Below are positions 1 through 61,623 of a stretch of DNA of 61,623 bases, piece after piece. Each line of letters begins with the position of its first letter. The first letter of the stretch is position 1. Location of the stretch: assembly GCA_012837645.1 (NCBI GenBank), contig DUQU01000018.1, positions 1 through 61,623 on the forward strand, read 5' to 3'. The translations under genes and the position numbers were made by a program. The notes beneath the pieces are model-generated. The model was given only the letters and a program-made list of their open reading frames with translations. It was not told the DNA's origin and searched no databases. This DNA comes from Acholeplasmataceae bacterium (GTDB taxonomy: Bacteria > Bacillota_I > Bacilli_A > Acholeplasmatales > UBA5453).

Positions 1-166
1 AATATTTTTTTTTAACTTTTTTAGGTGCTTTTTCTTTTAAATTTTGATAAAAGACATCAGGACTTAGAAGACTGCTTTCCATTAAAATAAATTTAGCTAA
101 ACTAACATCAACATTATTATCTCTTAATAACTTTTCTCCACTTGATAATAACTTAAAGTATTCCAT
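1..166 (-). CDS. prmC: Release factor glutamine methyltransferase PrmC, N-terminal part (cut by window edge)
   Basis: An open frame starts with ATG at 166, one base after the prfA stop codon, and runs off the left edge after about 55 codons. The peptide begins MEYFKLLSSGEKLLRDNN and has the helical pattern of the PrmC/HemK N-terminal domain; the SAM-binding and NPPY parts lie outside the window. PrmC methylates the Gln of the GGQ motif in release factors, and prfA-prmC is the usual bacterial order, so context carries much of the call. No separate Shine-Dalgarno sequence is obvious, which suggests translational coupling to prfA. Confidence 0.7.
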   Translation of the reverse strand, partial: MEYFKLLSSGEKLLRDNNVDVSLAKFILMESSLLSPDVFYQNLKEKAPKKVKKKY

Positions 167-167
167 T

Positions 168-1232
168 TTACGAGCCTTGTTTTAGCTTTTCACTCTGAAT
201 TTCATTTAATAAAGGCTCTAAAATAAGATCTAATTTCCCTTCCATTATTTGATCTAATCTTTGAATGGTTAAATTAATACGGTGATCGGTAACCCTATTT
301 TGAGGATAATTATAAGTTCTTATTTTTTCTGCTCTAAATCCTCTTCCTACTAGTGATTGTCTTTTTTCTCCTTCTTTTTGGAGTTGTTCTTGTTTAAATT
401 TATCATAAACTCGCGTCACTAAAAGACGAAAAGCTTTATCCCTATTTTCATGTTGACTTTTACCTTCTTGACAACTAACAACAATTCCCGTCGGCAAATG
501 TGTTAATCTCACTGCAGAATGAGTAGTATTTACCGATTGACCTCCTGGTCCACTTGAGAAAAAAGTATCAAATTTAATATCGTTCCAAGCAACGTCAACT
601 TCTAGTTCTTCTGCTTCAGGCATTACTAAAACCGTCGCTGTAGATGTATGAACTCTTCCTTGAGATTCGGTTTCTGGCACTCTTTGGACCCGGTGAACTC
701 CAGCTTCATGCTTTAAAGTGGAATAAACATTATCGCCGCTAATAATAAATTCAATTGAAGTAAAACCGCCCATCGCCCCATGCATTGTATTTAAAATTTC
801 GATTTTCCATTTTTTTTCTTCAGCATACTTTGCATACATCCGATATAAATCTCCAGCAAAAATGTTAGCTTCATCGCCACCTGCCGCCCCCTTAATTTCA
901 ACAACAACGTTTTTATCATCATCGGGATCTTTCGGCAATAACAATATTTTCAATTCTTCAATAAGTGCTTCTTTTCGTTCTAATAACTCTACTTTTTCTA
1001 ATTCTGCCATTTCTTTAAGATCTTCATCGCTATCTTTTAAAAGAGAATCTAAATCTGCTACTTGCTCTATAAGTTCTTGATATTCTCGAAAACAAAAAAC
1101 AGCCTTCTCTAAACCTTTTTGTTCTTTTAACAACTCCGTCATTTTTTTGATATTGTTAATAATTTCTGGCTCAATTAAAGTCTTATTTATTTCTTGATAA
1201 CGTTTTTCCATTAATTCTAGTCTTTTAAACAT
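168..1232 (-). CDS. prfA: Peptide chain release factor 1 (RF1)
   Basis: RF1 recognises UAA and UAG stop codons in the ribosomal A site and triggers peptide release. The protein has an N-terminal coiled-coil region, the P-x-T codon-recognition motif as PET within VPETESQGRVHTS (RF1 type, not the SPF of RF2), and the catalytic GGQ in SSGPGGQSVNTTHS. Its length of 354 residues is normal. I chose the second of two adjacent ATGs because GAGG then lies 6 bases upstream; starting at 1235 would leave only 3. A weak extended -10 (TGATAAAAT) lies upstream near 1260. prmC follows immediately. Because UGA is a real stop here, an RF2 gene must exist elsewhere in the genome. Confidence 0.97.
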   Translation of the reverse strand: MFKRLELMEKRYQEINKTLIEPEIINNIKKMTELLKEQKGLEKAVFCFREYQELIEQVADLDSLLKDSDEDLKEMAELEKVELLERKEALIEELKILLLPKDPDDDKNVVVEIKGAAGGDEANIFAGDLYRMYAKYAEEKKWKIEILNTMHGAMGGFTSIEFIISGDNVYSTLKHEAGVHRVQRVPETESQGRVHTSTATVLVMPEAEELEVDVAWNDIKFDTFFSSGPGGQSVNTTHSAVRLTHLPTGIVVSCQEGKSQHENRDKAFRLLVTRVYDKFKQEQLQKEGEKRQSLVGRGFRAEKIRTYNYPQNRVTDHRINLTIQRLDQIMEGKLDLILEPLLNEIQSEKLKQGS

Positions 1233-1338
1233 CATTCACCTCTCGACCGCTCTTATTTTATCACGTCTCAGGAAAATATTCCATTAAAAATGACTATAAC
1301 TAATAAGCATAATCTTTCTTCTTATTTATACTCTATGT

Positions 1339-1364
1339 TATAATAAATTAAGTTGGAAAGGAGG
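1339..1364 (+). promoter_or_regulatory. dps -10 box and ribosome binding site
   Basis: A perfect TATAAT at 1339-1344 lies 27 bases before the dps ATG, followed by a strong AAAGGAGG at 1357-1364. No good -35 hexamer is seen at 17 bases. A 5-base inverted repeat, TTATA (1326-1330) and TATAA (1339-1343), overlaps the -10 and could be an operator, but it is short for such AT-rich DNA. Confidence 0.55.
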
Positions 1365-1371
1365 AAAAGTA

Positions 1372-1803
1372 ATGAAATTAGAAAAATTAATGAACGAACA
1401 AGTAGCAAATTTAATTGTTTTCTATGTGAAACTACATAATTATCATTGGTTCGTAAAAGGAAATCAATTTTACCGTTTACATGAATTATTAGATGACATG
1501 TATGTAGAAATTACAAACGTTTATGATGAAGTTGCAGAAAGAATGTTAATGTTAGAAATGAAACCAGTCGCAACCATCAAAGAATCTTTAGCTTTAGCGA
1601 CTATTAAAGAAGCGACAGGAAAAGAAACAACTGTAGAAATGGTTGAAAACGTTTTAAGCGATTACAGATATTTAGACGAAAGATTTAAAGCTGTTTTAGA
1701 TGCTGCTGAAGCAATAGAAGATGATGTTACAGCAGATTTAATGACCACTGTTCGCGCCGATTTCCAAAAACATATTTGGATGTTAAGAGAATGGCTTAAA
1801 TAA
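1372..1803 (+). CDS. dps: Dps family ferritin-like DNA-protection / iron-storage protein
   Basis: This is one of only two plus-strand genes in the window. The 143-residue protein is a ferritin-like four-helix bundle of Dps type. The N-terminal helix carries HNYHWFVKGNQFYRLHELLDDMY, quoted here as HNYHW followed by F-x-x-LHE-x-x-DDMY, which supplies the ferroxidase ligands His, Asp and Glu shared between subunits of the dodecamer. Dps proteins oxidise Fe(II) with hydrogen peroxide and store the iron, protecting DNA. It is slightly shorter than many Dps proteins and lacks a long basic N-terminal tail, so direct DNA binding is uncertain. It has its own promoter and ends at a hairpin shared with dnaB. 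Confidence 0.93.
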   Translation: MKLEKLMNEQVANLIVFYVKLHNYHWFVKGNQFYRLHELLDDMYVEITNVYDEVAERMLMLEMKPVATIKESLALATIKEATGKETTVEMVENVLSDYRYLDERFKAVLDAAEAIEDDVTADLMTTVRADFQKHIWMLREWLK

Positions 1804-1819
1804 AAATTAAGCATAATTA

Positions 1820-1850
1820 AAAAGTTGCCTTCAAACGGCAACTTTTTTTA
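1820..1850. terminator. Bidirectional terminator between dps and dnaB
   Basis: An inverted repeat, AAAGTTGCC and GGCAACTTT, with a 7-base loop is flanked by an A-run on the left and a T-run on the right. It can therefore end both the plus-strand dps transcript and the minus-strand dnaB transcript. Confidence 0.9.
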
Positions 1851-3167
1851 TTAATCATCATCTCTTTCTGTAACACTGTTAAATTTTGATTGACTTTTTT
1901 GAAATTTAAGTTTAAATCTTCCTGTTTGACCTTGTCTGTTTTTAGCAATACTAACTTCAATAATATCTTCTAAATCAGGAACCTCATACATAAACATCAC
2001 GATATCAGCATCTTGCTCAATCGCTCCTGATTCTCTGAGGTCAGCCAACACCGGAATTTTTTCTCCTCTTTTTTCAATATCTCTTGAAAGCTGCGATAAA
2101 GCTAAAACTGGTATCTCCAATTCGCGAGCCATCAATTTTAATCCCCTCGATATTTCAGCAACATTCTCTTGTCTGTTAACACCGGGTTTACTTTCAGTAA
2201 TCAATTGTAAATAGTCAATAATAACAAAATCTAAATTACCTTCCTGTTTTAACTTTCGACATTTAGCTCTAATATCATTAACTTTAACTGTCGCGGTATC
2301 ATCAAAATAAAGTTTATAATTGTTTAAGGCTGCCGATGCAGCATTAATATCATGCCAGTCATTGGGCGTTAATCTGCCAATTTTAATCAATCTATTATCA
2401 ACCATACTTTCAGCAGAAAGCATTCTACTAACAAGCTGTTCATTTGACATTTCTAAAGAGAAAATCGCTACTCCTGCTTTTCCATCTTTATTGTTTTTAC
2501 AAATTTGTAAAGCCAAGTTCATCGCGAAAGCACTTTTCCCAACCCCTGGTCTCGCTGCCAGAATAATTAATTCTTCATTTTGAAAACCTGATGTTAAAAA
2601 ATTCAATTTACCAAAGCCAGTATCTACTCCAGTAACATCGGTTTCAGATCTTCTTATTTCAGCTTTTTTTCTTACTTCTACTAAAATTTCTTGAATATTT
2701 AAAAATTCTCCAGCTCTTCTTCTCCTAATTAATTTTAAAATTAACTCTTCTGCATAATCAACGTAATCAATAGTTGAAATAGTAGGGTTAAAGCCATCTT
2801 GGTGAATTTTAGCTGTTACTTCAATCATCGCTCTTTTTAAGGAGTACTCTTTAACAACTTCAATATAAGCATCTAAATGTGTAATGGTGGGCGTAAAATC
2901 GACAACATGAGATAAATAATCAACACCTACTTGCTTCATCACATTTAAAGAAGCTAACTTAACTGAAACAGTAGTAAAGTCAATTTTTTGATCTTCATCA
3001 AGTAATAAAATTAGTGCTTTATAAATGTTTTTATGTTTGATATCATAAAAATCATTGAGTTCTAATTTGTCTCTGACAGTCGCCACAACTCTGGTATCTA
3101 AAAAACAAGCACCTAAAACTGATTTTTCCGCATCCAAATTATGGGGCATTATTTTTGCTTCGTTCAT
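1851..3167 (-). CDS. dnaB: Replicative DNA helicase DnaB (DnaC of Bacillus)
   Basis: This hexameric 5'-3' helicase unwinds the replication fork. The 438-residue protein has the N-terminal helical domain (PHNLDAEKSVLGACFLD) and a RecA-type ATPase domain. Walker A is AARPGVGKSAF near residues 204-214, the Walker B region is DFVIIDYLQLI near 320, and the motif KNRQGQTG lies near the C-terminus. No intein is present. The ATG lies one base after the stop of the gdpP-rplI gene, so the two are coupled, matching the B. subtilis order gdpP-rplI-dnaC. Transcription ends at the hairpin shared with dps. Confidence 0.97.
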   Translation of the reverse strand: MNEAKIMPHNLDAEKSVLGACFLDTRVVATVRDKLELNDFYDIKHKNIYKALILLLDEDQKIDFTTVSVKLASLNVMKQVGVDYLSHVVDFTPTITHLDAYIEVVKEYSLKRAMIEVTAKIHQDGFNPTISTIDYVDYAEELILKLIRRRRAGEFLNIQEILVEVRKKAEIRRSETDVTGVDTGFGKLNFLTSGFQNEELIILAARPGVGKSAFAMNLALQICKNNKDGKAGVAIFSLEMSNEQLVSRMLSAESMVDNRLIKIGRLTPNDWHDINAASAALNNYKLYFDDTATVKVNDIRAKCRKLKQEGNLDFVIIDYLQLITESKPGVNRQENVAEISRGLKLMARELEIPVLALSQLSRDIEKRGEKIPVLADLRESGAIEQDADIVMFMYEVPDLEDIIEVSIAKNRQGQTGRFKLKFQKSQSKFNSVTERDDD

Positions 3168-3168
3168 A

Positions 3169-5613
3169 TTATACCTGTTTTTCTAAAACATTAATCTCAA
3201 ATTGGGCTTTTACATCTCTCGCTAAAGTTACAGTAGCGGTATAAATGCCAATAGAATTAATTTCACTTGTTAACTCAAGTTTTTTACGATCAAATTCGAT
3301 TCCATGTTGTTCTCTAAATGCATCTGTTATTTGTTTAGTCGTCACGCTACCAAAAAGTTTTCCATCTTGACCTAAATTGATAAAAACATCGACTGTTTTA
3401 GACTCAATTTCTTTTTTCAGTTTCTTCATCAACAGCAAATGCTCTCTTTCTTGGACAATTAATAATTCCTTTTGAGCCTCTATCTTTTCAATTTCCTCTG
3501 CGGTTGCTAAAATCCCTTTATTAGCTTTTATTAAATAATTACCATAACCATTAGGGACATCAATAATTTCATCCTTTTTTCCTTTTCCTTTAATATCTTC
3601 CAATAAAATAACTTTCATAATTTCCCCACTTTCATCTAATTCTCGCATTAAAATATTTTTAAGATCACTATAAACCTGATCAATTGACTTTTCTTTTACT
3701 TGCGTCGCGGCACTGTTTAAATGTCCGCCACCACCCATCTCTTCCATAATGAGTTGAACATTAATATGGTCATAACTACGAGCACTAATTCCAATTGCAT
3801 CTTCACTAACTCGGGCTATTGTAAAAGAAGCATTAACACCTTTAATATCTAAAAGTCTTTCACTAACTTGAGCTAAGAGTGTTCGATCTCTAATAATATT
3901 ACTACGATCAATAACAACTCCAGAACCTTTAACCGGGCTAATTACTTTACTAACCAATTCATTTGTTAAAAGCATTCTCTCTTTGTCTTCTCTTAACCAT
4001 TCTTTTACTTTTGCACTAGATGCTTCATACTCTTTTAAATAACTCGCTGCACCAAAAGTGCGGGAACCTGTTCGATACGTAAAATCGTTAGTATCCACTA
4101 AAATACCACCATACATCGCCGAGGCTTCTAATGGCGTTAACTCGATGTCGCTAGCATAAAATTCCATCATTTCTGCAATCAACTCAACACTACTAGAGGC
4201 ATAAGGCTCAACATAATTAAATTGTGCTTTAAAAGATTCTTCACTTTGACGATGATGATCAATGTTAGCGACCTTACTAGCTTTTTGATATAATTCTTCA
4301 GAAGCAACAATGCTAGGTGACTGCGTATCAACAATAACTAATAAAGTTTCCGCAGATATTTTTCCTAAGGCACTCTTAATATCCACAAAAGCATTAACAA
4401 TTGGTAACTTTTCAGCTTTAAAATCTTTCACAATTTTCATAACCGTTTCATCTATTTCCGTCTCATCAACCACAACAAAAGCATCAACTTTACTAAACAA
4501 AGCCATTTTATAAATACCAATCATCGCTCCAAAGGCATCAATATCAGCATTTTTATGAGCCATAACGATAACATTCTTAGCGGCTTCGATTAACTCTTTA
4601 AAATTTTGCGATTGAATTCTAACTTGAACTCTACTACTCTTTTCAGAAGCATTGCTTTTACCTCCAAAATAGGCAATCTTTTCATGCTGAACATTAACAA
4701 CAACTTGATCGCCCCCTCTTTTTTCAGCTAGTTCAATGGCATTTTGAGCTAAAGTGCCTAATTCTTCATAATTAGTGTCATAACAACTAATCCCGATAGA
4801 GGCGCTAATTCTAATTCGGTGCTTAGTAGAAATCTCTCTAATTTTATTTAAAACATCAAATTTATCTGCAATTGCATTTTTTAACTCTTGATAAGAAAAT
4901 ATTACCATCATTCTATCTTCGGTATAAAACTTTAAATAACCTTTGTGTTCACTAACCCAATCAGTAATAACACCTAAATATTCACCTTTAATATTGCTTT
5001 TTTCATAAATGTCATAATTTTGTAAAGACTCTTCAACATTATCTAAATAAATAATTCCTAATGCTGTTAATTGGTTTTGATATTGCCGTTTAATTTTTTC
5101 TCTTTCGCTCACATCAAACATATAAATAACTTGGTTTTTATCATTATGGATTAAATCATATTCTTTCTTATCAATAGTAATTGTTAAAACCTTTTTGTCA
5201 TCATAAACAAGTTCTACTAATTCAGAACTTAAGTCGGCCAATCTTGCGTTTTCTAATTGTTTTTCTAAAAAGACAGTTTCTGCAAATTTATTATGCCAAT
5301 GAACATATAAGGTCTCCTTTTCATAGATGATTATCCCTAAAGGAAGCTCATTAAAAGCTTCATCACCAATTTTATTAACATGATAGGACAAACTACTCCA
5401 AGCCGTTAATCTTTTTTCTAAACGTCTCATTTTCAAAGTCCTTTGATAATTGATTATAAAAGAAACAACAGCGACATTTAAAGCAAACAAAAAAGCAAAC
5501 ACAAAAAAATAAGCATTAGCTCTCCCATCAATAAAGAATTTATTTAAAATCCCATACACTAGTACTAAGACAAATAATATCAATGATATTACAAAGACTA
5601 AAATTCTTTTCAT
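3169..5613 (-). CDS. gdpP/rplI: Fusion of cyclic-di-AMP phosphodiesterase GdpP and ribosomal protein L9
   Basis: One 814-residue frame joins two proteins that are normally separate neighbours. Residues 1-665 are GdpP: two N-terminal membrane segments (about 3-23 and 34-54), a PAS-like domain, a degenerate GGDEF domain ending in EKRGGDQVVV, and a DHH/DHHA1 phosphodiesterase with D357-x-D359, D429, D452-H-H454, D508 and GGGGH (627-631). GdpP degrades c-di-AMP at the membrane. Residues 666-814 are a full L9 starting MKVILLEDIKGKGKKDEI, with N domain, long helix and C domain. No stop codon separates the two parts. The L9 start is an ATG at 3616-3618 with GGGGA just upstream, so internal initiation could also make free L9. 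An extended -10 precedes the gene. Confidence 0.93.
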   Translation of the reverse strand: MKRILVFVISLILFVLVLVYGILNKFFIDGRANAYFFVFAFLFALNVAVVSFIINYQRTLKMRRLEKRLTAWSSLSYHVNKIGDEAFNELPLGIIIYEKETLYVHWHNKFAETVFLEKQLENARLADLSSELVELVYDDKKVLTITIDKKEYDLIHNDKNQVIYMFDVSEREKIKRQYQNQLTALGIIYLDNVEESLQNYDIYEKSNIKGEYLGVITDWVSEHKGYLKFYTEDRMMVIFSYQELKNAIADKFDVLNKIREISTKHRIRISASIGISCYDTNYEELGTLAQNAIELAEKRGGDQVVVNVQHEKIAYFGGKSNASEKSSRVQVRIQSQNFKELIEAAKNVIVMAHKNADIDAFGAMIGIYKMALFSKVDAFVVVDETEIDETVMKIVKDFKAEKLPIVNAFVDIKSALGKISAETLLVIVDTQSPSIVASEELYQKASKVANIDHHRQSEESFKAQFNYVEPYASSSVELIAEMMEFYASDIELTPLEASAMYGGILVDTNDFTYRTGSRTFGAASYLKEYEASSAKVKEWLREDKERMLLTNELVSKVISPVKGSGVVIDRSNIIRDRTLLAQVSERLLDIKGVNASFTIARVSEDAIGISARSYDHINVQLIMEEMGGGGHLNSAATQVKEKSIDQVYSDLKNILMRELDESGEIMKVILLEDIKGKGKKDEIIDVPNGYGNYLIKANKGILATAEEIEKIEAQKELLIVQEREHLLLMKKLKKEIESKTVDVFINLGQDGKLFGSVTTKQITDAFREQHGIEFDRKKLELTSEINSIGIYTATVTLARDVKAQFEINVLEKQV

Positions 5614-5634
5614 CTAATCACCCTACTATTAATT

Positions 5635-5643
5635 ATTATATCA
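5635..5643 (-). promoter_or_regulatory. Extended -10 promoter of the gdpP/rplI-dnaB operon
   Basis: On the minus strand the sequence TGATATAAT gives a TATAAT at 5640-5635 with an upstream TG, an extended -10. It lies about 20 bases before the start codon. The -35 region is poor. A T-rich inverted repeat around AGCTTTT lies just upstream. Confidence 0.6.
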
Positions 5644-5699
5644 CGAGAAAAAGCTTTTTAAAAACTTTTAAAAGCTAAAAAATAGCTCTTTACTTGATA

Positions 5700-5732
5700 A
5701 AAAAATGATTGTTTTTATCCAATCATTTTTAT
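5700..5732 (-). terminator. Terminator of the rpsF-ssb-rpsR operon
   Basis: Reading the minus strand past the rpsR stop, AAAAATGATTG and CAATCATTTTTTT form an 11-base stem with an 8-base loop and a T-run. This is a clear intrinsic terminator placed between rpsR and the gdpP promoter. Confidence 0.9.
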
Positions 5733-5739
5733 CTTCTTT

Positions 5740-5967
5740 TTATTCTTTTACGAAAGGAAGTAAAGCCATGTGTCTAGCTCTTTTTATCGCTACAGCCAAA
5801 CGACGTTGCCATTTAGCTGAAGTTCCCGTTACTCTTCTTGGTAAGATCTTTCCGCGATCGGAAATGAATCGTTTTAATAAATCAACATCTTTAAAATCAA
5901 TGTAAGTAACTTTATTTTGAGTGAAATAACATACTTTTCTTCTTCGTGTGAATCTTCTTTGTTGCAT
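5740..5967 (-). CDS. rpsR: 30S ribosomal protein S18
   Basis: The 75-residue basic protein carries the S18 core: an N-terminal RRRKVCYF segment, the conserved [19 protein letters not shown] stretch (cited here by its ends) and [22 protein letters not shown] near the C-terminus. S18 binds 16S rRNA on the platform of the small subunit together with S6. It is the last gene of rpsF-ssb-rpsR, 15 bases after ssb, and is followed by a strong terminator. The S6:S18 complex is the likely autoregulator of this operon through the leader upstream of rpsF. Confidence 0.97.
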
Positions 5968-5982
5968 AATTAATTCCTTTCT

Positions 5983-6393
5983 TTAAAATGGTAAATCATC
6001 ATCAGATGCAACATCAATATTTTCATCATCAAAAGGATTTTCTTCTACTTCTGGCTGATATTCAGTTGATGTTTGCCCTTTAGGTTCTAAAAACTGGATG
6101 CTATCCGCTACAACTTCGGTAACGTATCGTGTTTCACCAGTTTGAGTTTGATAAGTTCTTGATTGTAGTCTGCCATCAACGCCCAATTGAGCGCCTTTTC
6201 TAACAAATTTAGCTAAATTTTCTGCTTGTTTACGCCAAACAACACAATTAATAAAATCTGCTTCTTGTTCACCTTGAGCATTTAAAAACTGCCTATTAAT
6301 CGCTATTGTAAAAGAAACTACAGCGATATTAGATTGAGTGTATCTAAGCTCAGGGTCTCTTGTTATTCTTCCTACTAATACTACTCTGTTCAT
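5983..6393 (-). CDS. ssb: Single-stranded DNA-binding protein
   Basis: The 136-residue protein starts [18 protein letters not shown] and holds one OB fold (residues 1 to about 108). It ends in the acidic tail DDDLPF, which recruits partner proteins such as helicases and repair enzymes. It coats single-stranded DNA during replication and repair as a tetramer. The linker between OB fold and tail is short. It lies between rpsF and rpsR, as in most Firmicutes, so its expression is tied to ribosomal protein output. Confidence 0.97.
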
Positions 6394-6403
6394 TTAATTC
6401 TCC

Positions 6404-6691
6404 TTATCTTTCGTCTTTAACGACGATAAATCTTAAGACGTCTTCAATAATTCTAACAACTCGATTAAATTCGTCAATTGCTTCATTACTCGCGACGATA
6501 TTTTGCCAAACATAATAGCCTCGATTAAAATGTTCTATTTCATAAGCCAATTCTTTCAAACCAATCTCTTTATATTCAATAATTTCTGCTTTTTGGTCGA
6601 GAAGAATTTGTGTAAGTCGATCGATAATTTGTTTGATCTGCTCACTTTCTAAATTTGGCTTAATAATATACATTATTTCGTATTTTTTCAT
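6404..6691 (-). CDS. rpsF: 30S ribosomal protein S6
   Basis: The 95-residue protein begins MKKYEIMYIIKPNLESEQ and has the S6 alpha-beta fold with GLKELAYEIEHFNRGYYV in its centre. S6 pairs with S18 on the 30S platform. The C-terminus is short, with no long acidic tail. The start is supported by AAGGAGG followed by 6 bases and ATG. It opens the rpsF-ssb-rpsR operon and is preceded by a consensus-like promoter and a structured leader. Confidence 0.97.
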   Translation of the reverse strand: MKKYEIMYIIKPNLESEQIKQIIDRLTQILLDQKAEIIEYKEIGLKELAYEIEHFNRGYYVWQNIVASNEAIDEFNRVVRIIEDVLRFIVVKDER

Positions 6692-6703
6692 CTTTTTACC
6701 TCC

Positions 6704-6752
6704 TTATGGTCTTTACGGTCACTTTATGACAAGGATGATGCCATTAACCATG
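6704..6752 (-). promoter_or_regulatory. S6:S18-type autoregulatory leader of rpsF
   Basis: In the minus-strand transcript, ATGGT (6751-6747) pairs with ACCAT (6710-6706), enclosing a second hairpin (GTCA and TGAC) and the unpaired sequence ACCGTAAAG. A closing stem, an inner hairpin and a CCG in the internal loop match what is known of the S6:S18-binding motif upstream of rpsF in many bacteria. The Shine-Dalgarno sequence follows directly, so bound protein could block translation. The fold was read by eye. Confidence 0.7.
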
Positions 6753-6759
6753 CTTGCTT

Positions 6760-6788
6760 ATTATAACATATCAGAAACCTATATACAA
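6760..6788 (-). promoter_or_regulatory. Promoter of rpsF-ssb-rpsR
   Basis: On the minus strand a -35 TTGTAT (6788-6783) and a -10 TATAAT (6765-6760) are separated by exactly 17 bases. This is a strong sigma-A-type promoter for the rpsF operon. Confidence 0.85.
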
Positions 6789-6887
6789 CAATTTTTAGGT
6801 GCGCTTTAAAAAGCTAATTTTAAGACTATAATTATCAAATAATTTTTATTAAAAATAACTTTAAAGGGTTCTAATCTTGTTTTTAAT

Positions 6888-6906
6888 AATAGTTTTTTAA
6901 ACTATT
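6888..6906 (-). terminator. Possible terminator hairpin downstream of pncC
   Basis: An inverted repeat (AATAGTTT and AAACTATT) lies 9 bases beyond the pncC stop. It has no proper T-run on the minus strand, so termination here is uncertain. The remaining AT-rich sequence between here and the rpsF promoter shows no gene. Confidence 0.35.
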
Positions 6907-6915
6907 TTGAGATAA

Positions 6916-7401
6916 TTAAATTTTGCTGTTATTATAGTTTGTTAATAATTCCAATAAAAAATCATAAATAGCTACAACTGTTTTTTCAATAATTAATTCG
7001 CGAGAATAATCTCCTAATTTTAATTGAAAAAAATACTGTTTTGATAAAAAAACTATCCCAATCCAAACCTCACCGACGAAAGATCCTTTTTCTGCGGTGG
7101 GGCCAGCACTACCAGTAACACCAACTCCGATGTCTGAACGACCTAATCGTTTAGCATTAGTAGCCAACAAAAGTGCTATTTCTTTACTAACTACTCCAAA
7201 TTCAACAATTTCAGCTCTCGTTATCGAAGTAAATTTTTCTTTCATTTCATTAGAATACAAAACCAAACCTAATTGACAAACTTTTGAAGCACCAGGATGT
7301 TTAACTAATTCACTAATGAGTTTCCCCCCAGTCATCGACTCTAAAAAAGCAATTTGAAGGTTATCTTCTAATAAAAGCGCTAAAACCTCTTTCGCTTTCA
7401 T
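6916..7401 (-). CDS. pncC: Nicotinamide-nucleotide amidase PncC (stand-alone CinA C-terminal domain)
   Basis: The 161-residue protein is only the CinA C-terminal domain, without the N-terminal MoCF-like domain found in full-length CinA. The signature LESMTGGKLISEL (normally AESCTGG, here with Met for Cys) and GVGVTGSAGPT are present. This family deamidates NMN to nicotinate mononucleotide in NAD recycling. Stand-alone forms are common in small genomes. The ATG overlaps the stop of the upstream membrane-protein gene by four bases (ATGA), and GGAG lies 5 bases upstream. Confidence 0.88.
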   Translation of the reverse strand: MKAKEVLALLLEDNLQIAFLESMTGGKLISELVKHPGASKVCQLGLVLYSNEMKEKFTSITRAEIVEFGVVSKEIALLLATNAKRLGRSDIGVGVTGSAGPTAEKGSFVGEVWIGIVFLSKQYFFQLKLGDYSRELIIEKTVVAIYDFLLELLTNYNNSKI

Positions 7402-8174
7402 TGCTTCTCCTTATGGGGCATATGTTTTTTAAAAGCTTCGTAAACAGTATAAGATAATCGCATTGTAAGACCGTTTTTCATAGTTAGAATTGTAAAGGCT
7501 TTTTCATTCATATATTTGTTTTGATCGAAGAAATAATCAAAGTAAACTTGATATTTTTTATTTATTTTTACATTGGTTTTCTTAAAATCAGAACTAGTTA
7601 ATTGAAAGCTTTCAATCTCCTTTAAATTAATAATCATAATTTGATTATGAAGTGAACTTTCATCGATAGTTCTTAAATAAACAGGTTCATTTCCAGCAAG
7701 GTAAAAAGGCATTTTATAAGGGGTATTTTTAAAATAATCTTCTACGAAAACATAATAATAACCATCTGTTAATAAATAGATTTTTTTACTACGCAAGATT
7801 TTCACATGAGGGTTTTTATGTTGGCCAATATAATATAAATCAAAATTGCTAAACTCTTTAAAAGCAAACTTATAAAATGTATCAACACTAGCTAAATATT
7901 TAATAATCTTTCTCCTTTGAGGAAAAACACTTAAATAAATAATTAAAATTACCAGTATTACTGCAATAATGTAAAGCATTATTTTAAAAGGCAGTTCTAA
8001 TTCACCAAAAATAGCTGCTACAAGTGCTAAAATAGCTAAAAAAATTAAAAATATATCTCCCGTTATTTTTAAGTATGATTTTTGAATACCTAATTTTTTC
8101 GCTAATTCTTTTTCTTGTTTTTCTGTTAACGCTTGCCCAGTTTCTATTTTTAGTAAAATTGATTTAAACAACAC
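7398..8174 (-). CDS. Uncharacterised membrane protein
   Basis: I do not recognise this protein. It has a charged N-terminal segment (about 40 residues, rich in Lys and Glu), two adjacent membrane helices (about 41-57 and 65-84), then a soluble C-terminal part of about 170 residues with many Tyr, Phe and Lys and a beta-rich look. The topology suggests both ends face the cytoplasm. It sits between tatD and pncC and overlaps pncC by ATGA, so the three are probably one transcript. I chose the GTG at 8174, with AGGTG 6 bases upstream. An in-frame GTG at 8183 would add three residues but overlaps that ribosome binding site. Confidence 0.75.
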   Translation of the reverse strand: MLFKSILLKIETGQALTEKQEKELAKKLGIQKSYLKITGDIFLIFLAILALVAAIFGELELPFKIMLYIIAVILVILIIYLSVFPQRRKIIKYLASVDTFYKFAFKEFSNFDLYYIGQHKNPHVKILRSKKIYLLTDGYYYVFVEDYFKNTPYKMPFYLAGNEPVYLRTIDESSLHNQIMIINLKEIESFQLTSSDFKKTNVKINKKYQVYFDYFFDQNKYMNEKAFTILTMKNGLTMRLSYTVYEAFKKHMPHKEKQ

Positions 8175-8209
8175 TTTTATCACCTAAAACCATTTTATCA
8201 TAATTATTG

Positions 8210-8965
8210 TTATTTTATTTTTGAAAAAAGCATTTTTGCATTATCACTCGTAATTTTAATTAAATCGGCTTCGCTTATCTTCTTTAAATTAGCTAATGCT
8301 TTTAAAACATAAACAACGTTTTTAGGCTCATTTGTTTTCCCTCTATAAGGAGTAGGAGCTAAATAAGGGGAATCTGTTTCAATAAGTAACCTTTTTAAAG
8401 GGGTTTTTAAAGCGATGTTTTTAACTATTTGATCATTTTTAAAAGTAATAATACCACCGATTCCTAAATAAAAACCTAATTCGATAAACTTTTCACTTAA
8501 TTCTTCGTGTTCACTATAACAATGCATCACACCTTTTAAATGTTTTTTAGTTTTAATTAATTGATAAATTAGATCCGCTGAGTTTCTTGAATGAATGACG
8601 ACTGGCATTTTTGTTTTAATCGCTAACTCAATTTGTTTTAAGAAAACTTCTTGTTGTTTTACTAAATTATCTTTCTGCCAATATAAATCAAGACCGATTT
8701 CTCCTAAGCCCACTACTTTAGGATGATTAAGTTGTTTTTCAAGTGTTATAAAATCTAGTTTATCTGCTATTTCGCTAGGATGATAGCCGACGGTTGCGTA
8801 AACTTGAGGGTAATGTTCTGCTAATTTAAGAGCTCGTAAATTGGTTTTATTGTTAATTCCAATCGCGATAATTTTATTAACCCCTGCTAAAGTTGCTTTA
8901 TTAATAATATCTTCAACATTTTCGTACAAAGGGGCGATATTAATGTGGGCATGAGTATCAATCAT
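8210..8965 (-). CDS. tatD: TatD family metal-dependent hydrolase / DNase
   Basis: The 251-residue protein has the TatD TIM-barrel pattern. Metal ligands are visible as HAH near the N-terminus (IDTHAHIN), Glu in GLGEIGLDLYW, His in VIHSRNS, His in MHCYS and Asp in ETDSPYLAP. Members are 3'-5' DNases or general phosphoesterases; in B. subtilis the relative yabD follows metS. Here it is separate from metG and instead leads a tatD-membrane protein-pncC group. A TATAAT at 8991-8996 on the minus strand lies about 25 bases upstream. Confidence 0.93.
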   Translation of the reverse strand: MIDTHAHINIAPLYENVEDIINKATLAGVNKIIAIGINNKTNLRALKLAEHYPQVYATVGYHPSEIADKLDFITLEKQLNHPKVVGLGEIGLDLYWQKDNLVKQQEVFLKQIELAIKTKMPVVIHSRNSADLIYQLIKTKKHLKGVMHCYSEHEELSEKFIELGFYLGIGGIITFKNDQIVKNIALKTPLKRLLIETDSPYLAPTPYRGKTNEPKNVVYVLKALANLKKISEADLIKITSDNAKMLFSKIK

Positions 8966-8990
8966 TTCATTTTCCTCTTTCTTTAAAGCT

Positions 8991-8996
8991 ATTATA
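8991..8996 (-). promoter_or_regulatory. Possible -10 box of the tatD group
   Basis: A perfect TATAAT on the minus strand lies just beyond the tuf terminator and upstream of the tatD ribosome binding site (GAGG). No clear -35 at 17 bases, so the call rests on position and the single box. Confidence 0.45.
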
Positions 8997-9010
8997 ACTT
9001 ATTTTTTGAC

Positions 9011-9042
9011 AAAAAAAACACCCCTATCAATTTAGAGGTGTT
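9011..9042 (-). terminator. tuf terminator
   Basis: Minus-strand AACACCTCT and AGGGGTGTT form a 9-base stem with one G-T pair, followed by eight T. It lies 16 bases beyond the tuf stop. Confidence 0.92.
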
Positions 9043-9057
9043 ATTATTAATTGCTAA

Positions 9058-10242
9058 TTATTCAATAATTTTAATTACTGAACCAGCTCCAACTGTTCTT
9101 CCACCCTCACGAATTGAAAACTTAGTTCCCTCTTCGATTGCGATTGGGTGAATTAATTCTACAGTCATTTCTGTATTATCGCCAGGCATAACCATTTCTA
9201 CATCTTCTTTTAAGTCAATAACACCAGTTACATCGGTGGTACGGAAATAAAATTGAGGTCGATAGTTTGAGAAGAACGCTGTATGTCTTCCCCCTTCTTC
9301 TTTTGATAAAACATATACTTGAGCTTCAAATTTAGTATGAGGTTTAACCGAACCAGGTTTAGCTAATACTTGTCCACGTTCTACTTCAGTTCTAGAAACA
9401 CCACGTAATAACGCTCCAATATTATCTCCTGCTTCTCCTCTATCTAATAATTTTTTGAACATTTCTACACCAGTAACGACAGTTGTACGAGTATCTTTAA
9501 TACCAACAATTTCAACTTGTTCGTTAACTTTAATAGTTCCTCTTTCAATTCTACCAGTAGCAACAGTTCCTCTACCAGTAATAGTGAAAACGTCTTCAAC
9601 AGGCATTAAGAATGGCCTATCAATTTCTCTTACCGGATTATCAATATAATCATCAACAGCTTGCATTAATTCTAAAATAGCTTCTTGATTCTTTTCATCA
9701 CCTTCGATTGCTTTTAAAGCAGAACCACGAATTACAGGTACGTCATCTCCAGGATAATCATATTCTGATAATAATTCTCTTACTTCCATTTCGACTAAGT
9801 CAACTAATTCTTCATCATCAACTAAATCAACTTTATTTAAAAAGACAACTAGTTTAGGAACGCCAACTTGTCTAGCAAGCAAAATATGTTCTCTTGTTTG
9901 AGGCATTGGGCCGTCTGCCGCAGAAACAACTAAAATTGAACCATCCATTTGAGCAGCACCAGTAATCATATTTTTAACATAGTCTGCGTGTCCTGGACAA
10001 TCAACGTGAGCATAGTGTCTAGTTTCAGTTTCATACTCAACGTGAGATGTATTAATTGTAATACCTCTTTCTTTTTCTTCTGGCGCTTTATCAATCGCCG
10101 CATAATCTTTAACTTCAGCAAATCCTTGTTTAGACAAAACGATAGTAATCGCAGCAGTTAAAGTTGTTTTCCCATGGTCAACGTGGCCAATTGTGCCGAT
10201 GTTAACATGAGGTTTAGTTCTTTCAAATTTTTGTTTTGCCAT
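9058..10242 (-). CDS. tuf: Elongation factor Tu
   Basis: EF-Tu brings aminoacyl-tRNA to the ribosomal A site using GTP. The 394-residue protein shows all G motifs: GHVDHGKT (P-loop), the switch I region [21 protein letters not shown] and GSALKA, plus the three-domain layout ending in [10 protein letters not shown]. Codon usage and length are normal. The gene has its own promoter immediately after fusA and a strong terminator, so it can be expressed apart from the str operon. The start has AAGGAG about 10 bases upstream. Confidence 0.99.
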
Positions 10243-10295
10243 TTTTATTTTCTCCTTTATTTTTAATTATTTTATTATTATAATGACTATTAGTT

Positions 10296-10324
10296 ATCAT
10301 AACTTAATTTAACTATTTTTGCAA
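10296..10324 (-). promoter_or_regulatory. tuf promoter
   Basis: A -35 TTGCAA (10324-10319) and a -10 TATGAT (10301-10296) are spaced by 17 bases on the minus strand, in the gap between fusA and tuf. A second TATAAT nearer the gene (about 10277-10282) has no matching -35. Confidence 0.75.
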
Positions 10325-10328
10325 GTTA

Positions 10329-12401
10329 TTAAGTCGTTCTAGACTTAATTATTTCTGCAATTATTTTTTGAGGTGCTTGTTCATAATAAGCGAATTGCAT
10401 TACGAATGTCGCCCTCCCTTGACTATTACTTCTTAAAGCTGTTGCGTAGCCAAACATCTCTGAAAGTGGTACTAATGCTTTTAAGTAAATAGCATTACCA
10501 GCTTTTTGTTCTTGGGCTTCTAACCTTCCTCTTCGTGAAGTAATATCACCAATAACATTACCAACATATTCAGTAGGGCTGACAACTTCGACAGCCATAA
10601 TTGGTTCTAGCAAAGTTGGGTTACAACGCTCTTTCGTCTCTTTTAAAGCCATACTAGCAGCAATCTTAAATGCTAATTCCGAAGAGTCCACTTCATGATA
10701 AGAACCATCAAAGAGGGTTGCTTTTAAATCCATAATTGGATAACCAGCAATTATCCCACCATCTAATGAATCTAAGAGACCTTTTTCTACCGCGGGAATA
10801 TATTCCTTAGGAATTACTCCGCCAACTATCTTACTAACAAACTCAAAACCTTTCCCTGGATTCGGTTCAAAACGAATTTTAACATCTCCGTATTGACCTC
10901 TTCCTCCTGATTGACGAATAAATCTTCCTTCAATTTCAGCTGGTTTTAAAATTGTTTCTCGATATGAGACTTGCGGTTGACCGACATTAGCATCAACTCT
11001 AAATTCTCTTTTCATTCTATCGACAATAATTTCTAAATGTAATTCACCCATACCAGAAATAATAGTTTGACCTGTTTCTTTATCGGTATAAGTTTTAAAA
11101 GTGGGGTCTTCTTCTTGGAGCCGAACAAGAGCATTAGCCATTTTATCTTGATCATTTTTGGTTTTAGGTTCAATGGCGATACTAATAACTGGTTCTGGAA
11201 ATTTCATCGCTTCTAAAACTGCATTCGTTTTTCCAACTCCTAAAGTGTCACCAGTAGTTGTTTCTTTAAGGCCGATAACGGCGGCGATATCTCCAGCATA
11301 AACAGTTTTGATTTCTTCGCGGTGATTAGCATGCATTAATAATAGTCTTCCTAATCGTTCTCGGTGTCCTCTCGTAGTATTAACAATATAAGATCCGCTT
11401 TCTGCTTTTCCTGAGTATACTCTAAAAAACGTTAATCTTCCTACAAAAGGATCAGTCATCACTTTAAACGCTAAAGCCATAAAAGGTTCCTCATCTTTTG
11501 GCTTAAAAATCATCTTATCACCATTTGGAAATAAACCTTCAATCGCATCAACATCTTTTGGTGAAGGTAAATAATCGATAATAGCGTTTAATATTAATTT
11601 AACTCCTTTGTTTTTAAAAGCAGTTCCACAGAAAACTGGGAAAAAGTCTACTAATAAAGTTCCTTTTCTAATCGCTCTTTTAATAACTGAAATTGGTATT
11701 TCTTCTCCTTCTAAATAAAGGATCATCAATTCCTCATCATAATCAGCAATCGTTTCAAGCAAATGTTTTCTTTTTTCCAACGCTAACTCTTTAAGTTCTT
11801 CTGGTATTGGTATTTCCTTCGATTCTTCCTCAGGTAAACCATCATATTGATAAGCTTTCATCTCGATTAAATCAATAATTCCTATAAAATCATTTTCAGC
11901 ACCAATAGGCCACTGAACAGCTTCGGCTTTTACTCCTAATCTTTTATGAATGCTTTCGATTGAATAAGCAAAATCGGCACCTGTTTTATCCATCTTATTG
12001 ACGAAAATAATACGTGGTACTTTATAATCAGTCGCTTGGCGCCAGACAGTTTCTGTTTGCGGTTCCACACCTGCTTGGGCGTCAAGCACCGTCACTGCAC
12101 CATCTAAAACACGAAGCGATCTTGATACTTCAACTGTAAAATCAACATGACCTGGGGTATCGATAATATTAAGACGATAATCATTCCAATAAGCGGTTGT
12201 TGCTGCACTAGTAATTGTTATCCCTCGTTCTTGTTCTAACTCCATCCAGTCCATTTGTGAAGCTCCATCGTGGGTTTCACCAATTTTATGGATTTTATGA
12301 GTATGAAACAAAATACGCTCAGTAGTTGTCGTTTTACCCGCGTCAATATGAGCCATTATGCCGATATTGCGGGTTTTTTCTAATAAATGACTTCTCGGCA
12401 T
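10329..12401 (-). CDS. fusA: Elongation factor G
   Basis: EF-G is the translocase of the ribosome. The protein (690 residues) starts [20 protein letters not shown] with P-loop AHIDAGKTT, then DTPGHVDF and [10 protein letters not shown], and has the full set of domains through the C-terminal region that includes [17 protein letters not shown] (given by its ends). I chose the ATG at 12401: AGGTGG at 12412-12407 is a well-placed ribosome binding site. The in-frame GTG at 12410 overlaps that site. The start lies two bases after the rpsG stop. Confidence 0.98.
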
Positions 12402-12403
12402 AA

Positions 12404-12874
12404 CTACCACCTATAATGCGCAAAAGCTTTATTAGCTTCAGCCATTCTATGAATGTCTTCTTTCTTTTTAACGGCTGCGCCATGACCTTTAGCTGCATCC
12501 ATAATTTCCTTTGCTAATCTTTCTACCATTGTTTTTTCATGTCTTAATCTTGCATATTGAACAAGCCATCTTAATGCTAAAGTTTGTTTTCTTTCTGGTC
12601 TAACTTCGCTTGGAACTTGATAATTTTGTCCACCAATACGTCGTGAGCGAACTTCTAAAATAGGGGTAATATTATTAATCGCCTCTTCAAAAACCGCCAT
12701 TGCATCTTGTCCAGACTGTTGTTCAACAAGTTCAAATGCACTATATAAAATTGATTGTGCTGTACCTTTTTTACCATCAATCATTATCGAATTTATTAGT
12801 TTTGTAATTAATTTTGAATTATAAATTGGATCCGGTAATACATCTCGTTTGGGGACACTACCTTTTCTTGGCAT
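12404..12874 (-). CDS. rpsG: 30S ribosomal protein S7
   Basis: The 156-residue protein begins [20 protein letters not shown] and has the S7 core [20 protein letters not shown] (cited by its ends). S7 nucleates assembly of the 30S head by binding the 16S rRNA 3' major domain. It follows rpsL in the str operon after a gap of 34 bases that carries an AAAGGAGG ribosome binding site. In E. coli S7 regulates its operon; no equivalent structure is evident in this short gap. Confidence 0.98.
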
Positions 12875-12908
12875 ATAAATCCTCCTTTCACATTTTTCTT
12901 TTCTTTAA

Positions 12909-13325
12909 TTATTTTGTTTTGGGCTTTTTAGCACCATATTTCGAACGCGCTTGCATCCGATTAGCAACACCAGATGTATCTAGCGTTCCTCTAACAATAT
13001 GATAGCGAACTCCAGGCAAATCTTTCACACGGCCGCCACGTACTAAAACAACACTATGTTCTTGTAGGGAATGACCAACGCCAGGAATGTAAGCATTAAC
13101 TTCAACACCATTTGATAAACGTACTCTTGCATATTTTCTTAAGGCTGAGTTAGGTTTTCTAGGAGTCATCGTTGTAACTCTCACACAAACGCCGCGTTTT
13201 TGAGGGGAATTATATCTTGTTTCTTTTTTCTTTAAAGAATTATAACCTATCCCTAAATAAGGCGACTTTGACTTATAAACTTTATCTTTTCTTCCTTTTT
13301 TAACTAGTTGCTGAATTGTTGGCAT
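12909..13325 (-). CDS. rpsL: 30S ribosomal protein S12
   Basis: The 138-residue protein begins [16 protein letters not shown] and carries the S12 decoding loops: [15 protein letters not shown] around the Lys that confers streptomycin sensitivity (Lys present in RKPNSALRK) and [17 protein letters not shown]. It is the first gene of the str operon, behind a consensus promoter and a structured leader of about 110 bases. In that context it is a candidate target for autoregulation. Confidence 0.98.
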
Positions 13326-13345
13326 CTTTTTCTCCTTTCTTGAAC

Positions 13346-13437
13346 CGCCACATGTCCGGGCGTTTCATCGTTTTTTCAAAAGATAATTTTGGCAATGCTC
13401 CGCCAAAATCACTTTATTTATGTTAAATATTTTAACA
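13346..13437 (-). promoter_or_regulatory. Structured leader of the str operon
   Basis: Between the promoter and rpsL the transcript contains three inverted repeats. The first is TGTTAAA and TTTAACA (13421-13437), at the 5' end. The second is TTTTGGC and GCCAAAA with an 8-base loop (13387-13408). The third is a short CGCC and GGCG (13346-13362) just before the ribosome binding site. This arrangement suggests a regulatory leader, but I do not recognise a named family. Confidence 0.5.
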
Positions 13438-13445
13438 GCGTTTAA

Positions 13446-13474
13446 ATTATACTAAATAAATTTAAATTTGTCAA
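13446..13474 (-). promoter_or_regulatory. str operon promoter
   Basis: Perfect consensus on the minus strand: -35 TTGACA (13474-13469), 17 bases, -10 TATAAT (13451-13446). It should drive rpsL-rpsG-fusA strongly. Confidence 0.95.
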
Positions 13475-13487
13475 TTAAGAAAATAAA

Positions 13488-13526
13488 CCTGCGTCCAATA
13501 ATTTTTCCACTATTGAACGCTGCTTA
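13488..13526 (-). terminator. rpoBC terminator hairpin
   Basis: Minus-strand GCGTTCAATA and TATTGGACGC form a 10-base stem with one G-T pair just after the rpoC stop, followed by an imperfect T-rich stretch that runs into the str promoter. Confidence 0.7.
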
Positions 13527-13527
13527 T

Positions 13528-16500
13528 TTAATCTTCGTAAAACTCATCTTCGTCAATATATTTAATAGGTTCTTCATATTGGAAATAAGAATCTTTTAAG
13601 ATACCCGTTCCAGCTGGAATTAAACCACCGATAATGACGTTTTCTTTTAAGCCTCGCAACTCATCGATTTTACCATGAATTGCTGCATCAGTTAATACTC
13701 TCGTAGTTTCTTGGAAAGAAGCTGCTGACAGTAATGATTCACTTGCCAATGATGCTCTTGTAATTCCTAACAACTCAATATGACCAACTGCAGGACGCTT
13801 TCTATTAATAAGCGCTTCTTTATTGGCAGTTTTAAATGTCTTAAGTGAAACCCTTGAACCTGGTAATAAATCAGTTTCGCCTTCATAAACTACAAGTATT
13901 TTTTGCAACATTTGACGAATAATTATTTCAATATGCTTATCACTAATTGTTACTCCAGTTGCGCGGTATACTTTTTGCACTTCCTCTAAAAGATATTTTT
14001 GAACCGTTTCTACATCAGTAACACGCAATAATTCTTTCGGATGGATAGGACCTTTGTTAAGTCTTTGACCTGGTAAAACATTATCACCCTTTTTAACTAA
14101 CAACTGAGCATTCGTATCTAGGGAGTATTTACTCTCTTTCGCTTTTTCATTTTTCTTAGCTTTTTCTGTTATCGTAACAATAATTCCTGTTTGTCTGTTT
14201 TCAATTCTCGTTACTTTACCTTCAATTTCTACAATCGCCGCTTGACCCTTTGGTTTTCGCGCTTCAAATAGTTCCTGAACTCTCGGTAATCCTGCTGTAA
14301 TATCAGAGGCAGAAGCCACTCCACCAGTATGGAAAGTACGCATTGTAAGCTGAGTTCCTGGTTCTCCAATTGACTGAGCAGCAACTACTCCAACCGCTTC
14401 ACCAACTTCAACAGATTTATTAGTCGCTAAATTAATTCCATAACAATGTTTACAAACACCATCTAAAGAACCGCAAGTAAGTACACTTCTAATCTCAACT
14501 TTGTCAATTCCTTCTTTAATAATTTCTTCTGCTTTTTCAGTAGTAATCAGTTCATTTTCATTTAAAAGTTTTTCTTTTGTTTTTGGATTAACAATTATTT
14601 CATTACTATAACGACCAATAATGCGGTCAATAAGTGGTACGACTAGTTTTCCATCATCGCCATAAACAGCCTCCATTACAACACCACGATCAGTTTTACA
14701 ATCTTCCATATCGACAATTAAATCTTGAGAAACGTCGACTAGTCTTCTTGTTAAATAACCCGATTCAGCAGTTTTTAAAGCTGTATCAGTAGAACCTTTA
14801 CGAGCTCCGTGAGTAGAAATAAAAAACTCGTTAACCGTTAGTCCTTCTTTAAAGTTGGCTTTAACAGGAATTTCAATAATTTCACCCGCTGGGTTATTCA
14901 TAAGCCCTCGCATTCCTAACATTTGTGCGAAGTTAGATTTAGAACCTCGAGCTCCTGAGTCATACATCATAAAAATATGGTTATCATGAGCAAATTCATC
15001 CATCACACCTTTTTCAATGTCTTCTCTTGTCTTTGCCCATTCATCGACAACTAACTTATAACGTTCTTCAGCCGTTAAGACACCATCATCAAAAAACTCT
15101 TCTAATTCTTGAATTTTAGCTTCAGCTTCAACAATCCTTTTATCCTTTTTAGAATAAACATTCATATCACTAGCAGAAACAGTAATACCGGAAATAGTTG
15201 AATATTTAAAACCTAAATCTTTTAATTTGTCTAACATTTTAGAAGTTTCATTAATTTCAAACTGCTTAAATACCTCAGCGATAACTAACGATAAGAATCC
15301 TTTCCCAAAAGGATCAGGAATTGGCATCTTGTTAATTTCTTCATAAACATTTTTACCTTTTTCAACAAAATAAACATCATTAGGTTTTACAAATAAGTTT
15401 TCTTCTGTTGGTTCATTTAAATAAGGAAAAGTCGGAGGTAATATTTCATTAAAAATCATTTTCCCTAGGGTTGTTATAAAATACTTTTCTTTTTGATCAT
15501 CAGTAAAATAATGATCAATCGAATTAGGGTCTAAGGTAATTAATGTGTTTAAACCAATATTATTATTTTTATAAGCAATATAAGCCTCATCATAACTAGA
15601 ATAAAAGTGACCTTGATTAGGTTGTTTCTCTTTTGTAAAAGTTAAATAATAGTTTCCTAATACCATATCTTGAGATGGCGTAACAACCGGCTTACCATCT
15701 TTAGGGTTTAAAATATTATTAGAAGCTAACATTAAAAGTCTCGCTTCAGCTTGAGCTTCATTGGATAACGGTAAATGAACAGCCATCTGATCGCCGTCAA
15801 AATCAGCATTAAACGCTGGCGTTACTAAAGGATGTAAACGAATTGCTTTTCCATCGATTAGTTTTGGTTCAAAAGCTTGAATTCCCAGACGGTGTAAAGT
15901 AGGTGCTCTATTTAATAAAATTGGGTGTTCTTCAACAATGTATTCAAGTGCACTCCAAGTGTCATCATCCAAAGCCTCATAACTTCTTTTCGCTTCTTGA
16001 ATAGTTCCTAATCTAACCGTTAATTCTCTAATAACGAATGGTTTAAAAAGGACAATAGCCATTTCACGCGGAATACCACATTGATGCATCTCTAAATCTG
16101 GTCCTACAATAATAACGCTTCGAGCACTAAAGTCAACTCTTTTTCCAAGCAGGTTTTGTCTAAATCTTCCTTGTTTTCCTTTTAACATATCAGACAAACT
16201 CTTAAGTTGTCTGTTTCTTTCCATAATCGCTCTTCTTCCACTTTTCGAGTTATCAATTAAAGCATCAACTGCTTCTTGTAAAAGACGTTTTTCATTCTTA
16301 ATAATCAAACGAGGAACGAAAGCCTCTTTTTGTCTTTTAAGACGATTATTTCTATTTAAAATTCTGCGATATAAATCATTTAAATCCGTAGTCGCGAAAC
16401 GTCCACCATCGAGAGCCACCATTGGTCTTAAATCTGGCGGAATAACTGGTAATACTTCTAAAACCATCCACTCTGGTTTATTATTGCTGTTTTTAAAAGC

Positions 16501-17604
16501 TTCTACTACTTCTAATCTTCTAATAACACGATCGCGTTTTTGTTTAGAAGGTGATTTAAGTTTCTTTCTTAGTGCTTTCACTTCTTTTTCTAAATCTAAA
16601 TCTTGTAATAATTTCTTAATCGCTTCGGCACCAGTCATCGCTTGGAATTTACTACCATATTTTTCATAATATAAGGAGTATTCCATCTCTGATAATATTT
16701 GTTTTTTCACTAAATCCGTTTCTCCAGGGTTTCCTGGATTAGTAACGATATAACTAGCTAAATAAACAATTTCCTCTAATTGCTTCGCTTTAATATCAAG
16801 TAATAAGGCTAGTCTTGAAGGCGAGTTTTTTAAATACCAAGCATGAACTACTGGAGCTTCTAGTTCTATGTGCCCCATTCGTTCTCTTCTTACTTTAGAT
16901 TCGGTAATCTCAACACCACACTTTTCACAAATTTGTCCTTTGTCTAAGTTGCGTTTTTTACCGCAGGCGCATTGATAGTCCTTGGTAGGACCGAAAATAC
17001 GCTCACAAAAAAGACCATCAAATTCCGGTTTTAAAGTCCGGTAGTTAATAGTTTCGTGTTTTAATACTTCACCATAACTCCACGCTCTTATTTCATCTGG
17101 ACTTGCTAACCGGATTTGTAAATGTGAATAATCTTTCGAACCATATGTTTTTACTTTTTTCTTTTTTTCTTGACGCTCGCGAACGAACTCGCTAACATCG
17201 ATAGTATCTGGTTGTTCTTCTTTTAATTCAACTTGATAAATTGTAAAAATATAATCTAATTCCGATTTAAATTCAGGATCAATTTCAATTAATGTTTGAT
17301 ATTGTTCTTTTGTTAATTTAAATAATTCTTCCGTAGTAGCGATTTTAAGATCTTCTAATTCATCTTCTAAATCTTTTCTTAACGATAGATCAAACATTGA
17401 AGTTGGGATGACATACTTCCTTAAAAGAGGAATTAAAGCTTCAAATAACTTTTCATCGTCTCGGAAAATATACTTTTTGATTTGGGTTAAATTAAAACCA
17501 TTCAAATCGTCTAAAGTTTCTATTCCCGATAAATGTAAAGCAGTAACAACTTCTTCCGCTAATTTTAAATTTTTAATTAAAACATTTTTAAAATTGGACG
17601 CCAT
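13528..17604 (-). CDS. rpoC: RNA polymerase beta' subunit with an unusual N-terminal extension
   Basis: The canonical beta' begins near residue 162 ([16 protein letters not shown]). Zinc Cys are at 212, 214, 226 and 229, the catalytic NADFDGD at 599-605, and the second Cys cluster is [11 protein letters not shown]. In front sit about 160 extra residues. Residues 11-66 and 71-127 each resemble the alpha C-terminal domain: [20 protein letters not shown] and DLSLR...[12 protein letters not shown] can be laid over the RpoA stretch [21 protein letters not shown] basic linker (145-152) follows. The start is firm: the ATG abuts the rpoB stop (TAAATG) and AAGGAGG lies 9 bases upstream. Total length is 1358 residues, against about 1200 in B. 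subtilis. Confidence 0.97.
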
Positions 17605-20600
17605 TTACCAATACCTCCTTCTCGTAAATGAACTCGATTCATCTACAAGCGACTTATTAACTTCATTTTCGCCAGTTTCCGCGTCGATAAGTTCAACGTA
17701 TAATCCTAACGACTGTAATTCTCTAATTAAGACTCTAAAAGATTCTGGAATATGAGAATCCGGTATTTCTTTACCATCAGTAATTGCTTTATAAACTCTA
17801 TTTCGACCTATTATGTCATCTGATTTAACAGTTAAAAGTTCTTTTAGAGTATGGCTCGCGCCATAAGCATACAAGGCCCAAACTTCCATTTCTCCAAATC
17901 TTTGACCACCGTTTTGAGCTTTACCACCCATCGGTTGTTGAGTAACTAAAGTATATGGTCCCACACTTCTGGAGTGGAGTTTATCATCAACCATGTGCGA
18001 TAATTTAATTAAATACATTATCCCAACATTGATTTTATTTTCAAACTTTTCTCCAGTTCTGCCATCATAGAGTGCATATTTACCATCCTCTGGCATTTTC
18101 GCTTCCTTCATAATTGCTTTTAAATCAGCAGAGTTAACGCCGTCAAAAACAGGAGTAGCGATTTTAATTCCTAAAGAATTGGCAGCCATTCCTAAATGGA
18201 CCTCTAAAACTTGACCGATATTCATTCTACTTGGAACGCCCAAAGGATTTAGCATAATATCAATTGGGGTACCGTCTTCCATATAAGGCATATCTTCTAC
18301 AGGTAATATTTTGGAAATAACACCTTTATTACCATGTCTTCCAGCCATTTTATCTCCTTCAGAGATTTTTCTTTTCTTAACAATATAAACTCTTACACTC
18401 TCATTAATACCAGGTTTTAAATCATCTCCATTAGCTTTAGAAAAATGTTGAACAGAGTGAACAATTCCCCCGCCTCCGTGAGGTACTTTCAAACTAGTAT
18501 CTCTAACTTCACGGGCTTTTTCATTAAAAATAGCTTGCAAAAGTTTTTCTTCAGGAGTAGGATCGGTGAGCCCTTTAGGAGTAATTTTACCAACTAAAAT
18601 ATCACCTTCTCTTACTTCAGTACCAGGAATAATAATTCCTCTTTCATCCAAATATTTTAACTGTTCTGTTGGAGCATTTGGAACTTCTCTCGTAATTTCT
18701 TCTTTACCTAGTTTGGTATCTCTTGATTCGATTTGATGCTCATCGATATGAACCGAAGTATAAACATCATCTTTTACTAAACGTTCGCTCATAATAATGG
18801 CGTCTTCGTAGTTATAACCTTCCCAAGTCATAAAAGCGACCATTACATTTCGGCCTAAAGCTAATTCGCCTTTTTCAGCCGAAGGACCATCCGCGATAAT
18901 TTCCCCTTTATTAACCAAATCACCAATTTTTACTAACGGTTTATGTAAAATAGCCGTATCTTGGTTGGAACGCAAAAACTGGCTTAATGGATAAGATATT
19001 TTCCTCACTTTCTCCATTTGCTTAGCCGCTCTTAGTTTTTCATAAGCCTCTATTGTAAAGTCATCTTTAAGGTCATAAATAACCTTTCCTCTGGTTGTTA
19101 CGATGTTTTCTTTTGGTTTTACTAAAACGTCAATCCTTTTAGCATCGACATATAAAACAAGACCATCTTCTTCATTAACAACGGCTGTTCCGGAGTCTTT
19201 TAAAGCACGATGTTCAACACCGGTTCCTACAATTGGTGATTCCGGAATTAAAAGCGGCACCGCTTGGCGTTGCATATTCGCTCCCATTAAAGCTCGAGAA
19301 GCATCATCATGTTCTAAAAACGGTATCGTTGCAGTCGCTACTGAAACTAACTGTTTTGGAGAAACGTCAATAAAAGCAATTTCATTTTTAGGGAAAACAT
19401 TAGTCGCCCCCATCAATCGACCAACAACCATCTCTTCTGTAAATCTTCCTTCTTCATCCAAAGGAGTATTAGCAGAAGCAATAATATAATTTTGTTCATC
19501 TAATGCTGTTAAATAAACAAGTTCATCAGAAACATATTTTTCTTTATTTTCATTTTCTTTAATTTTCAAATATGGCGTTTGAATGAAACCATACTCATCA
19601 ACTTTAGCATAAGTTGAAAGTGAACTAATTAATCCAATTGAAGGACCTTCTGGCGTTTCAATAGGACAAATTCTTCCATAGTGAGACTCATGAACGTCTC
19701 TTACTTCAACACCCGCTCTATCACGCGCTAATCCACCAACTCCCAAAGCAGAGATTCTTCTTTTTTGTGTCAATTCAGCTAAAGGATTAATTTGATCCAT
19801 AAATTGGGATAACTGCGAAGAACCAAAAAACTCTTTAAGTGAAGCAGTCAAAGGTTTAATGTTAATTAAACTTTGAGGAGTCGCTTCATGAACATCAGCA
19901 GTTGACATTCTATCTTTAATATTTTTTTCTAATTTCGCTAAACCAATTCTAAATTGATTTTTAATCAACTCTCCAATTAAACGTAAACGACGGTTCGACA
20001 AATGATCAATATCATCAACAATACCAACGCCATCATATAAATTAAGATAATAACTAATGGTCGCGATGATGTCAGAAACTGAAATATACAACCTTTTTTC
20101 ATTAGAATCATGACCTAAGATTTCAATCGTCTCATTAACACCTTTTTCATTAGTAACTTTAACAGCCACTCTTTCCACGAAAACATTTCTTCGATAAGCT
20201 TCTTTAAGATAAAAAGCATCTTTTTTGCCAGAAACTAAAAAATATTTAATAACATTTTCATCCAACTTGTTGCGAACCATTTGTAATTCCAACAAATTAT
20301 CTTCTGTAATTTCATGACCTAAATAAATCAAAGGCTTAATACCTTCTTGATCCTTTTTTAAATCCTTTAAGATTTCAATATCGGCTTTAGCGTAAATAGC
20401 AGTATATTTTAAATCTCCATAATTAGATAACGAATCTTTATTTTCATAAATTGTAAAGAAAACTTCATCATCAACGATAGTACCTTCTTTAAAAAGCGTA
20501 TCACCATTTATTAAAACAATATCATTAGTAATGAATGTTGTTAAATAACGCAATGATTCGTGCGACAAACCATTTCTTTCTTGAAGAAGAGTATGTCTAA

Positions 20601-22038
20601 TTTCTGGTGTTAAAGTTGTTCCTTTAGTAACGATTATTTCTCCAGTAAGGTGATTAATGATGTCTTCTTCTATTTTTATATTTTTCTTATATTTAAGAGG
20701 CTTTTCATTTGACTTACCATATAAAGCAACTAAAATCGCTGTTTTATTAGGGTCGCTTACAAAATGTTCGCCCGATTCATTTTCTTCAAGAAAAATAATT
20801 CTTTCTTTCAAATAGTTAATTTGTTCGCGAATGCTTGCAGTAATTTTAGCACCTTTTTCTACCAAAATAGCTGCTTGTTTACTTTCGGTTGGCAAATAAT
20901 AAATTGTTTCATGAGCATATTGTTCATGTAAATCACTTGTTTTAATACCAAAAATGGCTGTTTCTGTTTCATTTTGAAGCGACAATTCTTTCGCTAAAAC
21001 TTGTACTCTAATCGCGTCTTTGTTATCTTCTAAAACTTTTATCGAATCTAAGTTAACAACATCGCCTTTTTTAATTATTACTTCTTTAGTTTGGGGATTA
21101 ACAATATTATCTGCGTAAGTATAAACATCAGGCCTAATTGTATATGGTATCCCTTGAGCAATTTGCCGTAAACGATGAATTACGTCTAATTTTTGTTTAT
21201 ATTTAAAACGTCCAACTTTTTCTAAATCATACCTGCGAGGGTCGAATAAGCGAGAACGAATAAAATCTTTAGCTGCTTCGACAGGTATCTTTTCACCTTG
21301 TCGCATTTTTGAATATAATTCTTCAACAGCTGTATTTGTCGATAATACGCCATCTTTCTCGTCTTTCAACATCGTTTCCATCAATAATGTTTTACTAGAC
21401 GGGAATAACCGTAAAATTTCGCTTGGACCGCTAAAACCTAAAACTTGTATTAAAGTGGTTAAAGTAACTTTCTTAGAACGATCAAGCTTTCCATAAATAA
21501 TGTTTTTCGCTCCCATTTCATATTCCAACCATGAACCTCTTGTAGGAATAACTTGAGCTAAATAATGCATCCTATTTGTCTTTTTATCAAACTCACTTGT
21601 AAAATAAACACCACTAGAACGGATTATTTGAGAAACAATTACCCTTTCAGCACCATTGACAATAAAAGTACCTGTTGGTGTCATAAATTGCAAATCACCC
21701 ATAAAAAGTTGTTTTTCAACAACTTCTCCTGTTTTTATCTTTTCTAATCTCACTGTTACAAACAGTGGTTTTGCGTAACTAACATCACGCTTTTTTGACT
21801 CCATGACTGAATATTTAGGTGGTTTAAAATAATGATTAGAAAAATAAAGCTTATACTCACCGTTATATGATTCAATCGGTGACAAATCATCAAACAACTC
21901 CTTTAAACCCTCATTTGCAAACCACTCAAAAGAGGCGGTTTGTATTTCAATCAAATTTGGTAAATCAATATCATAACGCATTTTGGAATAATTGCGTCTT
22001 TGTGCTTTTTTACCATATTGCACAGTATGATACGCCAT
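17605..22038 (-). CDS. rpoB: RNA polymerase beta subunit with enlarged lobe region
   Basis: The 1477-residue protein is longer than B. subtilis RpoB (about 1190). Conserved parts include FIVNGAERVIVSQ, FFGSSQLSQFMDQ (737-749), the KRRISALG region, ETPEGPSIGLI and the C-terminal GQRFGEMEVWAL. The extra length lies mainly between FDPRRYDL (266-272) and DIIATISYYLNLYDGVG (656-672), where a motif of the form I-x-KG-x-x-L recurs at about 320, 392, 468 and 515. The rifampicin pocket has Gln758 where E. coli has His526. It is the first gene of rpoBC, with its own promoter. Confidence 0.97.
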   Translation of the reverse strand: MAYHTVQYGKKAQRRNYSKMRYDIDLPNLIEIQTASFEWFANEGLKELFDDLSPIESYNGEYKLYFSNHYFKPPKYSVMESKKRDVSYAKPLFVTVRLEKIKTGEVVEKQLFMGDLQFMTPTGTFIVNGAERVIVSQIIRSSGVYFTSEFDKKTNRMHYLAQVIPTRGSWLEYEMGAKNIIYGKLDRSKKVTLTTLIQVLGFSGPSEILRLFPSSKTLLMETMLKDEKDGVLSTNTAVEELYSKMRQGEKIPVEAAKDFIRSRLFDPRRYDLEKVGRFKYKQKLDVIHRLRQIAQGIPYTIRPDVYTYADNIVNPQTKEVIIKKGDVVNLDSIKVLEDNKDAIRVQVLAKELSLQNETETAIFGIKTSDLHEQYAHETIYYLPTESKQAAILVEKGAKITASIREQINYLKERIIFLEENESGEHFVSDPNKTAILVALYGKSNEKPLKYKKNIKIEEDIINHLTGEIIVTKGTTLTPEIRHTLLQERNGLSHESLRYLTTFITNDIVLINGDTLFKEGTIVDDEVFFTIYENKDSLSNYGDLKYTAIYAKADIEILKDLKKDQEGIKPLIYLGHEITEDNLLELQMVRNKLDENVIKYFLVSGKKDAFYLKEAYRRNVFVERVAVKVTNEKGVNETIEILGHDSNEKRLYISVSDIIATISYYLNLYDGVGIVDDIDHLSNRRLRLIGELIKNQFRIGLAKLEKNIKDRMSTADVHEATPQSLINIKPLTASLKEFFGSSQLSQFMDQINPLAELTQKRRISALGVGGLARDRAGVEVRDVHESHYGRICPIETPEGPSIGLISSLSTYAKVDEYGFIQTPYLKIKENENKEKYVSDELVYLTALDEQNYIIASANTPLDEEGRFTEEMVVGRLMGATNVFPKNEIAFIDVSPKQLVSVATATIPFLEHDDASRALMGANMQRQAVPLLIPESPIVGTGVEHRALKDSGTAVVNEEDGLVLYVDAKRIDVLVKPKENIVTTRGKVIYDLKDDFTIEAYEKLRAAKQMEKVRKISYPLSQFLRSNQDTAILHKPLVKIGDLVNKGEIIADGPSAEKGELALGRNVMVAFMTWEGYNYEDAIIMSERLVKDDVYTSVHIDEHQIESRDTKLGKEEITREVPNAPTEQLKYLDERGIIIPGTEVREGDILVGKITPKGLTDPTPEEKLLQAIFNEKAREVRDTSLKVPHGGGGIVHSVQHFSKANGDDLKPGINESVRVYIVKKRKISEGDKMAGRHGNKGVISKILPVEDMPYMEDGTPIDIMLNPLGVPSRMNIGQVLEVHLGMAANSLGIKIATPVFDGVNSADLKAIMKEAKMPEDGKYALYDGRTGEKFENKINVGIMYLIKLSHMVDDKLHSRSVGPYTLVTQQPMGGKAQNGGQRFGEMEVWALYAYGASHTLKELLTVKSDDIIGRNRVYKAITDGKEIPDSHIPESFRVLIRELQSLGLYVELIDAETGENEVNKSLVDESSSFTRRRYW

Positions 22039-22118
22039 AAATTCACACTCCTAAACTTAATAAATTCACTTTTAATACCCACATTTACGCAAAATAAAAC
22101 GAATATATGCAATTAAAC

Positions 22119-22147
22119 ATTCTATAACAATTTTGTCAATATGTCAA
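22119..22147 (-). promoter_or_regulatory. rpoBC promoter
   Basis: On the minus strand, -35 TTGACA (22147-22142), 17 bases, -10 TAGAAT (22124-22119). It lies just beyond the end of the rsmC-like gene. A second TTGACA 8 bases downstream has no matching -10. Confidence 0.85.
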
Positions 22148-22155
22148 TCTAATTT

Positions 22156-22749
22156 TCATTGTTTTTCCGCTTTAATGACATAATAACCTTTATTTCTTTT
22201 AACAATCATCACTTTTTTGTAAATCGTCTTTAAATATTTCAAATGAGACAAAGCTCCATGCTTCTTTTTAATCACCAAATAAAAGCTTCCTTTTTCAGTT
22301 AAATGTGAAAATGTTTCTAAATACAAATTAAAAATCGTTTCTTTACCTGCTTTAATAGGTGGATTCAAAGTAATTAAATCAAATTTACCTGAAATTTTTT
22401 GATATCCATCTGAAACAAATACGGTGCTTTCTAAAGACATTCTTTTAGCGTTTTCCCTAGTTAATTCAACCGCTCTAAGATTGATATCAGTTTGAGTAAG
22501 TTCAATAAAGGCATACTTGCTTTTTAAAGCAAGACCAATAACTCCATATCCACACCCTAAATCAAGCACGTTTTTAACTTCAGCATCTAACTCAAGCGCT
22601 TCAATCAAAGTAATCGTTCCATAATCAAAATGCTTGTATGAAAAGATTCCCTCATCAGTAACAAGCTCATATCTTACGCCATCAATAATACCAGAGACGA
22701 GATAGTTTCTGCGCTCTTTATTTGGATCATAAACAAAGTAATGACTCAT
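22156..22749 (-). CDS. rsmC: RsmC-type class I SAM-dependent methyltransferase (YbxB family)
   Basis: The 197-residue protein has a SAM-binding motif VLDLGCGYGVIGLAL (near residues 62-76) and the catalytic LNPPIKAGKE motif typical of guanine-N2 rRNA methyltransferases such as RsmC, which modifies 16S rRNA. It is a single-domain form, like B. subtilis YbxB, rather than the two-domain E. coli RsmC. Its position between rplL and rpoB is the conserved Firmicutes position. It lies after a hairpin that may partly end the rplJ-rplL transcript. Confidence 0.85.
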   Translation of the reverse strand: MSHYFVYDPNKERRNYLVSGIIDGVRYELVTDEGIFSYKHFDYGTITLIEALELDAEVKNVLDLGCGYGVIGLALKSKYAFIELTQTDINLRAVELTRENAKRMSLESTVFVSDGYQKISGKFDLITLNPPIKAGKETIFNLYLETFSHLTEKGSFYLVIKKKHGALSHLKYLKTIYKKVMIVKRNKGYYVIKAEKQ

Positions 22750-22763
22750 TATTATTACATGCC

Positions 22764-22791
22764 TAAAAACCTGAGACCTGCCCAGGTTTTA
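22764..22791 (-). terminator. Attenuator-like hairpin between rplL and rsmC
   Basis: Minus-strand AAAACCTG and CAGGTTTTT form a stem around a 9-base loop; the T-run is short (five). It may reduce read-through from rplJ-rplL into the rsmC-like gene. Confidence 0.65.
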
Positions 22792-22804
22792 TAATAAGCA
22801 ATCT

Positions 22805-23179
22805 TTATTTTATTGCAATAGTTGCACCAACTGCTTCTAGTGCTTCTTTAGCTGCATCGGCATCAGACTTGTTAACTTTTTCTTTAATAACACCGTCGGG
22901 TGTTTCGGTTAATTTCTTAGCATCTGCTAGACCAAGTCCTGTTAATTCTCTTACAGTTTTAATAACTTGAATTTTCTTGTCGCCAAATGATTTGATTACG
23001 ACTGTAAATTCTGTTTGTTCTTCTTCTTCATCAGCTCCTGGGCCAGCTTGTGGTGCTGCTGATACTGCCGTTGGATCGATTCCAAATTCTTCTTTTAATC
23101 CATCTACCAATTCTTTAATTTCTAAAATTGTCATTTCTTTTAATGCTTCAACAAATTGTTCTTTAGTTAGTTTCGCCAT
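22805..23179 (-). CDS. rplL: 50S ribosomal protein L7/L12
   Basis: The 124-residue protein begins MAKLTKEQFVEALKEMTILE (N-terminal dimer domain), has an Ala/Gly/Glu-rich hinge (about 38-55) and a C-terminal domain with FTVVIKSFGDKKIQVIKTV and KLTETPDGVIKEKV. It forms the flexible stalk that recruits translation GTPases. I chose ATG 23179 over an earlier in-frame start because AAGGAG precedes it at a suitable distance. It overlaps the rplJ end by 17 bases. Confidence 0.97.
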   Translation of the reverse strand: MAKLTKEQFVEALKEMTILEIKELVDGLKEEFGIDPTAVSAAPQAGPGADEEEEQTEFTVVIKSFGDKKIQVIKTVRELTGLGLADAKKLTETPDGVIKEKVNKSDADAAKEALEAVGATIAIK

Positions 23180-23681
23180 TTTCTTCCACTCCTTCTTGTT
23201 CTGTTGCAATCATATTAAGACCGATTGCTAATTCTCTAATTGGCATTAATAATCCTGCTGCTAATTGTGTTAATAATGTCTCGTATGATGGTAATGTTGC
23301 TAAGGCAATTATTTCATCATAAGTTGCTTCTTTTCCTTCTATTACACCGGCTTTTAATTTTACTCTACGGTTTGTTTTTGCAAACTCGTAAACTATTTTT
23401 GCTGGTGCTATTACATCTTCATAACTAAATACCATCACCTTTTTGCCTTTAAACTCTAACGCTGTCTCTTCATAACCAGCCAATATTAAAGCTCTTCTTG
23501 CAATATTGTTTTTGTATATAGTCATTTCGCATCCTTGTTCATGCAATTTAACTCTTAAGTCAGTCGATTGCTTCACTGTCATACCGCCATCATCAAAGGC
23601 AACGATCGTTTTTGCCTCTAAAATCTTTTCTTTTAAAGCTTCAACAGCAGATGCTTTCCTTTTGATTGCTTTTCTTTCCAT
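23163..23681 (-). CDS. rplJ: 50S ribosomal protein L10
   Basis: The 172-residue protein begins MERKAIKRKASAVEALKEKI and includes the rRNA-binding domain (VAFDDGGMTVKQSTDLRVKL, cited by its ends) and the C-terminal helix that binds L7/L12 dimers. The ATG at 23681 is supported by GGAGG 5 bases upstream; the longer TTG start overlaps that site. The upstream sequence is an L10 leader with a terminator-like hairpin, so it is probably autoregulated by the L10-L12 complex. Confidence 0.97.
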   Translation of the reverse strand: MERKAIKRKASAVEALKEKILEAKTIVAFDDGGMTVKQSTDLRVKLHEQGCEMTIYKNNIARRALILAGYEETALEFKGKKVMVFSYEDVIAPAKIVYEFAKTNRRVKLKAGVIEGKEATYDEIIALATLPSYETLLTQLAAGLLMPIRELAIGLNMIATEQEGVEENGETN

Positions 23682-23696
23682 CTTTTCCTCCAAATT

Positions 23697-23788
23697 AAAA
23701 CCCTCACAGAAGACAAAGAGGGTTAAAAATTTATTATTTATAATCCTCGGTAGATATTAAGGGTATTCCCGCCTACTGTCTTAGGGTC
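23697..23788 (-). promoter_or_regulatory. L10 leader with attenuator hairpin
   Basis: The minus-strand RNA contains CCTAAGACAGTAGGCGGG, then CTTAATATCTACCGAGGA, the conserved L10-binding signature of rplJ leaders. It is followed by AACCCTC and GAGGGTT with a T-rich tail (23699-23724), an intrinsic terminator-like stem. This matches the known L10 leader arrangement in Firmicutes. Confidence 0.88.
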
Positions 23789-23812
23789 AATATTTAATTA
23801 AATTACTATTTC

Positions 23813-24505
23813 TTAGGCCTTTAAAGATTCTTCATCGAGACGAATACCTGGGCTCATAGTTGCAGAAACCGCTACGTTTCTTACAAATACACCTTTCACT
23901 GTTGAGGGTCTTAAAGAAACCATTAGTCTATAAAGTGTTTGAGCATTTTCCGTTAACTTTTCATTGCTAAAGGAAACCTTACCAATTGGTAAATGGATAT
24001 TTCCAACTTTATCAACTCGGTATTCCACTTTACCTGCTTTAATTTCTTTTACCGCTGTAGCTACTTCGGTTGTAACTGTTCCTGTTTTAGGGTTAGGCAT
24101 TAATCCTTTTGGTCCTAATACTCTTCCTAATCGACCTAATTGCGCCATCATATCTGGAGTGGCTACTAAAACATCAAACTCAAACCAACCTCCTGCGATT
24201 TTATCTAATAAATCTTGTTCACCAACATGATCGGCTCCAGCTTCTTCAGCCTCTTTAGCCTTTTCACCTTTTGCAACAACCGCAACTCTTAATGTCCTTC
24301 CAGTTCCGTGTGGTAAAACTACTGCACCACGCAAATTTTGTTCGGCTCTTCTCGGATTTAAGTTTAAGCGAATTGCCATTTCTACTGTCGCATCAAAATT
24401 AACTGTGGAAACTTTTTTTAATAGTTCGAAAGCTTCATTAGTAGGATAGCGCTTTGCTCTATCAATTAATTTAAATGCCTCTTGATATTTTTTTCCTCTT
24501 TTCAT
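23813..24505 (-). CDS. rplA: 50S ribosomal protein L1
   Basis: The 230-residue protein begins [20 protein letters not shown] and carries the L1 core [20 protein letters not shown] and [14 protein letters not shown] (cited by segments). L1 forms the mobile stalk that helps release of deacylated tRNA from the E site and acts as a translational repressor. A likely L1-binding hairpin lies directly upstream, between rplK and rplA. AGGAGG precedes the ATG. Confidence 0.98.
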
Positions 24506-24520
24506 TTTTTCCTCCTAAAA

Positions 24521-24547
24521 TGTGGTCTAGCGGGATATCCTCCCACA
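24521..24547 (-). promoter_or_regulatory. Putative L1-binding mRNA hairpin between rplK and rplA
   Basis: The minus-strand RNA reads TGTGGGAGGATATCCCGCT then AGACCACA. TGTGG pairs with CCACA, and GGGA with CCC, leaving an asymmetric loop like the L1-binding site of 23S rRNA. L1 binding to such mimics near rplK and rplA is established in bacteria. It was identified here by eye. Confidence 0.7.
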
Positions 24548-24558
24548 ATTTAGACTTG

Positions 24559-24981
24559 TTACTTAACAGTAACTCCCATGTTTTTACATGTTCCTCTAAT
24601 AATCTCCATCGCTTCCTTAACATCATAAGCGTTTAAATCTGGCATTTTCATCGTCGCAATCTCTTTTAATTGCTCTTCTGTAATGGAACCAACCTTTTCT
24701 GTTAAAGGATTTCCAGCTCCTTTTGTAATGCCAGCTGCTTTTTTAATTAAGTCACTTGCTGGAGGTGTTTTTGTAATAAACGAAAATGAACGATCATCAT
24801 AAACAGATATTACAACTGGAACAATATAACCCATTTGGTCTTTTGTTCTTTCGTTAAACTGAGAACAGAATTGAGAAATATTAACGCCTGCTTGACCTAA
24901 TGCTGGTCCCACAGGAGGTGCTGGATTAGCTTTTCCGCCTTCTATTTGCATTTTAACTTCTTTAACTACTTTTTTTGCCAT
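24559..24981 (-). CDS. rplK: 50S ribosomal protein L11
   Basis: The 140-residue protein begins [20 protein letters not shown] and has the L11 signature ([16 protein letters not shown]) and the C-terminal rRNA-binding domain ([15 protein letters not shown]). It forms part of the GTPase-associated centre. The ATG at 24981 lies 9 bases after GGAGG; an earlier in-frame ATG touches the ribosome binding site and was not chosen. It begins the rplK-rplA-rplJ-rplL group behind its own promoter. Confidence 0.98.
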
Positions 24982-25063
24982 TAGATACATCCTCCTTTTT
25001 TGCTAGGTTTGTGGTAAACGAATTTGCATTCTGCCACTCTAGTGCATCTATACACGCTTAATA

Positions 25064-25092
25064 ATGTTACCAAATCCAAACTACTTTGTCAA
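25064..25092 (-). promoter_or_regulatory. rplK promoter
   Basis: On the minus strand, -35 TTGACA (25092-25087), 17 bases, -10 TAACAT (25069-25064). The leader of about 75 bases contains GTGG and CCAC segments that could pair. Confidence 0.8.
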
Positions 25093-25102
25093 TTGTTTTT
25101 TT

Positions 25103-25507
25103 TCAACCCTCAGTTTCCTTTTCCACGATAGTTGCCAGAGCCGTTAATTTATCAATAAACGCTTTAACATTTTCGCTTTGTTTTGGTGCTCCTTTAACGC
25201 GATAAAAATAATTGAAAACAAAATATTTATCGTCTTCGAATATCAATTTAAGATAATGATTTTTGAAATGATATTTCCCCATTTCAATTCCTCTTATCTC
25301 GCTAAATTTAAATTGATGCTTATAGTCATATTTAGGTCTAAATATTCCTTCAAAAATAAATAAATAAAATTCTTCTTCGTTAAAACTAATTATCGTTTCA
25401 GGAAAACCAGCAATGATTCCGCCATCATTAGGAAGAATGCCTGCTTTAAAAGTCTTTTCTAATAATTCTTCAGTTTTTAATTGTGTTAACAATTTTAAAT
25501 AACTCAT
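25103..25507 (-). CDS. Uncharacterised 134-residue protein between nusG and rplK
   Basis: I do not recognise this protein. It is soluble, with no signal peptide or membrane segment. The N-terminal 35 residues look helical, and residues about 40-110 alternate aromatic and charged residues (EEFYLFIFEGIF, KYFVFNYFYRV) in a pattern that would fit a PH-like beta-barrel. A Lys/Glu-rich C-terminal helix follows. It lies 23 bases after nusG and just before the rplK promoter, where Firmicutes normally have no gene. The ATG has AGGT upstream. It probably rides on the rpmG-secE-nusG transcript. Confidence 0.7.
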   Translation of the reverse strand: MSYLKLLTQLKTEELLEKTFKAGILPNDGGIIAGFPETIISFNEEEFYLFIFEGIFRPKYDYKHQFKFSEIRGIEMGKYHFKNHYLKLIFEDDKYFVFNYFYRVKGAPKQSENVKAFIDKLTALATIVEKETEG

Positions 25508-25530
25508 CTTTACCTCAGAAAAAAAGAGAA

Positions 25531-26082
25531 TTACTTCTCCTTTATATCAACAAATTTCAGTTCTGTTGGCGTTCCTCGCCCAAAAACTTCGATATTAACT
25601 AATACTGTTTCTTTTTGATTATCAAAAGAAAGCACTTCACCTTTAAATCCGGTAAAAGGTCCATTGATGATTTCCACCATTTCTCCAATCTCATATTTGA
25701 AGGTTGGTTTTTCGATCACACCAATTTGTAGTAAAATTTGATTCATTTCCTCTGCAGGCATCGGTACTGGTTTAGTTCTTCCGCCTGATGAGCCTAAGAA
25801 GCCAGTCACTTGAGGTGTATTTCTTATTACGTGCCAAGATTCATCAGTGATGATCAGTTCTACGAAAACATAACCAGGATAAATCTTTTTGATTTTAGTA
25901 ATTGTTTCTTCTTCGCCTTTGGCATTGATCTTCTTTTCAATGACAGTTTCTTCGGGAATTAAGACATTAAAAATTAAAGATTGCATCCCCATTGATTCAA
26001 TTCTTCGCTCGATATCTTGTTTTACTGAATCTTCAGAACCTGAATAGGTTTGAACAACATACCATCTTTTTTTATCGCTCAT
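25531..26082 (-). CDS. nusG: Transcription termination/antitermination factor NusG
   Basis: The 183-residue protein begins MSDKKRWYVVQTYSGSEDSV and has the NGN domain, with the conserved YPGYVFVELIITDESWHVIRN (cited by its ends) and GFLGSSGG, and a C-terminal KOW domain (EMVEIINGPFTGFKGEVLS). NusG binds RNA polymerase and modulates pausing and termination, and couples transcription to translation. The ATG overlaps the end of secE by four bases. The order secE-nusG is standard. Confidence 0.98.
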   Translation of the reverse strand: MSDKKRWYVVQTYSGSEDSVKQDIERRIESMGMQSLIFNVLIPEETVIEKKINAKGEEETITKIKKIYPGYVFVELIITDESWHVIRNTPQVTGFLGSSGGRTKPVPMPAEEMNQILLQIGVIEKPTFKYEIGEMVEIINGPFTGFKGEVLSFDNQKETVLVNIEVFGRGTPTELKFVDIKEK

Positions 26083-26483
26083 AAACTACCAATTACTAAT
26101 TGAATTAAATAATCAAAACCAGTAAATATTAAAGCGAACAAAATTACAAAAATAAATACTTTAATAATGGCGTCGATTGAGGTTTTAAAATCTGCCCAAG
26201 CAATCTTATTAAATTCTGGAATTGCTTGTGCGTAAAAAGGAAAAGCAACCAATAAAATACCAATTATTGAAATACTAAATAATACCCAGGCAAAAACTTT
26301 CGGAAAAGAACCTATTAAAGGAAAAGACTCCCTTACTTCTAAAGTTCCATTAACGATCATTAGTGAAAACGCTAAAGCTAAGCTTGCTAAAATCGCTAAT
26401 AAAATATTCTCCCATTTATACTCTGTTTTTAAAACTTCTAAAATCTTTGATGTTTTATCCGTTCTTTTTTGTTTAATCGCCAT
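26079..26483 (-). CDS. secE: Preprotein translocase subunit SecE, three-helix form
   Basis: The canonical SecE part is the C-terminal half: the amphipathic PEFNKIAWADFKTSIDA followed by a membrane helix at about 107-130. In front lie two more membrane helices (about 27-44 and 63-83), giving 134 residues, like the three-helix E. coli form and unlike the single-helix SecE of about 60 residues usual in Firmicutes. SecE clamps SecY in the export channel. It is between rpmG and nusG, the standard place. Confidence 0.9.
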   Translation of the reverse strand: MAIKQKRTDKTSKILEVLKTEYKWENILLAILASLALAFSLMIVNGTLEVRESFPLIGSFPKVFAWVLFSISIIGILLVAFPFYAQAIPEFNKIAWADFKTSIDAIIKVFIFVILFALIFTGFDYLIQLVIGSL

Positions 26484-26492
26484 AACAGCCTC

Positions 26493-26642
26493 CTATTTTG
26501 TCTCCTTGTGAAGCGTATATTTACCGCACTTCTTACAAAACTTTCTTAATTCTAACCTTTTTGTTTGGGTTAGCTTGTTTTTAGTCGTTTGATAATTTCT
26601 TGATAAACATTCTTCACAAATAAGAATAATTTTCACTCGCAT
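26493..26642 (-). CDS. rpmG: 50S ribosomal protein L33 (zinc-binding form)
   Basis: This 49-residue gene reads [18 protein letters not shown] at its start and ends [14 protein letters not shown] before TAG. Two CxxC pairs (CEEC and CKKC) make it the zinc-binding type of L33. The ATG at 26642 follows AAAGGTGG and seven T. The position before secE is the conserved one. The ribosome binding site lies inside a short hairpin (CCAC and GTGG). Confidence 0.95.
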
Positions 26643-26675
26643 AAAAAAACCACCTTTGTGGCAATTCGCATTGTT

Positions 26676-26704
26676 ATTCTAACAAATTGAATAAACCTAG
26701 TCAA
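26676..26704 (-). promoter_or_regulatory. Promoter of rpmG-secE-nusG
   Basis: On the minus strand, -35 TTGACT (26704-26699), 17 bases, -10 TAGAAT (26681-26676). Confidence 0.82.
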
Positions 26705-26740
26705 TACATTATATAAAATTAAATATCATCGTGCAACTTT

Positions 26741-27265
26741 TTAAAGCTCAATTTTTTTTAATTTCCTTTTTATTCGATAAATTGCATTATAGACTTGTTT
26801 AGAATTGAGAGTTAAGATTTCAGCAATTTTAGTAATCGTTTTATTTTTTAAATAATATAACTCATAAACATCTTGTTCCAGTTTTGATTTAAATTTTATC
26901 TTTTCATAATGATAACTATTGCTAGTTTCTTCCCCAATTACGAAATCATCTTTTAGAGCTTGTAGTCCATGCCATTCTCTTTTGTTTTTTTGATGTAAAC
27001 AACTATAATGTCTTATCAAAATAACTTCAAAATAGCGCATAAAAGTTTTATTGTATTTTTCTTCAAAGGAGTTAATCGCTTTTAATAAACAAATTACTCC
27101 TTCTTGAAAGTAGTCGTCATAATATTTTTCATAAAAAAAGAAGGAATGAATCTTTTTATAAATAAAGTTTTGATACTTTTTTAGCAAAATATCTAGAGCA
27201 ATCGAACAATGATTTTCTTTTACCATATAAAGGAGTTCATAATCATTGTATCGCTTTCTCGCCAC
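26741..27265 (-). CDS. sigH: Small sigma factor of the SigH type
   Basis: The 174-residue protein has a sigma-70 region 2 (KKYQNFIYKKIHSFFF, then DDYFQEGVICLLKAINSFE, then MRYFEVILIRHY) and a region 4 helix-turn-helix (KTITKIAEILTLNSKQVYNAIY). The position, after rlmB and before rpmG-secE-nusG, is that of sigH in B. subtilis, so orthology is supported by context; sequence similarity could not be measured. It would direct RNA polymerase to a separate promoter set. The GTG start has AAGGTG 5 bases upstream. It is the last gene of the cysS-ATPase-rlmB transcript. Confidence 0.78.
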   Translation of the reverse strand: MARKRYNDYELLYMVKENHCSIALDILLKKYQNFIYKKIHSFFFYEKYYDDYFQEGVICLLKAINSFEEKYNKTFMRYFEVILIRHYSCLHQKNKREWHGLQALKDDFVIGEETSNSYHYEKIKFKSKLEQDVYELYYLKNKTITKIAEILTLNSKQVYNAIYRIKRKLKKIEL

Positions 27266-27274
27266 CGTATCACC

Positions 27275-27973
27275 TTATTTTTTTTGGGTTAATTGATATA
27301 ATAAAATTCCTGTTGCGACACTAACATTTAAGGAATTAATTTTTCCTTGCATCGGTATTTTCACTAACACATCACTACTTTTTTCTAACATATAAGAGAT
27401 GCCTCTACCCTCACTTCCCATAATTAAACAGTTTTTTTCTTTTAAAGGCATTTTTAAACTAATTTCTTCACCTTCTAAACTAGTACCGATAATATAAAAA
27501 TCTTGTTCTTTTAACTTTCTAACCGTTTGATAAAGGTTATCAACCAAAATGATTTTTACATATTCTAAAGCCCCTGAAGCCACTTTAGCAACTAAAGGAG
27601 TAATTTGAGCCTGCCTCTTTTTAGCGATTATTAAGCCATCCACTTTAAAGGCCTCTACCGTCCTAATAATTGCGCCTAAGTTTTGGGGATCAAAAATTTT
27701 ATCCAACAGCACGAGCGTTTTCATTTTACTAGTAAATACTTCTTCTAGTTGAAAACTTTCATAATCTTGAACTTCCATTACTATCCCTTGATGAACCGCA
27801 TTATTAGTTAATAAATTAAGTTCATGTTTGCTAACCTTCAAAAAAGAAATCTCATTCTTTCTTAAAAGGTTAATAATTTCTCGATCTTGAAATTTATTAT
27901 CTAGATACACTTTATATATAGGGCGGTTTTTTAAAATTACTTCTTTAGTAGTGTTTTTTCCGTAAATAATCAT
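27275..27973 (-). CDS. rlmB: SpoU/TrmH family 23S rRNA ribose methyltransferase (RlmB-like)
   Basis: The 232-residue protein has the SPOUT-knot motifs: LDKIFDPQNLGAIIRTVEAF (motif 1, Asn and Arg present), MGSEGRGIS (motif 2) and INSLNVSVATGILLYQL (motif 3). RlmB methylates the 2'-O of G2251 in 23S rRNA. The N-terminal substrate-binding domain is intact (IYGKNTTKEVIL). The start follows the P-type ATPase stop directly. In B. subtilis, mrnC lies between cysS and rlmB; here the ATPase takes that place. Confidence 0.92.
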   Translation of the reverse strand: MIIYGKNTTKEVILKNRPIYKVYLDNKFQDREIINLLRKNEISFLKVSKHELNLLTNNAVHQGIVMEVQDYESFQLEEVFTSKMKTLVLLDKIFDPQNLGAIIRTVEAFKVDGLIIAKKRQAQITPLVAKVASGALEYVKIILVDNLYQTVRKLKEQDFYIIGTSLEGEEISLKMPLKEKNCLIMGSEGRGISYMLEKSSDVLVKIPMQGKINSLNVSVATGILLYQLTQKK

Positions 27974-30403
27974 TTATACACCTGAAAGTTTCATAATTGC
28001 AGCCTTAACGCCTCGTGCTATCCAGCTAGGTAGTTTCACAAAAAAGGTAATTAGCAGAGGAGCACTTTGCACCATTACAATTAACAATAAAAACAATTCT
28101 ACTCCTAATTGATTAAAGTCATTATTTTTAGTTGATAAATAAAATTTGAATAAAGGATTAAAGTTAAAAACAGTCGGGATGAAAACAATCGCGGCAATAA
28201 AAAGCAATAAAGTCACAAATAACAAAATTCTCTTATAAGTTGTAAGTGGTTGAATTACACGATATAAAACAACAAAGCCAGTAAAGGTTGCTGAAATCAC
28301 AATTAAAGTTGAACTTTCTGCATCCGTCATATTGAGTTTAGTTTTTAAAAAATAAATTATTAAAGTTTGAAAAGCTACCGTTAAAGCCCCAGGCAGTGCT
28401 TTTTTCATAACGTTACTTAAAAAGCGACCTTTAATTTGCTCATTATTAACTTGTAAGCTTATTAAAAAGGAAGGCATCCCAATTACGAGAAAATCTATTA
28501 AAAAAAGTTGGACTGGGGAAATCGGATATTCTTTAGTAACGAAAAAGGCGACCATTGTTAATAAAACTGAGAAGATTGTTTTTGTTAAAAAGAGCGTTGC
28601 GACTCTTTGGATATTGTTGATGACTCTTCTTCCTTCTCCAACTACTTTTGGCATACTTGAAAAATTAGAATCCAACAAAACTAAATGGCTTGCATTACGA
28701 GCAGCTTCACTACCACTCGCTAAAGCAATCGAGGCGTCAGCTTCTTTTAAAGCTAAAATATCATTAACACCGTCTCCGGTCATCGCGACTGTTTTACCAC
28801 TCGCTTTTAGAGCTTGAATTAAGAGCTTTTTTTGCTCAGGACTAACTCTCCCAAAGATTTGATATTTACTAGCGCTTTCAACAACTTCTTTATCATCTAA
28901 GTTTTCTAAAGAAATATATTTATCAGCATTAGGAACCCCCGCTCTTTTGGCAATTTGAGAAACTGTTAAAGCATTATCACCAGAAATTACTCTCACATCA
29001 ACGTTATGAGTGTTAAAATACTCAATCGTAGCGATAGCGTCATTTCTAACGGTATCTTCCAATAACACAAATGCTAAAGGTGTCATTTTAGGCAACTTTT
29101 CATTAGTAAGCGCTTCTTCACTATGGGCTAACAACAACACTCGGTAACCTTTTCTAGCTTCTTTTTCCACTTCTTTTTTAATATCTAGATAATTACCTTG
29201 CCATAAAATAAATTCTGGAGCTCCTAAAGCAAAAGTTCCTAATTGATTGAATTCAACAGCCGTATATTTCCTTTGCGAAGAAAAAGAGACGACTTTATTG
29301 GCTTTCCTTGGTCTTTTACTAATTCCAAACTTCTCAACTAATGCTAAAGACGTTTGATTATTATCTTCTAAATAGGCCATTAAATGAGGAATGATTTTAT
29401 CGGGATGGTATTTTTTATCTTCACTTAAAAAGATGGTTTCTTTTACTTCCATCGTGCCATCGGTAATCGTGCCTGTCTTATCTAAACACAAAGTATCAAC
29501 CCGAGCTAACGTTTCGATACAATAAAGTTCTTGCACCAAAGTATTATTTTGTGCCAACCTAATTACTCCGACCGCCAAAGCGACGCTAGTGAGTAAAAAA
29601 AGGCCAGAAGGCATCATTCCAATCATCGCACCAGCAGTTTTTTCAATCGCAGTTGGATAATTGATACCTTGATTGTATTGGACAAAAAACAAGCCAATAC
29701 CCACAGGAATAATAAAAATACCAATTGTTGTAATAATAATTTTTAATGATTTAATTAAATCGGAGTTAGGTTTCTTATATTGTTTTGCTTTTTTAGTTAA
29801 ACTTTCAACATAGGCATCTTTACCTACTTTAACTGCTTCTGCAAGACAATTACCACTAACAACATACGACCCCGATAAGAGCTTGTCTCCCTTTTGTTTA
29901 CCAATAGGATCAGATTCACCAGTTAAAAGCGATTCATCAACTTCGACAAAACCTTCTCTAACAATACAATCCGCGATAATTTGATTACCTATTTTTAAAA
30001 ATATTAAATCATTTAAAACGACTTCATCGATTGCAATCTCTTCTTTTTCTCCTTCTCTTAAAACTAGTGCTTTAGGATTAGAGATAAGCGAGAGCCGATC
30101 GATAGTCTTTTTCGCTTTTATTTCTTGGAAAATTCCAATTACGGTATTAAGAGTAATAATAATCATAAAAAATAAGTGTTTATAAGATTGAATTGAAATT
30201 AACATCGCCGCAATCGAGATATTAACAATATTAAAAAAAGTGAAAATATTAGTTAGAATTATCCCTAAAACCGTCTTTGAGGAGCCTTTAGCGGTTTTAT
30301 TAACATAATTTAGTTGTTTTCTAATATTGACATCTTCTTTGGTTAGTCCTTCTTTTAATGAAGGTGGATGTAAAATAATTTGTTCTTTTCGAGTCGCTTC
30401 CAC
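27974..30403 (-). CDS. Cation-transporting P-type ATPase
   Basis: The 809-residue membrane protein shows the P-type hallmarks: actuator TGES at 161-164, phosphorylated D308 in DKTGT, and the hinge TGDGVND. Hydrophobic segments flank these domains as in the Ca/Mg-type class (4 segments before and several after). The ion-site motif of helix 4 reads MMPSGLFLL, with Ser where Ca pumps usually have Glu (PEGL), so the substrate is unclear. There is no N-terminal metal-binding domain. It starts with GTG overlapping the cysS stop by one base, so it is coupled to cysS and precedes rlmB. Confidence 0.9.
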   Translation of the reverse strand: MEATRKEQIILHPPSLKEGLTKEDVNIRKQLNYVNKTAKGSSKTVLGIILTNIFTFFNIVNISIAAMLISIQSYKHLFFMIIITLNTVIGIFQEIKAKKTIDRLSLISNPKALVLREGEKEEIAIDEVVLNDLIFLKIGNQIIADCIVREGFVEVDESLLTGESDPIGKQKGDKLLSGSYVVSGNCLAEAVKVGKDAYVESLTKKAKQYKKPNSDLIKSLKIIITTIGIFIIPVGIGLFFVQYNQGINYPTAIEKTAGAMIGMMPSGLFLLTSVALAVGVIRLAQNNTLVQELYCIETLARVDTLCLDKTGTITDGTMEVKETIFLSEDKKYHPDKIIPHLMAYLEDNNQTSLALVEKFGISKRPRKANKVVSFSSQRKYTAVEFNQLGTFALGAPEFILWQGNYLDIKKEVEKEARKGYRVLLLAHSEEALTNEKLPKMTPLAFVLLEDTVRNDAIATIEYFNTHNVDVRVISGDNALTVSQIAKRAGVPNADKYISLENLDDKEVVESASKYQIFGRVSPEQKKLLIQALKASGKTVAMTGDGVNDILALKEADASIALASGSEAARNASHLVLLDSNFSSMPKVVGEGRRVINNIQRVATLFLTKTIFSVLLTMVAFFVTKEYPISPVQLFLIDFLVIGMPSFLISLQVNNEQIKGRFLSNVMKKALPGALTVAFQTLIIYFLKTKLNMTDAESSTLIVISATFTGFVVLYRVIQPLTTYKRILLFVTLLLFIAAIVFIPTVFNFNPLFKFYLSTKNNDFNQLGVELFLLLIVMVQSAPLLITFFVKLPSWIARGVKAAIMKLSGV

Positions 30404-31716
30404 TATAAAATACCTGCTTCAATCAATCTTATTCTTATCTCATCTGCCTCTTGATATCTTTTTTCTTTTCTTAAGGTTTGCCAGGCTTTATAGTCTTTAA
30501 TTTGCTCTTTTGTGAGTTTTTGTTGGTCTAAACTAATCCCGAAAATACTAAGGAGAAGAGTTGCCGTATAATAATATTGCGCTTTTTCCGCTAGTTGTTC
30601 AGCTTTATTTAAGTTCTTAATTGCTTCAAAAACTACTGTTAAACCATTAGCAGTATTAAAATCATCATTTAATGCTTTTTTAAAATCATCGATTAATATT
30701 TCATCATAATTGATTTTCTTATAACTATTAATTGTTAGTTCTAAAAGCGCTTGGTTTAAAGCCCTTTTAACTCGTTCCCATTCATTATTGAACTGCTCCA
30801 TCAAACTAGCAGAATAATTAATTGGTTGACGATAATGATGAGCCAAAATCAGCATTCTAAAAGCTTGATAAGGAGTTTCTTTTAATAAATCCCTTACTAA
30901 AATGATATTTCCTAACGATTTACTCATTTTTTCTTGATCCATATCTAAGCGACCAACATGAAGCCAAAATCTCGCTAAAGAGTGGTTATAAAGCGCCTTT
31001 GCTTGAGAGATTTCATTTTCATGATGAGGAAACTTAAGATCGCTACCACCACCATGAATATCGATAAGATCGTTAAAAATAACATCGTTCATGCAAGCAC
31101 ACTCGGTATGCCAACCTGGTCTTCCTTTTCCCCAAGGTGAATCATAGTTTAAGCCTAATGTTGTTTTTTTCCAAAGTGTAAAATCGAGAGGATTTTCTTT
31201 ATCTTTATTTTCTGCTATTCTCGCTCCACTAATCAACTCATCAATTTGTTGATTGGAAAGTTTCCCATAATCGGCTACTTTTAAAACTCTAAAATAAACC
31301 CCTTGCTCACCTTCATAAGCATATCCTTTCGCGATTAAATCAGCAATATAAAAGATCATTTCAGGAACGTATTCAGTCGCCCTGGGGGATAAAGTTGGTT
31401 CTAAACTCCCTAATCTAGCAACGTCTTCAAAATAGGCCTCTATAAAAACTTTCGTTAAATCATTTTCGTTAATTTTAAGTTTTTCCGCTTCTAAAATAAT
31501 TTTATCGTCAATATCAGTAATGTTAGAAACGTATTTTACTTGATAACCTAAGTAGCTAAAGTATCTTTTTACCACGTCAAAAAAAACTACCGGCCTTGCA
31601 TTACCAATATGAATGTAATTATAAACTGTCGGTCCACAAACGTACAACGAAAGCTCCCCTTCTTTAATTGTTTCAAACTTTTCTTTTTTACTCGTTAAAC
31701 TATTATAAAGCTTCAT
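30403..31716 (-). CDS. cysS: Cysteinyl-tRNA synthetase
   Basis: The 437-residue class I synthetase has HIGN in YIHIGNARPVVFFD, KMSKS in EKMSKSLGN, and zinc ligands Cys in LYVCGPTVYN, Cys in HTECACM and HHENE. It charges tRNA-Cys. It leads a coupled transcript with the P-type ATPase, rlmB and the sigma factor. The leader after the promoter is only about 30 bases, so no T-box riboswitch is present. Ribosome binding site AGGGG precedes the ATG. Confidence 0.97.
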   Translation of the reverse strand: MKLYNSLTSKKEKFETIKEGELSLYVCGPTVYNYIHIGNARPVVFFDVVKRYFSYLGYQVKYVSNITDIDDKIILEAEKLKINENDLTKVFIEAYFEDVARLGSLEPTLSPRATEYVPEMIFYIADLIAKGYAYEGEQGVYFRVLKVADYGKLSNQQIDELISGARIAENKDKENPLDFTLWKKTTLGLNYDSPWGKGRPGWHTECACMNDVIFNDLIDIHGGGSDLKFPHHENEISQAKALYNHSLARFWLHVGRLDMDQEKMSKSLGNIILVRDLLKETPYQAFRMLILAHHYRQPINYSASLMEQFNNEWERVKRALNQALLELTINSYKKINYDEILIDDFKKALNDDFNTANGLTVVFEAIKNLNKAEQLAEKAQYYYTATLLLSIFGISLDQQKLTKEQIKDYKAWQTLRKEKRYQEADEIRIRLIEAGIL

Positions 31717-31750
31717 TTTAACCCCTATCTTCGGTAAATATAGTATATGT

Positions 31751-31779
31751 ATTATAATTTATCTCACTTTTTTTTACAA
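31751..31779 (-). promoter_or_regulatory. cysS promoter
   Basis: On the minus strand, -35 TTGTAA (31779-31774), 17 bases, -10 TATAAT (31756-31751), directly beyond the DUF2779 gene. Confidence 0.8.
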
Positions 31780-33609
31780 CTATTTATAAACTGCCTTTCT
31801 AATTCCTCTTAAAATTTCTACCATCGCCCAAGTGTCTTGTTTGCAATATTCAATTAAATTCGCATAACCTTCTCGATATTCCTCTGGATTCAAGTTGGGA
31901 AATCTTGCATACATCGTATAAGCTTGGTTACCATTTTGGATTTCTAAATCTCGATACGATAAGTTAGTAAAAACTGGAAGTACCTTTTTGATCGAATAAG
32001 AGCCTTCTAATGAAACATCATAAAAATTATACATTTTAGCCCTTTCTTTATCGAAGCCTAAAGCTTGATAAAAACTAGTCTTCGTTTTAACAAGGTCCAT
32101 AATATCAAAAAGCCGGTTAGAAATATCTTGTAATCTTTCCCGATAAGCAGGAAACATCTCCCCCAACTCTCTAATTCTTGTCTTTTCAAAAGCGGCATTA
32201 TAAACTGTCACACTGCCACCGTCAGGTTTAATATATTTAAGTAAATTAACAACTAATTCTTCCCTTCGGTCTTGATGATCGGGAGCTAAAAAGCCATAAT
32301 GGTCCTTTTCTTTATCACATTCACCTTCAGACTTTTCTACATGTAAGGAAAACTGAAATAAACTTTGACTATGTGGTGTTTCATATTTAAAACGTGGTAA
32401 AGGACAAGGAAATGACTCAAAATCTAAATGATAGAGAGGATATTTTAATTCATTTAATCCCGCTCTAATTTTTTCTTTATCATAGTAAGGCTCTCCAGAT
32501 TTTACAACATCATATTGAATAACATTATTCGGTCTACTTAACCATTCTCGAGGAATATCTAACATCGATAAGTAACCTTCTTTTATTAAATCATAAGGTA
32601 AATGTTTTCTCCCGTTTTCCTTAAAACCATGATGGTTAAAAAAGTATTGTAAAATGTTGTTTTTCGGCAATTTTTGAAAACAGATCGGGGTAAAGACGCA
32701 CTCTCTCGTTTTCTTCCTTTGGCAATGTCTTCCCAAAGGCACTTCTGAAGCATTCATTTCATCCAAGTGGTCAATAACTACTTTTAAATCTTTTTCTAAG
32801 AGTGGTAAATATCGTTTCGTAACTCCAGTTAAATCGATAAAGGCGAGAATCTCATCGCTATAAAGAGGCTCATTATTACTATCACGTTTACCATCAAAGA
32901 TATAATCGCTATTTAAAACAGCTAAATAGTAGTGAGTTGGTTTTTTAGTTGTTGATGATTTTTCAATAATAAGTCTTTGGTAAGCGAGGTCATAAACATA
33001 CCCCCCCACACTACTATACTTATCAAATAAAACTGCTTCCTTTTTAATAAAATCTTTACTAACCTCAACTCCTAACTCTCTTTTTAACTGATAAATACCA
33101 GCAATATTTTGAGTAAAGAGTGATTCTCCTTTAACTTTTATATCTAAAAACTTATTGGTGGTGGTTGCTTTTGATTCAAAAACAGCATTAAAATTTTCGC
33201 TTTCTAAATAACCATCTAAAAAAGCATAAAATTGATACCCTAGTTCTTCCATTTCAAATCTCTTTTGCAACCTTGTTTCCTTGTGATAAGTGATTTTTCC
33301 AGGAAACTTTTTAGCAACTATTTGAGCTGCTAAAGTTTCGATTTCATCATAATAATCCATCATAACAGCTAATTGTTCATCTTCAGGATAAATTAAATCT
33401 TCTTCTTCTTCGCCACTAAGAGGATCGTAGTTAAACATCGCCTCCAATAAATATTGCTTTCGTTCTTCATTATCTGCGCTGATAACTTCATCTAAGTTTT
33501 CAGAAAAACTAACTAGCCCTTCTTTTTTCTTATGATATATTTCCGCCAAACCAGCAAAGCGATTACAACGAATAATATTAATAAATCCGGTTTTAGAAAC
33601 TTTTAACAT
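31780..33609 (-). CDS. DUF2779 protein, putative nuclease with Cas4-like and DEDD-like parts
   Basis: The protein (609 residues) resembles the DUF2779 family. The N-terminal half has a Cys near the start (IIRCNRFAGLAEIY), a PD-(D/E)xK-like stretch (YQFYAFLDGYLES and FNAVFESKA) and a Cys cluster (GRHCQRKKTRECVFTPIC) like the Fe-S Cys of Cas4/AddB-type nucleases. The C-terminal half holds YHLDFESFPCPLPRF, VYNAAFEKTRI and EYCKQDTWAMVEIL, which look like an RNase H-fold DEDD exonuclease. No experimental function is known to me. I chose the ATG at 33609, with AGGG upstream. It has its own promoter. Confidence 0.8.
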   Translation of the reverse strand: MLKVSKTGFINIIRCNRFAGLAEIYHKKKEGLVSFSENLDEVISADNEERKQYLLEAMFNYDPLSGEEEEDLIYPEDEQLAVMMDYYDEIETLAAQIVAKKFPGKITYHKETRLQKRFEMEELGYQFYAFLDGYLESENFNAVFESKATTTNKFLDIKVKGESLFTQNIAGIYQLKRELGVEVSKDFIKKEAVLFDKYSSVGGYVYDLAYQRLIIEKSSTTKKPTHYYLAVLNSDYIFDGKRDSNNEPLYSDEILAFIDLTGVTKRYLPLLEKDLKVVIDHLDEMNASEVPLGRHCQRKKTRECVFTPICFQKLPKNNILQYFFNHHGFKENGRKHLPYDLIKEGYLSMLDIPREWLSRPNNVIQYDVVKSGEPYYDKEKIRAGLNELKYPLYHLDFESFPCPLPRFKYETPHSQSLFQFSLHVEKSEGECDKEKDHYGFLAPDHQDRREELVVNLLKYIKPDGGSVTVYNAAFEKTRIRELGEMFPAYRERLQDISNRLFDIMDLVKTKTSFYQALGFDKERAKMYNFYDVSLEGSYSIKKVLPVFTNLSYRDLEIQNGNQAYTMYARFPNLNPEEYREGYANLIEYCKQDTWAMVEILRGIRKAVYK

Positions 33610-33627
33610 TATCATCACCCTAACTTC

Positions 33628-33656
33628 ATCTTAACAAACATTATTTCTTAATTCAA
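33628..33656 (-). promoter_or_regulatory. Promoter of the DUF2779 gene
   Basis: On the minus strand, -35 TTGAAT (33656-33651), 17 bases, -10 TAAGAT (33633-33628). The start of transcription would lie only about 15 bases from the start codon. Confidence 0.7.
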
Positions 33657-33742
33657 TGTAATTTTATAATATAATTATATAATTACTTTTTTAAATTTGT
33701 TTTCATCCTTAAATAAATTTATTAAAACAACTGCTTTTTTGG

Positions 33743-33769
33743 GCAAAAAAAAAGGTCAATTAAGACCTT
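33743..33769 (-). terminator. Terminator overlapping the lipoprotein stop codon
   Basis: Minus-strand AAGGTC and GACCTT form the stem with loop TTAATT, followed by nine T in all. The lipoprotein stop codon TGA (33758-33756) sits across loop and stem. Confidence 0.88.
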
Positions 33770-36086
33770 CGTTTATTTTATCTTTTAACCATTCACTTTT
33801 GAAAAATTCAATACTATCACTTATTTCTTTATCTAGTGAAGTTTCAGTTAGCTTAAACCAACAAGCAACGATTGTGATATCTTGTTTTACCTCATTATCA
33901 AAATCAAACAAAACGCCGTCAAGATACCATCCAACAAAACTGTAACCGTCTCTAATTGGTGCCTCAAGAGCGGAAATCTCACTAGCTTCTTCTAAGATTA
34001 CTTCTCCAGTAAAATCATCATCGTGATATCCTAGTTCAAACGTTACGATAATATCTTCCTTTGTTTCTTCATCTTTATCCCAACGGGCAAAGAAAACCGT
34101 ATCTCTTTTAATCTCTTCATCTGCAAAATTAAATTTTTGATTAAAACTATACCAACCTTTAAAAGTATAACCATCTCGTTTAGGCTCTTCTGGTGCCTCA
34201 ATTATTTGGGCCTCATCTAATTCCAATGGTTCAATTTCATTAGTTGTTTGATATCCTAAATCAAATACAACATAATACTTAACCTCTTTCGGTTTCCAAA
34301 AAGCAGTTAAGGTAACATTTTTATCAATTCTCATTTTAAAATCAAAAAGGCTTTCCATATAATACCAACCGATAAACTTATAACCTTCTCGTTGCGGAAC
34401 TTTGGGTTCTTTAAATGGTTTCAATGCTTCAACATAATGGTTAGTAATGCGATTTTCTACTTCATATCCTAAATCTAAGTTTACTTGGTAATCTCTTGAA
34501 AACAAATAATTAACTTCCTCATATTCTTGATTGTCAATTATCACTTTAGCATTTTGATAACCGTAATTTACTGTCGTGCTCTTATCTTCTAAACCAAATA
34601 AAATACTTAAATTACTATTTTTAAATACTTTAGAACTAGTAATTGAAAGTCCTTGATTTAAAACCTTATCAAAACCACTATTGCGCGCTTGACCAACTAA
34701 GCCGCCTACTAATAATTTTTCATAATCTTGATCAATGTTTTCACGTTCTTCTTTGTCAATAATATTAATATCTCCTTTAACAAGGCTTTCTTCTAAACGA
34801 AGATTGTTAGCTTTACCAATTAAACCACCGAGATAAAAACTACTGCTTTTAACATCTCTAGGCTTATTATTAAAGGGTTTAGTAATTTCGATATCAGCAT
34901 CGACATAAATATTTCTAAATTTAGAACCTAATACTAAACCAACAGCACCACCAACAACTGTTTCAATTTCTTGGTTGTTTGTCGCGGTCAACGTCGCTGT
35001 TTCTACATTAATTTTCGCTGTTACTTCGGCTTTTTCAATCATAACTACATAATCATCGCTATTTGTTTTTCCTACTAGACCGCCTATATTAGCGATCCCA
35101 GAGTTTAAAATATTGAAATCAACTGTCGCTTTAACGTTTTCCATCTTGCTTTTATCAAGTTTACCGACAGCGCCACCTAAGTTGATATTATTGCGATAGC
35201 TGCTGGAACTTTCTGGCTTTAACATTTCTACTGTAAAATTAACTTTACTATCAATAATTTTTCCGCCACTTTCTAAAGTTCCCACTAACCCCCCAAGATT
35301 AACTTCTAATGTAGTTGTAAATGCTAATGTCATTTTTCCATTCACTTCCACATTTTCAATGGTGCCGACATTTCTTCCTACTAAAAGGCCTGCGTAACGA
35401 GAATAAGTTTGAGTTTTCTCATATTTCACATCGATATTGTCAAGCTTTAAATTTTTGATTACTCCTGAGTTTCTTCCAAAAATACCCGAATAGGTTGTTC
35501 CTTTATCGATTTTAATGTTTTTAATTGTTTTATTATTTCCATCAAGTTCACCTTTAAACTCTTTAGAAGCGGTTGGGAAAATTGTTGCATACGCTCCTTC
35601 TAAATTATCAAAGTCAAGGTCGTTTTCAAGCCGATAATAAGCATTTTCATCTTGGTCTATTTTGAGGAACTCTTCTTCTGTGGTAATTAAGATTGGATTT
35701 TCCTTACTACCTCTTTCATCGGTTTTAAAAGCTTGTTTAGCTAAAGTTTTTCTCACTTTATTATAAATAGCTGTTACTTCAACATGGTAACTTTCACCGA
35801 CTTTTAGCCCTTTAAAAGTTAATAAATACTCTTTGGTGTTTTCATCTTCATCTTCAATAATTTCCACATCAACGGTTGTCACTTTACGATCACCTTCATA
35901 AAGAATCCCTTCAATAGAATCTTCATTAATGTTTTTATTACTATTATTAATAGTCAAATAAAGGTCGACTTCTGTCCTTTTCTTAACGACATTTTTAACA
36001 GTAATGGTATCTTCTTTTCCTTTATCACAACCAATTAACAAACTCGCTGTTAATAAAATTGTTAAAATTGCAATTATTCTTTTCAT
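33756..36086 (-). CDS. Large repeat lipoprotein with GLUG-like and InlB B-type repeats
   Basis: The 776-residue protein starts MKRIIAILTILLTASLLIGC, a lipoprotein signal with lipobox LIGC (Cys20). After a fibronectin-like region (about 30-125) come repeated GLUG-like segments (about 150-510) such as SGIFGRNSGVIKNLKL and AGLLVGRNVGTIENVEV. Three InlB B-type (Listeria-Bacteroides) repeats follow near the C-terminus, each with REGYKFIGWY, RDGYTFKGWY or RDGYSFVGWY. It should be anchored outside the membrane and may act as an adhesin. The ATG overlaps the gltX stop (ATGA) with GGAGG 4 bases upstream, so it is coupled to a housekeeping gene. No C-terminal sorting signal is seen. Confidence 0.88.
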   Translation of the reverse strand: MKRIIAILTILLTASLLIGCDKGKEDTITVKNVVKKRTEVDLYLTINNSNKNINEDSIEGILYEGDRKVTTVDVEIIEDEDENTKEYLLTFKGLKVGESYHVEVTAIYNKVRKTLAKQAFKTDERGSKENPILITTEEEFLKIDQDENAYYRLENDLDFDNLEGAYATIFPTASKEFKGELDGNNKTIKNIKIDKGTTYSGIFGRNSGVIKNLKLDNIDVKYEKTQTYSRYAGLLVGRNVGTIENVEVNGKMTLAFTTTLEVNLGGLVGTLESGGKIIDSKVNFTVEMLKPESSSSYRNNINLGGAVGKLDKSKMENVKATVDFNILNSGIANIGGLVGKTNSDDYVVMIEKAEVTAKINVETATLTATNNQEIETVVGGAVGLVLGSKFRNIYVDADIEITKPFNNKPRDVKSSSFYLGGLIGKANNLRLEESLVKGDINIIDKEERENIDQDYEKLLVGGLVGQARNSGFDKVLNQGLSITSSKVFKNSNLSILFGLEDKSTTVNYGYQNAKVIIDNQEYEEVNYLFSRDYQVNLDLGYEVENRITNHYVEALKPFKEPKVPQREGYKFIGWYYMESLFDFKMRIDKNVTLTAFWKPKEVKYYVVFDLGYQTTNEIEPLELDEAQIIEAPEEPKRDGYTFKGWYSFNQKFNFADEEIKRDTVFFARWDKDEETKEDIIVTFELGYHDDDFTGEVILEEASEISALEAPIRDGYSFVGWYLDGVLFDFDNEVKQDITIVACWFKLTETSLDKEISDSIEFFKSEWLKDKINEGLN

Positions 36087-37420
36087 AATTCCTCCAACAC
36101 TTTTAATGTTTTTTCAATATTTTTCATTACTTTATCGTGACCTAAAAGTATTAATAATTTCGCTAATTCCGGACCATGCATTTTGTGGGTTGCTGAAATT
36201 CTCGTCGGCATATATAATGTTTTGCCTCTAACTTTTAATTCTTTATTAATTTCTTTTAAGGCAGTTTTAATATTCTCTTCATTAAATTCATTCACTTTTA
36301 ATTTTTGTTCGAAAGCTTTAATTACTTCTAAATGGATAGCATCTTCTTTTAAAAAGTCGATTTCTGATGCTGCTAGGTCTTCATCATCTTGAAAGTATTC
36401 CTGATAAAAGGAAATTATTTGTGCACCATATTCCAATCTATCTTGAAACAATTCTACAAAACTTTTCTGCCATTTGCTATCTTTTTGTGGTAACTTTATT
36501 AAAAAAGGTTGTAAAAATTCCATTAATTTCTCAATTTCACTGTTTTTAAGATAAGTATGATTAATAAATTTTAACTTTTCTTTATCAAACATTGAAGGAG
36601 CTTTTGTCAATCTTTTTTCATCAAATAAAGCAATTATTTCTGCCGCTGATAAAATCTCTTCGTTAATACTTGGACTCCAGCCTAATAAAGAAATAAAGTT
36701 GAAAAGTGCTTCTGGAAGATAACCTAAGTTTTTATATTCACTAATAAATTGAACGATGTTTTTATCGCGTTTTGATAGTTTCTTCTTTTCTTCGTTAACA
36801 ATAATTGCCATATGGCCAAATAGAGGTATTTCCCAGCCAAATGCTTGATAAATCATTATTTGTTTTGGAGTGTTAGTAATGTGTTCTTCCCCTCTTAAAA
36901 CATGGCTTATTTTCATGAAATGATCATCGATAACAACAGCGAAGTTATAAGTGGGAATGCCGTTATCTTTTAAAATAATCCAATCCTCAACATCTTCACT
37001 TGAAAAGTCCATCTCACCTCTAACCATATCATTAAAACGATATTCTTTTCCTTTTGGCACCTTAAAACGAATAGCGTAATCTTCGCTACCTTCTTTATAA
37101 TCTTTCGATGCCATACCGGCTTCAAGTAATTGATGAGCATACTTTTGGTATAGTTCTAGTCTTTCTAATTGACGATAGGGACCGTATGGACCACCTTTTT
37201 GAGGCGATTCATCAAACTCGATTCCCAACCATTCTAAATCATTTAATTGTGATTTTTCACCACCTTTAACGTGGCGTTTAATATCGGTATCCTCGATTCT
37301 AATAATCACCTTACCGCCATGGTGTTTCGCAAACAAATAATTAAATAAAGCGGTTCTAGCATTACCGATATGTAAAAGCCCCGTTGGACTTGGTGCGTAT
37401 CTAACTCTTATTTCTTTCAT
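36083..37420 (-). CDS. gltX: Glutamyl-tRNA synthetase
   Basis: The 445-residue class I synthetase has HIGN in PSPTGLLHIGNARTALFNY and KLSKRD in EEKKKLSKRDKN. It is somewhat shorter than B. subtilis GltX (about 480). It charges tRNA-Glu; whether it is discriminating, with a GatCAB pathway for Gln, cannot be told from here. The stop codon is TGA, which overlaps the lipoprotein ATG. No clear promoter lies between it and the rpsI hairpin, so it may depend partly on read-through from rplM-rpsI. Confidence 0.97.
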   Translation of the reverse strand: MKEIRVRYAPSPTGLLHIGNARTALFNYLFAKHHGGKVIIRIEDTDIKRHVKGGEKSQLNDLEWLGIEFDESPQKGGPYGPYRQLERLELYQKYAHQLLEAGMASKDYKEGSEDYAIRFKVPKGKEYRFNDMVRGEMDFSSEDVEDWIILKDNGIPTYNFAVVIDDHFMKISHVLRGEEHITNTPKQIMIYQAFGWEIPLFGHMAIIVNEEKKKLSKRDKNIVQFISEYKNLGYLPEALFNFISLLGWSPSINEEILSAAEIIALFDEKRLTKAPSMFDKEKLKFINHTYLKNSEIEKLMEFLQPFLIKLPQKDSKWQKSFVELFQDRLEYGAQIISFYQEYFQDDEDLAASEIDFLKEDAIHLEVIKAFEQKLKVNEFNEENIKTALKEINKELKVRGKTLYMPTRISATHKMHGPELAKLLILLGHDKVMKNIEKTLKVLEEL

Positions 37421-37446
37421 TTTTATACCTCATTATTAGAAAATAA

Positions 37447-37466
37447 AAGGACCATTAAAGATCCTT
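37447..37466 (-). terminator. Weak terminator after rpsI
   Basis: Minus-strand AAGGATC and GGTCCTT pair with one G-T pair around a 6-base loop; the tail is TTATTTT. It may end rplM-rpsI transcription incompletely. Confidence 0.6.
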
Positions 37467-37474
37467 CTGCTTTT

Positions 37475-37867
37475 TTAACGTTTGGAAAATTGACTTGCTT
37501 TTCTTGCCTTTTTAAGGCCGTATTTTTTACGTTCTTTAGCGCGAGAATCTCTCGTAATTAAACCTGCTGGTTTTAAGATTTTACGTAAATCAGGATTAAC
37601 TTCCATTAAGGCACGCGCTATTCCTAATCGAATCGCCCCCGCTTGACCGCCTAAACCGCCACCATGAACATTAACTCTAATATCAAATTTATTGATAGTC
37701 TCTGTTAATTCTAATGGTTGTAAAACATCCAATCTAATCGCGGCCGAAGGAATATAATCTTCAAATGGACGTCCATTAATACTAAATTCTCCTTCACCCG
37801 ATGTTAAGATAACACGAGCAACACTTTTCTTTCTTCTTCCAGTACCTAAATATCTCACTACATCCAT
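37475..37867 (-). CDS. rpsI: 30S ribosomal protein S9
   Basis: The 130-residue protein begins [19 protein letters not shown] and ends in the conserved [12 protein letters not shown], whose C-terminal tail reaches the P-site tRNA. It follows rplM after one base, as in nearly all bacteria. Confidence 0.98.
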
Positions 37868-37868
37868 C

Positions 37869-38303
37869 TTATTTTACCTCCAATACAATTGGTTTTTGAG
37901 CTTTATGAGGATGAATATCTTTATTATAAACATAAAGTTTACGATACATCGCTCTGCCTAATTTTGTTTTTGGCAACATCCCCTTAACAGCTAACTCTAC
38001 CATTTTCTCGGGAAACTTCTCTTGCATTTCTTTAGCAGTTCTTGTTTTTAAACCACCTGGATAACCACTGTGGCGATAATAAAGTTTATCATTCCATTTA
38101 TTACCAGTTAAAACAATCTCACCAGCATTAATTATTATCACATAATCACCACTATCTACATGAGGGGTGTAAAAGGGATTATGTTTTCCTTTTAATACTG
38201 ACGCGACTACTGTTGCTAATCTTCCTAATGTTTTTCCTTTAGCGTCCACTAGATACCATTTTCTTTCTACGGCATGGGCGCTAAGCATTGTTGTTTGTCT
38301 CAT
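37869..38303 (-). CDS. rplM: 50S ribosomal protein L13
   Basis: The 144-residue protein begins [20 protein letters not shown] and has the L13 signature [19 protein letters not shown] and the conserved [17 protein letters not shown]13 is an early assembly protein of the 50S subunit. It is the first gene of rplM-rpsI, with a strong promoter and a leader hairpin next to the ribosome binding site (GAGG). In B. subtilis rplM follows truA; here truA lies elsewhere in the window. Confidence 0.98.
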
Positions 38304-38315
38304 AATAACCTCTTT

Positions 38316-38332
38316 CCTTATTTATAATAAGG
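38316..38332 (-). promoter_or_regulatory. Leader hairpin upstream of rplM
   Basis: Minus-strand CCTTATT and AATAAGG form a 7-base stem with a 3-base loop in the leader of about 55 bases, ending just before the ribosome binding site. It may correspond to an L13 leader, but I could not match a named motif with certainty. Confidence 0.45.
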
Positions 38333-38368
38333 GCTAAATGGCTTTTCTTTCTAAAATGTACCGCTACA

Positions 38369-38397
38369 ATAATACACTATCTCATATTAGTTGTCAA
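38369..38397 (-). promoter_or_regulatory. rplM-rpsI promoter
   Basis: On the minus strand, -35 TTGACA (38397-38392), 17 bases, -10 TATTAT (38374-38369). Confidence 0.88.
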
Positions 38398-38436
38398 ACC
38401 TTTTTCCCGAAAAGGCGCTTTAAAATAATAGTCTCT

Positions 38437-40002
38437 TTAAATATCTATTTTCGCCTCTAATATTTCTTTCATTTTTTTCTCTTTATCAAATCTTTCAAAT
38501 AACACAAACGGCTTATTAGGGCGATGAGAGTCAGGATAGAGTCCGAAAGTTAAAGTCTCTTCAAAGTTGCTTGGTTCAATATTGAGTTGTTGAAAGATTT
38601 TCTCTGCCGTCGTTGGCATAAAAGCTTTTAAAAGAGTAGCGATAATACGAATTGTTTCTATGAGTTGATATAAAACACCATCTAACTCATCTTTATTATT
38701 GGCTTTCATTAAGTTCCAAGGCTCACTTAAATCAATAAATTTATTAGCCGCTCTCGTAACTTTCATAATCTCTTCTAAAGCATCACCAACATGATAAGTG
38801 TTCATCTTTTTGCGCACCTTTTCTAACAAAGATGTCGCTATTATTTTTAAGTCAATTTGATAATCATTTTTAGTAAAAGCTTTCCTTACAAGCCCGCCAT
38901 TATATTTATTAATCATTCCTAGAGTACGATTAACTAAATTTCCTAAAGTATTAGCGAGATCGCTATTATTTCGTTCTATTAAAAGTTCATATGTGAGATT
39001 GCCATCACTATTATAAGGAATTTCATGTAAAACATAATATCGAATTGCGTCTTTATCAAAATGTTTTAACAAATCATCAACATAAATAGTATTGCCAATC
39101 GATTTACTCATTTTGAGTTTATCGATTAAAATCCAAGGATGACCAAAAATCGTTTTTGGCAATGGCATCTCCAACGCCATCAATAAAATCGGCCAATATA
39201 TAGTATGAAATCTTAAAATATCTTTTCCAATTAGATGAAGATCTGCCGGCCAATATTTTAAAAACTCAGCACTTGTTAAGTTTTCATCTAAACCCAAAGA
39301 AGTAATATAATTAGCTAAAGCATCGATCCAAACATAAATAACATGTGTTTTATCAAAAGTTGGAATACCCCATTTTAAAGTGGTTCTCGTTACTGATAAA
39401 TCATTTAGAGGTTCGTTTAAAAAATTATTTAACATTTCATTTTTTCTTGATTCTGGTTGAATAAATTCTGGATGTTTTTTAAGATGTGCTAATAATCTTT
39501 CTTGGTATTTGCTCAGTTTAAAAAAATAAGTCTCTTCTTCCATCCAAACTAGTTTATCTCCTCTTTCACCAACACCACTTTCAATCAATTCTTTATCGAA
39601 AATAAAGGCTTCTTCACTAACGCTATACCAGCCACTATATTTACCTAAATAAATATCACCTTGTTGATAAAGTTTTTTAAAAATAAGCTGCACTAATTTT
39701 TGATGGTTTTCATCAGTAGTTCTTACAAACCTATCGTATGAAATATCTAAAGAATGGTAAATTCTCTTTATTTCGTCGCTAATATAATCAACGTGTTCTT
39801 GGGGAGACTTGTTTAAACTCATCGCTCTATCAGCAATTTTTTGACCATGTTCATCAGTTCCTGTTTGAAATAAAACATCATAGCCATCTAAACGTTTAAA
39901 TCGCGCAATTGCATCCGCTAAAACCGCTTCATAAACATTGCCAATATGGGGAATTCCTGTCGTATAAGTAATCGCTGTCGTCAAATAAAACTTTTCTTTC
40001 AT
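38437..40002 (-). CDS. metG: Methionyl-tRNA synthetase
   Basis: The 521-residue class I synthetase has the HIGH-type motif HIGN in TTGIPHIGNVYEAVLAD and KMSKS in KLKMSKSIGN. It lacks the CxxC zinc knuckle of the E. coli enzyme and the C-terminal tRNA-binding (Trbp111-like) extension, so it is a short form. It is the last gene of the tmk-holB-ricT-rsmI group, and its ATG overlaps the rsmI stop (ATGA). No riboswitch or T-box is present. Confidence 0.97.
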   Translation of the reverse strand: MKEKFYLTTAITYTTGIPHIGNVYEAVLADAIARFKRLDGYDVLFQTGTDEHGQKIADRAMSLNKSPQEHVDYISDEIKRIYHSLDISYDRFVRTTDENHQKLVQLIFKKLYQQGDIYLGKYSGWYSVSEEAFIFDKELIESGVGERGDKLVWMEEETYFFKLSKYQERLLAHLKKHPEFIQPESRKNEMLNNFLNEPLNDLSVTRTTLKWGIPTFDKTHVIYVWIDALANYITSLGLDENLTSAEFLKYWPADLHLIGKDILRFHTIYWPILLMALEMPLPKTIFGHPWILIDKLKMSKSIGNTIYVDDLLKHFDKDAIRYYVLHEIPYNSDGNLTYELLIERNNSDLANTLGNLVNRTLGMINKYNGGLVRKAFTKNDYQIDLKIIATSLLEKVRKKMNTYHVGDALEEIMKVTRAANKFIDLSEPWNLMKANNKDELDGVLYQLIETIRIIATLLKAFMPTTAEKIFQQLNIEPSNFEETLTFGLYPDSHRPNKPFVLFERFDKEKKMKEILEAKIDI

Positions 40003-40814
40003 TTTTTAACCTTTCTTATCGCAATTTGATAAACTTCATTTTTGTTAACTTGTAACTCTTCGCTAACTTTTAAAATCGCTGTTTTCTTTAGATAACCTTT
40101 GTTTAAATACTTTTTTAAGGCTTGTACTATTTCCGCCTCTGTTATTTGCTCTGCTTTCGCCCCTTCAACAATTAAAACAAATTCACCTTTTAACTCTATT
40201 TCAATCTCATCTTTTAGTTCATAATGATAAATAGTTTCAAACTTTTTAGTCAATTCGCGAGCAATCGTAATCTTTCTATTACCATAAAGTTGATAAAGTT
40301 CCTTTATTAAAGAGACTAAGCGGTCTTTTCTTTCATAAAAAACTAAAGTATGAGTTAAGTCTTGATACTGTTTTAAAGTCTTTTCCCGAGCTGCTTTCTT
40401 ACGGTCTAAAAAACCAATAAAAGTAAAGGGTTGAATTGGTAATCCTGAGGAAACTAAAGCTGCTAAGACAGCACTCGGACCAGGTATTGAAATCACTCGA
40501 TATAAGCCCTTCACATTTTTGATTAAGCCATAACCAGGATCGCTTACTCCAGGAGTACCAGCATCACTTATATATCCCACGCTTAAGCCTTTTTCTAAAT
40601 GTTTTAAAAGTTCGTTTAAAACCTCTTCTTCATTATATTCATAATAAGGATAAAGCTCTCTATTAATTTGATAGTGAGACAATAGTTTTTTAGTAACTCG
40701 GGTGTCTTCAGCATATAAGACATCTACTTTTTCTAATACCTCTAAAGCTCTTAATGTAATATCTTTTAAATTACCAATAGGACTCGAGATTAAATATAAG
40801 CCAGTTTCTAACAT
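39999..40814 (-). CDS. rsmI: 16S rRNA (cytidine-2'-O-)-methyltransferase RsmI
   Basis: The 271-residue protein has the tetrapyrrole-methylase fold motifs of RsmI: LYLISSPIGNLKDITLRALE, YAEDTRVTKKLL and ISDAGTPGVSDPGY. It methylates the ribose of C1402 in 16S rRNA. I chose the ATG at 40814, which overlaps the upstream stop by one base (TAATG). An in-frame TTG at 40826 is possible but sits almost on the ribosome binding site. Its place before metG matches Bacillus yabC and metS. Confidence 0.93.
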   Translation of the reverse strand: MLETGLYLISSPIGNLKDITLRALEVLEKVDVLYAEDTRVTKKLLSHYQINRELYPYYEYNEEEVLNELLKHLEKGLSVGYISDAGTPGVSDPGYGLIKNVKGLYRVISIPGPSAVLAALVSSGLPIQPFTFIGFLDRKKAAREKTLKQYQDLTHTLVFYERKDRLVSLIKELYQLYGNRKITIARELTKKFETIYHYELKDEIEIELKGEFVLIVEGAKAEQITEAEIVQALKKYLNKGYLKKTAILKVSEELQVNKNEVYQIAIRKVKK

Positions 40815-41224
40815 TAAGTAATACAAATCCTTCTTGCTTTTTCTTTTAAATCCCTTTCGTCATAAAGCAATTCCATCAACTCTTTCCTTTTAGCCAAACT
40901 AACTTTAAACTGCCTGCGAATGTTATCTAAAAAGAAATGTTCACTAGTATTATAAAGATCATCGCTCATCGTAATACTCAACAAATTCAAATATACTATA
41001 TTTCTAATTGCTTGCGGGCTTTTAACAAAAAAGTCAATTGTTTCATTAATATCGGCAGCCAAAGAAAAAGTATACTCCTTAATGATATTATCGCCAACTT
41101 CGGCTAACATCATATTTAAAATTCTTTCTTCATGAGAAGTTGCTTTACCATCAACTGAAACGATTTGAATTGCTAAATCTAAGAACTTAAGTTTTTCTTT
41201 TCTGTTTAATCTACTCAATAGCAT
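40814..41224 (-). CDS. TerB-like protein
   Basis: The 136-residue helical protein starts MLLSRLNRKEKLKFLDLAIQ and has the TerB pattern FLDLAIQIVSVDGKATSHEERIL, in which acidic and Gly residues of DGK-x-x-x-x-E may bind a metal. The rest is helical with no membrane segment. TerB domains occur in tellurite-resistance and many stress-related proteins, but the role here is unknown. It replaces the GIY-YIG gene yazA found at this place in B. subtilis and is coupled to rsmI. The start at 41224 lies within the upstream coding end. Confidence 0.6.
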   Translation of the reverse strand: MLLSRLNRKEKLKFLDLAIQIVSVDGKATSHEERILNMMLAEVGDNIIKEYTFSLAADINETIDFFVKSPQAIRNIVYLNLLSITMSDDLYNTSEHFFLDNIRRQFKVSLAKRKELMELLYDERDLKEKARRICIT

Positions 41225-41954
41225 TATTATCACTTCCACAATTATATATTTTTAAAACTTCATCACTCCATTTATCACCTTGATAGATATATAAAGGAGC
41301 TTCTATTATTAATCCTCCTTTGGCAGGAGATTTTTTAATTTCTAATAAAACGTGATTTGCTTTCTTAGCCTGATTGGGATAAACAAGTCGCATCCTTTTA
41401 GGCTCTAATTGATACTTTTCTAAGAGATTAAAACACTCTTTTAATCTTTCAGGAAAATATATTAAATAAAAATAACCACCATTTTTAAGTAATTTGCTAA
41501 CTGTCTTTAGCAAACTTTCTAAAGTCACCATTAATTCATGTTTAGCAATTTGTTTATAAGGAGATAAATTTAAATTACTTTTTTTAGTTACCTTAAAATA
41601 AGGAGGATTTGCAGAAATCAAATCATAACTTTTAAGAGGATAACAATTTAACTGATGCAGATCGCCTAAAACCAAAGTAATTTGCGCTTTTAATTTATTT
41701 TCTAAAACATTAGCTAAAGCCATTTTATAAACATCTTCTTGGACTTCAATGCCAGTAATCTTAGCTTCAGTCTTTAAAGTAAGATAGATTGGAATAACGC
41801 CATTTCCCGTTCCTAAATCTAAAATGTTTTTAACATCTTTTCTAATCCTTATATAATCAGCCAACAAGAGTGAATCTAATGTAAAAGAAAACATTTCATG
41901 GTGTTGATAAATTTGATATTTAGGATAACCAAGAAGTTCAACCTTACGCCACAC
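41211..41954 (-). CDS. tRNA1(Val) adenine-N6 methyltransferase-like protein (YabB/TrmN6 family)
   Basis: The protein (247 residues) has a SAM site ILDLGTGNGVIPIYL and the catalytic NPPY in LISANPPYFKV, typical of N6-adenine or amino methyltransferases. The upstream YQHHEMFSFTLDSLLLADY segment matches the family start. B. subtilis has the relative yabB at this place. I prefer the GTG at 41954, with GAGG 6 bases upstream, inside the end of ricT. An in-frame ATG at 41966 and a longer frame to 42014 are alternatives. Confidence 0.85.
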   Translation of the reverse strand: MWRKVELLGYPKYQIYQHHEMFSFTLDSLLLADYIRIRKDVKNILDLGTGNGVIPIYLTLKTEAKITGIEVQEDVYKMALANVLENKLKAQITLVLGDLHQLNCYPLKSYDLISANPPYFKVTKKSNLNLSPYKQIAKHELMVTLESLLKTVSKLLKNGGYFYLIYFPERLKECFNLLEKYQLEPKRMRLVYPNQAKKANHVLLEIKKSPAKGGLIIEAPLYIYQGDKWSDEVLKIYNCGSDNNAIE

Positions 41955-42738
41955 GTTTAACCTCATTAACAGGAAAACTTGCGACGTTTCCTTCTTTGAA
42001 AACAACTTTAACACGTTGTTTTAAAATTTGAATATCAACTACTTTTCCTTTTCCATTTTTCGTTAAAACATATTCATCTAAATCAGGCAAGTTTTCTCTT
42101 AACTCTTCATACATCTCATTTTCATATTTAATACAACAAAGTAACTTTCCACAATTACCACTAATCTTTTGTGGATTAAGACTTAAGTTTTGATTTTTAG
42201 CCATTTTAATAGAAATGTTTTCAAAATTACCAATAAAACTCTCACAACAAGTCACGTACCCACAGGGCCCAATACTACCAATTAATTTAGCGCCGTCACG
42301 AGATCCGATTTGTTTTAACTCAATTCTAGTTCGGTATTCTTCGCTTAAATCTTTAACCAGTTCTCTAAAGTCCACTCTTTGTTCGGATTCGAAGTAGATA
42401 ATTAACCTCTCCTTATTTAAAGTATATTCACTCGCCAAAACTTTCATATTTAAATCTCTTCTTCTCACAAACTCTTTAGTTTTAGCAACAATTTTATTTT
42501 CTTCCATCTGATTGGCTTCCATCATCAAAATATCGATTTCACTAGCCACTCTTATAATTGATTCCATTTCCTCTAAATTATCTAGTTCTTGATATTCTGA
42601 AGCTCCAACGGCCTTACCAACTTCTAAACCACGAGCAGTTTCCACTACAACAAAATCATCATGAGCGATGGTTACCCCTTCAGGAACTAAGTAATATCTA
42701 TTGCTTATTTGTTTAAAACTAACATTACAAACTAACAT
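41944..42738 (-). CDS. ricT: RicT (YaaT, PSP1-domain) Fe-S protein
   Basis: The 264-residue PSP1 domain protein carries the Cys signatures GPCGYVTCC and NCGKLLCC, which in B. subtilis RicT supply ligands to a [4Fe-4S] cluster. With RicA and RicF it forms the Y-complex that acts with RNase Y in mRNA maturation; whether those partners exist here cannot be seen. It lies between holB and the trmN6-like gene, as in Bacillus. Confidence 0.95.
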   Translation of the reverse strand: MLVCNVSFKQISNRYYLVPEGVTIAHDDFVVVETARGLEVGKAVGASEYQELDNLEEMESIIRVASEIDILMMEANQMEENKIVAKTKEFVRRRDLNMKVLASEYTLNKERLIIYFESEQRVDFRELVKDLSEEYRTRIELKQIGSRDGAKLIGSIGPCGYVTCCESFIGNFENISIKMAKNQNLSLNPQKISGNCGKLLCCIKYENEMYEELRENLPDLDEYVLTKNGKGKVVDIQILKQRVKVVFKEGNVASFPVNEVKRVA

Positions 42739-42747
42739 CTTTCACCT

Positions 42748-43659
42748 CTATAAATCTAATATGTAATTATTAAAAGCTAAATCAATATTGACATTATAAT
42801 TTAACATTTTAATAAGCTCTTGAATATTTTTAAGTTGAGTCTTAATTTCTAAAAAATTAATTTGATACGCTTGATAATATTGATAAAAAGCCGTGATTTG
42901 ACTCTCTTTGTTATCTTTATAATAATACAAATCTAAATAAAATACTAATAGTAGTTGTAAAAAATAACCAAGTAATTGTTTATCATATTTTATTTCTAGC
43001 AAATTATCTTGAGCAAAAAGCCACATGTTTTCTTCATTTATAAGCGCCTTTAAATAGTCATTAAAACAAGCGATTAAAGTTTGAAAACCGGGATTATCTT
43101 TCATCTTCAAAAGGTTATCGATATTTTTATCTAAATAAGGGAATAACTCTGCCATTTCTAATGATACACCAACTTTTAACAACTTTTCTTTTAAATCTTT
43201 TTCCAATGGCGCCGCTAAATTGATAACTTGACTCCTAGATAAAATAGTATCGATTACTTTTTCTTTATTTTGAGTTAATAAAAATCCTACCGAGACTTTA
43301 CTGACAGGCTCCTCCAAAAATTTTAAGAGTTGGTTAGCAGCCTTTAAAGTCAACTTTTCTATCTCATCGATAATATAAACGCGATAACCATCAACTAATG
43401 ATGTCTTATAAAACTCCTGTTGAAGCTCTTCAATTTGACTGGTTTTTAAAGTATATCCGCTCGGTTCAAGGTAAAATAAATTAATATGGCCTTTTTCTTT
43501 TAGTTCTAAAAAATCGGTATTTAAAAGCACGCTAGCAACATTATATGCTAAAGTCTTTTTTCCGGAACCTTTCAATCCGCTTAATAAATAAAGGTGGCTT
43601 AAGCGGTTTTTTTCAATTGCTTTTTTAAACATTTCAATAACTTCTACCTTTTTAATCAT
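42748..43659 (-). CDS. holB: DNA polymerase III delta' subunit
   Basis: The 303-residue AAA+ protein has a P-loop-like LSGLKGSGKKTLAYNVA (GSGKKT), a DExx-equivalent VYIIDEIEKLTLKAANQLLKFLEEP (cited in part) and sensor 1 SRS in ILSRSQVINLA. The four zinc Cys found in many delta' proteins are missing. It belongs to the clamp loader of the replisome. The start overlaps the tmk stop (ATGA), and ricT follows. Confidence 0.9.
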   Translation of the reverse strand: MIKKVEVIEMFKKAIEKNRLSHLYLLSGLKGSGKKTLAYNVASVLLNTDFLELKEKGHINLFYLEPSGYTLKTSQIEELQQEFYKTSLVDGYRVYIIDEIEKLTLKAANQLLKFLEEPVSKVSVGFLLTQNKEKVIDTILSRSQVINLAAPLEKDLKEKLLKVGVSLEMAELFPYLDKNIDNLLKMKDNPGFQTLIACFNDYLKALINEENMWLFAQDNLLEIKYDKQLLGYFLQLLLVFYLDLYYYKDNKESQITAFYQYYQAYQINFLEIKTQLKNIQELIKMLNYNVNIDLAFNNYILDL

Positions 43660-44261
43660 AAAAATATTTCCTTTAATTTCATCAAAGTATCCGCTATTAA
43701 CTCTTCCATCGTCCCTTGACCATTAACAACTAAATATCTTTGAGGATATTTTTTGATTAATATTTGATAACCAGCTTTAACTTTTTCATGAAAAAGTAAT
43801 GATTCTTTATCAAGTCTATTAGCTTTTTCTCTTTTTAAAGCTCTTTTTAAACCTTCTTGAGGGTCGCTATCGATATAAATTGTATAATCAGGCATGTTTT
43901 TACTCGCAAAATGATTAATTTTCAATACTTCTTCAAAACCTAATCCCCGCGCATAACCTTGATATGCTAAAGAAGAATCGATAAATCGGTCACATAAAAC
44001 CAAATATCCTTCCGCCAATTTCTTTAAAATAACAGTTTCTAAATGTTCTACACGGCTAGCAGCGAAAAGTAAGGCCTCAGTCTTTGGAGACATCTCATTT
44101 TTATTATCTAAAATAATGTTTCTAATTTGTTCAGCAACGAAAGAACCACCAGGTTCCCTTGTTAAAAACACCTTTTTATTTTGTTTTTTAAAGAAACTTT
44201 CTACTTCTTTAATTAAAGAAGTTTTACCTGAGCCTTCGCCACCTTCAAATGTAATAAACAT
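43656..44261 (-). CDS. tmk: Thymidylate kinase
   Basis: The 201-residue kinase has P-loop FEGGEGSGKTSLI, the DR-x motif in LCDRFIDSSLAYQGYARGLG (cited in part) and a LID region LKRALKREKANRLDKE. It converts dTMP to dTDP. It is the first gene of a seven-gene group (tmk, holB, ricT, trmN6-like, terB-like, rsmI, metG). Its stop TGA overlaps the holB start. The promoter is overlapped by a perfect 18-base palindrome. Confidence 0.96.
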   Translation of the reverse strand: MFITFEGGEGSGKTSLIKEVESFFKKQNKKVFLTREPGGSFVAEQIRNIILDNKNEMSPKTEALLFAASRVEHLETVILKKLAEGYLVLCDRFIDSSLAYQGYARGLGFEEVLKINHFASKNMPDYTIYIDSDPQEGLKRALKREKANRLDKESLLFHEKVKAGYQILIKKYPQRYLVVNGQGTMEELIADTLMKLKEIFL

Positions 44262-44286
44262 AATTATAATTTCCCTTCTAATCTAC

Positions 44287-44320
44287 TTATTAGTATACTA
44301 ATAAACTTATTATTTTTCAA
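44287..44320 (-). promoter_or_regulatory. tmk operon promoter with overlapping palindrome
   Basis: On the minus strand, -35 TTGAAA (44320-44315), 17 bases, -10 TATACT (44297-44292). A perfect palindrome, TTATTAGTATACTAATAA (44287-44304), covers the -10 box and part of the spacer, where a repressor could bind. Confidence 0.75.
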
Positions 44321-44326
44321 ACTTAT

Positions 44327-45052
44327 CTAATAAACAACCTTCATTAAATAAAGCCCTTCTGGGCTAATTGTTTTTCCCACTAAAGATTTATCATTTGTGG
44401 CGAAGATTTTATCGATAACCGTAACATCTTTTTGATCCTTGCCAATCTCAACTAAAGTACCTACCATTCTTCTAACCATATATCTTAAAAAGGCATTCCC
44501 ACTAATAGTAATATAAATTTTATCAGCATTTTCCTCAATCTTTATTTCAGTAATTTCTTTGATAGTGGGCTTCCCCTTTATATAACTCGCAAAAGCAAAA
44601 AAGTCATGTTTACCAATAAACTTTTGAGCAGCAATTTTCATTGTCTTAAGATCCAGTTTTTCAGGAATATATTTTTCAAAATTACGATTAAATAAATCAT
44701 ATTTTTTCGTAATTCGATATTGATAAGTCTTACTCTTGGCATCGTAACGCGCATGAAAATCTTCCTTAGTCTTTAAAACGCTAAGCACTTTAATATCGCT
44801 AGGCAAATAAGTGTTTAAAGCTTTTGTAAAGCGATAATCTGATAAATCTAAATCGCTGTTAAAATGGCAAACCATTCCATAAGCATGAACACCTTTATCG
44901 GTTCTTCCTGAAGAGATAATTTTAATTTCTTTTTGGTGAATAACAAATAACGCATCAACGAGTTTTTCTTCAATTGTAATCGCGTTTTTTTGTATTTGAA
45001 ATCCAGAATAATTGGTGCCTTCATAAGAAAGTGTTAACTTATAACGGTACAT
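44327..45052 (-). CDS. truA: tRNA pseudouridine synthase A
   Basis: The 241-residue protein begins MYRYKLTLSYEGTNYSGFQ and has the catalytic GRTDKGVHAYG (Asp). It makes pseudouridine at positions 38-40 of the tRNA anticodon arm. I chose the ATG at 45052, with AGGTG 6 bases upstream; a GTG at 45061 overlaps that site. It overlaps the end of ecfT by 14 bases, in the standard ecfA1-ecfA2-ecfT-truA order. Confidence 0.96.
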   Translation of the reverse strand: MYRYKLTLSYEGTNYSGFQIQKNAITIEEKLVDALFVIHQKEIKIISSGRTDKGVHAYGMVCHFNSDLDLSDYRFTKALNTYLPSDIKVLSVLKTKEDFHARYDAKSKTYQYRITKKYDLFNRNFEKYIPEKLDLKTMKIAAQKFIGKHDFFAFASYIKGKPTIKEITEIKIEENADKIYITISGNAFLRYMVRRMVGTLVEIGKDQKDVTVIDKIFATNDKSLVGKTISPEGLYLMKVVY

Positions 45053-46028
45053 TAAAAACACCTACTCTAAATAAAATTGAAGTCGCCAACAAGGCTATTC
45101 CAAATGCTAAAGCGAGATAATCATAATAATGAATCTTCATAACATCTATTTTAGTTCTCTCTCCACCGACAATATAACCACGCACTTCCATTGCATTCGC
45201 TAAGTCTTCAGCCCTTTTAAAAGAAATTACAAAAATAGGTATCAAAAGTGAAATTATTTGCACTAATTTCTTTTTAAAGCTTGCTTCGCTAAACTCGGCT
45301 CCACGCGAGGCCTGAGCTTTAATTATTTTATTTGTTTCTTCTAATAATGAAGGAATAAATCTTAATGTTAAAGAAAGCATCGTTGCTAATTCTCCCACTG
45401 GGAATTTAATAATCTTAAGCGGTTTTAACAACGATTCTAAACCATTTGTAATATCGGTTGGCATCGTAGTAAATGTTAATAAACTCGATAAAATAATAAT
45501 AATTAAAATTCTTAAAATCAAAAATGAAGTTTGATATAAACCACTATCATAAATTTGAAATTGATAACTAAAATCCTTTAATTTAATTAACGAAGACGGT
45601 AAAATCGCTTGCAAGAAGAAAATTAAAAATACCCACAAGAAAAACAAAACTAGTTTTAACTTAAACTGCTTTTTAAATAAAAAATATAAGACGGTAACTA
45701 CCACAATCGAAAAGATACTTAAGGGGCCTAAATACATTGTTGTTTCAAATAAAAGATTACCTGTTTTTAAAGAAAAGATTTGAATAAAAAAGGTGAATGT
45801 TAATAAAAACAAGAGTGGTTTTAAGCCTCTAATCATTTTTAAAAAGGGTACTTTAGAACTTAAAAAAACACTAATCATTATTAGAAATAATCCCATCATC
45901 AAAAAAGGATTTTTAACTAAAAAGGTCGCTACCATAATAATTATTAATAAAGCCATTTTAATTCTTGGGTCTAATTTATAAATCCAGGAATCACCAGGAA
46001 TATATTGCCCAATAACAATGTTATTCAC
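45039..46028 (-). CDS. ecfT: ECF transporter transmembrane component EcfT
   Basis: The protein (about 330 residues) starts near IGQYIPGDSWIYKLDPRIKM, with several membrane segments and the cytoplasmic coupling motif KAQASRGAEF followed by EDLANAMEVRGY, the two Ala-Arg-Gly helices that contact the ATPases. It couples to interchangeable S components that bind vitamins or metals; no S component is in the window. The start is GTG at 46028 or TTG at 46031; AAGGAG upstream fits GTG better. Compared with the Bacillus EcfT (about 265) it is longer, with extra hydrophobic residues in the middle. Confidence 0.92.
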   Translation of the reverse strand: MNNIVIGQYIPGDSWIYKLDPRIKMALLIIIMVATFLVKNPFLMMGLFLIMISVFLSSKVPFLKMIRGLKPLLFLLTFTFFIQIFSLKTGNLLFETTMYLGPLSIFSIVVVTVLYFLFKKQFKLKLVLFFLWVFLIFFLQAILPSSLIKLKDFSYQFQIYDSGLYQTSFLILRILIIIILSSLLTFTTMPTDITNGLESLLKPLKIIKFPVGELATMLSLTLRFIPSLLEETNKIIKAQASRGAEFSEASFKKKLVQIISLLIPIFVISFKRAEDLANAMEVRGYIVGGERTKIDVMKIHYYDYLALAFGIALLATSILFRVGVFNVPL

Positions 46029-46869
46029 CAACGTACTCCTTTAAGTGAGCTAATAATTCTTGGTCACTATATACATATTTATAAGGGATATTCAAGTTCT
46101 CATGTAAGTAATCCATCAATTTTAACGCTTCCGGCTTCGCTAAAGAAAAATCATTAAATTGAGGTGCTTCGAATAATTCTTCTTTACTACCATCAAAAAC
46201 TATTCTACCTTTTTTCATCACGACCACTCTTTTAGCATATTCGCTAATTAAGTTCATATCATGGCTGACTAAAACAATTGTTTTGCCATGTTCTTGATGT
46301 AATTTATTAAATATTTGCATCACTTCATAAGCCGAACGAGGATCTAAACCTCTAGTCGGTTCGTCTAAAACAAGCACTTCCGGTTCCATCGCTAAAATTC
46401 CAGCAATCGCCACTTTTCTCATCTGACCTCCACTAATTCGAAAAGGGCTTTGGTGGTAAAGCTCCTCAGGTATTTCTAAGAGCTCGCAAGCGCTAATTGC
46501 TTTTTCTTTGGCTTCGTCTTCTTTTAAACCAAAATTTAAAGGTCCAAACATCACATCTTTTAAAATTGTCTCCTCAAAAAGCTGATATTCAGGAAACTGA
46601 AAAACAAGGCCAACTTTTTTTCTAATCGGTCCCACTTTTTGCTTTTTTTTAAGCGGCAAGGTGTAGTCAAAAATATTAACCCTTCCTTTATTTGGTCTTA
46701 ATAAAGCATTCATGTGTTGAACAAGTGTGCTTTTGCCAGAACCAGTGTGCCCACAAATAGCGAGAAAATCACCTTCATTTATTTTTAAATCAATTTCAGT
46801 AATGGCAGGATATCTTTCATCTTTTACGCCTCGATAAGAAAAACTTACCTTTTCAAACTGTATTGCCAT
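46021..46869 (-). CDS. ecfA2: ECF transporter ATPase EcfA2
   Basis: The 282-residue ABC ATPase has Walker A GHTGSGKSTLVQHMNALL, signature ISGGQMRKVAIAGIL, Walker B VLVLDEPTRGLDP and the switch His in VLVSHDMN. Paired with EcfA1 it powers vitamin or metal uptake through EcfT. It overlaps ecfA1 by 25 bases and ecfT by about 8, pointing to tight coupling. Confidence 0.96.
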   Translation of the reverse strand: MAIQFEKVSFSYRGVKDERYPAITEIDLKINEGDFLAICGHTGSGKSTLVQHMNALLRPNKGRVNIFDYTLPLKKKQKVGPIRKKVGLVFQFPEYQLFEETILKDVMFGPLNFGLKEDEAKEKAISACELLEIPEELYHQSPFRISGGQMRKVAIAGILAMEPEVLVLDEPTRGLDPRSAYEVMQIFNKLHQEHGKTIVLVSHDMNLISEYAKRVVVMKKGRIVFDGSKEELFEAPQFNDFSLAKPEALKLMDYLHENLNIPYKYVYSDQELLAHLKEYVGE

Positions 46870-47657
46870 AAGCTTTCTACCAATCTTTTATTTTTATTTA
46901 AATCTTCATCTTTATTAACTAAATCAACCATTTTCAAACCAAAAGGAATATCTAAATCGATCGCTTTTAAAACATCAACTTTTTGAAAAACATCTTCAGG
47001 AAGTCCATGATAAATTATTTCCCCTTCATTCATAACGATTACTTCATCAGCCTTTTTAGCAAACTCTAAATCATGGGTAATCGTCAATAATGTTTTTTGA
47101 TATTGTTTATTTAATTTACCAATAAAGTTACTTATTTCTGCTTTGCCTTGAGGGTCTAACATTGAAGTTGCTTCATCAAAAATCATAATATGTTGGTTCA
47201 TCGCTAAAGCGCCTGCAATCGCGACACTTTGTTTTTGACCACCAGAAAGTTGGTGTGGTTCTTTATCTAAATAATTATCTATTCCCACCACTTTACTATA
47301 TTTATCAACAAGTTTAACCATTTCAGGCTGAGGAATTTGTCTATTCTCCAAGCCAAAGGCAATATCATGCTTAACGGTTACCCCTACAAATTGATTGTCG
47401 GGATTTTGAAAAACTATTCCTACTTGCCTTCTTATTTCTGCAATATTATCTTCATTTAAAGGAAGACCAGCAATTGTTATTTCGCCTTCATCAGGTACTA
47501 TTAAACCAACCAAAAGCTTGGCTAGCGTACTTTTTCCAGAACCATTATGTCCCACTATCGCTACCCATTTTCCTTTTGCTATTGTTAAATTTATCTTTTT
47601 TAAAACTATTGTTTTTTTATCATAAGAAAAAGAAACATTTTCAATATTAATGGCCAT
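46845..47657 (-). CDS. ecfA1: ECF transporter ATPase EcfA1
   Basis: The 270-residue ABC ATPase has Walker A GHNGSGKSTLAKLLVGL, the Q-loop region FQNPDNQFVGVTV, signature LSGGQKQSVAIAGAL and Walker B IMIFDEATSMLDP. It is the first gene of ecfA1-ecfA2-ecfT-truA. In B. subtilis it directly follows rplQ; here four other genes lie between. An extended -10 promoter precedes it. Confidence 0.96.
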   Translation of the reverse strand: MAINIENVSFSYDKKTIVLKKINLTIAKGKWVAIVGHNGSGKSTLAKLLVGLIVPDEGEITIAGLPLNEDNIAEIRRQVGIVFQNPDNQFVGVTVKHDIAFGLENRQIPQPEMVKLVDKYSKVVGIDNYLDKEPHQLSGGQKQSVAIAGALAMNQHIMIFDEATSMLDPQGKAEISNFIGKLNKQYQKTLLTITHDLEFAKKADEVIVMNEGEIIYHGLPEDVFQKVDVLKAIDLDIPFGLKMVDLVNKDEDLNKNKRLVESLWQYSLKR

Positions 47658-47681
47658 TTTTCACCTCTAAATCCAAATGCC

Positions 47682-47690
47682 ATTATAACA
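47682..47690 (-). promoter_or_regulatory. Extended -10 promoter of ecfA1-ecfA2-ecfT-truA
   Basis: Minus-strand TGTTATAAT gives a TATAAT (47687-47682) with an upstream TG. The -35 region is poor. Confidence 0.6.
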
Positions 47691-47732
47691 TAATATCATT
47701 GTTATAGATATTATTTAGTTAACGAAAAATTG

Positions 47733-48581
47733 TTAAATCATTTTTTCAATTCTTGTTTTTACATCATTTTTAAAACGTTCAATTGCCTCTAAAGTAAACT
47801 CAGTCATGGAGAGATTATCATCTTCGATTAAAGGCGTTAAATCGATAGCGTAAATGGCCGCAGTCATCTCATCATTGGTATGCGAACTTAAATAAGTTGC
47901 ATTCGCCACTCTTCGTCCAATACAAGCGAGATCATATCTTTTCGCTCCATCGATTTGAGAATCAAAAATCTCTATTAAACTATTTGCTAAATGGGGCTTC
48001 TTAGAGACATCAAAAACAACTTTTTCTTGATCTAATAACCAATCTAAATCACGCCATACTTCACAACCATACAATTTCTTTGGGCGCTTTTCTTTTGGTA
48101 GTTCTCTAATTGCTTTGACTACTTTCGTTACAACCCCGATATGAGTATCATGCTTATCGGCTAAATTATGAGTATAAATTACTTCGGGATTAGCATCTAA
48201 AATTAGTTTTTTAATTTCCTCTTTAATGGTCTCATTTTGAGCATTTTTAGTTTCTTTGCTAGTATAATTTAAAAATGCCTGTAAGCCATAATCACCAACA
48301 AAAGCTGCTTTTTCTTGTTCGAGAATTCTAATATTAGCCATCATTTCATCGCTATAATTTGCATATGTGCCCCCTCGAGCACTTCCTCTTCCATCGGTTA
48401 CTACTACTCCCATAAACCATTTTTTAGGTTCCATAAAACATTTCAATATCCCATCATACATTCCGATTTCTAAATCGTCATGATGAGCTACTATCCCCAG
48501 ATGAGTTGTTCTTTTTATTGCTTCATCAAAGGGTTTTCCATCAGGTATATAAAATTTAGTTTGGGCTTGATATTTCTTCAT
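47733..48581 (-). CDS. PIG-L (LmbE-like) family deacetylase
   Basis: The 282-residue protein has the PIG-L zinc motif as AHHDDLEIG at 32-40 (AHPDDE in most members) and a second His site in HDTHIGVV. The family removes acetyl groups from GlcNAc-linked substrates, for example in mycothiol and bacillithiol synthesis or chitooligosaccharide use. It overlaps the upstream kinase-like gene by one base (TAATG), which suggests a common amino-sugar pathway. No signal peptide is seen, so it should act in the cytoplasm. Confidence 0.88.
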   Translation of the reverse strand: MKKYQAQTKFYIPDGKPFDEAIKRTTHLGIVAHHDDLEIGMYDGILKCFMEPKKWFMGVVVTDGRGSARGGTYANYSDEMMANIRILEQEKAAFVGDYGLQAFLNYTSKETKNAQNETIKEEIKKLILDANPEVIYTHNLADKHDTHIGVVTKVVKAIRELPKEKRPKKLYGCEVWRDLDWLLDQEKVVFDVSKKPHLANSLIEIFDSQIDGAKRYDLACIGRRVANATYLSSHTNDEMTAAIYAIDLTPLIEDDNLSMTEFTLEAIERFKNDVKTRIEKMI

Positions 48582-49966
48582 TATTTTCTTTCCTCCTCCA
48601 AATTAACTAAACTAGCCGCCGCTATCGACTGTCCTACTCTTCTCGTTTTTTCATCAGGTAAATAAAGAGTTATTTTCGCGCTTAAATTAGCAAAATGTTG
48701 TTTTAAAACTTCTTCTGCTGTTTTAACAATAATCTTTCCTCCCACACCAGACATAACACGTCCTAACAATAACACATTTTCAAAATCATAAAACTCACTA
48801 TAATATGCTAAGCTATAGCCTAAATAAGCGCCAATTGTTAAATAAATATTTTGATAAAGTTCGCTCTTACTATCTAAACTTTGAATCGCCTTTAACTTCT
48901 CTCCTAAATGTAGTCCTTCTTGAAATTTAAAGCCAGCTTTTTTTGCAAGCCTAATGACTGCGTCTTGAGAAAAATACTTACAACCAACTCCACGATCCAA
49001 ACTCCATTCATCAAGGGGACCGTTTACTTGAAAATCAACTGGAGCGAATGCTAATTCATTCAACCAACCTGTAATCATTCCTTTACTATTAACGTAACCA
49101 ACCGCTTCACTAGTTCCCATCGCGATTCCTAAAAGCTTATTTTTACTTAAACTCATCGAGCCGGCTAAAGCAGTTACTTCACCATCATTGACAACCTCAA
49201 TTGGAACTTTAAGTTCACGAGCGATATCTAAATAAATATTTTTAATATGATCGTTAAATTCTTTTAAGGGAACTTTAATAAATAAGGAAGCCACTCTAGC
49301 CTGATTATCGATATAGACTCCAGCAGAACTAACACCTAAAGCCTCTACTTTAGGAAGCTTTTCCTTCGCTTTGTAAATCGCTTTTCTAATCATTTCTTGA
49401 TGGTATCTAGGATTATCATTTAACTTAGGATACCAAACGATCTCTTCGGAATAAACTACTTCACCATCTTTTAAGGCTGATACTTTCATGTCAGAACCAC
49501 CAGCATCAAAACCAATTCGGTAACCACCAAAATGCTTTCCAATATCTCTTTCGCTCTTACTTAAAGGAGGGACTACTTTACTAAATTCCACTAAAAATGG
49601 TTTTTCATAAATTCTTTCCATAAAATTAGCATCAAAGAGTCTTTCCCCTTTTTCAAAAATCTCTTTTATCTCTAAATACAAATAATGAGGTCCTACAAAA
49701 ATAATTTTATAACCTCCATAAACCCACAATAAAGTTTTAATTAAACGCTCTAAATAAAATAAGTTATCTTTTAAATAATTATCTTCTTCTTGAAAAACAA
49801 TCGTTTGATAACTCTCCTTATAACCGTTGTTTCTTTCAATAACAATCGTGACTTGGTCATGCGCTTTTTGTTTTAAAACTTGCTTTTTAAATTCTTTTAA
49901 GTATAAGATTGCAGGCGCGAATGTTTGATCTAATTTTAATTTCACCTTAGGTGCTTTTATTTTCAT
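48581..49966 (-). CDS. Sugar-kinase-like ATPase of the BadF/ROK (ASKHA) superfamily
   Basis: The 461-residue protein has an N-terminal region of about 145 residues that I do not recognise, then an actin-like ATPase fold: phosphate 1 loop IGFDAGGSDMKVSALKDG, GVSSAGVY, VVNDGEVTALAGS and GIAMGTSEAVGYV. The ROK zinc Cys cluster is missing, so it resembles BadF/N-acetylglucosamine-kinase types more. Coupling with a PIG-L deacetylase suggests an amino-sugar substrate, which is inference. AAGGAGG precedes the ATG. Confidence 0.75.
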   Translation of the reverse strand: MKIKAPKVKLKLDQTFAPAILYLKEFKKQVLKQKAHDQVTIVIERNNGYKESYQTIVFQEEDNYLKDNLFYLERLIKTLLWVYGGYKIIFVGPHYLYLEIKEIFEKGERLFDANFMERIYEKPFLVEFSKVVPPLSKSERDIGKHFGGYRIGFDAGGSDMKVSALKDGEVVYSEEIVWYPKLNDNPRYHQEMIRKAIYKAKEKLPKVEALGVSSAGVYIDNQARVASLFIKVPLKEFNDHIKNIYLDIARELKVPIEVVNDGEVTALAGSMSLSKNKLLGIAMGTSEAVGYVNSKGMITGWLNELAFAPVDFQVNGPLDEWSLDRGVGCKYFSQDAVIRLAKKAGFKFQEGLHLGEKLKAIQSLDSKSELYQNIYLTIGAYLGYSLAYYSEFYDFENVLLLGRVMSGVGGKIIVKTAEEVLKQHFANLSAKITLYLPDEKTRRVGQSIAAASLVNLEEERK

Positions 49967-50014
49967 CTTTTTTCCTCCTTCTTTAAATCAAATTTAAGCA
50001 AATTACCACTCTCT

Positions 50015-50023
50015 ATTGTATCA
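50015..50023 (-). promoter_or_regulatory. Extended -10 promoter of the kinase-deacetylase pair
   Basis: Minus-strand TGATACAAT gives TACAAT (50020-50015) with an upstream TG, about 50 bases before the kinase-like start. The -35 is weak. Confidence 0.5.
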
Positions 50024-50138
50024 TATTTTTAAAGCGATATTGGTTAAAAATCAAAGAAGATTATCAAATATCAAAATACTCTTTGTTTTCTTTAAAAAGT
50101 TCTTTTAATTCATTTTTTTCGCTTTTTTGATTAAATTT

Positions 50139-50147
50139 TGCTACAAT
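50139..50147 (+). promoter_or_regulatory. Extended -10 promoter of the thioredoxin gene
   Basis: TGCTACAAT places a TACAAT at 50142-50147 with an upstream TG. The AAGGAG ribosome binding site follows within about 10 bases, so the leader would be very short. Confidence 0.55.
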
Positions 50148-50167
50148 ACCATAAGGAGATTTTTATA

Positions 50168-50479
50168 ATGTTAAAAACAATTACGAAAAACAATTTTAAA
50201 AAATTGATTATGGAAACCAATAAACTCGTTTTATTAGAATTTTATTCGCCCACTTGCAGACCTTGTCAAATGCAATTGCCGATTGTAGAATCGCTTGCAA
50301 ATGAAGTTGGAGATCAAGCGGTGATTGGTAAAGTTAATATCGATGAAGAATTAGAAATAGCTAATCAATTTAAAATTTTAAGCATTCCTACTATCGTTTT
50401 TTTAGAAAAAGGTAAAGTAAAGAACTTTTTAGTCGGACTGCAAACTAAAAATGAATTAAAAAAGTATTTAAATATTTAA
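50168..50479 (+). CDS. Thioredoxin-like protein with a CRPC active site
   Basis: The 103-residue protein has one thioredoxin fold: FYSPTCRPCQMQLPIV with the two active Cys at 30 and 33, a beta strand VGKVNIDEE, and the cis-Pro in ILSIPTIVFLE. Typical thioredoxins have CGPC; here Arg replaces Gly. I chose the ATG at 50168, 9 bases after AAGGAG; the longer frame from 50138 would overlap the promoter. It is convergent with pepF, 11 bases from its end, with no obvious terminator. Confidence 0.88.
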   Translation: MLKTITKNNFKKLIMETNKLVLLEFYSPTCRPCQMQLPIVESLANEVGDQAVIGKVNIDEELEIANQFKILSIPTIVFLEKGKVKNFLVGLQTKNELKKYLNI

Positions 50480-50490
50480 GTTGTTATTTT

Positions 50491-52176
50491 TTATAATTTA
50501 CTATCATCTATAGTATTTAGAAATTTTAATAATGGTTCAATGGTGCTTTTAATTGTCCCCTCTTTAAAGGGGCTTTTTAATCCTACTTCTTTTACTAAAG
50601 CCTTAAAGCCTTTTGAGCCGCCTAAACGGCATAAATGATAATATTTTTGCCAAGCATCTTGGTGGTTTTTTTGGTCTAAATGCCAAAACTGAAAAGCGAT
50701 TACTTGAGCTAATGTGTAATCAATATAATAAAAAGGCGCGCCAAAAATATGGCTTTGACGGTACCAATAAGTTCCTTTTTCCATAAAAGCATCATCATCA
50801 TAATCTTTTTCTGGTAAATATATTTTTTCAAGCTTTCGCCAAGTTTGTTTTCGCTCTAAAGGAGTCAATTCTGGATTTTGATAAATATGATGTTGAAACT
50901 CATCGACTAAAGCGCCATAAGGGAGAAAACCAATCGCATTTGTTAAATGGGTATAATAAAACTTTTCTTGATCTTCTTTAAAAAAGTCTCCTGCCCAGGG
51001 CCAAGTAAAAAACTCCATACTCATCGAATGAATTTCCGCCGCTTCCATTCCCGGCCATCTTTGCGAAGGTAAATTATCTTTAGAAGAATACACTTGAAAA
51101 GCATGACCAGCTTCATGTGTCAAAACTTCGACATCATGTGCAGTGCCATTAAAGTTTGCGAAAATAAAAGGGGCTTGATAATTAGCCATATAAGTGCAAT
51201 AGCCACCACCTCTTTTACCAGGTTTACTTTCTAGGTCAAATAAATCGTGTTTTAACATAAATGAGAAAAACTCGGCAGTTTCTGGACTTAAAGCTTGATA
51301 AGTCTTTTTAGCGATTTCTACCAGTTCATCTTTATTACCTTTTGGAGTAGGATTACCCGATAGAAAAGCAATAGTATCATAACTTTTTAACCGTTCCAAT
51401 TTTAGTCTTTTCCGTTTTCTTTCCTGAAGTTCACTTACTACCGGAACAACGTCTTTTTTAATTTGTTCGCGGTATTTTTTAACATCATCGCTATTATAAT
51501 CTGTTCTACCCATCGCATAATAACCGAGTTCAATATAATTTTCATATCCCATTATCTTCGCTCTTTGATGTCTTGATTTTACTAATTTATCATAGATTTC
51601 ATCGATTTTACCTTCATTTTTTGCAAAAAACTCTGAAACCTTTAACTGAGCTTGGTGTCTTTTATGGCGATCTTTACTTTGCAAATAAGGGCTCATTTCT
51701 GGTAAAGTATTAACTTTTCCCTCAAACTCAATTTCAGCCCCGGCAATAATTTTATCGTATTCTCGCGACAAATTATTTTCTTCAATAATATAAGGGATCA
51801 TTTTTTCATCAAAAGCTTTTAAAGAAACTTCTATTTGTTTAAAATAAAACTCGCCAAAATGTTTTATTAATTCTTCTTTATGAGGGCTATTAAAAGCTAA
51901 CTTATCTAAATTGTTTAAATAATTAGTAAGCGCTGGAAAATTGGAATCTAAATATTTGTTTTCTGTTTCATAAAATTGATCTTTAGTATTAATAGAGTGT
52001 CTAATACTAGCAATAACATACATTGTTGAAGCATCATCAATTAACTTAAAGACGGCCTCCATAATCGCAATTTGATTTTTAGCGTCTTGGTTGGGAAATT
52101 CCTTAATATATTCTTTTATCGTCGTTGTTAAATCTTCAAAATTTGGTCTTTGATACTTAAAATCTTTAAACTTCAT
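50491..52176 (-). CDS. pepF: M3 family oligoendopeptidase (PepF-like)
   Basis: The 561-residue zinc peptidase has the HEAGHAF motif (HExxH) and a downstream Glu in EAAEIHSMSMEFF, the third ligand. M3 oligopeptidases cleave short peptides in the cytoplasm; there is no signal peptide. It lies just after the rplQ terminator with no promoter visible in the 40-base gap, so read-through may express it. AAGGAGGAG precedes the ATG. This place, between rplQ and ecfA1, is not the usual one. Confidence 0.92.
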   Translation of the reverse strand: MKFKDFKYQRPNFEDLTTTIKEYIKEFPNQDAKNQIAIMEAVFKLIDDASTMYVIASIRHSINTKDQFYETENKYLDSNFPALTNYLNNLDKLAFNSPHKEELIKHFGEFYFKQIEVSLKAFDEKMIPYIIEENNLSREYDKIIAGAEIEFEGKVNTLPEMSPYLQSKDRHKRHQAQLKVSEFFAKNEGKIDEIYDKLVKSRHQRAKIMGYENYIELGYYAMGRTDYNSDDVKKYREQIKKDVVPVVSELQERKRKRLKLERLKSYDTIAFLSGNPTPKGNKDELVEIAKKTYQALSPETAEFFSFMLKHDLFDLESKPGKRGGGYCTYMANYQAPFIFANFNGTAHDVEVLTHEAGHAFQVYSSKDNLPSQRWPGMEAAEIHSMSMEFFTWPWAGDFFKEDQEKFYYTHLTNAIGFLPYGALVDEFQHHIYQNPELTPLERKQTWRKLEKIYLPEKDYDDDAFMEKGTYWYRQSHIFGAPFYYIDYTLAQVIAFQFWHLDQKNHQDAWQKYYHLCRLGGSKGFKALVKEVGLKSPFKEGTIKSTIEPLLKFLNTIDDSKL

Positions 52177-52189
52177 TTTTCTCCTCCTT

Positions 52190-52218
52190 AAAAAAAGAAA
52201 AAGGCTCTTTTAAGCCTT
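52190..52218 (-). terminator. Terminator of the spc-alpha operon after rplQ
   Basis: Minus-strand AAGGCT and AGCCTT form a stem around TAAAAG, then TTTCTTTTTTT. The rplQ stop codon lies at the start of the stem. Confidence 0.88.
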
Positions 52219-52579
52219 AATCATTAATAAACTGAATGATAGCCATTGGGGCGTTATCGCCCAATCTTGGCATTGTTTTATAAACAGCAGTATAACCACC
52301 GTTTCTCTCTTGATAACGATCAGCTAAATCATCAAATAATTTTTGAAGTGCTGTTTTAGTTTCCGTAGCTTGTTGGGGTCTTACTGTTTTAGCTGCTTGT
52401 CTGCGCGCATGAAGCGTTCCCTTCTTAGCTAAAGTTACCATTTTATCAGCTAGCTTTTTTAATTCCTTCGCTTTTGATTCTGTCGTTGTAATTTGCTCAT
52501 GAATAATTAGTTGAGTTACTAAGTCTCTCATCAATGCCTTTTTTTGCGCTGTTGTTCTTCTTAATCTTGAATAAGCCAT
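52217..52579 (-). CDS. rplQ: 50S ribosomal protein L17
   Basis: The 120-residue protein begins [20 protein letters not shown] and ends in [16 protein letters not shown], the L17 pattern. It is the last gene of the long ribosomal cluster and overlaps its terminator. It follows rpoA after two bases. Confidence 0.98.
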
Positions 52580-52581
52580 CT

Positions 52582-53577
52582 TTATTCTCCTATTTCTTGG
52601 TTGTCTTGTTTCCTGCTTACAAAGCTAGGTGCTAACGACAAACCTAATTCATCTAATTTATCTTTAACTTCTTTTAAAGACTTTCGGCCTAAGTTTCTTA
52701 CTCGCATCATTTCTTCTTCTGTCTTTAAAGTTAATTCGTGTAAGGTATTAATGCCGGCACGTTTTAAACAGTTAAATGAGCGTACCGATAAATCTAATTC
52801 TTCAATCGGCTTTTCTAATTTCTCATGTTCAACTTTTTCTTCTCTTTTAGCGATAAAGTTTAAGTCATGAGTATCTTCATCTAAATCGACAATTACTGTT
52901 AAATAGTCCATCATCATTTTGCTTGCTAAAGAAACAGCTTCATGAGGTTTAATCGCTCCATTAGTTACTACTTCTAAATGAAGTTTATCGTAATTTGTTC
53001 GTTTGTCAACACGAGTTTTTTCAACATCATATGTTACTCTTAAAACCGGCGTGAAAAGCGAATCTATTGGAATCGTGCCAATAACTCTAGTATGAATCTT
53101 ATTATCTTCAGAACTAGAATAACCAATTCCTCTTCTAATTGTTAAATACATTGAGAGTTTTCCATCTGGAAGTACGTGGGCTATTACTTGATCTTTATTA
53201 ATAACTGTTAATTGATCATCAGAGATAATGTCTGCTGCAGTAACCACACCTTCACCAATTTGATGAATCTCAACGTGTTTTTCAAACTCAGGATCGGTTG
53301 AGTCAGTACTTAAAATAACCTTTTTTAAATTAAGAATGATGCTCATCACATCTTCTCTAACACCATCAATCATTTGGAATTCATGCTCAACACCGTCAAT
53401 TAAAACATTCACAATAGCCGTTCCAGGTAACGATGACAACAAAATTCTTCTTAGTGAATTACCAATAGTAATTCCATATCCTCTTTCTAATGGAGTGATA
53501 ATAAAAGCTGCTTTGTTTTTATCCTCCTTATTCGGAGTTACAACTACATCTGGTTTAGTAAATTTTAATTCTTGCAA
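52582..53577 (-). CDS. rpoA: RNA polymerase alpha subunit
   Basis: The 331-residue protein has the N-terminal assembly domain ([21 protein letters not shown], cited in part, and [14 protein letters not shown]) and a full C-terminal domain ([20 protein letters not shown], then KVRNLG-type [13 protein letters not shown]). The dimer starts RNA polymerase assembly and the C-terminal domain contacts DNA and activators. It is useful here as the in-window reference for the alpha-like repeats of RpoC. Start supported by AAGGAGG. Confidence 0.98.
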
Positions 53578-53597
53578 ATTGATATCCTCCTTATTTC

Positions 53598-53984
53598 TTA
53601 TCCGCGTGGACGTTTAGGTGGTCTACAACCATTGTGTGGTATTGGTGTTACGTCTTTTATCGCTGTTATTTCTAATCCTGCTGCTTGAATAGAACGAATT
53701 GCAGCTTCTCTTCCAGGACCAGGTCCTCTTACGTTTACTTCAACTTTAATCATTCCTTGTGTTAAAGCGGCTTTAGCTGCTGCTTCTGCACTCATTTGAG
53801 CTGCGAAAGGTGTTGATTTTTTAGAACCTTTAAAGCCTAATGCTCCAGCACTACTCCAAGCAATTGCATTTCCTGCTTCATCTGTAATAGTTACAATTGT
53901 ATTATTAAACGTAGTATGAATATGTGCTATCCCTAGGGGCACATTTCTTTTTACTCGACGTCTTGTTTGTCTTTTTCTTGCCAT
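53598..53984 (-). CDS. rpsK: 30S ribosomal protein S11
   Basis: The 128-residue protein begins [20 protein letters not shown] and has the S11 core [13 protein letters not shown] and the C-terminal [11 protein letters not shown]. It lines the mRNA exit region of the 30S platform. It lies between rpsM and rpoA as usual. Confidence 0.98.
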
Positions 53985-53999
53985 TTTAATTAATGCCTC

Positions 54000-54371
54000 C
54001 TACTTCTTCTTTTTCTTAACTACGGTTGCTTTGGTTCTGCCTCTTCTAGTGCGAGCATTGTTTTGCGTGTTTTGACCATTTACTGGTAATCCACGACGAT
54101 GTCTAATACCCTTATATGAACCGATTTCCATTAGTCTTTTAACGTTTAAAGTGACTTCTCTTCGCAAGTCTCCTTCTACTTGATATTTAGTAATTTCTTG
54201 CCTGATTTTCCCTAATTCATCATCCGTTAAATCTTTAACTCTAATATCTTCGGAAACTCCGGCATTTAATAAAATTTGTTGTGATAGTGGTTTCCCAATT
54301 CCATAAATATAAGTTAATGATATCACTACTCTTTTATCTCTGGGAACGTCCACACCTGCAATTCGTGCCAT
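54000..54371 (-). CDS. rpsM: 30S ribosomal protein S13
   Basis: The 123-residue protein begins [19 protein letters not shown] and ends in a basic tail with [20 protein letters not shown] (cited by its ends). It forms bridges between the 30S head and the 50S subunit. It follows rpmJ. Confidence 0.98.
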
Positions 54372-54387
54372 AATTTATTTCTCCTTT

Positions 54388-54501
54388 TTATCCTTGTCTT
54401 TGTTTATGTCTGGGGTTTTCACAAATCACCATGACTTTGCCTTTTCTGCGAATTATTTTACATTTATCGCAAATCTTTTTAACCGATGCTCTAACTTTCA
54501 T
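54388..54501 (-). CDS. rpmJ: 50S ribosomal protein L36 (zinc-binding form)
   Basis: This 37-residue gene reads [20 protein letters not shown] and ends [12 protein letters not shown] before TAA. The ligands Cys11, Cys14, Cys27 and His32 make it the zinc-binding form. The position between infA and rpsM is conserved. AGGAGG lies upstream of the ATG. Confidence 0.97.
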
Positions 54502-54507
54502 ATTTTT

Positions 54508-54726
54508 TTACCTCCTACGGTATGTAATTCTTCCTCTTGTAAGATCGTATGGTGATAACTCTACCGTTACGCTATCACCAGGTAAAATGCGTATGTTGTG
54601 CATACGGATTTTACCAGATACATGAGCCAACACTATATGCCCGGTTTCTAGTTTAACTTTAAACTTTGTGTTCGGTAATACCTCGATAACTTCTGCTTGT
54701 ACTTCTATTAAATCATCCCTTGCCAT
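54508..54726 (-). CDS. infA: Translation initiation factor IF-1
   Basis: The 72-residue OB-fold protein begins [20 protein letters not shown] and has the conserved [17 protein letters not shown]. It binds the A site of the 30S subunit during initiation. It lies between map and rpmJ. Confidence 0.98.
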
Positions 54727-54739
54727 ACATCATCCTCCT

Positions 54740-55483
54740 TTATTTGGTCAAGATTTCGTAGCCCTCATTTGTGATTGCAATCATATGCTCAAAATGGGCA
54801 CTAACTTTTCTATCTCTAGTAACGACTGTCCAATTATCATTTTTTAAATAAATCTGCTTGCTGCCTAAATTTACCATCGGCTCAACACAAATTGTCATCC
54901 CTGGTTCTAACTTTTCCCCTTTATCATTGTAAAAGAAGTTAGGAACGTATGGTTTTTCATGTAAGTCTTTACCGATACCATGTCCAGTAAATTCTTCTAC
55001 GATACCATAACCAAAGGGTTTTAAATAATTTTCAATCGCTTTACTAATATCGCTAATATAATTATTAGGTTTTGCTTGTTCAATACCAGCAAATAAACTT
55101 GCCTTTGTTCTTGTTAGTAATAGTTGATACTCTTCTTTAATCTTCCCGACCCCATAAGTATAAGCGGAATCGGCGTGATAGCCTTGATAATAAACTCCTA
55201 AATCTAAGGAAATAAGGTCACCTTCTTTTAATTTCCTTTTGGAAGGAATACCATGAACCACTTCCTCATTAACTGAGGTGCAAATCGAACTCGGAAAACC
55301 TTGATAATTTTTAAACGATGGTACGCCACCTAAAGAAATAATATAATCTTCTGCCAACTTATCTAACTCTTTAGTAGTAATGCCCGGTTTAATGAAGTTT
55401 TCTAAATACTTCCTTGTTTGATAAACCATTTTACCGGCTTCACGCATAATAGCTATTTCTCTTTTTGATTTTAAAATAATCAT
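54740..55483 (-). CDS. map: Methionine aminopeptidase
   Basis: The 247-residue type I enzyme has the metal ligands Asp in SLDLGVYYQGYHADSAYT, His in GHGIGKDLHE and Glu in ICVEPMV and FEHMIAIT. It removes the initiator Met. No N-terminal zinc finger. The ATG overlaps the adk stop TGA (ATGA), as in many spc operons. Confidence 0.97.
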   Translation of the reverse strand: MIILKSKREIAIMREAGKMVYQTRKYLENFIKPGITTKELDKLAEDYIISLGGVPSFKNYQGFPSSICTSVNEEVVHGIPSKRKLKEGDLISLDLGVYYQGYHADSAYTYGVGKIKEEYQLLLTRTKASLFAGIEQAKPNNYISDISKAIENYLKPFGYGIVEEFTGHGIGKDLHEKPYVPNFFYNDKGEKLEPGMTICVEPMVNLGSKQIYLKNDNWTVVTRDRKVSAHFEHMIAITNEGYEILTK

Positions 55484-56130
55484 TTTGATTTCTCGATTGC
55501 ACTTTTTATTTCTAGAAAACTGTCATAAGGGGCTTTAGAACCATCAATATTAACTAAAATAGCTTTTTCTTGATAATAATTAATAATCGGTTCTGTTTTT
55601 TCGTGATATGCTTTTAATCTTTCAATAATAACTTCTTTAGTATCATCTTTCCTTTTTACTAAAGTCGCTCCGCAATAATCGCATTTATTAGCAACCTTTG
55701 GTTTTAAAAAATAAATGTTATATATTCTTCCACACTGCGGGCAAGTCCGTCTGCCGATAATTCTTTTAATTAATAAGTCTTCATCAGCTGTTAAATTAAA
55801 GACATAATCCAATTTTAACTGCTTTTCTTTTAATAATTGATCTAAATAAAATGCTTGCGGTAAGGTGCGAGGATAACCGTCTAAAATAAAACCTTTTGAG
55901 ACGTCTTCCTCTTTTAGTCGCTCTTTAACTATTTCATTAGTTAACTCATCGGTGACTAATTTTCCTTCGCTCATCCCTTTTTCAATCTTTTTACCTAAAC
56001 TAGTGCCTTTTTTTATTTCATTACGAAACATTTCACCAGTAGAGATTTGGGGAATATTAAGTTCTTCCGTTAAAAATGGTTTTTGTGAGCCTTTCCCTGA
56101 AGCGGGTGGCCCCATAATAACAATTCTCAT
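55480..56130 (-). CDS. adk: Adenylate kinase
   Basis: The 216-residue kinase has the P-loop GPPASGKGSQ, FILDGYPRTLPQA and a long LID with four Cys (CPQC and CDYC) that should hold zinc, the Gram-positive form. It interconverts AMP, ADP and ATP. It sits between secY and map as in Firmicutes. Confidence 0.98.
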   Translation of the reverse strand: MRIVIMGPPASGKGSQKPFLTEELNIPQISTGEMFRNEIKKGTSLGKKIEKGMSEGKLVTDELTNEIVKERLKEEDVSKGFILDGYPRTLPQAFYLDQLLKEKQLKLDYVFNLTADEDLLIKRIIGRRTCPQCGRIYNIYFLKPKVANKCDYCGATLVKRKDDTKEVIIERLKAYHEKTEPIINYYQEKAILVNIDGSKAPYDSFLEIKSAIEKSK

Positions 56131-56143
56131 CTTTTTTCCTTAT

Positions 56144-57442
56144 TTAAAAAATTCCTTCATACTCTTGTTCAGTAGCCTCAGTTAAAATCTGATTTGCAGT
56201 TTCTAAAGCTACACCAACAACAATCAATAATGATGTTCCTCCTAAAGTAATTACTTGTGCTTCTTGAGGAGTAAATTTAAAGACAATTGCTGTTAAGATT
56301 GGTAAAGCAGCTAACAACATTAAATAGGTTGTTCCTAAAAGAGTAATCTTAAACAATAATCTCGAAATATAGTTTTCAGTTTCTCCTCCTGGTCTTACAC
56401 CGGGAATATAAGCATTACTTTTAGATAAGTTCTCTGACACTTGTTCCGGTGATAACATTAAGAAGGAATAGAAAAATGAAAATACTAAAATTAAAAACAT
56501 GTAAATTACAAAACCAAAGGGCTTTTGATAATTAAAGATTTGATCAAACCAATAGCCCACTCCTGAACCACTTTTACTGCCAAAGAATCCGACAATAGAA
56601 AGTGGAATCGATAAAATAGTTGAAGCGAATATTACCGGGATAACTCCAGCAGTGTTTAACTTGATTGGTAAGTTAGAATCTGTTGGACCTTGACCTGGTC
56701 TTCTATTAGCATATTGTATTGGTACTTTTCTTTTCGCTAGTTCTAAATAAGTTACCGCCACTAAAATAGCTACATAAAGTAAAATAATAACGATAAATAA
56801 AACAATGTTTCCAGCACCACCAGTTTCAATGTACTTAGTCCATAAGGTTCTAATCATCGCTGGTAGCGAAGTAATAATACCGGCAACAATCAGCATACTA
56901 CCGCCATTACCAACGCCATATCTCGTGATTAAATCCGCTAACCACATCGCAATTGCAGTACCACCGGCAACTATTAATGCCATAAAAATGTAGTAAAAGA
57001 AGCTATAGTTAATAATATCCACAGCAAAGATGCTACCATGGTCATCCATTCCAATAATGAAGACTAAAGCCTGGATAAACGATAAAACCAAACCTAATAT
57101 TCTTGTTAGTTTATTAAGTTTTCTCTTACCCATTTCACCTTGCTCGCTCCATTCTTTTAATTTTGGAACGATATCCATTTGTAATAATTGGACAACAATG
57201 CTGGCAGTAATGTAAGGACTAATACCCATCGCCATTAAAGAAAATCTTCCTAAAGCGTTTCCGGAAAAGTTATCCAAAATAGCTAAAAAACTATTGTCAG
57301 CAATTAAACTTGTAATTTGCTTAACATTCAAAAGTGGAATTGGGACCCAAGTTAAAATTCTAAAGATAAATAAAATTAACAAAGTAATTCCTATTTTCGC
57401 TAATAATTTATTATTGGCTAAAATTGCTTTCAGTTTATCCAC
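56144..57442 (-). CDS. secY: Preprotein translocase subunit SecY
   Basis: The 432-residue protein has ten predicted membrane segments of the SecY channel, with conserved ALGRFSLMAMGISPYITASI and GMPIYAN-type KRKVPIQYANRRPGQG in cytoplasmic loop 4. It forms the export channel with SecE. The start is GTG at 57442, directly after the rplO stop, with GAGGTG upstream. Confidence 0.97.
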   Translation of the reverse strand: MDKLKAILANNKLLAKIGITLLILFIFRILTWVPIPLLNVKQITSLIADNSFLAILDNFSGNALGRFSLMAMGISPYITASIVVQLLQMDIVPKLKEWSEQGEMGKRKLNKLTRILGLVLSFIQALVFIIGMDDHGSIFAVDIINYSFFYYIFMALIVAGGTAIAMWLADLITRYGVGNGGSMLIVAGIITSLPAMIRTLWTKYIETGGAGNIVLFIVIILLYVAILVAVTYLELAKRKVPIQYANRRPGQGPTDSNLPIKLNTAGVIPVIFASTILSIPLSIVGFFGSKSGSGVGYWFDQIFNYQKPFGFVIYMFLILVFSFFYSFLMLSPEQVSENLSKSNAYIPGVRPGGETENYISRLLFKITLLGTTYLMLLAALPILTAIVFKFTPQEAQVITLGGTSLLIVVGVALETANQILTEATEQEYEGIF

Positions 57443-57874
57443 CTAGATCACCTCTGCGGTACCACCGGCTTTTTCAATTAGTTCAATCGCTTTCTTTGAA
57501 AAAGCATGGGCTTTAATAGTTAGTTTTTTCTCTAAGTTGCCATTAGCTAAAACTTTAACTCCATCTTGAATCTTTTTAATATATTTAAGTGACAAAAGCA
57601 AATCAGGGGTCACAATCGTTCCTTCTTCAAAATTATTTAAAAGAGCAAGACTAACAACTGTGTATTCCTTATGATTAACATTTTTAAAACCTCTTTTAGG
57701 TAAACTTTGAAATAATGGTAATTGTCCACCTTCAAAACCAGGGCGCACTTTGCTACGAGCAAGCTGACCTTTATGTCCTCTTCCAGACGTTTTGCCGTGG
57801 CCAGAACTAATTCCTCGTCCTACTCGTTTACGATTTTTCTTCGCTCCTTCGTTTCCTTTTAATTGATGCAACAT
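57443..57874 (-). CDS. rplO: 50S ribosomal protein L15
   Basis: The 143-residue protein begins [20 protein letters not shown] and has the glycine-rich N-terminal part ([19 protein letters not shown]) and C-terminal [18 protein letters not shown]. It overlaps the rpmD stop by one base (TAATG). Confidence 0.98.
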
Positions 57875-58062
57875 TACTTTTCTCCCTCCATCTCCTCGAC
57901 AGTAACTAAGTGGATAATAGTATTAACCATTCCTACTGTTTGGGGGTTTTTTGGTACAATAACTTCACTGTTTAATTTTTTTAAACCTAATGCTTTCGCA
58001 GTTTTAACTTGTTTAGGTTTGCGTCCGATTAAACTACGTACTAATTTCACCTTTAACATCAT
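57874..58062 (-). CDS. rpmD: 50S ribosomal protein L30
   Basis: The 62-residue protein has the L30 pattern [20 protein letters not shown] and [15 protein letters not shown]. Two ATGs stand in a row; the first touches the rpsE stop codon. Either start changes the product by one residue. Confidence 0.96.
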
Positions 58063-58566
58063 TTAAACCAACTCCTCAACTGAGAGACCTCTTAATTCAG
58101 CAACATCTTCAATTGTTTTTAAAGATTCTAAACCTTGGAAAGTCGCTCTTACTACGTTAATTGGAGTTTTAGAACCAATTGACTTCGATAAAATATCATT
58201 AATTCCTGCTAATTCACAAATAGTTCGAACAGCACCACCAGCGATTACTCCTGTACCTTCAGAAGCTGGTTTTAAAAACACTCTACCGGCGCCATGTCTT
58301 CCAGTTACTTCGTGGGGAATAGTTCCACCAACTAAAGAAACTTTAATAAAACTATTACGCGCTCTTTGAATCGCTTTTTTAATTGCATCGGGAATTTCTT
58401 GAGCTTTTGCCATTCCAAATCCAACCGTACCAGCTTTATCACCAACAATTACTAAAGCTGAAAAACGAATTCTTCTTCCGCCCTTAACAACTTTAGAGAC
58501 GCGGTTAATTGATACAACTCGATCTTCAAAAGGATCTACTTCTTTTTCTCTTCTTGGTCTACGCAT
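58063..58566 (-). CDS. rpsE: 30S ribosomal protein S5
   Basis: The 167-residue protein begins [20 protein letters not shown] and has the dsRBD-like S5 N-terminal domain ([18 protein letters not shown]) and the C-terminal fold. It helps decoding accuracy and mRNA unwinding at the entry site. It follows rplR. Confidence 0.98.
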
Positions 58567-58575
58567 AATTGCCTC

Positions 58576-58926
58576 CTAAAATTCCAGTCCCGAAGCTCTG
58601 AGAGCTTCTGCTAATGCTTTGATTCTACCGTGATAAAGATAACCACTGCGATCAAAAACTATTTTTGTTATCTTACTTTCTTTTGCTTTTTTTGCTAGTT
58701 CTTCACCGACTAAAGTAGCAGTCTTAATGTTAGCTCCTTTAGCGATATCTTTTGAATGTACAGCGACTAATGTATGATGATTGACATCATCGATTAATTG
58801 CACATAAAATTCGCGATTAGAACGATATACTGAAAGTCTAGGTCTTTCTGGGGTTCCACTTAAATGTTTTCTAATTCGTAAATGCCTTTTTTTACGCAAG
58901 ACATTTTTTGATTGTTTTTTAATCAT
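58576..58926 (-). CDS. rplR: 50S ribosomal protein L18
   Basis: The 116-residue protein begins [20 protein letters not shown] and has [20 protein letters not shown] and the C-terminal [20 protein letters not shown]. It binds 5S rRNA. Confidence 0.98.
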
Positions 58927-58937
58927 CTTCTCTCCTC

Positions 58938-59477
58938 CTAAACCTTCGCTATTTTTCCTTCTTTACGTCTAATAACTTCATCTTTATACTTGATTCCTTT
59001 ACCTTTATAAGGTTCTGGTCTTCTAATCTTTCTAATATTAGCCGCAAACTCTCCTACTACTTGCTTATCTAATCCTTCAATAATGATTTGGGTGTTTTTA
59101 GGCACTGTTACTTCAATATTTTCAGGGATAGTTACTACAACTGGATTAGCATATCCGGCATTCACTGTTAATTCATTGCCTTGTAGTTGAGCACGATAAC
59201 CAGTACCCACTATTTCCAGTTCAATTTTAAAGCGAGTATGTACTCCTTCAATCATATTAGCTAAAAGCGCTCTAACAGTACCATGAATTTGTTTTCTCTC
59301 TTGATTGTTATTTTGAAGTCTTACTTTTAATTCTTCATTTTCTAGTTCAAAATAAACATCAGTTGAAAATTCTCTTTCTAAAGTGCCATGAGGGCCTTTA
59401 ACTACAACTTTATTATTATCAATATTAACTTCAACACCTTGAGGTATTTTAATTATTTTATTTCCAATTCGTGACAT
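58938..59477 (-). CDS. rplF: 50S ribosomal protein L6
   Basis: The protein (179 residues) begins MSRIGNKIIKIPQGVEVNID and has the conserved C-terminal RRPEPYKGKGIKYKDEVIRR. I chose ATG 59477, with GAGGAG 8 bases upstream, rather than an earlier in-frame start that lies within the end of rpsH. Confidence 0.97.
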   Translation of the reverse strand: MSRIGNKIIKIPQGVEVNIDNNKVVVKGPHGTLEREFSTDVYFELENEELKVRLQNNNQERKQIHGTVRALLANMIEGVHTRFKIELEIVGTGYRAQLQGNELTVNAGYANPVVVTIPENIEVTVPKNTQIIIEGLDKQVVGEFAANIRKIRRPEPYKGKGIKYKDEVIRRKEGKIAKV

Positions 59478-59491
59478 CGTTTTTTCTCCTC

Positions 59492-59890
59492 TTACCAAAC
59501 ATAGGCGAGTACTTCGCCACCTACTTGTTGTAAACGAGCTTCACGATCTGTCATAATTCCTTTAGACGTGGAAATTAATGCAATACCTAAACCATTTAAT
59601 ACTTTTGGTAATTGTTCAACTTTAGCATAAACACGTAATCCTGGTTTAGAAATTCTTTTCAAGCCTTTAATGACTCTTTCTTGATCATTATATTTTAATG
59701 TTACAAGTAAGGCTCCTTGAGGGCCAAAACCTGCTTCTTTAGTAAAATCAACAATGAAACCTTCTTTTTTCAAAACACTAAGAACTTGTTCTTTTAATTT
59801 AGAAGCTGGTATTTCTACTTGTTTATGATGCATTTGATTTGCATTACGAATGCGTGTCAGCATGTCTGCAATAGGATCTGTCATAACCAT
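59492..59890 (-). CDS. rpsH: 30S ribosomal protein S8
   Basis: The 132-residue protein begins [20 protein letters not shown] and ends GGEVLAYVW; the C-terminal [13 protein letters not shown] is the rRNA-binding signature. The start with MVM matches the Bacillus protein and has AAGGTG upstream. In E. coli S8 represses its operon; no equivalent site was identified here. Confidence 0.98.
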
Positions 59891-59899
59891 AATATCACC

Positions 59900-60085
59900 T
59901 TACCAACTAGCCTTTCTAACTCCAGGTATTTCACCTTTATAAGCTTTTTCCCTTAAACAAATACGGCATAAGCCAAATTTACGATAAACTGAACGTGGTC
60001 TTCCGCAAACCGAGCATCTTGTATGTGCTCTTGTAGAAAACTTCGCCTTTTTTTGTTGTCTCACTACTTGTGATTTTTTTGCCAT
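59900..60085 (-). CDS. rpsN: 30S ribosomal protein S14, zinc-binding short form
   Basis: The 61-residue protein has two CxxC pairs (CSVC and CRIC) and ends [11 protein letters not shown]. This is the short zinc form of S14 seen in many Gram-positive bacteria and Mollicutes. It lies between rplE and rpsH. Confidence 0.97.
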
Positions 60086-60093
60086 ATTTACAC

Positions 60094-60633
60094 CTACCTT
60101 CTAAACGGCATTCCCAGTGAAGCGAGAAGTGCTCTTCCTTCTTCATCGGTTGGGGCCGTTGTTACGATAACTATATCCATACCTCTTACCCTTTTAACAT
60201 TATCAAAGATAATTTCAGGGAATATTAACTGTTCTTTAATTCCTAAAGTATAATTTCCTCTTCCGTCAAATGCTTCTTTTGATACTCCTCTAAAGTCTCT
60301 TACTCTAGGAAGAGCAATCGCAATTACTTTATCTAAGAAATGATACATTCTTTCTCCTCTTAAAGTAACTTTACAACCAATCGCCATTCCTTCTCTTAAT
60401 TTAAAATTAGAGATTGACTTTTTAGCTTTGTTAATAACTGGTTTTTGTCCAGATATCAAAGTGAGTTCATTGACTGCATCGTCAAGTGCTTTAGGATTTT
60501 GTGTAGCATCTCCTACTCCTATATTAACGACAATTTTTTCTAGTCTTGGTACTTGCATTACCGAACTATAATCAAATTCTTTCATTAACTCTGGAATAGC
60601 GTTATTTTGAAAATGTTCTCTTAATCTACTCAT
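60094..60633 (-). CDS. rplE: 50S ribosomal protein L5
   Basis: The 179-residue protein begins [20 protein letters not shown] and has [35 protein letters not shown] and the C-terminal [19 protein letters not shown]. It binds 5S rRNA and contacts the P-site tRNA. Confidence 0.98.
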
Positions 60634-60642
60634 TTATCGCAC

Positions 60643-60984
60643 CTACTTATCCAATATTTCGCCAGAAACTTTAGCATAACGCACTTTTTTTCCTTCAACA
60701 ACTTTATAACCAATCCTTGTCGGTACTTTTTGTTTTGGATCAAGTATCATCACATTTGATACATGAATCGGTGCTTCTACTTCTAAAATTTGACCTTTAC
60801 TATCTTCTTGAGTCGATCTTTCGTGTTTCTTAACGATATTAACACCTTTAACGACAACTCTATTTTCTTTCGGAAAAGATTTTATGACAACGCCTGTTGT
60901 TCTGACTTTATTACCTTTTTTATCTTTTGTAAAACGATCTTTACCGGCTATTACCGCGACCGTATCGCCAACTTTAATATTCAT
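60643..60984 (-). CDS. rplX: 50S ribosomal protein L24
   Basis: The 113-residue protein begins [20 protein letters not shown], a KOW motif, and has [19 protein letters not shown]. It helps start 50S assembly near the polypeptide exit tunnel. AGGAGG precedes the ATG. Confidence 0.98.
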
Positions 60985-60993
60985 ACCTACCTC

Positions 60994-61362
60994 CTAAATC
61001 ACTTCCGGAGCTAAAGAAATTATTCGCATAAAATTCTTTTCTCTTAATTCTCTTGTAACGGGACCGAAAATACGTGTTCCTCTTGGTGTCATATCTTCTT
61101 TAAGTATTACTGCAGCATTATCATCAAACTTAATATAAGAGCCATCTTTTCTTCTTAAGCCACTTTTAGTTCTGACGATTACCGCTTTTACGATTTCACC
61201 TTTTTTAACTTGAGAGTTAGGAACTGCTTTTTTAACTGTGACAGTTACGATGTCACCGATATTAGCATATTTTCTTCTCGTTCCACCTAATACTTTAATT
61301 ACTAATACTTCTCTGGCACCACTATTATCAGCAATGGTTAGTCTACTTTCTTGTTGAATCAT
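60994..61362 (-). CDS. rplN: 50S ribosomal protein L14
   Basis: The 122-residue protein begins [20 protein letters not shown] and has [17 protein letters not shown] and the conserved [20 protein letters not shown]. It contributes to a bridge between the subunits. Confidence 0.98.
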
Positions 61363-61372
61363 TTGATGCCTC

Positions 61373-61623
61373 CTATATCTTTTCTGCCACTTCAGTAATC
61401 TTTACTAATCTAAACTTTTTAGTTTTAGAAATAGGACGGCATTCCATAATACGAACTTTGTCGCCTAATTTAGCTTGATTATTTTCATCGTGGACATGAA
61501 ACTTTTTAGTCTTTTTAACTCGTTTTCCATACAATCTATGTACTTTATATCTAACCACTTCAACAACGATCGTTTTATCGGTAGCGTTTGATACAACTAT
61601 GCCATTGAATTGTTTTCTTTTAT
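61373..61623 (-). CDS. rpsQ: 30S ribosomal protein S17 (5' end beyond the window)
   Basis: The reading frame stays open to the right edge of the window: before the internal GTG at 61558 it reads [20 protein letters not shown], matching the S17 N-terminal beta strand. Together with [20 protein letters not shown] and [16 protein letters not shown] this is nearly full-length S17. Only the first residues and the start codon are missing. The upstream rpmC and rplP genes would lie outside. Confidence 0.95.

Follow-up and report, generated by a model that had tools for sequence, protein, structure and literature searches.

A predicted nested dual-start gene for GdpP and ribosomal protein L9 in Acholeplasmatales

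In other Firmicutes, gdpP, rplI and dnaC are neighbors whose frames are separate and either overlap or abut. The first two genes are cotranscribed in S. pyogenes, where the second is named rpl9 (PMC3711813), and in S. gallolyticus the ribosome-binding site (RBS) of rplI lies within the last 69 bp of gdpP (PMC6398277). The locus described here, on the minus strand of a 61,623-nucleotide stretch of Acholeplasmataceae DNA (the window), shares this gene order, but its gdpP and L9 coding sequences form one frame.

Bacterial genes with internal in-frame starts, such as that encoding initiation factor IF2, give an N-terminally truncated product. The GdpP-L9 gene would share with them the use of two starts in one frame and a nested C-terminal product. 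It would differ from them in that a complete ribosomal protein, which has its own gene in relatives, is nested within a membrane enzyme of another pathway.

The GdpP-L9 fusion is itself already known. As the original prediction had allowed, it has been annotated elsewhere, as NCBIfam family NF011110 (PRK14538), named "putative bifunctional signaling protein/50S ribosomal protein L9"; in the literature covered, we found no paper describing the fusion or its proteomics. The window protein matches NF011110 over amino acids 31 to 813 with 874.4 bits (cutoff, 707), and the full-length domain order of the two is identical. The name of the family implies one bifunctional protein, whereas our comparison points to an internal start and includes lineages with a split L9, neither of which appears in the family definition as shown.

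The fused gene in the window

Positions 3169 to 5613 of the minus strand read as one intact frame of 814 amino acids, GdpP followed by a full L9, which is free of stops throughout and ends with the stop codon at positions 3169 to 3171. This frame and its six Pfam domains, all above their cutoffs, bear out the claim that a complete GdpP runs into a complete L9 across a stop-free junction. Helices are predicted at amino acids 2 to 23 and 30 to 89 in an AlphaFold model, upstream of the PAS domain (Pfam PAS_GdpP, amino acids 79 to 168, positions 5110 to 5379). There follow a degenerate GGDEF domain (Pfam GGDEF_GdpP, amino acids 188 to 312, positions 4678 to 5052), a DHH domain (amino acids 347 to 504, positions 4102 to 4575) and a DHHA1 domain (amino acids 576 to 654, positions 3652 to 3888), the last two located by Pfam and alignment. 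The catalytic motifs of the DHH domain are intact: the protein carries HKNADIDA, VDTQSP, IDHHR and VDTNDF, and GGGGH lies in DHHA1. Residues D357, D359, D429, D452, H453, H454, D507, GGG (628 to 630) and H631 are invariant in our alignment, so that the full set of DHH catalytic residues seen originally is indeed present. The protein also matches the cyclic-di-AMP phosphodiesterase structure 9n0l in the PDB (E = 5.6e-81). This order of PAS, degenerate GGDEF, DHH and DHHA1 domains, together with the catalytic motifs, identifies the N-terminal part as a predicted GdpP c-di-AMP phosphodiesterase; the same genome has one DAC-domain (diadenylate cyclase) gene, the product of which is predicted to make c-di-AMP.

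Following the last DHHA1 helix is a linker, defined by alignment and model as amino acids 659 to 665 (positions 3619 to 3639), which varies in sequence within the family and is mostly unstructured in the model. The low confidence of the model (mean pLDDT, 75; pTM, 0.39) does not permit conclusions on domain packing, and near the junction we used it only for secondary structure. The L9 module, which is also the predicted free L9, has 149 amino acids (positions 3169 to 3618), with both its N domain (Pfam L9_N, amino acids 666 to 710) and its C domain (L9_C, amino acids 730 to 810) complete; it matches TIGR00158 (ribosomal protein L9) with 101.3 bits against a cutoff of 58.6, covering positions 1 to 146 of 148. 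The genome (1.27 Mb in 65 contigs, with a completeness estimate of 100%) contains no second L9. From this sole-L9 status and the conserved residues G24, Y25 and G90, we infer that the window L9 is a component of the 50S subunit. A search for viral relatives found none.

The gene for a replicative DNA helicase of the dnaB/dnaC type (positions 1851 to 3167, minus strand) starts 1 nt after the L9 stop codon and is the ancestral neighbor in the gdpP-rplI-dnaC order (PMC6398277). Upstream of gdpP lies a promoter-like site (positions 5635 to 5662, minus strand; TTTAAA, 16 nt, TATAAT, with TG before the −10 element), which is a consensus match only, in a region where such sites occur in chance number.

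A candidate internal start at L9 codon 1

Codon 1 of L9 is an ATG at positions 3616 to 3618 of the minus strand (amino acid 666 of the fusion), as read from the locus and the alignment. A Shine-Dalgarno (SD)-like element, the GAAAGTGGGGA region, lies at positions 3623 to 3632 and has a contiguous GGGG(A) core; the originally proposed ATG and upstream GGGGA (positions 3623 to 3627) are thus where they had been placed. By consensus the element is among the weaker ones, with a match to AGGAGG of just 4/6 and a bulge in the duplex. Its duplex energy is −10.9 kcal/mol, calculated with an assumed standard anti-SD sequence, since we did not find the 3′ end of the 16S rRNA in the assembly. The median at the first ATGs of window genes is −9.1, and the L9 site beats about four-fifths of these ATGs; only 2 of the 336 internal ATGs in the window reach −10.9, the L9 site itself included. 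An L9-only promoter inside gdpP was also considered and rejected, since promoter-like sites there do not exceed the chance number.

We fetched 180 loci and compared 155 fused genes, which are mutually related and hence not 155 independent observations. At L9 codon 1, 135 of the 155 have ATG and 20 have GTG, with nothing else found, and all 20 valine cases are GTG even though GTG accounts for 10% of the valine codons in these genes. The duplex energy at the L9 start averages −10.4 kcal/mol, compared with −2.4 at 2,948 other in-frame ATGs, and a match of at least 5/6 to AGGAGG is present at 126 of 155 L9 starts but at only 1.2% of the internal control ATGs. The SD at the fused L9 start equals in strength the SDs of L9 genes that stand alone, which lie at about −7 to −13. 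When we resampled codons synonymously, so that the amino acids were preserved, the mean was −9.3 and the median P value was 0.45: most of the SD strength is explained by the Gly/Glu-rich residues of the linker, and codon choice adds little. Because the linker residues largely set its strength, the SD energy argument alone is not decisive, and we do not take codon choice by itself to prove the SD. The internal-start argument is carried instead by the duplication cases described below and by a difference in codon register, in that the SD is read as Gly-Gly codons (..GGE..) in some families and as Glu-Glu codons (..KEE..) in others, which implies that the nucleotides and not the residues are conserved.

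RNA at the L9 start is more open than average by about 2 kcal/mol, but 28% of positions are equally open, so that reduced structure is only mildly supportive of initiation there. Taken together, the conserved start codon and SD predict a nested gene with initiation at L9 codon 1 and a free product, and they lend strong support to the internal start that had been offered only as an alternative source of L9.

Eight phytoplasma-type loci (L088, L089, L221, L224 to L226, L230 and L232; L-numbers are our labels for loci) have a weak SD (−5 to −6) and keep the ATG. The weak SD may reflect weak SD use in reduced genomes.

Tandem L9 genes and the probable role of each start

In two unrelated lineages, five genomes in all, the fusion is followed directly by a second L9 gene that stands free: L096 (genome G014) and L097 (G132) in family f3, which are among the 155 fused genes, and L243 (G414), L244 (G408) and L249 (G416) in family f9, which are outside that set (G-numbers are genomes, and f-numbers are working family labels). 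These loci amount to two natural experiments. The free copies have an ATG start and an SD of −8.3 to −10.6, whereas all five fused copies are without an SD (−1.5 and −2.1 in G014 and G132; −0.1, −2.8 and −2.8 in G408, G414 and G416). The start codon of the fused copy is lost in three of the five, codon 1 being AAG or ACT in the f9 lineage. The loss of SD and start codon from fused copies that sit beside a free L9 gene suggests that the internal start is maintained only as long as no other source of L9 is present.

Residues G24, Y25 and G90, of which G24 and G90 are near-invariant in L9, are lost in all five fused copies but kept in all five free copies, and among 30 well-conserved L9 columns, 10 to 12 are changed in the fused copies, as opposed to 3 to 5 in the free copies. 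This loss of ribosomal-type residues in two lineages speaks against ribosome tethering as a conserved role of the attached domain. The fused frames of all five genomes are nevertheless still open. By the NG86 method, applied to two pairs only, fused L9 has a dN/dS of about 0.11 between G014 and G132 (dN, 0.086; dS, 0.75) and of 0.33 between G414 and G416 (dN, 0.17; dS, 0.52), and the corresponding values for free L9 are 0.13 and 0.16. The open frames and these ratios imply that the tethered domain was still under some selection after the free copy arose.

The linker bears on the same question. By Fitch parsimony, about 530 residue changes have occurred in it, alongside which mutational opportunity predicts about 47 nonsense changes (25 within the last 8 to 9 codons), and none of the listed Acholeplasmatales genomes has separated gdpP and L9 genes. 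Since fusion was the criterion for inclusion in the fused set, the force of the argument lies in the order-wide tally. The missing stops suggest that the full-length product matters, with family f14, described below, as a warning of possible reversal.

If L9 were made solely as the C-terminal domain of GdpP, tethering ribosomes or coupling c-di-AMP turnover to translation as the original prediction first envisaged, a single continuous frame, open throughout Acholeplasmatales, and the lack of a second L9 in the genome would be expected. Such an arrangement would limit L9 to the level of a membrane signaling enzyme, and it leaves unexplained why L9 codon 1 is invariably ATG or GTG and is preceded by a strong SD, and why SD or start codon are lost solely beside a free L9 gene; we regard it as very unlikely, and the conserved internal RBS and start codon point to free L9 in addition. 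Release of L9 by proteolytic cleavage, for which the short and mostly unstructured linker might seem suited, is just as improbable, given that the linker residues are highly variable and that cleavage needs neither an SD nor GTG over other valine codons. A sequencing or assembly error that removed a stop codon, which finds a basis in the draft status of the assembly and in nothing else, can be dismissed with near certainty: the same open frame recurs in nearly all L9-bearing Acholeplasmatales genomes, single-contig assemblies included, which refutes for the group the idea of a stop hidden by a base error at the junction.

A more serious alternative is that only the internal start matters and that the tethered L9 is a neutral, functionless read-through tail. 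One frame change would suffice to create it, and in relatives the 3′ end of gdpP already holds or adjoins the L9 RBS. Set against this are the 25 to 47 linker stops that were expected where no separated genes were seen in the order, and the purifying selection on fused L9 after the free copy arose in G014 and G132, and likewise in G414 and G416. One family, f14, does have separate genes amid fused families, which may represent a reversal. On balance, we consider a functionless tail unlikely.

We therefore favor a nested dual-start gene, in which ribosomal L9 would come mainly from the internal start, as the probable arrangement. Initiation at position 5613 would yield the full-length, membrane-anchored c-di-AMP phosphodiesterase with a C-terminal L9 domain, and initiation at the internal ATG, with its own SD, would yield free L9 to supply the ribosome. 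That both proteins are made and that the free L9 is the ribosomal form, like any function of the tail, we infer from sequence comparison. The internal start would be retained because no other gene supplies L9; the tethered domain would be a by-product, one that has acquired or is able to acquire a role of its own in GdpP. Since the open frame is also kept, the tethered L9 probably has, or readily gains, a nonribosomal role, for which stabilizing GdpP, localizing it or binding RNA are guesses. Tentatively, and with rather more doubt than conviction, the tethered L9 could be a true working domain, the fold of a ribosomal protein co-opted by a c-di-AMP enzyme. Lineages with a separate L9 would then have shed ribosome-type residues from the tethered copy, leaving a dedicated nonribosomal module, and in the remaining lineages one sequence would do both jobs via two starts.

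Because databases name one bifunctional protein, annotation probably misses the real ribosomal L9 in a whole clade that includes Acholeplasma relatives and phytoplasmas. The gene would also be a clear evolutionary example of selection that maintains both starts within a single frame, in which the two natural replacements indicate what each start serves, and it opens to direct testing the long-standing question of why gdpP and rplI stay linked.

Distribution and origin of the fusion

The search for the same fusion in related genomes that had been proposed as a check found it in nearly every L9-bearing genome of Acholeplasmatales. An L9 match turned up in 153 of 160 genomes of the order, and the L9-bearing frames listed are ~790 to 870 amino acids long, except at contig ends, in second (free) L9 copies and on the small draft contig of G113, where the GdpP part is shortened yet still joined to L9. 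Within the same class, the genes are also fused in sampled members of families f9, f16, f19, f23 and f24, and L9 is separate (~150 amino acids) in sampled members of f8, f10 to f12, f14, f15, f17 and f20 to f22.

In these separate-gene relatives, rplI either abuts gdpP or overlaps it in a different frame, with gaps of −29 to +15 nt, which supports the suggestion that the fusion arose from neighboring genes that lost their separation. When the frames became continuous, the L9 RBS would already have lain within the 3′ end of gdpP or next to it, and the present fused state would have followed from a shift of frame, or the loss of a stop, that left the SD in place.

In a GdpP tree, Acholeplasmatales form one clade and f14, with its separate genes, groups with fused families, although the deep split has low support. 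This placement would mean either a reversal of fusion or more than one fusion event. At the f14 loci (L138 to L140), the GdpP frame is only 324 to 351 amino acids long, about the size of DHH-DHHA1, and a separate L9 abuts it. G238, a 97% complete genome of family f9 from the genus of G408 and G414, yields no match for L9 and just a distant one for DHH; both gdpP and L9 may possibly have been lost.

Frames of ~1,264 to 1,289 amino acids had suggested a three-way GdpP-L9-DnaB fusion, which we rejected as a counting artifact of the search, since the DNA itself has a TAG stop with dnaB behind it in the same frame in several genera. At seven loci (L004, L005, L015 to L018 and L024), dnaB follows the TAG of L9 in the same frame, so that one stop separates GdpP-L9 from DnaB, and this TAG often lies within a purine-rich stretch ahead of the dnaB start.
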